Part shown: in pieces, positions 1 to 64,000 of the stretch | How positions within the stretch are numbered: position 1 is the stretch's first letter | Layout: every line of letters starts with the position of its first letter | NCBI RefSeq assembly: GCF_051622035.1 | Contig: NC_135355.1 | Location: 29,048,986-29,112,985 of the forward strand | From: Arctopsyche grandis | Lineage: Eukaryota; Arthropoda; Insecta; Trichoptera; Hydropsychidae | Direction: 5' to 3' | Length of the DNA: 64,000 nucleotides | Made by a program: the position numbers and the translations under genes | Notes under the pieces: model-generated | The model's input: only the letters and a program-made list of their open reading frames with translations | Databases searched by the model: none | Told to the model about the DNA's origin: nothing

Positions 1-2859
<2,859 letters not shown>

Positions 2860-4958
2860 TGTACATATGTACCTAAAAGCATCATTAATTAAGATTATTC
2901 AAAGAAAAATTTACGTCCATAAAATTTGGAAAACAACGAAATGTTGCATAGCACGTGCTGATTTTGTTTATCTGCGTAAATTAGTAAAATCAACTATGGA
3001 TGAATGCCGTAAAAAATATATTTTAAATTGTGAAATTACTCTATCTAAGGAGCCGTCTGCTTTCTGGTCACTTATTAATTCTAAACGTTTTACTAAAAAT
3101 GCGTTATGAAAACTGTGATGTACATGGTTCCCAAAATATTGCTGATAAGTTTGCTGAACATTTTAGCAATATTGTGCGGAGTAGTCAATCTGTACAAGGT
3201 CAGTCTAACAGTATATCAGACAATGGCTGGTTCCCCATTCTAAACCTAGATTGCTGCAATCAAAATGACTTAATTTATGGTTTTAACAGACTGAAACCAA
3301 AACTGTCGGCTGGTCCAGATCTCATTCCTGCGTATGTGTTGAAAGCTTGCAAGCTCCTTTAACGCAACCACTATGCTTTATCTTCAATTTGTCATTAAAT
3401 TCGGGAATTTTTCCTGATTTTTGTAAAATCACAAAAATTGTTCCCATTTTTAAAAAAGGTGACATTTTATCAATAACAAATTATAGACCGGTTGCGCTAC
3501 TTTCTGCTCCTGCCAAGGTGTTCGAGGCAATTTTACATCGGTATATCTACAATCACTGTGAACCATATTTGATCGATCAACAACATGGATTTAGAAGTTC
3601 TCGTTCAACAGTTACTAATTTATTATGTTTTTCCAATTATGTAACCAAATCGGTTGATGCGGGAAACCAAGTTGATGTAGTATATACCGATTTCATGAAG
3701 GCCTTTGATATGGTAGACCATAATGTTTTGTTTGTGAAGTTAAGAAATTTTGGGTTATCAAATGGCTTAATGCAACTTATACAAAATTACTTTGAAAATC
3801 GGAGGCAATTTGTAAATTTTCACCCTAATTCCTCAAATGAGTTTATTCTTATTCTTTTAATGGGACATTATTCTTTTTAATTTACATTAATGACATCTCA
3901 AAAATAATTAAGTATTCAGATTATCTTTTATTCGCCGATGACCTTAAGCTTTTTATGACAGTTAAGTCTCATAGTGACGCAGCCCTTCTCCAATTGGACT
4001 TAGATGCGCTGTCAAGTTGGTCTGTCGATAATAAATTATTTTTTAGCATTCAAAAATGCTGTGTTCTCAATGTGACAAGATCTTCAAATCGCTTGATTTA
4101 TCCATATCGCCTAAGTGGTGTTGAATTAAAGTTTGTGGATGAATATTGTGATTTGGGGGTCTTGTTCTAGAATAATTTTCAATTTAAACGACACATAGAC
4201 AATATTTGTTTGCGTGCAACAAAAATGCTGGGATTCTTACTAAGAGTTGGTGCTTAAAATTCTTTATGAATCTTTAGTACGTAGTATTCTAGAATTTTCT
4301 TCTACTATATGGAATCCTACCCATATAACTCATTCATTGAAGATTGAGAGAATCCAAAAACGGTTTCTCAGATATCTTTATTTGAAACAGAATGGTTATT
4401 ATCCTTGGCTATATCCTAGTGCATTCCTATTAGGGGCGTTAGGTTTCAACTCATTGGAGTCTCGTCGGAATATGTTACTGGGAAGGCACTTTTTTAAGCT
4501 GTTGAATGGGATAATACACAATCCTCAGGTTCTAAATGAATTTAGGTTTAATGCACCTTGTAAATTCAGGGACTTGAGAAATCGTGATTTGTTTGTTCCT
4601 CTGTGGCTCGCACAAATATGTTGTCAACGGCTCCTATATCTAGGGCGATATATCTGCTTAACAGGATTTCTGGTGAAATTGACCTCTTCAATATAAAATA
4701 TACTAATCTGGTTGAGTGGTTGTTGAGGAATGCCAGTGGTTGATTTTGCCTATTATAAATATTAATGATTGTTATTACTTTATCTATGTTTTTTCTTTTT
4801 TTTATGATTTTATGATTTTAATGATGTTGTGTTAATATTGTTATTATTATAAGTTATTATTACTGTTATCATGTTATCATTACTGAATGACCGGCCACAG
4901 CGACGCGTTGGAGATCTCTGTAATGTCACTGTGGCTAATATGTTAAATAAATAAATAA
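2860..4958 (+). mobile_element. Degraded non-LTR retrotransposon (Jockey/CR1-like LINE)
   Basis: Three frames together cover a reverse transcriptase: an N-terminal part with LSAGPDLIPAYVLKACK (3030-3362), a core with PIFKKGD, NYRPVALLS, QHGFRSSRST and DFMKAFDMVDH (3347-3880), the catalytic FADDLKLF (from about 3931) and a C-terminal part (3955-4696). Frame changes near 3100, 3350 and 3880 and stops near 4170 and 4250 show it is dead. The endonuclease half is absent, so the copy is 5' truncated. The 3' end carries a hairpin-forming sequence (GCCACAG with CTGTGGC, 4894-4933) followed by TAAATAAATAAATAA, as in other LINE/SINE tails of the window. Confidence 0.85.
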
Positions 4959-6177
4959 CATTATGGACTCGTTATTAAATAATTATTTAAAAAGCATAAT
5001 TTTCAACAATAACCATAGAACGGGAGATGTTAGTGTTTACCTTTAAAACTGCTTTAAAAAGATAATTTTTTCAAGAATTGCGTCTGCGAATCGTAAACGA
5101 TGTAATAATTTAATTTAACGAAGGGTTGGTGAGAGAGATGGTGGCATACGAAATGCCGGGAGCGAGGCGTCAGTAAATGAGATATCGGTGAACGAACGGT
5201 CAGTGAAAGAGATGGCCGTATGCGAAATGCCGGGAGAGCGTCCTCGATTAACGGAAATTCTGTGTTGGGTAACCCAACGTGGGGTCGGGGATACATAAAT
5301 ACATTCATACACCTTTTGACAATATATCAAAATAAAACTCTTCAAATTTCAGTTACGATAAAATAAATAATAAAAAATATATCTTCTTGAATATTTCCTC
5401 AATCAAATATACATACATACATATGGCTGGAGAATTTTCCGAATAGTAATTTTCCGGAGTTCATTCAGCATGACTGAGACATGGTAAGTTACTTTGTGTG
5501 CTTAGAATGAACTGTGCATTTGAAAAGGTTATGAAATTGCGAAAGTAGTACAAAAGTCGAAATTTTATTCAAACGAATAGTTTTTAAACTCGTTCAACGG
5601 AAATATTGTTGTCGAATAGCGTGTTCAAATAAAATAGCCTTTGACCTCCTAGGATCGCTACACAAATAAAATGATAGCGATTATTCTGTATGTTTATCCT
5701 TTTGTCTATTTTCATCCATTCAGTGGACCGCACGTGCACTAACAACCGGCAACAAACGCAATACTGATATTCTTCAAACTGCTCGAGGGGAAGAACACCT
5801 GGGTCCGAAATAAAAGGGTTTGAGCAACTGAATGCGTCATAAATTCATGATTTCGAATGGGAAAAAAATATAATATGTTCATTCTACAAATATGCCCTTA
5901 GGGCAAAAAAATGCTCAACCTTATTAATTCCACGGTAACGAATCAAAATAACATCACCGAAACATATATTTTTTAATAACCTCTGATATATTATTTTTTG
6001 AAAAATACACCTGTAAATTTTATACGCGTATGAGCATATCCATTATAATTGTAAGAATATAATCTATCCCTATCCTTTTTATATTAAAATACACGAGGAA
6101 ATTCGCTATTAAGGTTGCCTTCAATACGTGTTGAGTGTCCAGTCAAAACCACACACGGTCAATAAGCGCCCCGAGTC
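4959..6177. other. No gene seen
   Basis: AT-rich apart from the direct repeat at 5115-5290. Confidence 0.6.
5115..5290. repeat. Direct repeat with GAAATGCCGGGAG
   Basis: Two imperfect units about 75 bases apart, each with GAGAGATGG or AAGAGATGG, CATACGAAATGCCGGG or TATGCGAAATGCCGGG. Locally GC-richer than its surroundings. Not identified. Confidence 0.5.
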
Positions 6178-7440
6178 GGGCATCCAATCCCGGGATCCCG
6201 GCTTTTTCTGCTACCGTGAATCCCGGTACTGAAACTAGTCTCAATACCGGGATTACGGTGCTGACAGAAATTTATTTAAAAAATTAATTTTACAAAAATA
6301 ATATTTATAAAACATAAAACAACGTTATATTAGGTCATCCGCTCTAAAATGTTGTTTTTTATACGGATTTTTGAGAATCAGTTGTGTTTCAACCATCGGT
6401 CTGAACACGTGTTCTGGACGCATGCACTCTTCGTCGTCAACTTCAACATTATTTTGCTAACTAAAATATTTTTTTTATTTTTCATTTTCATAAAAAATAT
6501 TATGAATGATTTTGTACCGAACAAATATTCTAGCATATATGTATTGAACAATACGGAAAATAAATTCAATTAAAAATTGACGTCAAAACTCGATGAAACA
6601 GCAAGTTTTTCATTTTTAAAGTCATCGATTGATGTGGATTCACTCGTTTCATTTGAAGAGAAAGAATTTAAATTGATTCATGATTTGGTGAAAATGCTAG
6701 AATCCGTATATTAATATATATACATACATATAACCTACGCTCATCATTATTCTCTTAATTTGAATGTGATGTATGTGTGGAATCTTAATCTACTGTCTTC
6801 CATTTGGGCCTCACAGGGATGTTTTGTATTTGTAGCTTGTTCTTATTTATCGGAACAGGCTGCAAGTGCAAGACATTCCCTTATATGTATTTTCACTTAT
6901 TTTAATTTTAATTATTACTTTAAAGTTTTTTTATGATTGTGTTTAGTGCTGTATTATTTTTTACTTTTCTTTTTTTTGTAATTTGTTGCTTTTGCTTTTT
7001 GTTTTATCTATTAATTTTTATTTTTTGTTTTCTCCCTCTCTTATTGTAATATTTTGTTATGTAGGCCATTGTGGCGCATTAGGTTCTTCCTGTAATGCCA
7101 CAATGGTCAAAAACGTTAAATAAATAAATAAAATAAATAAATAATAATAATAATTAAATTCAGTACTATATAATAAAAATAACAAATATTATAATATATA
7201 AATACTGTGTATTGTATTTTTTTTTCGTTTTATTTTGTTATTTACACTTGTGTTTTATTACATATTATTATTACTAATATTTTAAGTGTATTTGTATTTA
7301 GGTGTATTTTTTTAAATAAATACAAAAATATTCAATTGAAAAAAAAATGGTGAAAAAAAACACCGGGTTCCTGGAATCGGAAATTTCCAGGAAATCTAAA
7401 ATCGGTGCTGAAAAAAACCTTCCGGGATTGGATGCCCTAG
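6178..7440. mobile_element. TIR element with nested LINE tail
   Basis: It starts GGGCATCCAATCCCGG and ends with the complement. CCGG-rich subterminal sequence resembles the TAGGGTTTCTG hAT family in style. A LINE 3' fragment (about 6690-7135) is nested inside. No transposase was seen. Confidence 0.55.
6690..7135 (+). mobile_element. LINE 3' end
   Basis: The stretch with CTACGCTCATCATTATT, TGGGCCTCACAGGGATG and GTTCTTATTTATC is matched in reverse at 60545-60690. The end (7063-7135) has the hairpin GCCATTGTGGC/GCCACAATGGTC, then TTAAATAAATAAATAA, like the end of the LINE at 4958. The coding part is not preserved. Confidence 0.55.
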
Positions 7441-7497
7441 CCCGAGATTACCGCGCGGGGACAAAACCGCTAGTTGACAAAACCGCAACATAATATA

Positions 7498-7564
7498 TGA
7501 AAAAATAAAAATATCAATTTCGACTTCGATCTCTTGATATGAAATTGATATTTTTATTTTTTCA
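7498..7564. repeat. Perfect 23-bp hairpin
   Basis: Arms at 7498-7520 and 7542-7564 (TGAAAAAATAAAAATATC plus ACTTT-less remainder, and its complement) are perfectly complementary with a 21-base loop. It is A/T-rich but not simple sequence, and lies just right of the TIR element 6178-7440. Confidence 0.8.
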
Positions 7565-8789
7565 AGGGTGCCCCACCTGTTTTTAAAGTCACAAAAGGTA
7601 TACAAAGTACGATATTTTCGACATAATTAATCTTTGATTTTAAATTTTTGATATGCTTAGCGACTCCTTGACTAATCCGTACAAACTAAGTGAACGTTTT
7701 CTTCTGAATACAAAACAATTAAACTAATATAAAAATTCAATATAGATATAACGAGAAACGTAAAATAAAATGTACATAATTGTCTTTTTCTGTATTGACG
7801 ATTCTGAAAGTACGGCTTAAAATGAAAAAAAATCATAATAATTTTAAAAAAATCTAAATGGATATATTTCGATACTACCGGTAGTCTATTTTGGTAGTCC
7901 AGTTGTACCTAATATAAAATTTTGTCCTGAAACTGGTAGCACTGATTACGGTAGAACAGGTATTAGAATCCTTAGTATAGATGTATGTACTACATACGTA
8001 TGTACTTCTTTTAAAAAGGAATTTTATATTAAAGTTTAATTTAAAAAAAGTTATTCAAGTAATAAATATGCTTTTCTTAAAGTAAAAACGAAACGAGAGT
8101 TATAAAGATGTCAATTCTTATTTGCAATTACAAATCTTGATATTTTTTTCCAACTGGAAATGAAATGCTTATAAACAGACGGAAAACGGTAACGAGCTAT
8201 GGTAGAAATAACATTCTAAATTTATCTTCTTTTTAATTTAATATACATATGTATGTATGTATTTACGTAAATTCGACCATAGGATGAACAGGAATATATT
8301 TATAAAGTACCCAATATACTAAAAATATAATTTTTCAAAGAAACCTTAAGTATGAAAAACCCATGTTTTCGTTTGTAAAGTAATTCGAGCATGATTATAT
8401 CTAGATAGCTACATATGTACATATATGTATATGTAATTCGATTCAAGCGTTTTCCCATACAATCTTTCAGCAATATAACGAGCTCGTTATTTATATAAAA
8501 CTGTACACATTTTTTGAGATAAATAGATAATACATATGTAAAACACCTGTGCGAAATAGTGGAAGTGAGGGTAATTTTTCAGTCTCTTTATTTAACGTAA
8601 AAAATTTTCATTAATATTCATACATACATACATACATATAATAATGTATTCATTATTTCGTATCAAACGATACATGGATTGCATGATAAAATTTTCCAAA
8701 ACGATTAATAATTTTCTATTGCCACATTGAACAAATATTTGGTAGACATTATCTTTTCGATTTGGCTTACAAAAAAATAAAAGAATAAA
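7565..8789. other. No gene seen
   Basis: AT-rich sequence with no supportable feature. Confidence 0.6.
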
Positions 8790-8942
8790 GGTTCGTTTAT
8801 ATCAGCTCAACAGCTCAAGACACCACAAAAACAGCAGTACGAAAAATTTTCTTTGGTACATTATATATGGACACATTCATATATTCCGTAATGTGTACGT
8901 GGCGTATCTGAAACAGCAGTGACCAACACGATCTATTTATAC

Positions 8943-9331
8943 TGTTGCGTAGGGGTGGGTGGAGGATCCAAGTAAAAGGCCAAATTCGTGTCACAGCATT
9001 TATTGATGATTAAGGGTAAACACGCACTGGCAGTGCTCCGTCCAGAATGTCTTGATATCGCCTAAGTACCGCCTTATGACGGATTTATCCCTAAGGGCAT
9101 CTTTGAAGTCCGGTTTGCTTGCCTATTGTTATGGTCACGTACTAGATGTCCCACGCTACCGCTGTGGGTTCTGAGAACTCTACCGGAATGCAACCGAGCT
9201 ACCGCTACCCCTGCTAAGTGCATGCGTGGGTATCTCATTGTTAGCCGAGCCTGGAGATAATCCTCGAAACCAATTATAACGGTCACACAGTCTCTGGGAT
9301 GCTACTCGGCCTACTCCGAGTGTACGTAACA
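8943..9331 (+). mobile_element. Solo LTR, copy 1
   Basis: It begins TGTTGCGTAGGGG and ends GTACGTAACA, with TG...CA termini and an exact 4-bp duplication ATAC at 8939-8942 and 9332-9335. No internal retrotransposon sequence is present, so it is a solo LTR. The family also has copies at 9569-9882 and 39051-39584. A 4-bp duplication fits Gypsy-type elements. Confidence 0.8.
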
Positions 9332-9568
9332 ATACTATACAGCAGTACATGTCACCGAAACGTATAAAGTAAGAACAGTTTTTTTTTTGCCACTAAGGTC
9401 ATAATGGTGAGTGCACCCGTTTCAACTAAATTGCTGCCATGCGCATAAGAATATTTTCGGAAACGTCAAATTAAGAAAATATTGATTCGACAACTTTTAA
9501 CTGATTATGCGTTGCACTCGTCCAAAACAAGTATGAACGAGCCGAAAACGCGCGGTTCTGTAAAGTAT

Positions 9569-9882
9569 TGTAACGTGGGAACATGAGAGAGAGAGAATAT
9601 CCATTGTCTAAGTGCATTCGTGGGTAAACAATAGGTACCCCCGGATCAGGCTAACAAAAGGTACGCTTTAAGTTTTCAGACCCAGGCGAGTGCATGTGAC
9701 CTGTACGTGCCTAGAAAATAGATACATAAATGGATCGGGAAAGCTATGGTGTGCAACTCGTACTTTATAAGGAGGTACACACGGTAGATCAGATTATTCT
9801 GGAGTGAGCGACGGTTTCGTGTGGACCTCCCGAGATGTTGGCCTTTAAACAACTTGGATCCTGAACCCACCCCTACGCAACA
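9569..9882 (-). mobile_element. Solo LTR, copy 2 (inverted)
   Basis: On the minus strand it begins TGTTGCGTAGGGG and ends CACGTTACA. A 4-bp duplication GTAT flanks it at 9565-9568 and 9883-9886. The interior has diverged from copy 1. Copies 1 and 2 are in opposite orientation within the same DNA element, with separate target duplications, so they are independent insertions. Confidence 0.75.
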
Positions 9883-9930
9883 GTATGAATAAAAGTAGTC
9901 TTTTCCGTGCAGTGATAAGCCGAGTGTTGT

Positions 9931-10801
9931 ATAATATAAACTTACCTTAGTTTTGTACTATGTTGGGTAACACTAAACTGGTAATAAAAAGTGCCCGTAT
10001 AATAAAACCCAACGTTTAGATGGTTTACCTAATACTTTGAACTAAATACATATAACATGTTTTTCCAGCGCGTGTAATAGATTTTCGGTCATTATGAGTT
10101 TTGAGTGTAAACGATTATATACAGTTCAAATAAATATATTTTTCGTATGTGTAATATGATATTGTGAGATCACGGTTCACATATGAATTACCGGTCGTAT
10201 AACGAGAATAAATAGGAAGTCTCTTTATACAGTTATTTATAATAATAAAAGAAATGTGTCGTTTAAGGGCGTGATTCGTCGTGATGAATGGGTGGAAAAC
10301 CTTTTAGTGTATATGGTCTGCATGGTGGTAATAATAACCATTGACTATACAGTACAACTTGACTGTCGTTTCATATTTTTACACAATAAAACGAGATTAT
10401 GCCGCACTTCGTAACGCTTTCGTCTTCAAAAGTGAATTTTGTATTAAAGAAGTGCGTGCTAAGTTACGAAAACGCTCGCCATTTGTAAAAAAAATTAAAT
10501 TACGCCCATTTTCGTTCTAATAAAATCTAAGCACGGCCTTGCATTTTTTTTTTCATTGTGCTAATTTTATAATTTGTATTGTTCCACCGCTTTTTATTAT
10601 TTCATCTCTCGCGCCCACTAACCCATCTGCTCCACACTTTCTCCCGTTCGCTGTCCTCTCTTATAACGATGTTAATTTTTGAATTACAATTCTTTAAATT
10701 AAATTTGCAATGGTGCTATCGTCGTCGGCGGGTTCGAATTTTCATGCTAATTACTTATTAAATAATATTCGCAAATTTTATACAGCACCTTTATGTACAA
10801 T
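9931..10801. other. No gene seen
   Basis: AT-rich sequence; the short open frame near 10579 has no recognisable motif. Confidence 0.6.
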
Positions 10802-11402
10802 TAGGCCGCAGCGAAAAATGCGAATTTTGGATTTTCATCGATGGACCTAGTAGAAAACTTTCGTTGTATTAAGAAAATGTTAAACGAAAAAAAATCATTG
10901 ATTTTAAACAATGATCTATGCTTCCAACCAATCGATTTATCTCGAAAAAAAATTCGAAAAAGTAAAATATTTTCATATATCATATTTTCGAGAATGGTTT
11001 CGATTTTTTTTTTACTATTTAAAAAAAATAAACACTCAATATTTTTCTATTTCAATTTAATTGAGTCGATTATAATAAATTTTGACTGATAAAAGAGAAG
11101 TCAAAGTCCTCATACAACGCGTGCGGTGCTCACAATGCGTGTTTGTATGGGGGAGGCGTTATTTTCAGAAAGTCGTTACTTTTTTCATGTTTCCATATAA
11201 TAATTTTGGCAATAAAATTCGTTGAGAGGTACATACCTTTAATTTAAATACAAAAATTACCCAAAATATGAAATATGGAAGTCCAAAATGACTTATTTTG
11301 ACGCATGTTTAACGTCAAAATAGGTCATTTCCTTGATACGCGAAAGTTTTCCACTTAGTCAATCAATAAAAATCCGGAATTCGCATTTTTAGCTCCGGCC
11401 TA
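10802..11402. mobile_element. TIR element (TA target), full copy
   Basis: TIRs of about 26 bp (TTAGGCCGCAGCGAAAAATG, and the complement of TTAGGCCGGAGCTAAAAATG), with TA at both boundaries, suggesting a Tc1/mariner-type MITE. Truncated relatives lie at 34580-34955 and 59934-60135. Confidence 0.65.
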
Positions 11403-11424
11403 ATGTACATGTACATATGTAATT

Positions 11425-11650
11425 ACATATAGCCATAGCATAGAGCACTGGTAGAGCTATTTCACACCAGTAGATAGGTGGTTTCAAGTCCTGGCCAAAC
11501 ACGATGCTGTATTGTGTTTATTAAAAATAGCACATATCAACTGTCTCCTGGTAGAATCTCGCCAGAAGCGTATATGAATCGAAAAATTACGCGATTCTTG
11601 CCGGGACTTGAACCGAAGACCTCTCTACTGGTATACATTGGTATGAAATA
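11425..11650. repeat. Inverted pair of tRNA-like SINE heads
   Basis: On plus, GAGCACTGGTAGAGC and GGTTTCAAGTCCTGGCC look like tRNA boxes A and B. On minus, CCAGTAGAGAGGTC and GGTTCAAGTCCCGGC (11595-11635) repeat the pattern in the opposite direction. Together they form a loose palindrome. Neither folds as a complete tRNA by eye. Confidence 0.4.
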
Positions 11651-12426
11651 TAATATAAGCAGGTAAAATATGAAATTTTGGCACGTCAAGATTAGACGAA
11701 CAAACTCAAGCGCTCACAGATGAACATGGACATGCAAAAAACAAACCATCAAGCTCGTCCTTAAGCCCTTTGCGTGTCCGTGTTTGTTCGGACGCGTTGT
11801 CTCCTGATTTGAACGAGCCATAATACAAATTACAATGTTGTTGAAACCTTATATTGCTTTCAAACGCGGTGTTTTTAATTGATTTTGCCATAGGGTACAT
11901 AATTCGTCGATTACATCAGCGATATCAAACGCAAAAAATTGTAGAATTGATTTTAAAATCTCCTCATTTCTATTTCTAACGTTGTTTCGCTATTGAGATA
12001 TAAACAGTTGTATTCATGCATTTTATATTCAAAAGACGTAATAGATCAATGTTTGTTTACGATTGGTTTGGAATGTTCGCAGATTCACATTTGTCCAGAA
12101 TAGAATAGAAAATCGATAGTCACAGGTATGAAAGCCTTCACATATTCATCCGTTATTAAGTAAAAATCGTTTTTCCTAGACGATATTGATAACGACGTCG
12201 CTGAACCTCATCCATATTAGGTTCTATGAATATTCAACAAACACATCGTTAACGTTTCATCTCGCCAAGCGACAGCATTTTAATGAGGTTTCAATTTGAA
12301 GAAAGAAACCACCTTGTTAATGGCATGGGTTTACAGTTAAATTAACACCTTTTGTTTGCCCAAGCCCAGTCCAGACCGTTCGCGGCGGCAACTTTGCTGA
12401 TTTAATTATCGGACACTCAACATTGA

Positions 12427-12535
<109 letters not shown>

Positions 12536-12545
12536 ACATATATAT

Positions 12546-15500
12546 TGTATACTTGCAAATAAATTAATGCAATCTGAATCGATATGAGTAGTAACACTGT
12601 TTCGACAATGTGGTGGTTTTGCGTGCAATGAGAAAATTGCGTGCAAATATAATGTGTCCAACTTCTCATGATACTTTTATACATTTTTAAAACTATGAAG
12701 ATATCTTATCATTGTATTGATATGATAGTTATATAAATATACATATGTATGTATATACATAATATATTTTTTTCTGAAATGAGTCTGATTCAAATTTAGA
12801 ACTAACAAAAGATGAGGATTTCGACATCAAACACTACAACTTCAGCGTCCAATAAAAGTCAAGAGTCAACACTCGTTCAAGCGGATTCAGAGCATTCTTC
12901 TATAAACGACGTTTTAATTTTTGCATTTAAAATTAATTGAGCACGAATTTTGCTCTTCGAGCACTTGCTATATTAATATATTTCGATTAAATCGATCCAA
13001 TAGAACGAGCGTAATTTTTTTCACTTTGAGATGTAAATTGATTCCGAATATTGTAATATTGAGAAAGTGTTGCTAATTTATCTCATAATAGATTGCTTAG
13101 ATTCCACTGAGCAATTTTTATAGTCCTTTTTACGGCCATCGTTTATCTGATATCGTTTATGATTTCGCACGTTTTTAGGACGAGATCATTTTTCGACGAT
13201 GAAATTCGCTCACTCATTTTCTGTCGTTTCGTCATTTTATCTTCAAATGTCAATTTGGAAAATCCTATAAGCAATTTTCAGAACTTTTATCATTCTATAC
13301 ATATATCGTTTTTACGGAATGGGATTAAATAATAAATAACATTTGAATGTTTGAAAATAAATACAATTTTTAACATAAAAATGCACTTGTTTTTTTTTCT
13401 TTGAAATTCAAATAGTTAAAATAATTTTGGATTTCTTGTAAAATAAAAATAAATATAAGTATATATAGTTGATAGATCAATGATCAGATTTCATTCTATC
13501 GTTTTTTGATGAAGGAATAAATTCAAATTTAATGTTGTCCTCACCTATAAAGACATCTTTCAACTCCATTGAAGCAAGCTGCTCACGGCACAGCATCAAA
13601 TGTTGAATTTGAAAAAATATATAAATAGCTAGTCGTTATAAATAACGATCTCGGCAGTGCTTGAATATATGAAGAATCTAACAAAATATATAATATTTCA
13701 GGTGTAATATTTTTTAAACAAAAATTGATCTCGCCCCTAAGCTCATACAAAATTAACACAGTTGCTGAAATTATTATGCTTAGAAATATTTTTCTTATAT
13801 ATGTATATCTTCAAATTGCGTAAGCATACATATGTATATATGTAAGTGTATACATGCTAGGAAGAGGGAATAAGATGAAAGATGCTTTCTGAAGATCGCA
13901 CATAATTCCTACATAATTTTCACATTTAACATTCCAGTATGTTTGAAGTATGCTTTTGATCAATGTGTGCTAGTTACGCTAGAATTTTGAACGTTGATCG
14001 CAAAAATTATCTACGTATAAAATCAAATGAAACTAAATTATCTTGGAAAGAATAAAAAAAATGTTGAAAAGGAAACACATGGATTGTAATGAGTGGAAAA
14101 TTCGAATGCAATGATGATAAAAGAGAGTTGTACAAGACGGATATGAATGAAATAGGATTATCTTATAGATTTTCATCTTGCTTTAGGGTGAAAAAATGAT
14201 TAATTTTTATTATATATCGTTTTTCAATGTATCAATGTATTATATGAGGTTATTCAATGTATCAATTTATGTATTATATGTATGTCGTATTCATTTGTAA
14301 TATGTATGTAAAATATATAAGGGTATTTGTTATTGCAAAAATTCTAATAATGGAAGTTACATCCGAAAGGTTGACATATGAAGTCTATTTCTCTAAAGGG
14401 GAGGTTTCTGTTCGTGAGTTTGACGATACTCTCGACTACATATTATCTGAACGATCCTTTGTCAAATTTCACCACTTTCCCTCGAAACTTCGAGCAAGAT
14501 ATTTAGGAACCGCACACCCAGCTATAACTTTCCCCGTATAGTTATCAGCTTACGAAACCCTTTTTTCTCCTCGTGTCCTTTCAAATTATATGTGTCCGCC
14601 AATCCCTAAAAATATTTTATTACAAAATCGTAAACTTCAAATTTCGCAGAATTTGACACGCTCCATTTAAATGTGAGAAGACGAAGAGATGAACCCGTTT
14701 TCAGTTTAAATTTTATTTATAATTGACTTCCACGATTTCTCAAATTGAAGTTTTGTCAAATAAAACATTACTTTCGCTTACAAACAAAACACATTTAAAT
14801 GGGAAATTCCGTAGAATTTATTGCGAAATAAAGATAATTGAAAAACTTTCAGGAAAAACCGGCATTGTTGCACGCTCGAATATAATCCTGGAATATTTAA
14901 TATGTCGCATGTTTAAAATAAAAAATCTATCTGACAACCTGTGTCTGTGTTTTTTTAGTTACATAAAAATTCCGAAAATTCTCTAGTCAAGATTTTGACA
15001 TATTATTTTTAATATTAATTTCATACGTTCAAAATTGGGAAAGAATTTTTCTAATAATAAAACTATTTTTAATATAATGCATCACGTTTTCATTACATAC
15101 ATATATGGTAAGTATACATATATCGTACCAATTAACATATCTGCAACATAATAGATACGCATATTATATTATCGCATATTTATTGATTCGTTTCAACGGA
15201 GACGCCCATTAGCGACAATTGAGGATATTTATTGCATTATATGTAGTATAATACGAATAATCGTTATACATAATAGCATACGCTACTTATTTCATTCATT
15301 GGATCACAATTACAAATGTTTTAATTACATGATACATACATATTATTGTTGAGCATTTTTATAATAACATTTATTTTAAAATACTTCATATTATACTTAC
15401 AATCAAATCAACTCGCCGTTCAATGCATCTCACGCGTAATCATGTCTTTAATTCATTCACAAAAGCCCCCTTATTAAATTAAACGGTAAGCACAATTTTT

Positions 15501-17280
15501 ATAATATGAAATGAAGTATGGGTGTCGCACTTTGACATAATTTTTACTTTATCTATGTTTTTTATGTACTACAAAACATTGTCGTAAACGACTACAGTCA
15601 GGCAGATAATCGTATGGGAAAACTTCATTTTTTCGCGCAATTTCATAATGTCTTTAATTGAAATATAATTATTTCAATAATTGATAGTATTTTTTGTTTC
15701 AGAAACAGTTTTCAGACTTTACATATTTACGATAGTGAAGTTATAGCTGTTCGCAACGGGATGATGATAAACGTGTAGCACGCGCTGCTGCCCGAGCGCT
15801 ACTGAACGTTTGCACACGTTTCCGCAATTTTCTCAATTTAACTGAACACATATACATACATATATTTAGTATATATTTAGCCGTCGATTAAAGGGGGAGT
15901 TTGTTGGAAAGGTTCAAGTTTAAGGTTTGCTTAAAGTACGAAATTTTTAAATTATTTATTATCCTAATCAACTATTACAAGCCCCGAAGTTTAATAGCTT
16001 ACATGATATAATACCATTTCATTATACGTAAGTTTATACTTTTTGATATATCAAATATTAAATTAAAGATGTATGAAAATCTTAAATTAAAACAAGTATC
16101 TTTGCTTTTTTCTGGTACATATACATATTTGTATGTATGTACATACATACATACATAAATAAATAAAATATCTACCTTAAACCCAATTTTAAACCTTAAG
16201 CCTCTGATTTTCAAAAAAAATCGTTTCATGTCATGAAGATTTTAACTTTCTGCTAATTCTATAAAGGATCCTTGAAATAAAAATTCAACTTGGTTTACTT
16301 GTTTGGCAGAAATATTAATGGAAGTCACTTTTCGTAAATGGAGCTTCAGCCACAATGAAAAAAATATATACATATATTTTATAATATTTGAATATTCAAT
16401 GAATACATATACACATGTGTACTATATATCGGATACAAAACATACATATGTTAATTCTGGTGAGATTGGATCGATATAGTAAAATAACACATTAGTGTGC
16501 CATTGTCACGCAAACGATTAATTGAGCCATTATTTTTTATGATAAAAAAATCTCACATAAAACATGATGAGCATTCGTTATTCAAATCATCAGTTATATA
16601 TATATGTATAAAGACAGCATTAAATTATAAAAAATATGTATTTTAACGCCATTAAATATTTTCAAAATGTACTATACTTTTCCTATGCAGTATGAATCAC
16701 AAACCTTTTTCAATCGTTCTTCAAACCAATTATCATTATTGACAGAGAATTGAAGCCTTTAGCCACTAATTGAGTATTTAATTAAAGATTTAAGATTTTA
16801 ATTAAAATAAATACAATGATTATACAATACATTATACATATAAATAAACAGTAATTTTCAATCACAAAGTAATTAATAAAGTTGAGAAAATTAAATAAAG
16901 TTAATTATAATATATAGTTAGGTATATTATGATAACTTCGATATTTAAAATGTCCAAATTTGCTTAAAAATAAAAATAAATGATTCTGAACTGGTTGAAG
17001 CTGCAAGTTTGATTGACAAATAAAAGCCGTTTCTGTATCTCAAGAGATGTCGCTAACCATCCGTTAGTATCAATTGCACATTAATCATTAATTAATTACA
17101 ATACATATATTATATATGTACCTACATGAGCATTACAATTAACTGTTATTTTATGGCATAATTTATTTAATTTCATCCCTCACATAATTAAATCAACTGC
17201 ATGTTTTAAATATGAATATGCATATGATTTCATCCATTTCACGTACATATGTGCATACATAATGTATTACTTTGAATCAG
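12546..17280. other. No gene seen
   Basis: Nearly 5 kb of AT-rich sequence. Short open frames near 14257 and 14723 show no motif, no splice context and no homologue in the window. Confidence 0.55.
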
Positions 17281-18010
17281 GACTGTAGAGTCGGTTTAAA
17301 ATTTATTGACTCAGATTCCATTCCAATTTAAAACGAATTTAGCGAAATCGACTTTTCTTGTCAACATATAAAATTATTGGTGACAAAAATAATTGAGATT
17401 TTCAAAACATAAGTAATTTTAAGGAATTCAAAAAATCATTATATATTGACATGTAACCCAACATATTGAATTATTGGTAATGAAATATGTAGATATAAAT
17501 AAAAAGTAAGTACATTCATAGTGTCAAACAAATCAATTTAATAAATAAAAAAAATATATGAGACGGAGGAAACAATCGGTTTCGGCCGCAACACATCAAA
17601 ATACGATTGCAAAATATAAAATACAAAATACAAAATACAAAATACAAAATACAAAATACAAAATACAAAATACAAAATACAAAATACAAAATACAAAATA
17701 CAAAATACAAAATACAAAATACATAATACAAAATACAAAATACAAAATACAAAATACAAAATACAAAATACAAAATACAAAATGCAAAATACAAAATACA
17801 AAATACGAATAAGATTCGACGATTTTATATTGAATATACATATATTATAAAGATTTATAATGTAATTAAAATTCTTTTTTTTTTATAATTTATTAGTTTA
17901 TTTACTTCAGTAAAATTGAAGACACATATCGTTACAAAGAAAATAGAAATAAAAAAATGAATTCGAATGGTTGATATTTTATGACTCCGACTCCGACACC
18001 GATTCCAAAG
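17280..18010. repeat. Dispersed repeat flanking the heptamer array
   Basis: It shares blocks with 36350-36690 in the same order: CGACTTTTCTTG, TTGAATTATTGGTAAT, ACGGAGGA, CGGTTT.GGCC.CAACACATC and CGACGATTTTAT. The ends carry GACTCCGACTCCGAC. The class is unknown. Confidence 0.6.
17606..17808 (+). repeat. Heptamer minisatellite (TACAAAA)n
   Basis: About 28 copies of a 7-base unit with only two single-base variants (TACATAA and TGCAAAA). It sits inside a dispersed repeat whose other copy at 36350-36690 has no array at the same point. Confidence 0.95.
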
Positions 18011-18100
18011 CCTTGCTTTAAATATATTAGTAGTTTGTACCTACTACTATTTTAATTGATACATGCATATATTTAATAAATCAAATGTTATTTCCAAACT

Positions 18101-21100
18101 CTATAAATTCTCCCAATTCGATATTTCGCAAAAAAATACCGCCGGCTCAGAGCACGGAAAATCATCGAGTTTTCCGGAATACGTCATACTACCACAATTT
18201 CTTTCAGTATTGCGGACAAGTTTATTTTCCCAAGTTGCAAATCCTGCTTCATCGAGCTCTTCACCTGTAAAAACATTCATAAATTTTATTTAATGTACAT
18301 AATAAATATATACTTATGTATATATAGCTTTAAAAAATAAATTCTGTATTTTTTAGTCCACCATACATTATTTGTATATGTATATACATACATACATATG
18401 CACATATGCAAGTATTTGATTACTAAGCAAACATAATAGTATCTAATGAATTGTTTATATACCAGTAATAGTAGTGAAATGACTTTCTTCGAAAAGGTCG
18501 TGGATTCCCACGAGGGCATTTTCTGGATATTTGACATGCATAATCCTGTTTGCCAAATTATTGAAAATTTTCATCAAGAAATCTCTTTCCCTTAAATCAT
18601 TAATGACAGCTAAATAGCCACCTTCAGCTGCGCATATGGATCTAGCCACGCCCCAAGGCTGTGGATTCAAATGCAACTTGTAACCATGGTGTAACTGTTC
18701 CTCGTATTGATAACCTTAAATGTAAAATAAATTTATATTTGAAATTCAACTGAATTTGCAGCAATTAAAGACAAATTTCACAAACCTGGATCATCACTAT
18801 AGCAATTGTTATGGCGTTCAACAAAATTTGGAACCGCTTTTCGCTGACAAACAAAAACAGTCTCACTATCGCAAGATACATCATTCAATTTTCCATTGCG
18901 ACCCATCGAAACACAATGCTCTGAATTTTCCGAGTTATCTGGCTGTCCTGCATTCCATTCCCGATAATAATATTGAATAGAATAACCTAAAATCAAAAAA
19001 ATATGAAATTTTACATTTATTTCAATAATAGTATTTATAATTTTTTAATAAAATAGCCTCTGTTTATTGCGATTATAAATAGTACAATAGTAAATTTTTT
19101 TGGCGTTCCAAGAGCGAGTAAAAGTTCGAAAAAAGAGGCATAAAGATTAACTTTTTTAAGAAAATTTAAATGCAGTTAAGATTTGTAGTCAAGTTAAGTT
19201 AAAACTAGTGGTTCTAAATTGGAATGTTAACACATATCTATTTATATTTCAATGTAAATATAAAATTAGTTCTGCCATCGCATAATATTCGATAGTTCAT
19301 TCCTTAAATTTAATACTTTCGAGAATTTCGATTACGTCCATATTAGGGTTTCTGATTTCTGATTTCCCCAATTGTCGGGATACGAGACGGAGCTCGAAAG
19401 CGTTCCCAGGATTCCCGGGATCCCGGGACATATGATGTAAAAATAAATCAATTGAATTTATATTTAATTACTATAAAATTTATTTTGTATTACTATAAAA
19501 TTCATTTATTTCAAAACTATTAAAAAAATAAACAATAGGTCTCAAAAATGGAAAAAGTGTATAGAAATAGATTGTTAAGAAAACTAAAATTTTGAAATTA
19601 GAATCCGAAAGCCTATTTCTAGATTTGGCACAAATATTTCTCTAGCAATGGAAAAACTCTTTCAGTTTCGTTCGAAGTTGGTTATATAGCTAAAAGGGAC
19701 GAAAACAATTTTTCAAAATATGTGTTTTCTCCTGTCATCCTGTATATTATCATTTATTTCTTTTAGTCTATGCTATTTTTATTCACATTATTTTGTCTTT
19801 GATAACTCATTTAATTCTCAATAACACACAATTGTCTCATGTTAATCAGAATCTAAAATAGTTTATTTATTAAAACATTTAAAGAAATATTTGATTGAAT
19901 CATTTTTCCCGGGATTTGAGATTCCAAAAAATTCCGTGATTTCTCTTGAATTTCTGTCCCGGATCGACCCGGACAGAATCCCTAATCAATATGTGGCATC
20001 CAAATTTTTACAATTTACATGTTTTATATTTAAAGAATTTCTTAGGAACACAACTTCTAAAAGCTATTTACATAAATAGGAAAAGATAATAAGTAAAGCC
20101 CGGACCCTGAGGGGGCTGTATATTGTTCAAATGTTGTAAATGCATTGTTAAATGTTTGCCGAACCTTTTTTACAAAGGATTTACAACAATTGAACAATAA
20201 ACGGCACGCTTCCGGTCCTACCTCTAATAATAAGAGTGTATGTACATGTATGTATGCTACACACAAATATAAATATGATTAGTTTTATTTGAAAACGCCG
20301 AAAGTTATTTACAGAAAATGTTTACCTTCTGTTGTGACGTATTCCCATTTTGAAAACAAATCATGAAATCCTAAGTGCATATAACTTTTACTATCATCTG
20401 TATGGATTTTGAATATTTCCAGCAAAGCCTCTGCCTCGTCTTTATTCGTCGGTGTTGCTAATGTCGCATTATGAGCTCGACAAAGTCGTCTTGCATGATT
20501 CCACTTTCGCGGATTTGAATGAAAATGATAATATATATCTAAATTTTGATAGTAGTCGTATTCTGAAAAATTAAATACATAACAGATTGAAATAAATGAT
20601 AAAAAAATATTATACATACATATATAACACAAATTGCACGCTTATATAATATAGTGTAAATATCACATTGTATTGAGACATTACAATACAACGTGACAAT
20701 ATACAAATATAGAATACTTTACTGTTTCATATTATGTAGTAACTAGAGGTTGTGATCGAGAAATCTCGTCTCGAGATTTCTCGAGAATTCTCGAGAAATT
20801 TTGATTCTCGTTTCTCGAGAATATTTTATTGTAAAATTTCGAGATTCTCATTTCTCGAGAATATTTTATTATGAAAATTCGAGATTCTCGTATCTCGAGA
20901 AATCGTTTACTAGAATCTCGAAAATATCGAGAATATTCTTAATTTATCACTACATGTTTTTGCTCAATAAACTGACTGATTTGTATACTTGTTAACTCGT
21001 AAATAATTTTATGAAGTATTGTAATATGTATAGATGGTCAGTATTTTTATTATTTGTCCGGTAAGTTATTATTCGGTCATCATATAAGTACATATACACA

Positions 21101-24035
21101 TGTTACAACGAAATCGCACCATTTTTAAGTTACATATATGTATGTGCATGTAGGTACTAGTCACTAGTGCGAAAGTATTCGGTTATGATATCACTGAAAC
21201 GCTAGTGAAAATATATTTTCACTGACAATATGACCCCACTTAACACACATAAAACGTTTTTGATTTTTGATTTATTATTTATTTATTCGAGTATTTGTTC
21301 CTTAGATATTAATCAATTTATAGTCAGTATTTTAATATGTATAGATGGTCAGTATTTTTATTATTTGTCCGGTTACAAAAACACGGGCAAAGCCGGGTAG
21401 CAACACTGGGAATTTTATAAAATTAGTAAAAATATTGTTATTTTTACTATTTTAAATTACTTTTGAATATTTTTATTTTCTTTTCATGCCTTCTTTTATA
21501 ATATTTTTTTTTATATTATTTTACTTTTTTTCTATTCAATGTTCTATTGTATCTCTCTATATCTTTCTTTCGTTATGTCTTTAATAAAGTTATAAGCCCC
21601 TGATAGAATATATGTACATATGTAGTGTTTGTGTTCTTTTGTTGTCAAGTTTATATGCTAAAAAAATCAATTCACTATATTAAAAAAAAATTATACTTTC
21701 TCGAGAATTCTCGAGAATCTCGAGAAACAAAAAAAGAAAATCTCGAATTCTCGAGATTCAAATATTTCGAGAAAATAAGTTTCTCAAATCTCGAGATTCA
21801 AATATTCCGAGAAAAGGAGATTCTCGAATCTCGAGAATCAAAAAAAGTCGAGAAATCACAACCTCTAGTAGTAACTAATTAACAATTTAATTAGTCAATG
21901 ATTTTTTGATCATAAATCGTGATATACATAAATATACCGTGCTCGTATTGTATGTTTCCAATACAGTTCCTTGTGTGAAAATTACTTTCGTAACCAAACT
22001 TTTCACAAAAGAAAAACGAGGGTTCAAAACAGCTATAGTCACTCAACTCTCCAGTATCTGTTATAGCGCCACAGTTCCTATTTGTAGCACTGTTGATAGC
22101 ACCTCCTTTCCAAGTGAGTCCAGTCGTATTTAAATCTTCACCTGAAACATTTTTATGAAATATAACATATTTTGCATGATAAAAAACCGCAACTAGTCAG
22201 AATATGAATCAAATTACCAGTTACTGTTATGAATTGCCCTTCATAAAAAAGGTCGTGAAATCCCATCAAAGCAATTTGAAGGGTATCTTTTTTCATTTGA
22301 TTCTTGACTGTTTTTAATATCTTCACAAGAAAATCTTTCTCTTCTATCGTGTTGATGATAGCTAAATGACCACCTTCAGATGAACACACTGATCGAGCAT
22401 CTTTCCATAGTTTCAAAGTTGTGTGAAGCTTGTAACTTTTATTCAAACTTTCCAAATAATGATACGCTGAAAAAGTACATATTTTGAAATATGAGTTAAC
22501 TCATATCTATTGAAGAGTATAATACCTGTTTTCGGTTGATTGTTGACATATTTTTGTTGGCATATGAATACGCCTGGAGTATTACAATCCAAATCATTTA
22601 ACTTTCCCTCGCGATGTAAAGATCCACAATTTTCTCCTGGGTCTGAATTATCGGGTTGCTTATCTTCCCATTTATTATAGTAATAGTCCAGTGACTCTCC
22701 TTCAATCGTTAAAAACGTTAAAAACGCAGAAACGAAACAAATCGATGTCAATTAGGGTTTCTGTCCAGATCTTTTTTATCCAATATTTTTGTAGGATTCT
22801 TAAGAAACTATTTAAAATAAATTTATTTATATTATAAATAAATTTATATGTAAAATACATTACATTTATTCCAGTTAATAGATATATTATTTACTTATTT
22901 TTATATTTTTGTAAATAAAAAATAAATTAAATTGAAAAAAAATTATATTGTAGGGAACCCGGGAATCCCGGGAATTGAAAAACTCTGAAAATTCAGAAAC
23001 CCTAAAGTCAATATATATTTGTTTACCACTTTCAGTGAGAAACTCTCCCTCCCTGAAAATATCATGAAAACCGAGAAATATATAATCATAATTTTTTATG
23101 TGTTTCAATGATGAAGCCGGATATTCCTTGAAAATAAATTTCAACACTTCGACTTCTGTATCAGTTTCTGGGATTGCAAGTGTAGCATTTTCAAGCCTGC
23201 ATATATTTCTGGCCTCATACCAAGTTTTAATATCTTTGTGGAATTTATACAACACATCTACATGAGGAAAAAATACGTATTCTGGAAGGTACAAAATCAA
23301 TGTATGTATAGCATTTTTATTAATCAGATTAAAATAATTGAGAATGTAATTGGAATTACCTGTCGTGTGGTTTTTTATATGCACTATATGATTTTTCTTA
23401 CATATAAATTTGTATTTCAAATCACACGGAATATCATTATATGTATGAGAAGTCAATAAACTCACACAATTTTCATTCCCACCACCATTGTTTGGTTCGC
23501 CCGGATTCCAATTTAAATATAAATTATGTACAGGTTTTCCTTTAACATTATTTATATTAATGTAAGTACGAGTACATATTATAATAATTAATACAATTCA
23601 AAATATGAATAAAAAAAAGACAATTTAAAAAATAATGAAAATTAACCGTCTGATTTTACGAAATTTCCTTCCTGAAACCCATCTGTGAGTCCCAGCATAT
23701 ACGACTCAGCACCGCCTATTAAAGATGCTACATCTTTGATCTCTTTGTCTGATGTCGGAATGTATAATTCCGACATTTCTTCACCGCATTTAGCTAAAGA
23801 TTCGACAAAGTTTTTTGCTTCATCATGTCTTTTATAGAAAGCTTTGTGTTCATCAATAAATATATAATCGCTTCTAAATTCTGGTGTGTCTATAAATCGC
23901 AAGTATAAACAACATGATCGATTGCATGTTTCATTCGTTTAATCATATTGTTTGAAACATACCTGTGCTACTGTAAACTATAACGATGTTGAGAGATATT
24001 AACAAAATTGTGATCAATTCCCGGAAATAGTCCAT
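18101..24035 (-). CDS. Gene A: secreted C-type lectin, five CRDs
   Basis: Eleven exons on the minus strand, all with GT/AG borders and phase 1 introns: 24035-23963, 23889-23647, 23539-23360, 23281-23027, 22699-22526, 22466-22218, 22141-21938, 20562-20326, 18986-18786, 18714-18463, 18264-18101. They sum to 2232 nt, a 743-residue protein. Exon 1 encodes a hydrophobic signal peptide starting MDYFREL. CRD1 (about 25-165) has EPN and YND; CRD2 (166-308) QPD and LND; CRD3 (309-459) has no EPN/QPD; CRD4 (460-605) QPD and LND; CRD5 (606-743) has no EPN/QPD and carries LDD. The core CRD cysteines are present, for example FVCQ, FFCE and FICQ ends. CRD2-3 and CRD4-5 are similar to each other, which suggests an internal duplication of a two-CRD unit. 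Introns are 59-327 nt except two enlarged by transposons. Alternative: exon 7 can read through to a stop at 21891, giving a three-CRD protein with exons 8-11 orphaned. I prefer five CRDs because exon 7 has an in-phase donor and no signal-peptide exon was seen before exon 8. Likely role by family: extracellular sugar recognition in immunity. Confidence 0.72.
19344..19984. mobile_element. hAT element, TAGGGTTTCTG family
   Basis: TIRs TAGGGTTTCTG and CAGAATCCCTA, with CCCGGGA-rich subterminal sequence and imperfect 8-bp duplications (GTCCATAT and ATCAATAT). The interior shares about 70 bp, in reverse orientation, with a coding-like remnant at 49213-49390. It lies in the intron between exons 8 and 9 of gene A. 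Confidence 0.7.
20095..20225 (-). repeat. Dispersed repeat, copy 1
   Basis: Reverse-strand match to 52641-52745 (AGAGGTAGGA, TTCGGCAAAC, TTTAACAATGCATTTACAAC, CCCCCTCAGG). It lies in the intron between exons 8 and 9 of gene A. The class is unknown. Confidence 0.6.
20744..21867. mobile_element. hAT element in gene A intron
   Basis: TIRs TAGAGGTTGTGA and TCACAACCTCTA with an exact 8-bp duplication GTAGTAAC (20736-20743 and 21868-21875). The subterminal regions are arrays of TCTCGAGA-like palindromes. No transposase is evident. It sits in the intron between exons 7 and 8 of gene A, on which the five-CRD model depends. Confidence 0.85.
22753..23004. mobile_element. hAT MITE, TAGGGTTTCTG family
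   Basis: TIRs TAGGGTTTCTG and CAGAAACCCTA with an imperfect 8-bp duplication (ATGTCAAT and AAGTCAAT). It is 252 bp long and ends 22 bases from a splice donor of gene A. Confidence 0.8.
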
Positions 24036-24458
24036 GTTTTAAATAACCGAATAAGAAATGGAAGATGGGGTGAAATACTTTTTTACTAATACAAAGCCAA
24101 TTTAATATTTGAATACATTTAAAATTAAACGCTTTACTGCTCCGTTTTTAAACTAATGATATGTACATACTTGGGATTGATATAGACCGTGTGAGGTCAA
24201 ATGTTATCATTTTGTATACACAAACATGTGTACATGTATACTATTGAGTTTCATCTTATTTTATTGCATTCAGTTCGTATACTCAATTATAATAAATCGT
24301 TAATATAATAAAATATTCAAACTAAAATATTGTCGTATTCGTTCGTAATATAATATTGTTACGTACACCGCCAATATTCACTAGTTTCTAAAACAAAATA
24401 TGTACGTAGATTTTATTGAATCCGTTGAATAAACCTTTCACTATCACTTATTTTTAAT
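24036..24458. other. Upstream region of gene A
   Basis: Presumed promoter region shared in part with divergent gene C. No convincing TATA box plus initiator was recognised. Confidence 0.4.
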
Positions 24459-25744
24459 GGAAATTGGATTATTAGTCACATTGCCATCGCCCAAAAGAAT
24501 ATTTGGCACTCGAGCTCTCGTTAGTATTTTTTTTTTTTTTGATTTTTAAATGCTTTTTATTATTACGAAATTATGTTCACAATACATCTTATATCTATTT
24601 TAATAGCTACTGACCTACTGATCATTTTCTATTTTACAATTTAATTTAATTTGGTTAGTAATCATAGTATTATATTATTCTAATGTTAATCTACAGCATA
24701 ATAGGAAAAAGAGCTGAAAAACCTATTTACAATCCTTATAAATGTTCATAATACATCTAATACATAATATTAATTAAAGACTCTCTAAAGTCGATGACTT
24801 AAAGCAGATTGTGTTTAGGTAATCTGTGTCTATACCTGAAGGGTAGAAGACATTTTGTTGTAATCACCGAGACTCTTCACAAGTGTGTTAGTATGGTTAT
24901 TAGTGATTCTGTCATAGAATCTATTGGTTAGTTTGTTAGTAATGTCTGTAACAAACGGAATATTATATATGGCATGCAGTTTTTTCAAGTTAGTATATAT
25001 GGGTGTATTATAAATCATTTTTAGGGATTTATTTTGTATTACTTGGAGCTTGGAAAGATTAGTATTCGAGGCATTATTCCATACAGGTGAAGCATTGGTT
25101 AATAATGGTAATATGAGCGCGCGATATAATTTTATTTTGTTTTGAGTTGATAAAGAACTATGGCGATTAAATATTGAATATATTGAGGATATACCCCGCA
25201 TCGCCTTGCATTTCGCTGCCTCAATGTTAGGTGCCCATCTCATTCTTTTATCGAACGTTACTCCTAAATATTTTATTAATGACTGCCATTTCAGACTTTC
25301 TCCAGAGTTGATTTTCAGATCTGAACTTGGCTTATGCTTTCTAACACTAAAGAATATGGCGTCTGTTTTGGTTTGATTAATATGAATTTTCCACTTAGTG
25401 AAGTGTTCAGTCATTGTTTTAATTGCAAATTCAAGATTTTTAAGAATAGTGTCTGGTTTTTTGCTACTTGTGAAGCAAGCGGTATCATCTGCATAAGCAG
25501 TATCTTTTGGAATAGGTATGTCATTTATATATATATAGAGAACAAGAATGGGCCAAGCAAGCTCCCCTGCGGAACGCCAGCTGCGATTATTTTTGGAGAC
25601 GATAATTAATTATTTACGCTAACCACTAGCTTTCTAGTATGATAGTTATCATTAGTATGATGGATTTTTCGGCTGCCAGATGTTCGGTTATGGATATTTT
25701 AGTGACTTTTGGGTGAGTGCTTTGTGACCAATAATCACCGAACC
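24459..25744. mobile_element. Mutator-like TIR element, split by a LINE
   Basis: Terminal inverted repeats of about 37 bp (left GGAAATTGGATTATTAG, right end matching GGTTCGGTGATTATTGG on the other strand) are flanked by an exact 9-bp direct repeat, ATTTTTAAT, at 24450-24458 and 25745-25753. A second copy at 33056-33238 has the same ends and internal sequence, so this copy is interrupted by a LINE (about 24520-25615). No transposase is present. The 9-bp duplication fits Mutator-like elements; hAT elements make 8 bp. Confidence 0.7.
24520..25615 (-). mobile_element. 5'-truncated LINE, reverse transcriptase C-terminal half
   Basis: On the minus strand the frame starts with GVPQGSLLGPFLFSIYIND and AYADDTA (25609-25420), the RT core motifs B and C, and continues in frame through TEHFTKWKIHINQTKT, IKYLGVTFDKR and LPLLTNASPVWNNA to a stop at 24830. 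A poly-A tail appears as a T run at 24528-24540 on the plus strand. The coding part is uninterrupted, so the insertion is fairly young. It is nested in the TIR element 24459-25744. Jockey-like by motif style. Confidence 0.85.
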
Positions 25745-25753
25745 ATTTTTAAT

Positions 25754-27605
25754 ACGACATAATTAAAAATGAAAATATTTTTAATTAATTTTAATACGAA
25801 AAAAACAAATGAAAAAGCTTAAACGTTTTTCCCAGCGAATTTTCATCACAATTTTCGAAGACAAATTTAAACACATCACTATGAAACATGTCGGATTTTT
25901 TAAATCTAAAATTAAATTGTTTACATTTTAAATTTTGCGAAACACAGACACTTTTAAGCGACTTGAGTATGGTAAAATTTAGTACGAATAATGCACAATC
26001 AAAACTTCGACTTGTTAGATTCTAGGTAACCAAGCAAAATATGTACATATTGTTATATACAAAAATATGAAATATCATCAAACTTCTCGATTATTTTAAA
26101 AACGAGAGTCTTAAGTGCTATTTCTCCTCGTTCTACATTAAATCCGACATCTTTAGATGCGTAATCTATATGATCACATAATTAGAGATAATCATTTGCA
26201 CCACATATTTATGTAAACTTCATGTAAGGGTAAATTAGTCAAATTTAATAAAAAAAAATGGTGCTTATTTCTGAACGTGGCACAATGTAGCCGTTTGCAG
26301 ATCTGCCTAGACATGCGCTCACTTTGTTTTAAAAATCATCTCAAATCCCAAAAACTGTAGCACTCAATTAGCTAAAAACTATTTTCAACACATTTATCTC
26401 GTATAAGTGTACAGATATCGTGAGATTTTAATACAAAACCATGAACCGAAAGTGATTTACTTCTACACAAAATTAAGTATGCATTGCATTTTGCATAGAA
26501 GAACAATACGATTGATATGTATATTTATTTATCATATTCGTATTCGGTGGGAGAAAATATCACTTCTAATAGGTGATTCATCATAAATAAGCTTAGTATC
26601 AATCATTTTATAAGGACATTAACATCTACATATAAGTATAAATATATTCTATAAATTAACGGTTGGTTTGGTGAGCAATCCTCAAATTCTTGCAGAATTT
26701 GAAATTGAAGAATTAAACAATATTGATATTTTATTTATTACGTTAATGCACAATTCATTTTTCTTTTTGTTATATAAAATGGACAATGACTTCCTCATTA
26801 TATGTATAACTTAAAACGTATATTTATTTTATTAAATAAAATTTTGATGTATTACCTTTTGTTTGTTCAATGTTTTTTTCACACAACTACGTAATATCAG
26901 CTTTAAAACTAAAAAAAACTTCATCCATTTATACTAAGTAAATGTATATATTCATAGTTATGTAAATACATATGTATGTATATAGATAAAGTACAAAATG
27001 TGTATTTAATGATAATAAAAAACCATTACATTGTAAATTTACATCAAATGTGTACAAAATGAAATGGCAATTAATATTATCTCAATTATTTGTGGATGCT
27101 ATGTATTATAATGGTTATGTAGGCTAATGTTATTATTGAAAGCAAATCAAATGATATTATTATTATAAACAAACAAATACAATAAATAAAATGAACATCA
27201 ATTTATAATGATTTATAATTACTATGTATGTGCTTTTTTAAAAGTACATATGTATTACAATGTTTCTTTTTACATTTTTTTTGTGTTATAATATACATCA
27301 ACGCTACCTCTTTTTTACTTACCTCCTTTACGTTTTTCCTAAGTCGATATGCTCATAGTATTTTACATATTAATATATATGTATTATAAAAATGTAAATT
27401 GAAACCTAGCAACAATAAATAGTGCAATAACATCATTATGACAAATGCACGTAATCTCTGACACCAAATGTGCTGAGCTACATACATACTATTGGTATAT
27501 AATGTGATCACTTTGAGAGAATATTTTAGTACATCATATTCAATCGATAATCACGACAAGTTCATTTGGCAATACCTCAGTAAAACTAACAAAAAGCTTT
27601 TAAAA
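25754..27605. other. Gene A to gene C intergenic, right part
   Basis: AT-rich; no gene seen. It presumably contains the promoter of gene C. Confidence 0.5.
27577..27581 (+). promoter_or_regulatory. Possible initiator of gene C
   Basis: TCAGT lies 25 bases before the ATG of gene C, at a distance like that in genes E and F. No convincing TATA box is seen 30 bases upstream, so this is a weak call. Confidence 0.3.
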
Positions 27606-29674
27606 ATGAAAATAATTATTTTCTTATTGTTTTTCATCGTAACTTCAGCAAATGGTTAGTTTTTTGATGGGTATTATTTATTCGAAATCACATTTCTTAC
27701 GCATATTTATGTATAGAGTATTAATATTTAAAATGTATTATTTTATTTTTGACTTATTAATTTTTGTAATAATGATAAATTTTAAAGTATACATACATAT
27801 GGTTATTAGAGTTTTTATCTTGTCAACAATAATTACGAAATTACACATTAAAAGCAAAATTCCGAAATTAAATTTCGGAATAATATATAAAATTATTAAT
27901 CAAAAAACTTCTAAAATTTAGCAAATTTGTGGGGCCTGACTTTTGGGAACCATCCATCAGCAAATAATAATAAAGGTATGATAAATTTATTTACGAATAG
28001 TAAAAACAGAATTATGAATACTAAACAATTAATAGATCAATTGAGAATATTTTCAAAAACCCTTATTGTAGCTAAAAACAGATTCGATCAAATATTGAAT
28101 TATTATGTATATAACAAAAATATTTATAACATTTTTTTTGTATTAATACCACTATTCTAACAAATAAATAAATAATTATCACATATTCTAACAAATGAAA
28201 TAATTATGGGACATTCAAAAGAGATTTATAAACCCAAACTAATTTTTTTTTTGTGCTACGCTTTCCTTATTCAATAACTATCGAACGAAAACTGTCATAA
28301 TATACTGTCACGGTTGTGGGTTGAAAAAATTCTTATAAAGCCTTAATGCACTGCACTTTATGCAAATATGATATGTTTTTTTAATTTCATGTTTGAATTT
28401 TTTCAGAAAAATCCTCATTTAGATTAGATTATGAATATGTAGACGATCTAAAAAAATATTACAAATTACATAAAATACCCCTTTCTTGGGGAGATGCCGC
28501 CATGACATGCATGGCTGAAGGTGGTAATCTTTATGTACCTAATTCCTTTGAAGAATTGACAACTTTACAAGGAAAAGATCTTCTAGGTTCGTGGATTGGA
28601 GTCCACGATAAATACGCTGAGGGTGTATTTTACACAATTAAAGGTACATATAAATTAACATGAATCAATATTTTTTATATTGCGAGTTGTTGCTCAACCA
28701 TATCACAAAACTACACATATTTATTTAATAAAATATTGCAGGTCAAAAACTATCAGACAGTTATTTTAATTGGGCGAAAAATGAACCAAACGATTTAACC
28801 AAAGATGAAGACTGCGTGGCACTTAAAAATGATAAAACATATCAAGATTTGGGCTGCTTAAACAAGCTCAAATTCACATGTGAATTCAACAACCCAATAA
28901 TATACGATCAAAATTGTGACACGTATGACAATCGTAAGAAGTTTTATCGCACTGTTATACTTTATCCGTTATATAATGTGTCAGTATGATATTTTCAACT
29001 TGCTACAGTTGAAATATTGAATTTTGAGCACATTTATTTGATTTAACTTGCATATCGAATAAATTCATATTTATTCGAATTAAAAATCATGTTTATTTCC
29101 TTTCAGAATACACTTTGGAACCTTTCTTAGAAAAATGCTATAAATTACACAATACACCAATGACTTGGCATCAGGCAGTTAGGATTTGCCAAGCCGAAAA
29201 TGCTAATTTAGCATTCATTAATGATGAACGTGAAGCGAACCACTTAAAAAGTAAATTCATCCAGTTTGGGCTCCCGTATGGAAATATATCAATGCATATA
29301 GGACTTTCCGATTTAATAATACAAGGAATACCGATGAACTTGCAAGGTACAGAAATTATGCTAAAAATTTGATTAATTTATCTGATTTAAAAATCATAAA
29401 TTTTACTTGATTTTTAGGAGTCAAAGTATCAGAAACTAAATATAATAGATGGTCAAGTTATCAATTAGAAAATTTTCAAAGATGCGGAAGTGTGACCCAA
29501 GATATACTTTTTGATAAAATTGACTGTAATAAACGGTTAATTTTTATGTGCGAAAAATCATCAAAACAAAATACAAAATATCCAACATATACTTTTACCA
29601 ACTCAACCGAAGGTGAAACTAAATTGGAAACAACTACAGATTTGTATTCATCATCAGTGGTTTATGATGATTAA
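27606..29674 (+). CDS. Gene C: dual-CRD C-type lectin, degenerate CRD2
   Basis: Exons 27606-27654, optional mini-exon 27922-27975, 28407-28643, 28742-28933, 29107-29346 and 29418-29674, all phase 1. With the mini-exon the protein is 342 residues, without it 324. The start MKIIIFLLFF opens a short signal peptide. CRD1 has the mannose-type EPN motif, but the second calcium-site motif reads YQD instead of the usual ND pair. CRD2 keeps its framework cysteines, but the stretch that should hold EPN or QPD reads QLENFQR, and the ND pair is DKIDC, so sugar binding by CRD2 looks lost. After the last CRD cysteine comes a tail of roughly 38 residues rich in Ser and Thr, which could be O-glycosylated. 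The mini-exon adds 18 residues (ANLWGLTFGNHPSANNNK) between signal peptide and CRD1 and has correct splice borders. A possible polyadenylation signal lies at 29843-29848. The gene is divergent from gene A. Predicted secreted pattern-recognition or regulatory lectin. Confidence 0.85.
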
Positions 29675-30100
29675 TTATACTGATAATTTTTATATAAATT
29701 TGTGAAGTAAGTAAGTAATTTTAAGTACAGTAGTACTCTTTTTGAACGTTTACGATCTAGAAATTAGCAAAGCGCCGTAAAACGGGTATAACTGTATATG
29801 TACATACATATATAAAGTATTCAACTATATTATTTCCTTAACAATAAATTAATGTAACATATTGTATTATTATTTCGGAATATGTGTTAATGTAACATTT
29901 TGTATAATATTCGGAATATTCGGAATCTCGTCGGATAAACAATGAAATAAATAAGCAAAACAAAGAAATCTGTAGTATTAACTGACCGTATATGTATGTA
30001 TAAATAATGGTCTCTAAACATTTAACTCGGCTCTGTGAATATTTTATCACTGAGCTGTAGTAGTTCCGATTGCCTAAATTAAAATATGAATATGGAATTC

Positions 30101-30175
<75 letters not shown>

Positions 30176-31224
30176 CATATGTATGTATATTGCTCTCGTA
30201 TACATACATATGAACATAAATCAATGGCTCTAAACCAGTTCACTGCGAGCTTACCACAAGTGTTCCATAAGATTATAAACACATAATACCAAAATTTTTA
30301 GAATTATAAATCTTTTAAAATTAAATTAAAATCTCATGATAAATAAAATAAAAAAAATAGTATCATATGAGAAGAATGCCTACCTTTAATAAAAATGGTC
30401 ATGGTCATTGGTTTTTCAATAAATGGGCAGTAACTTTGACAAAAACGATTGTGTAATCAACAATTAAGTGTAATATATCGTAGATAAAAATAAACTATCA
30501 GTAAAACACGTTGTTTTGAGTATTTTTTGATGGACATTAATCGAGCAGTCAGTGACCGATGATATAACTTACTGAACAAATCAATCGAAATTACTTACCA
30601 AATAAATACAGGCCATAAACATTACTTATAGACATTTTTATTAGAATTCCGGTAGCCAGTTTGGATTTTGGATGTCAACCCAATGTATCATATCTACAAT
30701 ATCATTTTAGGAGCATTTTTATTCAATTTTAAAAGCAATGAAACTAATATAAACCTTGTAAAAAATGGTTGAAAATTCGGTACAAATGTATGGGAAACAT
30801 GAATTTGAAAAAATCGAGCAATGTATGTATGTACATATATGTGTAGACAAATATGCACGAAGTATACAAATATGTGTAGACAAATAAGATGCACGAAGCC
30901 CATTAAATCGGTAGACAAAAAGTGTTCAGCATATTCGAAAATTCTAAGAACTACACACATATGTATGTACATACGTCATTCAAAAATAAAATAAATATCA
31001 TTCAAAAATATTTGTATTTACAATATAAAAAAATTGAAAGAGACTGTTTTAATATATCATATCATGAAATATTATGTTTGATAAATTTAGTAGCATATGT
31101 AGACCAGGTTTATGATATTTACATATAATAAATGCAAATATGTATATACATACATACATATGTATAGCAATATTCAATTTTTAAATATTAATAACGATTC
31201 GTAAAACTTCTTGATATTTTCAAA
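29675..31224. other. Intergenic between genes C and B (tail to tail)
   Basis: It holds the 3' flank of both genes and a TA array. No further lectin exon was seen. Confidence 0.5.
30118..30172. repeat. TA array preceded by an A run
   Basis: An A run at 30101-30117 followed by about 27 TA units, possibly the tail of an old retroposed copy. Confidence 0.95.
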
Positions 31225-33982
31225 CTAAGCTGATAAAGAGCCAGTTAAATTTTTATTCGGATAAGTTATTTGCTTCTCGCACACGAACATTGCTTTAACA
31301 TTACATCCGATATCATTTAACAGTCCATTTCGGTACATACTGCCACAATGTTCCACATTATTCCTATTATCGGGTTGATTGGGTGCCCACTTGTCATAAC
31401 CAGTATCTGACAAGTAATGCCCTAAAATTATGACAAACATATTATTATCCCAAACTGTAAGAAAGTTGAGCATAAATAATGCAGAGTGGTTTAAAAAAAT
31501 GGACCCGATTTAAAATCGTTATTTAACTACCTATATTATCACTTGAACGTACGAAGCGTATAGTTTGAAATGATTAACTAAACTCAATCATGCAAATGAC
31601 TGAGCGTAGAGGCTGATTAAACGGATTAGGTTCCATAACAAACGTCCCCGGACAAAACGATGAACGACAAAACGTCCCCGACAAAATGACAACGTGACAT
31701 AGTGTCTGCGGATACAATGTCACTTATTAACGCGACATAATATGTCATTCATATGTTCAAAAATGAATTTTTACGAATAAAACTTACAAGAATTCAATAA
31801 AACGTATGATGAAGAAGATCTATATACGTCCTTTGACATATTATATATCTATGTAAACATTATGTCGCGTTATCATTCTGTCGGGGACGTCGTGTAATTT
31901 TGACGTTTTGTCGTGACACCAATTATGCGCTAGGAGAGTCATCTAACGGTAATTGCTTGAAACTGGATGCTTTTCTCCTTTGTACGGTTTGAATTTCATT
32001 CGTAGTTGCAGGGATCCATTTAATGATTTAAAATCAGGTCCATTCTTTTTAAACACAAACTAATACATATTCAATTTATATCCAACCGATTCGATTAAAA
32101 TACCAACCATCAATCGTAATATGTGATCCAGGCAAAATAAAATCATTAAAACCAACATGAATAATATTTTTATTGAAATTTCTGTCCAAACTCTCCTCGG
32201 GATACTTTTCGAATAGTTTTACCAACAAATCGGCTTCCTCCTGACTATTGATGAGGGCTAATCTGGATTGTTCACCATAACAAGTCAAGTATGAACTATT
32301 CCAAGTCATCGGCTCCTTGTGAAATTTATAACAACGGTCCAATTTCGACGAATAAAAAAATTCTGAAATAAATACATATATATACATATATATTATTTAT
32401 TTATTTATTACAGTTAAGCTATAGTGACATTACAGATATACTCCAAGACGGCACTATAGCGAGCCATATATATGTACATACATGTGTACATGAACAAACA
32501 AAAGATAACAAAAATTAAATATCAAAATGTGATAAAATTTTAACAAAAATAAAGTATGAAAATAATGTAAAGTAAAGAACAAAAATAATAGAAAAAATAA
32601 AATAAAATATGAACAATTAAAAGTGAGAACACATTTCCGATCTCAAATTAAACAATTCCTTAACCAAATCAGCATATTTTAGATTGAACAAATCAAAGTT
32701 AGCAGTAATCTGGACAATTACAAATATCGATATACATTTTAAAAACATAAAATTTATGGAGTAATTTGACGGAACATCTGCATTAATCTTTACTTTTTGC
32801 TTTTTTTTATAAATCACGGAATTTCGAGATGTTTAAAAACTCGAAATTGGCAAGACATAAATAAATTTGCAGCATTTTATAGATCAGTGAATTCGAGATG
32901 CTGTAAACTCAAATTTTGTGAGAAAATGCAACTCTGTCGCCAATTTTTTGGAACCATTTCAATGAAATCAGATAAATTGGCAAACTCTTATAGGAAAAGA
33001 TTGACCTTGCAATTAACTATACAAGATCTGGCCAGTGGCACAACCAGTGATGATCGGTTCGGTGATTATTGGTCACAAAGCGCTCGCCCAAATGTCACTA
33101 AAATCTGGCAGCCGAAAATTCCATCAAACTCACGATAACTATCATACTATCAAGAACTCGAGTGCCAAATATTCCGTATTCGCGATTTTCAAAAATTGTC
33201 TTTTGGGCGATCGCAATGTGACTAATAATCCAATTACCGTGATGATCGTATTTATTGATATTGAGAAAAATGTACCTGAATCGTACGTTTCGCATTGCGT
33301 GTTGTAATTTTTCAAATCGTCAATTGATTTCTCACACAAAAATCTGAACTTGCCATCACAATTGTTATCATTATATAATCCACCCTTATCTATATTCACA
33401 CAATTTTCGTTGTTATTCACGTTATTTGGTTCGGATGGTCTCCAATTACTATAAACTTCATCGATTGATGCACCTGTAGGATATTTTATGTGTTTTGGAG
33501 AAACAATATTTTTTTATATTCCAAAATTATAATTACAAGAATGTGCAAAACTATCGTACTGACCGTTGATTGTTACGAAAATTCCTTCTGCAAACTGATC
33601 ATGTATGCCTACCCAAATATGGTTGGTGCCGTCGCTAACCGATTCCATTAAATGTAATATTTGCTCAGCACTCTTCGGGACAAAAAGTGATGCTCCTTCA
33701 GATGTGCACGTAAAAACTGCATCAGCCCAATTTTTATACAGTTTGTGTTCTTTGTAATACAATTTTAATTCTTTTGAATAGTTGTAGTCGTTTCGAAATA
33801 GTGGTGGTTGTTTGATGGTATCTAATGTGTAAAGGCAAACCGAAAGTATCGTTATCATGATCGAAAATTAAATTGGTAAATGTTTCATCAATAATAAATA
33901 TATAAAATATTTTACCTAATGATTGTTCCATCGCACCTACTAGTACTCCAATCAGAGAAACGAACAATAACGTAGTAAACAT
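31225..33982 (-). CDS. Gene B: dual-CRD C-type lectin, EPN plus QPD
   Basis: Five minus-strand exons: 33982-33916, 33821-33564, 33473-33276, 32362-32108 and 31421-31225, all introns phase 1, total 975 nt, 324 residues. ATG at 33982 is chosen because it starts a clear signal peptide (MFTTLLFVSLIGVLVGA); the frame is open further upstream but has no better ATG. CRD1 (about 23-174) has SEPNN and YND with cysteines in register, a mannose-type site. CRD2 (175-324) has NQPDN, EHCGSM and LND, a galactose-type site, and ends with a short tail after FVCEK. The first two introns are 94 and 90 nt. The last two are 913 and 686 nt because they hold a Mutator-like element (33056-33238) and a TIR element (31489-32054). 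Its closest relative in the window is gene D, which faces it head to head. By family, such lectins bind microbial sugars in the haemolymph. Confidence 0.9.
31489..32054. mobile_element. TIR element in gene B intron 4
   Basis: Inverted ends GTTTAAAAAAATGGACC and the complement of GTTTAAAAAGAATGGACC extend about 30 bp through GATTTAAAATC. A second inverted structure (about 31640-31915, CGTCCCCGACAAAATG with its complement) is nested inside. It fills most of the 686-nt intron. No target duplication was recognised. Confidence 0.6.
33056..33238. mobile_element. Short Mutator-like MITE in gene B intron
   Basis: This 183-bp copy of the family at 24459-25744 has TIRs GGTTCGGTGATTATTGG and the complement of GGTAATTGGATTATTAG. 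It is flanked by an exact 9-bp duplication, GTGATGATC (33047-33055 and 33239-33247). It lies in intron 3 of gene B, 38 bases from the splice donor. Confidence 0.75.
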
Positions 33983-34228
33983 ATTGGCCACCTTGACTTG
34001 ACGACGTCCTGAAGTCAACTGCTATCGTTGCTTTCACGCAAATTTACAACTAATCATGTGATTCTCGTATTATAAACAATCGTCATAATATTATGAGTCA
34101 ATGTATTTTCCTCCATATACGGAAAATACTACACATTATCATTTCGTTGAAATAACTATTGAATCTACACAATTCTAAATGTTTTTTCCTCTACTTGTCA
34201 TATATGTACTCGTAAGTATGTATGTAAT

Positions 34229-34570
34229 CGGGTTTCTGATTCCCCGGGCTTTTTCAATTCCCGAGTTACAGGACGGAGTTCGGGATAGTTTCCCAGATTC
34301 CCGAGAAACCAGGATATACATACGACTATATCCGGTATATTTTTTCTAATTATCTGTTTATTCTCCTATCAGCATGTAAATATATTTTCATTTACTTTTA
34401 AAGTCAAGGCTATTTATATTTACGACATTTTGTAGATTTGTCTTTGATAAATCCTTATTTAATTCTTCATTCATTGTCAAGCACACAATGGTCTCATCTT
34501 CATCTCATTGTGGAATCATTAATACAAAAAGGATACACCTGTTTCATAATAGCCTTTATTATAACGTTTT
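34229..34570. mobile_element. Truncated hAT copy, same family
   Basis: It starts TCGGGTTTCTGATTCCCC and shares the CCCGAGA-rich end and the reverse-strand coding remnant (34440-34510) with 19344-19984. The right TIR is missing where a MITE (34580-34955) begins. Confidence 0.55.
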
Positions 34571-34579
34571 GATTACAAT

Positions 34580-34955
34580 ATTTTGGATTTTAATCGATCT
34601 ACCGAGTGAAAAACTTTCGCCATATCAAAGAAATGTTAAATAACACATTTCATTGATTTTTAACAATGTTCTGTGGCCAATCAATTTATCTCAACAAAAA
34701 TTTAGAAAGAGAGGGCTTTTTTCTCTTCTCTTTTTCGAGAAATTCAATAATCACTTATTAAAGTTTATTAGAGACGATTATCATAAGTTTTGACTGAAGT
34801 CACTGTTTTGCTCGAAACTCCCTATTAAATGCCTGTCGCGCTCGCAATGAGCGTTTGCATGGAGGAAGCATTATTTTCGGCAAATCATCATTTTTTCCAC
34901 GTTCCCATAATTATTTTGAAAATAAAAGACGTTGGGAGCTTCGAGCTAGAATTCG
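34580..34955. mobile_element. Partial copy of the 10.8-kb MITE
   Basis: It shares, in order, TTTTAATCGAT, GAAAAACTTTCG, AATCATTGATTTT-like sequence, CAATCAATTTATCTC and the GTTTGCATGGAGGAAGC region with 10802-11402. Both TIRs are lost. Confidence 0.55.
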
Positions 34956-35398
34956 TTGGGAAGGAATAGAAAAAATGCTACAAAAAATTACGATTAATTT
35001 TTATAAAATATAGAGTAAAAGAATAATAAGTTATAGGCGTTTAATCAATTGAAATCTAACATAGCGAGATGGTGGCGAAAAGGGAAAAAACGATCAGAAC
35101 AGTGTGGACAAATGCGACAATGTGGACGATAGACGTCACCGAGAAAGATGATGCAGTATTTTCAAACGTTTCTATTACGATTATTTTTCACTTTGGTAAT
35201 GGTGGACTTGATTTCCACATACAAATATTGATGACCAATCCTAGCAAAATAGCAAAGTTTAAAAACGATCGGAAGAGTGTGGAAAAGAACCCAAATTTCC
35301 CAAAGTGAAGTGAGAAGAAGCTAGTACTAAAAACAGGAAAATGTGTCTTTAAATGCTCATTCTATTTCATTTGTGTACATACATTCATACACACATAC

Positions 35399-36082
35399 AG
35401 TGGTGTAGTGCTAAATAAAAAAGAATCAGGGCGGTGTTAAATTTTAATGACCCCCCCCCCTCTTTCTTCATCACTTAAAAAATATATCCTTATATTGGTA
35501 GTTCAAGTATTTATAAAAAAAATCAAATGCGAATTAACAAATATTCTTGTTGAAATTATGATATTTTTTATATTTTCTAAAACTTCATAATAATAAGTAA
35601 CATAATAACTAAAAGAAAAAAATATATAGAAAAGATATTGGAAAAGAAAAATTACAAAAATCTTCAAATTTATGAAAGACTTCTAGCTTGTTTTTAAAAT
35701 TATTATGGTTTTCAGAATTTACTACATTGTTGGAAAGATTATTTTAAACTTTAACCACTCTGTTTGAAAAGAAGGAATCTCTGATCAATTTATTCGATTT
35801 TTCTTTTTAGAGTCTGAGAGTGTGACCTCGGTGATGAGTGAGTGTGATGTGACTGAAGATGAGTGTTTTCATTGAACGTAATGAGTTTGGACATATGACA
35901 ATTATGATGATTATTTATTAATTTAAAGACTTCGATTAAGTTGCCTCTTATTCTTCTTATTTCAAGTGCTATTAATATTAGCCAAAATATTTTTAATTTT
36001 ACTCATAAAACAATTTTCATATCAATCAAGTACCAGTACCAAGAACCAGGGCGGCGACCTGTCCCGACCTGGCCCGACTACA
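35399..36082. mobile_element. Possible TIR element containing a LINE fragment
   Basis: The left end AGTGGTGTAG and the right end CTACACCATT are complementary, and both are followed by C-rich or GC-rich sequence. No clear target-site duplication was found. The interior is a decayed LINE 3' part plus AT-rich sequence. Confidence 0.35.
35630..35965 (-). mobile_element. LINE reverse-transcriptase C-terminal fragment
   Basis: The minus strand reads RGNLIEVFKLINNHH, then MSKLITFNENTHLQSHH and SPRSHSQTLKRK, with frame breaks further on. This is the typical C-terminal region of CR1/L2-like LINE proteins. It lies inside a larger element with TIR-like ends AGTGGTGTAGTG (35399) and CTACACCATT (ending about 36082). 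Confidence 0.6.
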
Positions 36083-36692
36083 CCATTGCATACATATATC
36101 AATACAATTAAATTTCTTATACAAAGCGTAACTGCTCTAATGTACATTATCTCAAGAATTCGACTAATGACTGCAGTGGTTTAATTAGGGTTATCACACG
36201 TCACATTTTGTCGGAAATTTCCTCTTTTGGTGCATTATTAATATATTTTATAATTCTGTTGATAATGTAATGCCGACAATAAGTCAAAATGTCACCCGAA
36301 AACATGCAGTTTCATAAATTTCCAAAATATAAAACTTTTATTTCGAACTTGTGGAATTGGTCCTAAATTTACCAATTCCAACTCCGACTTTATTTCATGA
36401 TTCGACTCCGACTTTTCTTGCCAATGTTTCTTATAAAATTGTCAGTAATAAAAATAAACGATTTTCAAAATGTGAAAAATTGACATTTAACCCAATTTAT
36501 TGAATTATTGGTAATTAAATAGGTATAAATAAAAATTATTACTAAATTTACAGTATATTTGAATGAATACATATGTAATTTAAATAAATCAATGATAAAA
36601 ATGAGAATAAAAATAAACATGACACGGAGGACACAGTCGGTTTTGGCCACAACACATCAAAATACGTGCGATTCAACGATTTTATTTATAAC

Positions 36693-36985
36693 TAGCTGAA
36701 CCCCGGCATGCGTTGCAATGCCATAATAACGCACGCAATTCCCGTTCCCGTTCCCGTTCCCATTTGTCGGAAAAACGCAGGTAGCGAACACATTTGAAAT
36801 CATTCCCGTTTTTCCCGTTTCCGTTCCCGTTTTTTCCCGTTTTTTTTCACAGTAATCTTCCCAGACATGCACACGACAAATCCTGATTACGTAACACGAA
36901 AACCGATTACGTTTCATCGTAATCGGTTCAGTGGTTTAGCAGCCTATTCGAGACACACACACACACAGACATTCATTTTTATATA
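36693..36985 (+). repeat. Dispersed repeat beginning ACTAGCTGAACCCCGGC
   Basis: It starts ACTAGCTGAACCCCGGC, contains an array of CCGTTCCCGTTCCC-like units and ends CGGTTCAGTGGTTTAGC plus ACACACACACAGACATTC. This pattern is common in insect interspersed repeats, but I cannot place its class. Confidence 0.5.
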
Positions 36986-37355
36986 TATGTACATATACAT
37001 AGATGTAGTTTAAAACCATGATTTTTATAAAGCAAGTGTATTTAATTCAATAAGCAAATCCGATTCCGGTTGAAATGCACCGACCCACTAATTTTATTTA
37101 CATTCGTGAACATTTCATAAACTACTGCTATTTTATAATCATTATTAAGTTTCTTATTATCTAATAGTCGGAGTATGGCAACCCTAATACAGATTCGAAC
37201 TGAAACAAGTTTCTTCACAACAAACAAGGTGAATATATTGAGCAAGTGTTTAATACACATACATATGTTCATATATGTACCTACATATACTAGGGATATT
37301 TATTGTTTAGTCGCAACAACACACGTTGTTCTGCCAAGAATTCGACAAATCCAAT

Positions 37356-40300
37356 ATGTTACCTGTGAAAGTGATCTTTGTCTTCGCATTTGGAATGGCA
37401 TCAAGTGTAGCACAGGAAGGTGAGTATCGTTTGATATTTTCTTACCAGTTATACCTGTAAAATTATTTTAGTTCTAGGCTGATGAATTATATTTTAGATT
37501 CAAATGAAACGCCTTACTTCCGAAAGGACTATACATTCATTAAATACGTTAAGGCATTTTATAAAATGCATCATAACTCTCAGACTTGGTCAAATGCATT
37601 GAATACTTGTCAAAATGAAGGAGCAGTGTTGGCGGTTCCAACGTCTAAAGAGGAGTTTGATGAAATGTTAAAATTTTCTGGAAATGGTAGTTTGTGGATC
37701 GGCGCACATGACATGTTTTCAGAAGGTGTATTCGTAGCTATCGACGGTATTTATTACAAAAAATAATATAATTAATATTTCGTCCCCATTCTTCAGCCTA
37801 AAATCAAATTATTATATCATGTATTCATTTCTAAATTAAAAGAATTCTTTTTTTTGTACATTGAGTAAAAAATTAAGACTTAGCAGCTAGCATATGGTTT
37901 ACTAAACATACATATTAATAACTATTTAATATGAGTCAATTGAACTCAATAACTAATTGTAATGATTTATGTGTTTATGTGAATATGCATGTATAATGTT
38001 TGTATGTATATGGATGTATGTATTGTATGTGTATGTGTATATGTATATATATATGTATATGTATGTATATGTGAATATATATATGTGTAGGTGTGTATGT
38101 ATATATATGTATATATGTGTATTTTTATATTTATGTATGTATGAATGTGTACTTGTGTATACGTGGAAGTATTTGTGTATATTTGAATGGTGTACATATA
38201 TGTTTATATAATTGTCTTTGGCCAGGAAGGCGCATTGGGTTTACCTGTTAAGCCTTCTTGGTGTAAATTAAATAAAAAAATAAAAAATATATAAATAAAT
38301 AAAAATATAAATATTATCTAATATATAATTTCGAAAGAGACTTTGTATGTATGTTTGTTTGTTTGGCTCGTAGATCCGTGACGTTCAATTTAATAAAAAA
38401 AAAACAGATGAATATTCAAATAAATTTAAATAAATATTATAAACAGACCTTAATGTACATACATTAAGGTCTGTTTATAATAGCTCAGCACAGGCCGGAA
38501 TTTAATTCTATATGGACACATTCATGTGTTCATGTAACAGCGTAGATGTAACAGCAGTAGCCGACACGATCTATTCATATCATACAGTACTCCATGTCAC
38601 CGATACGTTCAGGCAGAACCGGTTTTCTTTGGCTATTTCAGAAATATTCACGCATGACGTTTCATCATAGTCGCTGGTGCACACATACTAACGGAAGTGC
38701 GCATGCGCATATGAATTTTTTCAGAAACGTCATATTGTGACAATATTGACTCGATGATACGACGCAAGCAATATTGCGCCGTATCATCGCACTCCGTAAT
38801 GTATGTATGTACATATGTTTATGTAGGCCGATTTTGCCTTGCACTCGGCTAAACAAACCTGAACGTGCCGAAACGTACGCTTCTGTATAGTATGAATAGA
38901 AATAGTCTTTTCCATGCATTGCTGAGTAATAATTGCTGATAATAGACAGATATGTATATTATTTTTTTACTTGAAAAATTCCGGAATATATGTACATAGT
39001 ATTTTTTTACTCGATATTTTTTTATTTACTAGAAAAATTTCGGAATATATTGTTGCGTAGGGGTGGGTGGAGGATCCAAGAAAAAGGCCAACCGTCGTTT
39101 CACAGCATTTATTGATGATTAAGGAGATACACGTATTGCCACTGCTCAGTCCAGAATGACATGATCTCGCCTACGTACCGCCTTATAAGGGGTAGATCTC
39201 TCAGGACGTCTAATCTGTTTACCTACTGTATAGTCACGTATTCGGATATGTATTCCCACGGTATGAGAAGTGCAATCATTGTTTAGCTTTCATGCACTTA
39301 GCTTGTCGCTAATCCCTAAAACCACTTACACCGGTCTCACGGTCTCTCAGGACGTCTAATCTGTTTACCTACTGTATAGTCACGTATTCGGATATGTATT
39401 CCCACGGTATGAGAAGTGCAATCATTGTTTCATGCACTTAGCTTGTCGCTAATCCTTAAAACCCACTTATACCAGTCGCACGGTATGCATTTAGTTAATC
39501 CGTTAACAGATATCCGTTACAGATAATCTTTGAACGGTCACAGTCTCTGGGATTCTATTCGCTTAATCCGCGGCGTACGTTACAATATAATACATACAAT
39601 GATCAATTTAAAATACCACAAACCATTTTTAAAAACGTTTGCAATCTCACATAATCGTTTTTAAATTACCATTTTATCGAAACAACCTGTTACTAGTATC
39701 ACATGGCTTTATATATAAGTTATATGTATTTCTATATACATACATATCATACATATATGTATGTATATCAGTTTCATATAGACATATTCCAATTATACAA
39801 TATGTACATTTAAATCTTAAGAAATCCATCAAAAAATTTTCATTAAATCATTACTTATTCAATCACATGGAATGAATTAAATGAATCTTTATAATTTTAT
39901 GCTATTTATTTATCTTTCTTGGAAACAGGAAAACAACTATCTAAAATTTATATAAATTGGGCACCGGGAGAGCCAAATAACGCTAACAATAATGAAAACT
40001 GTTTAATGATGAACTTAAAAGGCTATAACGATTTACTATGCACTTATTCTAAACAGTATATTTGCAAGAGATCCGCTTTGAATATAACGCAAAATATATT
40101 GTGCGAGTCGTACGATTTAGGTAAGACACTATATTCATTGAATAGTTATTATACATATGTATATACATATGTACATATAATATAAATATTATTTTTGCTT
40201 CAAATAGGCTATACATATTCATCTGACACCGACCGATGCTATAAATTTCACGAAACACCACTCACGTGGCACAAAGCATTCTCATCGTGCATATCTGAAG

Positions 40301-40745
40301 AATCGACTTTGGTTATTATCAATAGTGATTCTGAGGCAAGACTTCTCACTTCAATGTTGGCTAAGTATCCTGAAAAATCACTTAAAGGAAATTTCGAAAA
40401 GGGTCAAATTCACATTGGATTCAATGACTTATTGACCCCAGGATTGTATCTAACTAACGATGGTGACAATTTTGACATTTTGTAAATGGTCTGTAGCACT
40501 ATATATATTTTAAGTTGATGTTATTTAATTTAGGAAAATCTCTAAGTGAAAATGGATATGAAAATTGGTCTAATGGTCAACCTGATAATTTTCAAAACAA
40601 AGAGCACTGTGGTAGTATGTTTAGAGATGGAACATTAAATGATGTTGATTGCAACGCAAGACAAATGTTTGTGTGTGAAAAAACATTATCTTATACCCAA
40701 CACGTTCCTGCCAAGATGTCGGTCAACAGACTTCCAGATGAATAA
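37356..40745 (+). CDS. Gene D: dual-CRD C-type lectin, EPN plus QPD
   Basis: Exons 37356-37419, 37498-37746, 39929-40120, 40208-40462 and 40534-40745, phase 1 throughout, 972 nt, 323 residues. The signal peptide starts MLPVKVIFVFAF and probably ends near SSVA. CRD1 (about 22-168) has the ETPYFRKDY entry seen in related genes, GEPNN and YND, a mannose-type site. CRD2 (169-323) has CYKFH at its start, GQPDN, EHCGSM and LND, a galactose-type site. Three introns are 71-87 nt. The intron inside CRD1 is 2182 nt and holds a TATG-rich repeat, a Helitron 5' end, a foldback element and a solo LTR. This insert load has not damaged the splice borders. A polyadenylation signal AATAAA overlaps the stop region at 40744-40749. 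The gene forms a head-to-head pair with gene B, 3.4 kb apart. Predicted secreted pattern-recognition lectin. Confidence 0.9.
37970..38170 (+). repeat. TGTATA/TATG-rich low-complexity region
   Basis: Irregular TATG and TGTATA repeats in the large intron of gene D. Open frames on both strands here are composition artefacts. Confidence 0.85.
38318..38432 (+). mobile_element. Helitron 5' end fragment
   Basis: TCTAATATATAATTTCGAAA GAGACTTTGT matches the 5' ends of the Helitron-like elements at 41961 and 43656. The copy breaks off at the inverted repeat 38437-38480. It lies in the large intron of gene D. Confidence 0.5.
38437..38480. repeat. Perfect 21-bp hairpin
   Basis: Arms of 21 bases (TTATAAACAGACCTTAATG and two more) separated by only CA. 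The right arm overlaps the start of the DNA element at 38465. Confidence 0.9.
38465..38950. mobile_element. Uninterrupted copy of the 8.8-kb DNA element
   Basis: It shares TATGGACACATTCATG, GACACGATCTATTCA, CATGTCACCGATACG, GTGCCGAAACG and ATAGTCTTTTCC with 8790-9930 in the same order. No coding capacity was seen. A shorter related piece lies at 46600-46680. Confidence 0.55.
39051..39584 (+). mobile_element. Solo LTR, copy 3, with internal duplication
   Basis: TGTTGCGTAGGGG at the start, TACGTTACA at the end, and an ATAT duplication at 39047-39050 and 39585-39588. A segment of about 130-140 bp starting at TCTCTCAGGACGTC (39211 and 39343) is repeated in tandem, which makes this copy longer than the others. 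It is in the large intron of gene D. Confidence 0.8.
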
Positions 40746-40904
40746 TAAAATATATATACCCGCATAAATATGTATGTACATATTATGTACTATGTACTGT
40801 GTACTGTTTGATGTTCTAGGCTAAAAATAAAAATTCAAATGTTCTTAAGTACGTATAATTTTTTTTTTTTATTACCAATCTATCATTATATCATTATATA
40901 AATA

Positions 40905-41100
40905 CTAGTTGTTTTACCCGGCTTCGCTCAGTATTTGTAATATAAACCGCGTAAACATGACGAATCTAATAGTAAATATTAATTTGTTTTTTTATTAAAT
41001 TTATTTAAATATTACAATTCAGATCAACCGAATTAATAATTTAAAATTTAATTAATATTTTAGTAAAAAAATAATTTTTTTTTTTTGGCCGATCATGTGA
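40905..41100 (-). mobile_element. Helitron 3' end fragment
   Basis: On the minus strand this carries the shared 3' subterminal block, the hairpin with GAGCGAAGCCGGGT and the CTAG end at 40905, flanked by T. The 5' end was not found. It starts 160 bases after the stop codon of gene D. Confidence 0.55.
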
Positions 41101-41108
41101 AATAAGTG

Positions 41109-41590
41109 ATATGCCGTGTCTCTTTCCACGATATACGATTCCAAGGGGAGAAAGAGAGACGACGCATGTAAACATTCACACGCACTTGACACGCCCGGAC
41201 GCAATAGACAATTATTATATACGACTAGTGGCCTGTGTGCACATTGTGCACTCCAATTAACAAAATAACAAAATTAACAAAATTAACAAAATATTAAATT
41301 ATAAAATACGGTTTTTTTTTAAATTAATTATATTTTTAATTTTTAAATTAAATTAATTAAATTTTAAATATTATTTTTACATGCCGCGTCTCTTTCCATG
41401 CTTCCAAGGGGTGACAGAGAGACGGAGCATGGTGAGTGAGTACATCGCGCGTCCGCAAAGCCCATACTATGCCGCGTCTCTTTCCACGATATACGATTCC
41501 AATGGGAGAAAGAAATACGAAACATGTTGACTGCATTCATACACACTCGACACATACGCAATAGACAATCATTATATACGATGCTACCCT
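41109..41590. repeat. Duplicated segment with CGTGTCTCTTTCC motif
   Basis: Two related blocks, 41109-41230 and 41467-41585, plus a partial third at 41386-41450. Each contains CCGCGTCTCTTTCC or CCGTGTCTCTTTCC and GGGAGAAAGA, and ends near ACGCAATAGACAAT. The class is unknown. Confidence 0.6.
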
Positions 41591-41960
41591 CTCTGTAAAA
41601 TGTTTGTATTCGTCGTAGAAATTGTCTGTATAGAATTTTTCAATATATGTCTCTATGATAAAATACATATAAATATAATTGTTTATCGATGTTTGTAACA
41701 GACCAAAAAGGGGCATTGAGTTTACCTGTTAGGCCTTCATAGTATATATGTAAATACATATTTGTATGTATTAGAATAATAATAAAAATTGCTTACGTAC
41801 ATACATTTGTAGAATATGTTTGACCACACAAACATTGATGTCGATATTGTAATATGTTTGAAATTGTTTAAGTTCCTAAATATTTATAATATTTGACCAT
41901 AGGTGTCACCTTGGGACAATCTGTCATGGCATCTATGGTAAAATATGTATAAGTAATTAA

Positions 41961-42891
41961 TCTAATCTATAATTTGAAAAGAGACTTTGTATGTAAGTAT
42001 CCTTGGTCGTCGTCGTCATTAACTAAGGGGGGCAAAGCCCTAAACGGCAATTAATCATGGGGGCGCGGAGGGGCGAAGCCCTAGACGGCATTCAGTCATG
42101 GGGGCGCGGAGGGGCGAAGCCCTAAAAGGCATTAACTAAGGGGGGCAAAGCCCTAAACGGCAATTAATCATGGGGGCGCGGAGGGGCGAAGCCCTAGACG
42201 GCATTCAGTCATGGGGGCGCGGAGGGGCGAAGCCCTAAAAGGCATTAACTAAGGGGGGCGAAGCCCTAGACGGCTTTTAATCATGGGGGCGCGAAGGGGC
42301 GAAGCCCCAAAAGGCATTAGCTAAGGGGGGCGAAGCCCTAAACGGCAGTTAATTATGGGGGCGCGGAGGGGCGAAGCCCTAAAAGGCACCTGATAATGGG
42401 GGCGAAGCCTTAGACGGCATTTAATCATGGGGGCGCGGAGGGGCGAAGCCCTAAAAGGCATTAACTAAGGGGGGCGAAGCCCTAAACGGCAATTAATCTT
42501 GGGGGCGCGGGGGGCGAAGCCCTAAAAGGCAATAACTAAGGGGGGCGAAGCCCAAAACGGCATTTAATCATGGGGGCGCGGAGGGGCGAAGCCCTAAAAG
42601 GCAACTGATCATGGGGGCGAAGCCCTAAACGGCAATTGCTCATGGGGGCGTGGAGGGGCGAAGCCCTAGAAGGCAAAGGCTCAGTGGGGCGCCGAGGACG
42701 AAGCCCTAGAAGGCAAGAAAAAAATTTTGATTTTTTTTTTTTTGATTTTTTTTTATTTATTTATTTTTTTTTAAATTTTTAAAATTTTTTTTAATTTTTT
42801 TTTTTATTTTAATTAAATGTTTACTATTAGCTTAGTCATGTTTAAGCGGTTTATATTATAAATACTGAGCGAAGCCGGGTAATACAGCTAG
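41961..42891 (+). mobile_element. Helitron-like element with GC-rich minisatellite
   Basis: The 5' end TCTAATCTATAATTTG follows an A. The 3' end has the hairpin CTGAGCGAAGCCGGGT, then AATACAGCTAG and a T. The 3' subterminal block matches those of the elements at 40905 and 43656. Most of the interior (42010-42716) is a tandem array rich in GGGGCGAAGCCCTA. No transposase was seen, so it is non-autonomous. Confidence 0.7.
42010..42716 (+). repeat. GC-rich minisatellite array
   Basis: More than a dozen units of the type GGGGCGAAGCCCTAAAAG GCATTAACTA, alternating with units containing TGGGGGCGCGGAGG. Longer blocks of about 140 bp are themselves repeated near 42018 and 42134. It is a strong GC island in an AT-rich locus. 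Confidence 0.9.
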
Positions 42892-43321
42892 TAGTTTATA
42901 AATATAATTCCTTGAAAAAAAGCATATTGTTTAACCACTTTAAGCGCCACGAGCGCACGGGTGCGCGCTCCTTCGTATTTCATGCTATGGGTGAAGAAAC
43001 CAAAATTAATTTTGGTTTCTTCACAATAATATCTAAAAATATCCTGTGATACTAATGACATTAAAAAAAGTCAATATTTTTCGTTAGTTTGTGAGATATT
43101 CGAGAGGTGGTCAAGGGTTGGCACTAAACACGAAAATAAAGTAATAAATTTTCTTCGAAAAATATTATCAATTATTTATTAATAAATGATCATTAATTAA
43201 GATACTAATTATTTTAAAATGTAAAAAATTGTGTTTAGTTTTATTTTATTTATTTTTCGAATAGAAGAATGTAATTCCGTGTGACGCAAATTATTTACGA
43301 AACACGTGTTTCGTTTATTAC

Positions 43322-43418
43322 TAACATTGAACAATGAACATTGCTCAACAGTCCGTTTCTGAGCATACTACCACAATGCTCTGGATTGTATGGTTGATCA
43401 TGTGCCCACTTATCAAGC
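43322..43418 (-). pseudogene. C-type lectin exon relic
   Basis: Read on the minus strand, this piece encodes LDKWAHDQPYNPEHCGSM followed by a stretch like LRNGLLSNVHC. It aligns with the last exon of genes B and D (second half of CRD2, for example DKWAPNQPDN and EHCGSM in gene B). The QPD motif has become QPY and the LND motif LSNV, and no splice acceptor, first half or tail was found nearby. The piece starts abruptly next to a sequence beginning GCGGATCCAGCG that looks like a repeat end, so the copy was probably truncated by insertion or rearrangement. It shows that at least one more lectin once lay between genes D and E. Confidence 0.7.
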
Positions 43419-43703
43419 GCGGATCCAGCGATTTTTCTAGGGGAGGGCGATTTCTAATTAAAAAAAAACACACACACACACACACACAGCAAATACTCAT
43501 AATAATCATTATATTTATTCACGATGCAATCAACAATAAAAATACAACGATTATAAAATTATATTAAAAAAAATGTTTCGATTCACTTGAACATATTGTT
43601 CACTAAATAAAAGAATTTTATAGGAATAAATTTAGATATTATAATAAACATATTATCTCTAATATATAATTTCGAAAGAGACTTTGCATATATGTATGTA
43701 ACA

Positions 43704-43742
43704 TTGGTTGGTTGGTTGGTTGGTTGGTTGTTGATTGGTTGG
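43704..43742 (+). repeat. TTGG tandem repeat
   Basis: Nine or so TTGG units within the Helitron-like element. Confidence 0.9.
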
Positions 43743-44076
43743 GAACAACACATTCGACTTTTTTTTTCGATTCAAAGGATTCGAAGTCCCCGGGGGCACA
43801 GCCTTCGGGGGCGCAGCCGCAGGAAGCGAAGCCCCCGAGGGTGAAGCCCTAGGGGACGAAGCCTCCTAGGGGGCGAAACCCTAATTTCGTAAAAAAAAAA
43901 ACGAAACATATAATTTCGAAAGAGTATATATGTTTGTTTGATCGTGAGAGTCAATTTATTAAAAAAATAAATAAATGAGTATTCCAATACATTTATGTAA
44001 AATAAAACTATTCAATTACATTTAATGAAATGCTTACTATTAGATTAGTCATATTTAGGCGGTTTATATTAAAAAT

Positions 44077-45031
44077 TATTTAATATATATTATTTAATAT
44101 ATTTAATATATATGGATATAAAAATAATTTAATATATAAACTATTTAATATATATGGAGAGTATATAATGCGTAGAGCACTGGATGGTTGGAAGGGTGGA
44201 GTGTCCATTGGTGGAAAAAAACTATCCAATCTTCGGTATGCGGATGACACAACGCTCATAGCTAATAATCATGAAGAAATGGCCGAACTGATCCGTCGTG
44301 TTGAGACAGAGAGTAATGTGCTTGGCCTCCAGATAAACCGTCCCAAAACAAAAATTATGATAATTGACCGTCACCAACAGCTGCAAAACAACAACTCAGC
44401 TTTAAACGGTATAGATGTGGTTGATAATTTTGTCTATCTGGGGTCACTCATATCTAACAACGGCGGCAGCGAATTGGAAATACGGCGCCGGATTACATTA
44501 GCAAAATCGGCAATGTCACAACTAACGAAGATTTGGAAGAATAGAGCCATTACAACTGCTGTCAAAATCCGTCTCGTGAAGAGTCTCGTTTTTTCTGTCT
44601 GCCTTTATGGTGTCGAGACGTGGACCATGAAGGCGGCGGATAGACGGAGAATCGATGCCTTCGAGATGTGGTCCTGGAGACGGCTACTGCGCGTACCTTG
44701 GACCGACAAACGCACGAATGTGTCTATTCTTGAAGAATTGAAAATCAAGGATAGACTGTCAACAATATGCCTGAAACGTATATTGCAGTTCTTCGGCCAC
44801 ATTGCACGAAGAGGTGAGGAGAGCCTGGAGCGGTTGGTTGTGGTTGGTAGCGTCGAAGGCAGAAGAGCCAGAGGCAGATCCCCCGCACGCTGGACTGACC
44901 AAGTATCTGCAGCGACGGGCGCTTCCACGGTAGCAAGTCTTCGCCTGGCCGAATTTAGAACTGAATGGAGGCAGCTGGTTGACCGCACATCATAGTCACG
45001 ATCCTCAGTAATGAGGGAACCGACAGCAATA
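44077..45031 (+). mobile_element. RTE-type LINE, 3' half with open reading frame
   Basis: An uninterrupted frame at 44168-44995 encodes 275 residues with LRYADDTTLIA (the RT catalytic motif), NVLGLQINRPKTK, FVYLGSLISNNGG and LRRVPWT-like C-terminal features, ending FRTEWRQLVDRTS. This is the common RTE-like endonuclease/reverse transcriptase C-terminus. The copy is 5' truncated. It is flanked by a 12-bp direct repeat TATATTAAAAAT (44065-44076 and 45032-45043), a good target-site duplication within the Helitron. Confidence 0.85.
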
Positions 45032-45744
45032 TATATTAAAAATACCGAGCGAAGCCGGGTAAAACCACTAGTTGTATATAAACTAGCAAATATGGCTGTT
45101 CTCGTTTTCATTATATTACATATAGTTACATATTACATATACTTACATACGAATTAAGATTTCCGATTGAAGAATACAAGATTATAAATGAAAAGCTTCT
45201 AAACCCTTGACGAGGATAATCCGACAATTCACTTATTATTATAATATGTATAGTATTACCAGTTAATATTGATGTTAATGTAGAAAATGTCATAAATGAA
45301 TCCTTTATATTTACAATAATAAATTATTGAACATTTAAAGGGTATTATGTGCATACATGAAACTAAAATTATTTTCCATAAGAACAAAAAAATGAATAAA
45401 ACATTAAATTTATTTCATTACTACTCTATTAAAAAATCAATTTATTTTTATACTTTGTGCAAATTTATTGATGACATTTTATACATAAACATCAATATTT
45501 CTATGAATTTTAATAATATTAATCTCGTTAAACGATCTTGTGACTGTTTCTCAAATAAGTTTTTAAGTCTTTTCAAAGTTGAAAAGCTTCTTTAGGCTGA
45601 AGCTACGCTAACTGGAAATGTAAATACTATGTAATGTAAATAAATTAATTTTAGGATAAATATCCTCGTCAAGGTTTTGAAGCGTTTCCCCTATAATTGT
45701 GTATTCTTGACTCGGATGATCAATTCAAGATGTGAAATTGTTTA

Positions 45745-45815
45745 AAATACCGACCTCTCGGTTCTAGGCAAAAGCCCAACCACCGAGCCATGCTGCTGGC
45801 TGTTAATTCTATAAT
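45745..45815 (-). repeat. tRNA-like SINE head
   Basis: The minus strand reads GCATGGCTCGGTGGTTGGGC followed by TTTTGCCTAGAACCG and AGAGGTCGG, resembling the head of a tRNA-derived SINE. Box B is poor and no tail was found. Confidence 0.35.
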
Positions 45816-46559
45816 ATATAATATATGTTATTAATATTTATATTTTTTAATGCTATTTTATAAATTATGAAAGTATTTAAGATTTGAAATTGATTTGTTT
45901 TACCGTAATTGAGTAACCAATTGAACACGCTGCAGTATGACAAACTGCTAATACACTATGGAATAGTGAGCTAATACCGATTGGATATACCTACATACAT
46001 ACATATTAATGAGTGTAATTCCAGAGTTTTTAATTTTTTTTTAGTCCTATATTTTGAGGATAAGAAGGTAGTTATGGACGCTCTTTTAAAATATAGATAT
46101 TAAAAATTACTATCTCACCCTCTCAAAAAAAAAAAACGTAAAATAGCAGGAATGACGATTATTAATTTAAATTTGAAAGGAGCTAGTAATATTATTAATT
46201 ATTAACTGTTTTTAAAAAAATATATTTCATATTTTTGTAATTTTTTAAAAATATATAACCAAATAAATTACTTATCCTTTATGATAAAAAATTACATCAC
46301 AATAAATAGGTTTTAAAAAAGGTAAATCAATATTTGACATTGATATTTTCAAATTTGTTCAACTGGAGGATTGATGGACACAGCAATGTGATGATGATTA
46401 CGAACACTTACCGGAACTAAATTATTGTAATTAATAACCAGTTTTTCTGGAAAATATTCTAAGCATACAGTATACAATCGATTATCTGGGCTAAGAATGG
46501 GGATAATGAACACGTATAAAGGTATATTCATATTAGCACATCACAGATCGGCAACTGCA

Positions 46560-46596
46560 TGTAACCAACAAGTACGGAAAGTACTTGTTGGTTACA
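46560..46596. repeat. Perfect 16-bp hairpin
   Basis: Arms TGTAACCAACAAGTAC and GTACTTGTTGGTTACA separated by GGAAA. Confidence 0.9.
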
Positions 46597-46868
46597 TATA
46601 TGTATGTACATATATGGACACAACTCATATATTCCATTGGCGCATGCGCAATCACGCATTCATATGCCTCCATATAGAATTTACTAAATACATAATACTA
46701 AGTACGAATTTACTAAAGTAAGTAAGAATTTACTAAATAAAAATAAATACGGGCGGTATGGCAACTGTACGTACATATTTGCTGGTTACGTGGAGTTGTC
46801 GATACGTGCTGTTCTTAAATTAATAGACCTTAATACGTATTTTTAAAATTTTGAACGGATTTTCCTTA

Positions 46869-48168
46869 GGGCCGGGCCGCACCGCTCAACTCGCGAACAA
46901 CTTTGTTGACGAGTTTTGTTGCTGGAAAGTCTGCTAGGGCCTTCCTTTCAACTCGGGGGCGACCTGAGACGGCCGCACGTGCTACTAGTTTTTTCACTAT
47001 AGAGACTAAAATATAATACAGACGTACAATAACCGTAATACGTACAATACGCATTTAACGCATCTATTGTAATTTATTAGGATTTTCAACATCTCTATTA
47101 TTTCATTTGTTAATTTTACACGACACAGCCACACACCCTGTCCATTTAAAATAATATACATATATGTATTAGAGCTATTGTCTATTGCTAAATACACAAG
47201 GATACTATTATTTATATTATACACATAATTTGTAGACTCAATATAGAGAGCAAAAGCGACCAAGATTCCGCTCATTTTCAAGATGGACGTAGAAGAAGTT
47301 GGACTCATGCTTTATTGTCGTCGTGAGCAAGTCGAAAAAGTCTTACTTACCGTTCAGTATTATCTATTGTAATATATTAGGGTGTTTAACATCTCTATTA
47401 TTTCAAATATTAATTTTAAACGACACAGGCACATCCTGTTCATTTAAAATAATATATATTCAATATGATTCCAATATGATACAATGAGTAAAGATGATAC
47501 AGTTACAGAACCTATTTAGAAATCACTGTTCAGAAGATTTATTGCAGCAGCACGTGTCGAAAGTCCTCCAAAACCACGGTATATTGTTAAATACACAAGG
47601 ACACTGTTATTTACATTATCCACATAATTTGTAGACCACATTTTTTTTTAATTTTCTCTAACTAATTGTATTTCGACTCTTCTTCCACGATCTCCAGCAA
47701 ATTCCATTGTTATATTGTTGTTATTTCAAATTAATGTTTATTGTACTCGAATAGATTTAACAAACTTATTACGTGCAATAAATGATATCTGAATCAAATT
47801 TTAGTTCAATTATCTCATATATTGAGCAATTAATTGAGAAATTATCTCATAGATTGAGCATACATACAATAGAGGCATGTCGTAGATTGCTCGTGCGGTT
47901 GTTGACGTGTTTTTTTTGTATGGAGTTTTGTTGATGGGTCCGGCATGTCGGTCGTTCAGGTCATAAAATCCATGCGACCAGACCCCAACGGCTTCAACTG
48001 ATATCAACCGTCGTCGGGCTTTATTACCCGAGAGACCGACATGTTGCAGGGTGCGGCCCGATGAAATGTGACCCCATACAATGTGTATGGGATCGGTCAT
48101 TTTACAACTTCAGAACGACACGTCGCGTCTACCAAGTTGTTCGCGAGTTGAGCGGTGCGGCCCGGCCC
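46869..48168. mobile_element. PIF/Harbinger-like TIR element
   Basis: It has near-perfect inverted repeats of about 36-40 bp beginning GGGCCGGGCCGCACCGCTCA, flanked by TTA on both sides. A 3-bp TTA duplication and a GGGCC start fit PIF/Harbinger; the class is inferred. It contains a degenerate tandem repeat (47060-47180 and 47360-47470) and no clear transposase. Confidence 0.65.
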
Positions 48169-48202
48169 TTATATTGTTATATGTATGTATGTTACTCTAT
48201 AT

Positions 48203-48300
48203 CAGTGGTTCTTAACCTTTTCAGTGAGCCGCACCCATTTGAATCTGAAATTATGTATGTTCCCGCACCCGCTTGAAAGGGAGTTTTGGAATCTTTAATT
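48203..48300 (+). mobile_element. hAT left end fragment
   Basis: It begins CAGTGGTTCTTAACCTTTT, a well-known hAT terminus style, followed by GAGCCGCACCC. The right end was not found. It starts 35 bases after the PIF/Harbinger-like element. Confidence 0.45.
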
Positions 48301-48497
48301 TAGAAAAATACATTTATTGCAAGTTTTTTTTAAAAAGAACTACACTTGATAGGATACTTTTAACAAGGGCTTTTAAATTTTTGCGCCCCATAATTTTGTG
48401 ATTGTACCACTGGCATCGAATTGAGCCTTCTTTGACTTCAAGATGTTCAGACTATGACATGCACCTTCGCCACCATGCACATTGTTGAAATGTTCTA

Positions 48498-48647
<150 letters not shown>

Positions 48648-48850
48648 TTACTACGGTCAAATAATAAATAATAATGAGAAAGAACGTATAAAATAATAAT
48701 AATATGTACTTCAAAAATTCGAGAAAAATTCTTACGTTTGTGTGATAATTATATCCTAATCACTGAACAATTAAGTATGTACATATGTATTTGTTTCTGC
48801 TTTAAAATGGTAAATAACGTTCGCAATCCAACTTTCGTGTGTGTACGTAC

Positions 48851-49670
48851 TAGGGTTTCTGACCAGGGTCGACCCAGGACAAACATTCCCGGGAATTCAC
48901 GGAATTTTTGTTGTCCCGTGTCCCGGGAAATTTTATCTCAAATCCCGGGAATTGGATTTAAAAATATCTTGAAAATATACAACATTTTCACGACTGCATG
49001 AAGGGAAATAATAAATCTTGGAAGGGAAATAAAGAAGGACTTGAACTTACCGATGAATTATTCCGATAATTGAAAATTAAAATCGAAGAAAGAAGCCTGA
49101 AACTGATTTTTAACACAAATTTTAAATAATTATAATTTTATACCGAACAAAAAATTATTTCAATGTTGTAATAAAAGCGAATGTACATATGTATATCCTA
49201 CGGTAAACTATTATGAAGCGAGTATATCCTTCTTATATTGACGATTCCACAATGGAAGAAACTCTTTTAGATTCGGATGAAGATGAAACAATTGTGTGTT
49301 TGACGATGAATAAAGAATTAAATAAGGAGTTATCAAAGACACATATACAAAATAACGTAAATAAAAATAACCTTGACTTAAAAAAATAAAAAATCGTTAG
49401 TGAAGTAAGAAGAGGCTAGTATTTAATATACCGATAATTAAAAAAAAAAATTCGTCCCTTTTAACAATAAAACCAACTTCGATCATTGCTGAAAATTTTC
49501 GTACCAAATCTAGAAATAGGCTTTCGGATTCTCATTTAAATATTTTAGAATTCTTAAGAAGCTACTTTAAATAAGTTTACTTTTATAATTACATTTTTTC
49601 CAGTTTATATGTAGATGTATTATGTATTGTTTACTTTTTTATGTTTTGTAAATAAATAAATATTGTTTTT
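48851..49670 (+). mobile_element. hAT copy with transposase remnant
   Basis: It starts TAGGGTTTCTGACC, followed by CCCGGGAA-rich sequence. A short plus-strand frame from 49213 starts MKRVYPSYIDDST and has DSDEDETIVCLTMNKELN. The same stretch occurs in the two other long copies, so it is probably a remnant of this family's own protein. The right TIR was not found. Confidence 0.55.
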
Positions 49671-49963
49671 ATTAGACGGTCTCTTACTAGAATTTTCCGA
49701 TTTTTTACTGAAATTGTTGTGACAGATCCAATAAATCGGTATCCTCCCCCTCAGTTTCTCGCAAATTCGAGTTATTAGCAACTGGAATTTGTTGGATCTA
49801 ATTAAATATTGGTAGATTGTCCATATATGTATCAATTTAATTATATGGTATTCATTTTATTGTTATGTTTGAAAAATTGTTATTACTTATGTACAAAAAA
49901 TAATCTAACCATATGTGTCGCCTTGGGGTCATTCCTGTCATGGCTCAAATAAAATTTAACCAG

Positions 49964-50155
49964 CATAATAGACTAATGGCTAGCGTATAATGCTTTAAAC
50001 AAAATGGTCTATGGTTAGAATCTCTGCCCCGATGCTGCTGACCAGACCTTGGATTTGTGACTCCAGAACGATCGTTTCCTATTAGAGTTTGCCAATTTAT
50101 CTGATTTTCATTGAAACGGTTCCAACAAATTGGCAACCTTACCTATTTTCTCGTA
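49964..50155 (+). mobile_element. tRNA-derived SINE, copy 1
   Basis: A degenerate tRNA-like head (GACTAATGGCTAGCG; box B-like GGTTAGAATC) is followed by a core shared with 55010-55275 and 61835-62050: CAGACCTTGGAT, GTGACTCCAG, AGAGTTTGCCAATT, ATCTGATTT, GAAACGGTTCC. The preceding 49906-49963 is a LINE-type tail (GTGTCGCCTTGGGG...CATGGC). Confidence 0.6.
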
Positions 50156-50171
50156 AATGTTGAATTTCCTG

Positions 50172-50345
50172 AATTGTATAAAGTGCTGTAAATTTACAAA
50201 TTTGACCATAAAATGTACCTGTGGATGTTAATTGATATGTATTTACTGAATTTCGTTGAATTGTTTAGAAATACTGCAAATTTACAAATTTACCCATAGA
50301 TGTCTCTGTGGATATTAATTGATATGTATAGGTATTTACTTTGTA
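50172..50345 (+). repeat. Tandem duplication of about 90 bp
   Basis: Two units sharing AAATTTACAAATTT, ACCCATAGATG or ACCATAAAATG, GTGGATGTTAATTGATATG and GTATTTACT, followed at 50385-50440 by a LINE-type tail with GGCGCATCGGGG and GCCTTCCTGG. Confidence 0.6.
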
Positions 50346-51156
50346 TTAAACTAATAATACTTGTATAAAATGTACAATGTTTCTGTCCAGGAGGGCGCAT
50401 CGGGGTTTCCTGTTAGGCCTTCCTGGTATAAATTAAAAAAATATATATATACATATATCAAAACTTCAAATAACTTAAATTTGCATTTTCGAATTTTGTA
50501 TATATTTCTCAGATTAGCTAGAATACAAAAAAGTTTTTCTAAATTTTTAACCAAGTTCACGAAATATTTTCTTATAATATAATGTTACATATGTAATTGA
50601 TGTACATATTTAACTTTTTTGTGTGTAGGTATTCCCCGCCCACAAATTCAGCATTTAGTATGCGGGGAATTACATATACATATGTAAGTGTATGTATGTG
50701 CACGTACATATGTATATTTATCATTGTATATTTCTTAACTGACATTTCTTATGTTATCTGTCGAAAAAAAAATCATAAAAAACGAGCGTTATTAGCATTT
50801 CACTGATATTAATTACTATCTACATATGTACATATGTACTTAATTTGGTTTTCTGCGAATTAACACTGATAACGAATACTTTTTTTATCAAAATAAATGA
50901 GAGGGAAAAATTGCAAGAATCAACTATATTTATTTACACACTGTACTATATTTATATGTATGATAAATAAAATACCATACACACTATTTTCATTCTCAAA
51001 ATATAATTTTGAAAATTCAAGGCGTAATTTTAGTGTAACGATATGCTACATATTAAATTTGGATTAAACCTACATGTAATATTAACCTGCTCCTCGCAAT
51101 TCTTATGAATGTGACTTTTTTTCAATGGCCATCAATATATCCAATTAAAACAAATT

Positions 51157-52512
51157 TTAAGTACCGTAATTTATTAAAACATTGGAATACAAGTCAATTA
51201 TTCTAAATCTAGCATCAATTGAAGAGTTCGCCGATAGTTCACAAAAAAATAAAAGAGCAATAGAACAAGGATAATCATTGAGGCCTCCCGAAACGAGCAT
51301 AGTCCCACAATTTTCATTTTTCGCAAAATTATCTGGTTGTCCAGAAGCCCATCTCACATATCCATTATCTTCCAATTCTTTTCCTGATAAAAAAATCAAC
51401 CAATAAAATAAATACATATGTACATACAAATATATATATACATATATGCATACAGAATAAATAATATATACCTTGCACATTGAAAAATTTGCCCTCTTGG
51501 AATAAATCGTGGAATCCCATGAAAATAAAATCTTTACTATAAACATGATTCACCTTATTTTTGGGGCTATGAATTTGATTCACAAGAAAATCTTCTTCTT
51601 GTTTACTACCAATATTGGCAAGTTGACCACCTTCTGCATGACATATGGTGCGGGCCTGATCCCAAGGCTTTGGATTCAAATGAAGTTTGAACCGCTTTCG
51701 AGAGTATGGTTCCAATTTATAAGCTATATAAAGATTAAAAAACAAAAAAATTACAAAATATTTTGATATACATACCTACATATACTTCTATTGCAAGATT
51801 TTATACCAATATCAGAATTAATAATATTTGAAAGTTCCATTTCATACGGATTAGCTTCTCTTTGACAAATAAAAACTACTAGTTGTCCACATGAATAGTC
51901 ATTGATTAAACCACTACGGAACATCATACCACAATCTTCATTATTAGCATTGTCTGGTTGTCCAGCAGACCATGTATGGTAGAAATATTGTATGCTGTGC
52001 CCTGAAATGAAAATTTAAGTGAATTTCCGATGTAGTCGGATGTTATCATTTTTTTTGGCACATTAATAATACCTTGAACTGTCAGATATTCCCCTTCTGA
52101 GAATACGTCATGGAAACCCAAATGGAGATAATCTGCATTTGGGTCTCCTGTAAGTGTTGATTTCGGATACTGTTCAAATATATTTTTTAGTACATTCGCT
52201 TCAACTTCATTTTTTGGCATGGCCAATGTTGCATTTTCACGATAGCACTCTAGAATGGCATCTGACCATTGTAATGGTTTTTTGTGAAATTTATAGTGAA
52301 TATTTACTTCTGGATAATAAACATAGTTGTCTGCAAAATAATGGTACGTCACAAAACTAAGTCTTCCGTAGCGTAATGGACGATATGAAAACATTTATTT
52401 TCATTTAATATTTATGTATTGTAAATGAAATTGTAAACTTTATCAAACCTTCCGTAGCTTGAACGAGAGTTGTACCAGCGATTAACAAAAACAAAACCGT
52501 GATCTTAAACAT
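51157..52512 (-). CDS. Gene E: dual-CRD C-type lectin, QPD in both CRDs
   Basis: Exons 52512-52449, 52330-52073, 52001-51807, 51723-51472 and 51383-51157; all introns phase 1 and short (71-118 nt); 996 nt, 331 residues. The signal peptide starts MFKITVLFLLIAG and ends near VQA. CRD1 (about 22-172) has AGQPDN, NEDCGMM and IND. CRD2 (173-331) has SGQPDN, ENCGTM and LND. Both are galactose-type motifs. The C-terminal tail after FFCEL is about 35 residues, longer than in gene F. Protein and 5' flank closely resemble gene F (both CRD2 domains contain HLNP.PWDQAR), so E and F look like a recent tandem duplication. A TATA box and initiator precede the ATG. CRD2 lacks the cysteine near the domain start seen in genes B, D and G (CYK), so it may be a shorter-form CRD. 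Predicted secreted lectin. Confidence 0.9.
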
Positions 52513-52535
52513 TGCGATTCGACGCGTCAGAATTT

Positions 52536-52572
52536 ACTGAATAATATACACAATGAACAAATCTTTTATATA
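52536..52572 (-). promoter_or_regulatory. Core promoter of gene E (TATA plus initiator)
   Basis: On the minus strand TATATAAAAG occupies 52572-52563 and an arthropod initiator TCAGT lies at 52540-52536, which puts the TATA box about 34 to 25 bases before the inferred start site at 52538. The ATG follows 26 bases later. Gene F has the same initiator, 5' leader and spacing. Confidence 0.65.
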
Positions 52573-52640
52573 CATGTCGGATATAATAAAAAAATATAAA
52601 TACAATAATATGTATGTACATATTATTACTATCTTAATCG

Positions 52641-52745
52641 TTATGTCTAGAGGTAGGATAGTCACAGTGCTATCCATTGTTCGGCAAACCTTTAACAATG
52701 CATTTACAACCTTTGAACAATACACGGCCCCCTCAGGCTCCGGTG
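52641..52745 (+). repeat. Dispersed repeat, copy 2, upstream of gene E
   Basis: It matches 20095-20225 in opposite orientation. It starts about 70 bases upstream of the TATA box of gene E, so it could affect that promoter; there is no direct evidence for this. Confidence 0.6.
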
Positions 52746-52786
52746 ACTAGTTATGTCGATAGAAGGTATTTTATGTACCTTATACC

Positions 52787-53390
52787 TAGGGTGACAATAC
52801 GTCCCGTTTTGGCCGGGACATTCCCGTTTTTTACGTGCATTGCGTTCGTCCCGTTGTTTCGTCTGTCCACTGGTGGATTATTCAATACAGTTTTTATTTC
52901 CAAATTTTTTCTTGTTTTTCCAAATCAGTTAGCTTCCCAGAATACATATTATAATATAAATATAGATTTTACATCAATATATCTATTAATTTTAAAGTAA
53001 CATTTAAATATTTTGATACATGATTTATTTCACATATTTCTGAAAAAAAATTTCACATTCATTTCATTTCAAATTTTAGTTGCACATAAGTGTTACAATG
53101 AAAAGAAACCAAGAATATGTTTTTGGAAATTTTGTAATTATTTTAAATATTTTAGAAAAAAATATCAGCCGGCCGCGAATGAACAACAAATATTAGATAA
53201 AAGAATTTTTTATCTTGTTTCTATTTTCCTTGTACACAAGAATTGTATGTACATTCTTAAAAAAATTACAGTTCCTTGACAATGTCGATGGTAATTTGAG
53301 GGAAAAATTATAAAATTTTTGCACGTGCAACACATTTTTTTACATGGGGGGGGGGCATTTTTTTGCGTCCCGGGAAATATGGTCACCCTA
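52787..53390. mobile_element. hAT element between genes E and F
   Basis: TIRs TAGGGTGACAATACGTCCCG and the complement of TAGGGTGACCATATTTCCCG, with imperfect 8-bp duplications (CTTATACC and CTTATATT). 604 bp with no recognisable transposase. It lies between the promoter of gene E and the 3' end of gene F. Confidence 0.75.
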
Positions 53391-53956
53391 CTTATATTTA
53401 TATAACATGAAGATATAACATATCCCGCTATATTTAGGTTATTTCTTTTATTCTTTTGATAATCGATACATTGATTATTTTCTCAAAATTTGCGAATTTC
53501 TTATTAAATTGAATATAGCAGTGACGATATTGTTCAAAAGGTCGAAATTTGTAGTCCAGTATTTGTTTATAAGATTAAATTACAAGGTTAAAAGGTGGAG
53601 GTTACTTATCTTTTAACCGTAAAAATTGAACAATTTCATATAGTTTTAAATTAAAAACCATAAACACAATTTATTTGAAACTGATTATTCAGACTATTAT
53701 GTAAATACTGCAATACATTATATAATAAAAACAATACAAATACAAATATGTATGTACATACATCGATTATTGAATTTTGAATTAAATTTATTATATATTA
53801 GTTATTTCATTATGTACATCGGAATTTGGAAATAAGACAATTTTAAATTTTTAGCGTTTATTATAAAAATCGAAACGTACAATTTGAGTATGTGGCTTAT
53901 CTGTCGTATATATTATATGTACGTACACATATGCATGTAGTAAAACGCTCGTTTAA

Positions 53957-55742
53957 TTATTCTATACCAAATCTGGCATCGATTGAAGAAGATGCCGGCA
54001 GTTCACAAAAGAAGACAGCAGGAACAGAACAAGAAAAATCATTAAGGCCTCCTGATGAATGAATTGACCCGCAATTTTCATTTCCTCCACTATTGTCTGG
54101 CTGACCAGAAGCCCAATGCACATATCCATTGTCCTTCAATTCTCTTCCTAATTAAAAATAGGTATTACATACATACATATACATATGTATGTATGTAAAT
54201 ATATTTTCAAATTTAAATAAAAAATAATAATTTCAAAATTTTCATCCTATAAAATATATAAATAATCAGAAATAATCGAAATCGGATGTGACTAGCATGT
54301 AAAGCATACCTTGAACGTTAAAAAATTTTCCTTCTTTGAATAAATCATGGAATCCCATTAAAGCATAGTCCTTGTGTCGAACATGATTCACCTTATTTTT
54401 GGGATTATTAAATTCGTTCATGAGTAAGATTTCTTCTTGTTTGCTGCCAACATTGGCTAGTTGGCCTCCTTCAGAATGACATATGATGCGGGCCTGATCC
54501 CAAGGCCTCGGATTCAAGTGAAGTTTAAACCGTTTTTGAGAATGTGGCTCTAATACGTAAGCTTTATAACAATATAAATTTGACTAGTAAAAAAACGTTT
54601 AACTACTATTATATTCACATCAAGATATTTGGTATTTACCGGGATCGGAATTGAAAACGTTGATGTTTGAAAGTTCAAATATGTATGGATTCGATTCCCT
54701 TTGGCAGATGAAGACGGCTGGAGTCCCACAAGGATAGTCATTGAGTAAACCATTGCGATGCATTGAACCGCAGTCTTCGTTATTAGAATTGTCTGGTTGT
54801 CCACTAGACCATGTATGGAAGAAATATCGTAAACTGTATCCTGAAATAAATAAGTAATAAAGATGTATGTATTATAATTTTTCATATTATTAAGCATTGC
54901 CCTTGATCAATTTCGAAATTGGTGAAAATCGCATTAAAATGCATGGCTTTATAGAAAAACAGCACGAGTGATGATATATATTACATAATATTTATTTATA
55001 TCGAGCTTTGATCCAGTGTGATTGTCCAGACCTTGGATATATGTACATATGTGACTCCAGGTCAATCCTTTCCTATTAAAGTTTGCCAATTCATCTGATT
55101 TCATTGTTGAAACGGTTCCTACCAAATTGGCTACCTACCCTCATTTCATTTCGCCATTATGTGAATTTAATTTAAAATGTCTAATGATATTATAAAATTT
55201 ATATACCTATATAGTACTTATGTATAAAATTTTGCCATCGGTGTCGCCTTGGGGATGTCCCGTAATGAAATCATAATAAAAATAAACTAAAATTACAATA
55301 GATATTGAAATACATATGTACATACCTTCTTCAGTCAAAAATTCCCCTTCCGAAAACAAGTCATGGAATCCTAATAAGAAATAATCTGGATGAGTGACAC
55401 CTGCTAGAGTTGATTTCGGAAACTGATCAAATATTTTTTTTAAAGAATTCGCTTCATCTTTATTTTTAGGCATGGCCAGCGTTGCATTTTCACTGATACA
55501 CTTTAGCGTGGCATCCACCCATTTTAATGGTGTTTTGTGAAATTTATAGTAGACATTTACTTCCGGGTAATGGACATAGCTTTCTGCAAAATATGCAATA
55601 ATAGAGTCACGAAATTAGCCCTTAATTTTGAGTACGTGAAAATGTAACACAATTTTATAAATTAAAATTTATCGAAACCTGTCGTGGCTGACACGAGATA
55701 TGTACTAGCGATGAATACAAACAGAATCGTAATCGAAGACAT
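53957..55742 (-). CDS. Gene F: dual-CRD C-type lectin, QPD in both CRDs
   Basis: Exons 55742-55679, 55583-55326, 54840-54640, 54561-54310 and 54147-53957; phase 1 introns; 966 nt, 321 residues. The signal peptide starts MSSITILFVFIAS and ends near VSA. CRD1 (about 22-174) has SGQPDN, NEDCGSM and LND; CRD2 (175-321) has SGQPDN, ENCGSI and LND. Both sites are galactose-type. It is the tandem partner of gene E, sharing exon layout, linker and promoter, but has a short C-terminus ending soon after SSIDARF. Intron 2 is 485 nt because it contains a SINE copy (about 55010-55275); the other introns are 78-161 nt. No broken codon or lost splice border was seen, so it appears intact. Predicted secreted sugar-binding immune lectin. 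Confidence 0.9.
55010..55275 (+). mobile_element. SINE, copy 2, in gene F intron 2
   Basis: The core CAGACCTTGGATATATG, GTTTGCCAATTC and GAAACGGTTCC is followed by the tail GCCATCGGTGTCGCCTTGGG. The tRNA-like head is lost. The insertion explains the enlarged 485-nt intron. Confidence 0.6.
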
Positions 55743-55765
55743 TGCGATTCGACGTGCTAGAATTT

Positions 55766-55800
55766 ACTGAATAGTATAATCATCGCAAAGTACTTTTATG
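55766..55800 (-). promoter_or_regulatory. Core promoter of gene F (TATA-like plus initiator)
   Basis: CATAAAAG at 55800-55793 and the initiator TCAGT at 55770-55766 lie about 31 bases apart, upstream of the ATG at 55742. The 5' leader is nearly identical to that of gene E, which supports a tandem duplication that included the promoter. The TATA box is one step less canonical than in gene E. Confidence 0.6.
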
Positions 55801-56065
55801 CGCATACTTCCCTATATGTGCATATGTACATATATATGTACATGTGTGTTCATCTTTACTTCTTGCTAAAAAACTGACAATATTAAGTACTTATTCTGAG
55901 CCGGATATTGTCAAAATACAGGTTCTACGGATTAAGTGGCGAATGAACAAGGTAACGCACGCGACCGTGATGTTAACTTTTTCAATCGTTAAACAAGTTT
56001 TAAGAGTTTTAAGATTTTCTTTAAAATCAACATAAATACATTTATTTTATGTATACGTAGGTATA

Positions 56066-56443
56066 TGTTATAGTTCAAGTGCTAAAAGTCAATAACTATC
56101 TTCAAATAGACTCACTAGGTGTCGCATGAGACTTTTAGCTGTCAAAACGTTAAATATTTATAAAGGAAATCTCGTGGAGACCACATTATAACGTTGTTAT
56201 AATTTCCGATTCCACTTATATTAAAAATATTGCAACCCAGGATAAGCATACATATTTATGTACATACATAAAATATGGGATAAGCGATTGAGAATACTTA
56301 AACTTATGCCTAATAATGGATGAACAAACTAGTTCGTTTGTCAAATTGTTCTTTTGTGAAAATTATAACTGACCAGATTAATTTGTGTGTTAAACTAATA
56401 TGTTCATGAACGAACAAAATATACACTTGGACTGTAACATATG
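56066..56443. repeat. Dispersed repeat with CAGTCCAAGTG ends, copy 1
   Basis: It ends in CACTTGGACTGTAAC and shares GAACAAACTAGTTCGTTTG, ACTTAAACTTATGCC and AATAGACTCACTAGGTGTCGC in order with 61003-61484. Terminal sequences are inverted, so it is probably a non-autonomous DNA element. Confidence 0.5.
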
Positions 56444-58454
56444 TACATATGTATATATATATAATTTCGATAAAACCTGTCATTGCATATAATAACAATA
56501 ATATAAAATTATTTTCCTCGTAGATATCGCTTTGCAGCGTGTACTTATCACTTTTATTTGTTTTTGAACAATTTGCCCGGTTCTTAGAAAATAATTACGA
56601 TACTATGTATGTCTGTACATATATATAAGACATATGTATGTATATACATACGTACATACACAAATATTTACAGATAAAATGCATAAATACGTATAAATTA
56701 AATATTCAACGAAATGTACACACATATGTAAGTAAATATTTGCTACTTTTTATTTATTCCATTACTTCAATTTCATGCAAATTCTGTTTTTAGTAAAACA
56801 ATAATTCACCCAATTGAGCTGATAAATAATATTTATGGGTACATTACAAATGTGCAGCCCGTAATCATTGTATATAAACTGAAATTCATATCCTGTTCGT
56901 CTATTATTTTCAAAAATATAATATAAGTTATAGCAGTTAAAATACAAGGAACTGTTTCTTAAAACAGTTAAAAAATTTCTGCTTTAACTTGTTGTTGTTT
57001 GATTTAATTCATCGTACCCACATATAGGTACATACATACATTAATAAATTAAAATAATAATAATTATTATTATTATTAATAAAATATTAATAATAGTAGA
57101 ACAATAATTCTCATTGAAATTTATCATAAGCTTCTAATTTATATCCATACCCAGATTTTTCCAATCACACAAAAGGATTAAAAGTAAAAAAATACACAAA
57201 CGTTTTTTAATAATTTTATATATGAAAATAAAAACATTACATGCATTTATTTCACTGAAGATTTAAAGTTTTACTCATTACATAAAATCACGGCCGTAGC
57301 CAGGATTTTTTTCGTTTGGAATTCGGAAAAGGCGTTGAATTTAAATAAAGATTTGTAAATTTAATTTGGTTTTTCTCTTAATATGTTCCTTAACATGTAC
57401 TTTTTATAGAATTTAACAGCAAGCAGAAAGAAAACTGAGGTTTTTGAGATTTAAAAAATAAAAACATATAACATTCTTTAAATTTTGCATGACTCATTTC
57501 AGTTCGACTTTAACTTTAAAACCACCTTTTTCAATTTGAAAATTTGTATTGATACAAAGTTTATAATTTTAGCGAATATAAATCAATAATTAATTATATT
57601 TTAATGCATAAAAAGTGTATACATATACATAAGAAGAGATTTATTTTTTGGGAAACATTTCGTGAAATTATTAAGAGGAGAGGTTCACAATCCCGCTATC
57701 CTGGAGAAGCTTGTACTTTGAGCTGTTCGACTCCTCAACTTACTGTATATCTCTTCAATGCCAGTTGAAGACTAGGTCGAACACATCCTACATAGCAACA
57801 TATAATTATCTTTATTATTTATTTGTTTTTCACTATACATTACTTGCTTTTAATTTTCACTATACACTTACTTACTTTTAATTTTTTTACTATTTTTTTA
57901 TTTTTTTAATATCTTTGTTATTCTTGTTTTATGTATACTTATGTATATTTGTATTAAAACCAGTGATGATTAGGGGCTACCTTTTAAGTCTCTGTTGTTT
58001 TGATTAGTTTTAAATAAATAAAATATATGTAGTTGATAAAAAAAACATAATTAGTCTATTCTAAGAGCCGTTGCTAGGGTAGCCCTCCCCCTTTTCCTAT
58101 TATCTTTTTATCACAATTTTTGAATTAAATAAATATGTCAAACTTACTGTATTCCCATTTAATCCAAATAACCTATTCACCTACTTTTTCCAATCATTTC
58201 TCATTTAATTTATCCCAAAATAAAATCAAATATATTATTTTGCATAGTATGGAATATTACTAACGGCAACTCAAAGAGAGCACATAACCTTGGGCGTACG
58301 AGATCATATGCTCTCTTCCCTCGTTACGCCCCTGTCTCTTCTTAAATCAAATTATATTATACAAATGTATGTAAGTCATGTTTGGAGGTCAAAATTTTAT
58401 TTTTTATAAAATACATATAACATGTATTTAATTTACATTTGATGTGATATACAA
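56444..58454. other. Intergenic between genes G and F
   Basis: AT-rich sequence with a possible repeat end GGCCGTAGCCAGG near 57292 and a LINE-like tail near 57960. No gene seen. Confidence 0.5.
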
Positions 58455-59720
58455 TTACAATATAATATTACTTAATTGTTTAGGCAACTTGGGCTTTAAT
58501 TCGCAGAAAAATACGGCGGGTACGGAACAAGGGAAATCGTTTATAACACCGTTTATATACATCGACCCACAATTTTCATTTCCTCCAGCGTTATCAGGTT
58601 GTCCAGAGCCCCATCTCACATATCCAGTATCTAATAAATCTTCCCCTGAAACGATCGAAAGAAAAGATAAAAATATGCAAACGTAACAATACCGTTGCGA
58701 TTGCGTCATAAGAAATACCTGTCACTGTGATAAAATGGTTCTCTTGATAAATGTCGTGGAAACCCAACAAAGCATAATCTTTGTGAATCAATTGAAGCAT
58801 CCTATTTTTTGGATTTGTGAACATTTCAACAAGGACTTCTTCCTCTTTCCTGCTGTTAATGATCGCCAAATGACCACCTTCCGCGTGACATATCGTGCGA
58901 GCATCTGCCCAAGTCTTTGCATTCAAGTGCAATTTATAACACGTGTTTAAACTCTTATAATACGTATAAGCTAAAATTAAATTATTACATATCATTAAAG
59001 GTACATTTCATTGTAATATTTTCAAGTTTTACGTACCGGGATCCGAGGTGAAACATTCTGAATTGTGGTTATTCGGTTTTTTTTTGTTTTCCTTTTGGCA
59101 AACAAACACACCGGGTACCGAACATGGGAAATCATTCAGACCTCCAGATCGATGCAACGAACCACAATCTTCATCTCCTGAATTGTCTGGTTGTCCACCA
59201 GACCATGTATGGAAAACATATTGTATAGCTTCACCTGAGTAATTAATTACAAACACGTTTACACACATAGATATACCGTGCTAAGGATATTTAAGATAAC
59301 ACCAAGTCAGTACCGTTTTCAGTTAGAAACTCTCCCTCATTGAACATATCGTGGAAATCTAAAAGTATAAAATCGGGATGTGTAACGCCTTGAAGTACTG
59401 TAGAAGGATAGTTTTGTAAAATTTGCAAAAGGGTTTCGGCTTCTTTTGAATTTTTAGGCATGGCTAAAGTCGCATCTTCTCTTTGACATATTCGCCTCGC
59501 ATCGAACCAAGTTGAAGGCATCCTGTGAAATTTATAAGATAAATCTACGTCTGGATAATAGACATAACCTATAAAATAAACAGTTGCAAATATTCGTTAT
59601 TCAAAAAAATACATATATAAAGATTATTTTACATATAAAGTTTTCAATCATACTTGAAGCTTCGATGAATGCGAAAAGGCTGCTGAAAGCGAACAGTATC
59701 TGAACGATGGAAAACTTCAT
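58455..59720 (-). CDS. Gene G: dual-CRD C-type lectin, QPD in both CRDs
   Basis: Exons 59720-59654, 59568-59314, 59234-59037, 58970-58719 and 58645-58455; introns 66-85 nt, all phase 1; 963 nt, 320 residues. The signal peptide starts MKFSIVQILFAFSS and ends near IEA. CRD1 (about 23-173) has GGQPDN, DEDCGSL and LND; CRD2 (174-320) has SGQPDN, ENCGSM and IND. Both are galactose-type. CRD2 starts with TCYKLH, so it keeps the extra cysteine pair of long-form CRDs. It is the most compact gene in the window, with no transposon in any intron. Its CRD1/CRD2 pair resembles the CRD2-3 and CRD4-5 units of gene A, which makes it a useful model for the ancestral two-CRD unit. It is head to head with gene H. 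Confidence 0.92.
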
Positions 59721-59933
59721 TTCGTCGGAATTTTTAACCCTAGTACTATAAAGTGTAAACGATTAAAAAATAAATCACTTAAAGCAAATAAATAATTTCA
59801 GTACAAATAATATAATAATATTACAAGAAGCTGAGATGTGAATCGTCCGACGGCTTATCACAAACGAATCACAGCAAATACGGCGTTCGAATATATATGT
59901 AAATACATATGTATATATGTATGTATATGTACA

Positions 59934-60135
59934 TTAGACCGGAGCGAAAAATGCGAATTTTGAATGTCCCACAGTGGACCTAGTGGAAAACTTGTATCTT
60001 ATCAAAGAGATGCTAAATAAAAAAAATCATTGATTGGAAAAAAATGTCCTATCCAACCAATCGATTTACCTCAACGAAAATTTCTGAATGTTTTTAGGAT
60101 AATTTTGACTTTTTTGATATTTTCAAAAAAAAAAA
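59934..60135. mobile_element. Left part of the 10.8-kb MITE
   Basis: It begins TTAGACCGGAGCGAAAAATG and continues with GTGGACCTAGTGGAAAAC and CCAACCAATCGATTTACC as in 10802-11402, then breaks off. It lies about 210 bases upstream of gene G and could contribute to the G/H intergenic region. Confidence 0.6.
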
Positions 60136-60544
60136 TAAACATGTGTAAATGACAATGATTAATAATATTCCTTTCCTTTTGGTTTACTTTCCTTCATTAC
60201 GGCTTAAAGTGGAAGAGGGACTGCAGGGCGTGTAGCGCAATGCAACTGAAATTAAATAATAAGACAAAATAGAGCTAAACACACATGTAATATTAATTTT
60301 TAAATTACACAATAATACATATAGATATATGATATATAAATATTCATTAAAATAACATTACACAAACATCATATAAATATGACTAAAATGATAAATTCGA
60401 AGAATGCATGCCGTTCCCAAAAGACAGATGAGATGCTGATTTGAGATACAGCTGTTATCAGCCCATTACTAGTTCAGTGATGTGACTTTTTTTTCAGCAA
60501 ATCGTCATTTATTGAAAAATTAAATTGGATTAGAGTTTTCTTGG

Positions 60545-60980
60545 ATATCTACATACACATCTTTATTTTCTGTATGAACAAGAACCAGCTGCAAATACAA
60601 AACGCCTCAGTGAGGCCCAAAAGGAAGAGAGAAGATTATTCTCATACATCACATACAATTATAAAAATAATGATGAGCGTAGGCTACCAGACAGATAGGT
60701 TAAAATAATCTCCGATAACCTACGTACGCTCACTGAGGTGGAAAATATCACATTCAGGCTCAACAGCAACGATTTCATTGGATAGCTGTTGGAACAGAAG
60801 CCCAAAAGTCCCAACTGTTCCAGAAACGACCGGCATGACGTATTACCACGTAAAAGCTGGAGAACAAAAACAAATTAATGAGAAGTTTCTACGAAGTTCA
60901 AGAGATACACAACCATGCCCAAAAGAAAAGAGTAGTGTAGATATATGGATAATAGCAATACTCTTTCCTATATAGGAAAC
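60545..60980 (-). mobile_element. Related LINE 3' region (inverted)
   Basis: 60545-60690 is the reverse complement of sequence near 6730-6860. The rest (to about 60980) may be more of the same element, but no protein motif could be read. Class uncertain. Confidence 0.4.
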
Positions 60981-61002
60981 GAAAAATTATATGTTACAGT
61001 CC

Positions 61003-61484
61003 AAGTGTACATTTCGAACGATCATAAACATATTAGTTTGTTCATATACTAACCAATCTGCCCAGTACACAAAATAACAAATTGACAAACGAACTAGTTT
61101 GTTCATGCACAAACTATTAGGCATAAGTTTAAGTATTCTCAAGCGTTTGTCCCATCTTCTATGTGACAAACATATACTTAAACTAGTTTCTTCTTCTATG
61201 TGACAAACGTATGTACATATGCTTAAACTAGGTTGCAATATTTTTAATATTAGGAAAAATGGCAATTATAGCAACGCTGTAATGCAGTTCCATATGATTT
61301 CCCTTTTAAATACTTGACGTTTTGACATCTCAAAGGTTTTGACCCCCAAATGTTTTTTGCGACACCTGGTGAGTCTATTTGAAGATAGCTTTTGAATGTT
61401 AGCACTTCAAGTAAAACCAATGGTTCGTGTAAGAACAAACTAATATGTTCATGAACAAACAAGAGCGAACCTTTGGGACTGTAT
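61003..61484. repeat. Dispersed repeat with CAGTCCAAGTG ends, copy 2
   Basis: It begins ACAGTCCAAGTGTAC and ends TTGGGACTGTA. It contains several copies of a module ACTAGTTTGTTCATGCAC or its complement. It is related to 56066-56443 and lies between the divergent genes G and H. Confidence 0.5.
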
Positions 61485-61834
61485 TTATGGACTGTATGTA
61501 TGCAAATTAAGCACAATTTAAAGTGATGACCCAAAAATTTTGTCATTGTGAATAATATTATTTTTTACTTTCTTTTATGTATCTATCGATATTAAAAAGA
61601 GTTGAACCAATTGGAACTAATTGGGATCGGGGGGCTACTTTGAATAATACAAATTGTTTCACACAAAATCAATATTTTACTTTGTGAAAATTCTGACGAA
61701 ATTCAAATACTCGGCTTAATGAAAAATAAACTTGTACTTAATTAAAGATTATAATATTCCTTTCATTCGATTTTATAATAATCCTGAAACAAAAACATAC
61801 GCCGTCGATAACAACCAGTAACATACTTACATGC

Positions 61835-62050
61835 ACAGATCAGTGGTTAGCATGTAATGCCTTCGATTGTGTGGTCACGGGTTCTATCCCTGGCTGTGAA
61901 AATAATTTATATTTAAGTAATTATGCAGTGCTGCTGCCCAGGACTTAGATATATGACTGCAAGATCGATCTTTTTCTTTCAGAGTTTGCCAAATTATCTG
62001 ATTTCATTGGAAACGGTTCCAATCCTGTTCTATATCTCGCAAATTTTTAG
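61835..62050 (+). mobile_element. tRNA-derived SINE, copy 3
   Basis: It has the best head of the family: AGATCAGTGGTTAGCATG (box A-like) and GGGTTCTATCCCTGG (box B-like), then the core CTGCCCAGGACTTAGAT, CTGCAAGATCG, GTTTGCC and GAAACGGTTCC. Confidence 0.65.
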
Positions 62051-62985
62051 TTCACGGCATCTCATAATTTGTTGGTATTAAAAATGCTGCAAAATTTTTT
62101 CCAGAGATGTCTTTATGATGATTGTAATGTGTGATGATCGATATTTTGTACAAATTTGCCTTGGATATATATCGCTCTGTCTGTCTGTCTGTCTGAGATA
62201 ACGCTCGCCGTACTATAAGCCGTAATAAGTCGTTTCGATTCGACGTACGTTTACGTTTACGAAGATATAATAACAAAAGAAAAAACTTCAATATACATAT
62301 AATGATCGCTACTAATGTTTCCTGAGAATTAACCGCCATCAATTGAAAGTCCATTTAATTAATTAATTAATTAAGTTTCTATCGGTGTTTATATGTAGGT
62401 AGGTAGGAAGGTGGTTTTCAACACTTTTTTCATATTAATTATTAAATTAAATATATTTAAATGGTATTAAATAAATTCGACCGCGTGCGGATCAAACCCA
62501 AGACCGACACATTTATTTTAATATATTTTTTTATTTACCAACTTAATATGGCAACAGCTAAGCGATGATATTTCATAGAGTACAACACTAGAACTTACAA
62601 ATAATAATAATACACAATGTTTACCATAGATGTCGTGTTAATAAAAATGGGTGTATACCTGTATAAATAAATAAATAAATTCAACTTAACTTAAACTTAA
62701 TAAAATAAAAAAAACCATTACAAATTAAAGCTTTAGAAAACATTTGTTTGATAATATGAATAGCGGCAAATATATGAAAGTTTATATATTATAATTTTTA
62801 AAGGAACTTAACTTGAGCGCCCCCCCCCCCCCCCCCCCTCCTTCTAGTTTGCGTTTATGAACACCATCAGGTACATATTATACAAACACTATTGTATAAA
62901 ATACATGCACACACGCACTTACGAAAAAGTCATAGTTGCGAAACCGGTTTTGCTGACGAGTTGCGAAGTCAGTCGTCAATAAGAC
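62051..62985. other. Upstream region of gene H
   Basis: It contains a TGTC repeat (62175-62195), a LINE-type tail (62620-62690) and a C run. No TATA box was recognised before the initiator-like TCAGT at 62969. Confidence 0.45.
62820..62840 (+). repeat. C homopolymer
   Basis: An uninterrupted run of about 19 C residues, unusual in this AT-rich locus; a shorter C run lies at 35450-35460. Confidence 0.9.
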
Positions 62986-64000
62986 ATGTTGAGTCGTTGT
63001 AGCTCTTACAGCGTCATTGTTTTGACGCTAGTGTATACGTATCAGACAAATTCTCAAAAAACAGGTACATCTTATTTTAGCTACATACATATGTAGTTAT
63101 CATTTGTTTAATTTAATCGCACCAGAAAGTTTATACTGCTTTAATAATGTGCTTTATAAATTAGGTATTTACAACATAACGGGAAAAGTAGCGAAATTCC
63201 ACTGAGGTGCTACTTGTATTGAAAAATATGTATGCTTGCATATATGTACATAGTATGTACTACATACATACATATTTATGATATACATATATAACATATA
63301 AAAAGCCGATTATCAACGCGATTTGTCTGTCGTTCAAGGTCACTCAAAATTTTATTTTTAACTGAATGTTTAATTTTATAACGATCGCTCGAAAGTTTGA
63401 TCAATATGATTGCAAAATAAAAGGTTGATAATACATAGGTTCTCAAAAACAAGTCGAAATATGTATTCTTTTCTCACAATATGTAATTCTCTCAAAGTTA
63501 GTTGTAGCATAGCTCGTTATGAAAAAAATCGTAGCTAGCGATTTATTGACCAATAAATCGCTCCATGAATGGCCAGCTTTTGAGTTGTGATTTCATGGCT
63601 GCTACGAGTCAAAAGTCGTGAAAGATCATCAAATAAATATGGAACTGATAATGTATTTACTGATTGTGATTTTTTTTTTGCTTTACAATACTTAAAATAC
63701 TTTTTTAACACATTTTTTCAGTGATAGTAACTAAATTCCTCTCAGGTAACTAAAAAACTTTTTTTATTGCTTTATGCTATATGAATGTACATATTTATTT
63801 ATTACAGTCGTTTTTCATAGACTTTTTCATTAACATTATTTTGCAAATGCTAAATAATGCATAGATCTTCAGATATTTTATCAATTTTCGTACAATTTTA
63901 CATGTTATAGCACCCCAGTTATTTCGCAAGGACTATACATATTTGGAAGGATTCGATGCTTTCTACAAGGAGCACACCGTTCAGAGACAGTGGACAATGG
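62986..64000 (+). CDS. Gene H: C-type lectin, 5' part only (window edge)
   Basis: A signal-peptide exon at 62986-63064 (26 codons plus one base) starts MLSRCSSYSVIVLTL and ends at a GT donor in phase 1. The next exon starts after an AG at 63910 and runs to the window edge. Joined in phase it reads QKT-APQLFRKDYTYLEGF, then FYKEHTVQRQWTM. This matches the start of CRD1 in genes A, B and D (FRSDY, FRNDY, FRKDY). The first exon is too short to stand out as an open frame and was found by looking for an in-phase signal peptide. By similarity CRD1 is expected to be of the EPN class, but that part lies beyond the window. An initiator-like TCAGT lies at 62969-62973. Confidence 0.75.

Follow-up and report, generated by a model that had tools for sequence, protein, structure and literature searches.

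A probable five-CRD secreted C-type lectin in Arctopsyche grandis and its multi-CRD relatives

The immune C-type lectins of insects are usually described as proteins with one or two CRDs. In Arctopsyche grandis, five CRDs lie in series on the minus strand between positions 24035 and 18101, and the question is whether they belong to one secreted chain or whether the 1375 nt between CRD3 and CRD4 mark the border of two genes. The window, meaning the whole 64-kb stretch of DNA analyzed here, is C1:29048986-29112985 of a 475.7 Mb genome; counts from the genome search are lower bounds.

The gene model was rebuilt from the sequence. Eleven exons join to 743 codons followed by TAG, with GT/AG borders at 10/10 introns and phase 1 at every exon join. 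Pfam found five Lectin_C (PF00059) stretches on the joined chain (263 bits in total); Lectin_C was the sole family above the cut-off, and two other matches fell below it. The N-terminus of exon 1 was hydrophobic in a hydropathy scan, and no hydrophobic segment was seen by eye at the C-terminus. An earlier sequence-only reading had proposed eleven in-phase GT/AG exons, 743 codons, five CRDs, and one signal peptide, all of which were reproduced. The features are as follows:

23963 to 24035, minus strand: exon 1, signal peptide MDYFRELITILLISLNIVIVYS, the sole signal-peptide exon in the model
23647 to 23889, minus strand: exon 2, first half of CRD1, IML-A type
23360 to 23539, minus strand: exon 3, second half of CRD1, EPN motif
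23282 to 23359, minus strand: intron 3, 78 nt, open in frame
23027 to 23281, minus strand: exon 4, first half of CRD2, C type
22526 to 22699, minus strand: exon 5, second half of CRD2, QPD motif
22218 to 22466, minus strand: exon 6, first half of CRD3, D type
21938 to 22141, minus strand: exon 7, second half of CRD3 (without EPN or QPD) and a linker with TRNCIG; phase-1 donor ACG/GTATAT with a good score
20563 to 21937, minus strand: intron 7, 1375 nt, the CRD3-CRD4 junction
20744 to 21867, minus strand: hAT-like insertion in intron 7, 1124 nt, with ends TAGAGGTTGTGAT and the 8-bp target duplication GTTACTAC
20326 to 20562, minus strand: exon 8, first half of CRD4, C type; acceptor TATTTAATTTTTCAG with a high score
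18786 to 18986, minus strand: exon 9, second half of CRD4, QPD motif, and a linker with an extra Cys
18463 to 18714, minus strand: exon 10, first half of CRD5, D type
18101 to 18264, minus strand: exon 11, second half of CRD5 (without EPN or QPD), tail EISNWENL, and stop

The first three CRDs can hardly be separated, because the introns between them (introns 3 and 5) are only 78 and 59 nt long. Exon 3, intron 3, and exon 4 form one reading frame, from 23597 to 22890, that holds two Lectin_C stretches, the C-terminal part of CRD1 and the N-terminal part of CRD2. Since the length of intron 3 is divisible by three and no stop interrupts its frame, CRD1 and CRD2 are joined with or without its splicing. 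The earlier claim that at least three CRDs belong to one transcript is thus supported, and the two intron lengths on which it was based were reproduced. Each CRD is built of two exons bounded by phase-1 introns, so whole CRDs or CRD pairs can be added with the frame intact.

The junction of CRD3 and CRD4 is the critical point, and it has to be judged against the other lectin genes of the window. Six of these are complete and were modelled from phase-1 sites only (C and D, A and B refer to CRD types discussed below):

Signal exons at 59720, 55742, and 52512, minus strand: three two-CRD C-D genes
33982 (minus strand), 37356 (plus strand), and 27606 (plus strand): three classical A-B genes

Because phase-1 models also fit these six genes, in-phase joining is weak evidence of one gene; consistent phase-1 sets exist for each, and any two neighbouring lectin genes of the window would join in frame. 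In-frame joining was therefore rejected as a proof of one gene. The 1375-nt gap alone does not join CRD3 to CRD4 either, since distinct genes of the cluster can be about 1.4 kb apart from stop to next ATG (53957 to 52512). In leave-one-out scores, where each splice site was rated against the rest of the models, intron 7 ranked 25th of 35 for its donor and 31st of 35 for its acceptor, counted from the weakest.

Three partial features accompany these neighbours. An isolated relic at 43298-43453 (minus strand) corresponds to the second half of an IML-B-like CRD. Pieces at 62986-63064 and 63911-64000 (plus strand) appear to start a further two-CRD A-B gene that runs past the window end to about 66880, its signal exon being a guess. 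A possible extra 54-nt exon, ANLWGLTFGNHPSANNNK, lies in frame at 27922-27975 (plus strand) between the signal exon and CRD1 of the 28-kb gene.

A separate transcript starting upstream of 20562 with its own signal peptide had been named in advance as one of two observations that would speak against a single gene. A strict signal-peptide scan missed four modelled signal exons (59720, 55742, 52512, and 27606), and a wider setting with positive controls was adopted for this reason; it recovered 7/7 modelled signal exons, five of five on the minus strand and two of two on the plus strand. With this setting, no candidate for a spliced signal-peptide exon was found in intron 7. The same scan gave 152 candidate ATG-donor pairs from 98 different ATGs on the minus strand of the window, and 101 of 501 minus-strand windows of 1375 nt held none. 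An empty intron 7 is thus not rare in itself, but it still counts, because the positive controls indicate that a real signal exon would have been detected.

A signal peptide might also be continuous with exon 8. At 18 codons upstream of this exon, an in-frame ATG opens a hydrophobic run (MYNIFLSFISICYVFNFS, best mean hydropathy 2.64) that would be signal-peptide-like if unspliced, and two-CRD C-D genes with their own signal exons are present in the same window; the locus would then consist of a three-CRD lectin ending at 21891 and a CRD4-CRD5 lectin starting in intron 7. However, when the sequence upstream of the 35 non-first exons was read, a run of at least 2.28 after an ATG also preceded 3 of the 34 others (2.76, 2.33, and 2.28). 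None of these three exons begins a gene in the models, and the strongest run belongs to the last exon of the 59-kb gene, mid-CRD. Occasional runs of this kind are expected because T-rich tracts ahead of acceptors translate to hydrophobic residues. Moreover, a separate signal exon is used by all six other window models, and in a paralogous block on contig C11, described below, the region upstream of the exon 8 counterpart shows only MFIFLA in place of the hydrophobic run.

The transposable element in intron 7 bears on where a transcript could end. Its terminal ends and 8-bp target duplication are those of a hAT-like element. The 1132-nt insertion reported earlier, which left about 243 of the 1375 nt, agrees with the present 1124 nt plus one copy of the duplication, with 243 nt remaining. 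A frame read through the exon 7 donor stops after 15 codons, and the element carries eight AATAAA and two ATTAAA motifs, so a short three-CRD mRNA ending in intron 7, perhaps via poly(A) signals of the element, might be made alongside the five-CRD mRNA. Such motifs are expected in AT-rich DNA, however, and we regard the production of both forms as unlikely; a short form would in any case not contradict a five-CRD gene. With the element removed, the 204 nt between the stop at 21891 and exon 8 hold no AATAAA or ATTAAA, which is a poor fit to a separate three-CRD gene ending there, although a single ATTAAA overlaps the stop codon by one base.

Cysteine numbers point in the same direction. Counted without the signal exon, the joined chain contains 22 cysteines, while a split after CRD3 would leave odd counts of 13 and 9 in both products; the six other window lectin genes have 10, 8, 8, 10, 10, and 10 (6/6 even). 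Elsewhere in the genome, the six-CRD models C9a and C9b, also described below, have 28 and 29 cysteines, and twelve C11 exons have 30. Since C9b is odd, parity was rejected as a decisive test and is useful but weakened. The two extra cysteines of the five-CRD chain flank CRD4, one in each adjoining linker. Because both ends of a CTLD come near one another, these cysteines could form a bond with each other. Taken with the absence of a spliced signal exon, these observations make a division of the locus into two genes very unlikely.

Relatives elsewhere in the genome provide a further view of the junction. A search with CRD3-CRD4 gave at least 73 matches in at least five places: the window; C1 at 41.68 Mb, holding the exons of an A-B gene together with a partial second one; C9 at 14.80-14.81 Mb; C11 at 5.82-5.84 Mb; and a weak match on C7 at 16.59 Mb. 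A genome search with PF00059 added a few further single places. On C11, six CRDs lie in close series from 5831244 to 5824915, with two more C-D pairs upstream; no signal exon was included in the model of this block. A tree of 35 CRDs places each of the final four C11 domains as sister to one domain of the window gene: CRD2 (support 100/100), CRD3 (98/95), CRD4 (99/98), and CRD5 (98/91). C11 thus keeps the order CRD2-CRD3-CRD4-CRD5, and because the four domains pair one to one, the C-D-C-D order predates the split of the two loci. The linker after CRD3 is conserved as TR[NK]C[IL]G (TRNCIG in the window, TRKCLG on C11). The C11 intron between CRD3 and CRD4 is 539 nt long and contains neither a signal-exon candidate nor the ends of the hAT-like element. 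Since the same CRD3-CRD4 adjacency occurs there without the element, the C11 paralogue stands in for an element-free comparison.

The C11 block also bears on whether the window locus still makes a protein. A decaying or unexpressed array might be suspected from the transposable element in intron 7, the repeat-like inverted sequence in introns 4 and 8, and the lack of a sugar motif in two of the five CRDs. Yet no stop or frameshift interrupts the 11 exons, and over 573 codons of the four shared CRDs the two loci differ by a pS of 0.74, near saturation, with a pN of 0.29 and 52% amino-acid identity. Synonymous change near saturation with so limited an amino-acid change indicates purifying selection on all four shared domains. 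The motif absence in CRD3 and CRD5 is common to C11, and hence is probably old instead of recent decay. We therefore consider a locus that makes no protein highly improbable.

Over the whole of C11:5844026-5824915, C-D units occur five times on the same strand, and gaps of only 72 and 539 nt separate the last three. CTG/GTAAGT stands at the end of the D exon in both upstream units, and each D exon but the last has a phase-1 donor. This arrangement would allow as many as ten CRDs in one gene. Such a gene is not claimed here: in the units at 5842-5843 kb and 5837-5838 kb one exon is without a good donor, and the signal exon candidate at 5844026, whose best-looking donor is in the wrong phase, counts against it.

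Contig C9 carries two tandem six-CRD models, at 14814095-14809140 (912 codons) and 14806978-14801350 (908 codons). Each has one signal exon (MFQFILILFGFVLRFGDAA and MFQFILILLGFILRIGDAA, respectively), 12 CRD exons, and no stops; the models use phase-1 sites only, and a few acceptors were picked among near alternatives. The D-to-C introns measure 83 and 209 nt in one gene and 102 and 193 nt in the other, and none of them holds a signal-exon candidate. Introns this short could hardly accommodate both the end of one gene and the promoter of the next between CRD pairs. When the two copies were compared, dN/dS was 0.35 overall and below 1 in all six CRDs (0.22-0.65). Per CRD, dS ranged fivefold, from 0.09 to 0.48; this difference suggests gene conversion or unequal exchange between the C9 units.

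The existence of two six-CRD models in the same genome makes a five-CRD relative credible. The earlier description of the locus as an exception in a two-CRD family does not hold, since two C9 genes are modelled with six CRDs and C11 has at least six in series; judged from these gene models, the five-CRD gene is one of several multi-CRD immulectins made of repeated CRD pairs, not a lone oddity. Considering intron 7, the paralogous block, and the C9 genes together, a five-domain secreted lectin, as proposed earlier, is the best reading, and the gene very probably encodes one full-length secreted chain with five linked CRDs.

Within the genome, the 35-CRD tree groups CRD1 with the first CRDs of A-B genes (support 100/99). 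CRD2 and CRD4 are of the C type, a group that is itself poorly resolved, and CRD3 and CRD5 are of the D type. The sister relation of the two C-D pairs inside the five-CRD gene has moderate support (87/91). The gene may have arisen when an A-B gene fused with C-D genes, or may descend from an old A-C-D-C-D gene. In the accessible text of PMC7379682, IML-A, the first CRD of immulectins, has V, I, L, or A after Cys-4, and IML-B, the later CRD, has G. Over the 35 CRDs, this residue is V or L in 4/4 A types and G in 25 of the 31 others. It is V in CRD1, G in CRD2, CRD3, and CRD5, and V in CRD4, which departs from the IML-B Gly rule.

Canonical sugar motifs are present in CRD1 (EPN), CRD2 (QPD), and CRD4 (QPD), and absent from CRD3 and CRD5. 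Exactly one member is canonical in 10 of 11 C-D pairs of multi-CRD genes (window 2/2, C9a 3/3, C9b 3/3, and C11 2/3, the last counted over the three downstream pairs); the pairs are related by duplication and so not independent. Both members are canonical in all three two-CRD C-D genes. The canonical member is the D domain (EPN) on C9 and the C domain (QPD) in the block shared by C1 and C11.

A plausible mode of action can be outlined from these features. A signal peptide, an IML-A type CRD1, and then the C-D pairs CRD2-CRD3 and CRD4-CRD5 would be produced in one secreted chain, an immulectin-like plasma lectin with a C-D module repeated within the gene. Mannose-type ligands are associated with EPN and galactose-type ones with QPD, as given in the accessible text of PMC8235521. 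Ca2+-dependent sugar binding would thus involve CRD1 (mannose-type) and CRD2 and CRD4 (galactose-type), and CRD3 and CRD5, without a motif, are probably spacers or protein-contact domains. The product would most likely act as a soluble, Ca2+-dependent lectin for pattern recognition, with avidity raised by serial sugar sites. Agglutination, encapsulation, and prophenoloxidase activation are roles described for dual-CRD immulectins in the accessible parts of PMC8235521 and PMC7379682; by analogy, binding of repetitive microbial glycans by the five-CRD chain might lead to one of these responses.

More broadly, the multi-CRD genes may tentatively be viewed as a modular lectin system whose building block, the C-D pair, can be repeated to give soluble chains with five, six, or more domains. 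In such a system, a shared C-D-C-D block would follow different N-terminal modules, namely an IML-A CRD on C1 and, on C11, a C-D pair; each pair would usually carry one canonical sugar site, and the result would be a single-chain equivalent of oligomeric collectins. The five-CRD gene, the two six-CRD models, and the longer array suggest that valency itself evolves by in-frame pair duplication. With two, five, and six domains, these genes form a natural series in which avidity and specificity can be compared with how many CRDs a chain has and how its canonical and non-canonical CRDs alternate. Automatic annotation may split or fuse such multi-CRD genes.

Several other features were recorded. 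Inverted 22-nt near-matches of the TTCCCGGGATTCCCGGG type (91%) lie at 19403-19424 in intron 8 and 22953-22974 in intron 4 and are perhaps copies of one repeat in opposite orientation. Reverse-transcriptase frames occur at 3287-3880 (plus strand), 24830-25609 (minus strand), and 44084-44995 (plus strand); two exceed the RVT_1 cut-off and that at 24830 is just under it, with an A-run at about 24540, downstream of this frame and upstream of the five-CRD gene. The window gave no hits to Rfam at gathering scores and none in a tRNA scan. The genome gave one partial Gloverin match (32 bits, cut-off 25); to our knowledge, gloverin is confined to Lepidoptera. A scan of viral contigs confirmed no relative.

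Among known proteins, the mannose receptor family (MRC1, MRC2, and DEC-205/LY75) resembles the five-CRD chain in having many serial CTLDs, and 5xts, 5e4k, and 8k8h were among the PDB matches listed. Its members are membrane receptors, with a membrane anchor and cysteine-rich and FNII domains before the CTLDs, whereas the five-CRD chain has no other Pfam family over the cut-off and no hydrophobic C-terminus. The scallop lectins CfLec-4 and AiCTL-9 also carry several CRDs per chain, and they bind several microbial sugars (PMC12842671, accessible text). According to the same text, microbes are agglutinated by AiCTL-9, which in addition enhances encapsulation; phagocytosis is enhanced by CfLec-4, and the ligand differs among single CRDs. 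They differ in being molluscan and having four CRDs, and an independent origin is likely.

In insects, Lepidoptera have dual and triple CTLD proteins (PMC7379682, citing Rao et al. 2015), and in Mythimna separata 7 of 105 C-type lectins are entered as having "more than three CTLD" in table 5, six in the text (PMC9853324). As far as the accessible text of these two papers goes, domain order, exon structure, sugar-motif anatomy, and five or six CRDs are not given for lepidopteran lectins with three or more CTLDs. In the accessible text of PMC8235521 and PMC12979142, only single and dual CRDs are reported in the species covered, and that of PMC10312389 names a multi-CRD lectin only through a scallop reference. 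A full-text literature search, with most subscription papers outside its reach, did not turn up a lepidopteran lectin for which five or six CRDs were described. Three-CRD lectins of Lepidoptera are already known, as are predicted ones with more CRDs; five or six CRDs with the anatomy seen here were not found in the literature searched and appear new to that extent.

Lepidopteran immulectins, such as Manduca sexta IML-1 to -4, are also among the closest known systems. Like the modelled five-CRD chain, these are secreted and consist of Lectin_C (PF00059) domains without any other domain. Judging from the accessible text of PMC7379682, their first CRD is IML-A (EPN, Val after Cys-4) and the later CRDs are IML-B (Gly after Cys-4), a pattern seen here in CRD1, CRD2, CRD3, and CRD5 but not in CRD4, which has Val. 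Clustering of the genes is common to both, and a lineage-specific expansion of IML is reported in that paper. They have two CRDs, in contrast to five here, where C-D pairs and two motif-less CRDs are found. Because immulectins are defined by exactly two CRDs, the five-CRD gene is best placed beside the dual-CRD immulectins, as a multi-CRD relative, rather than among them.
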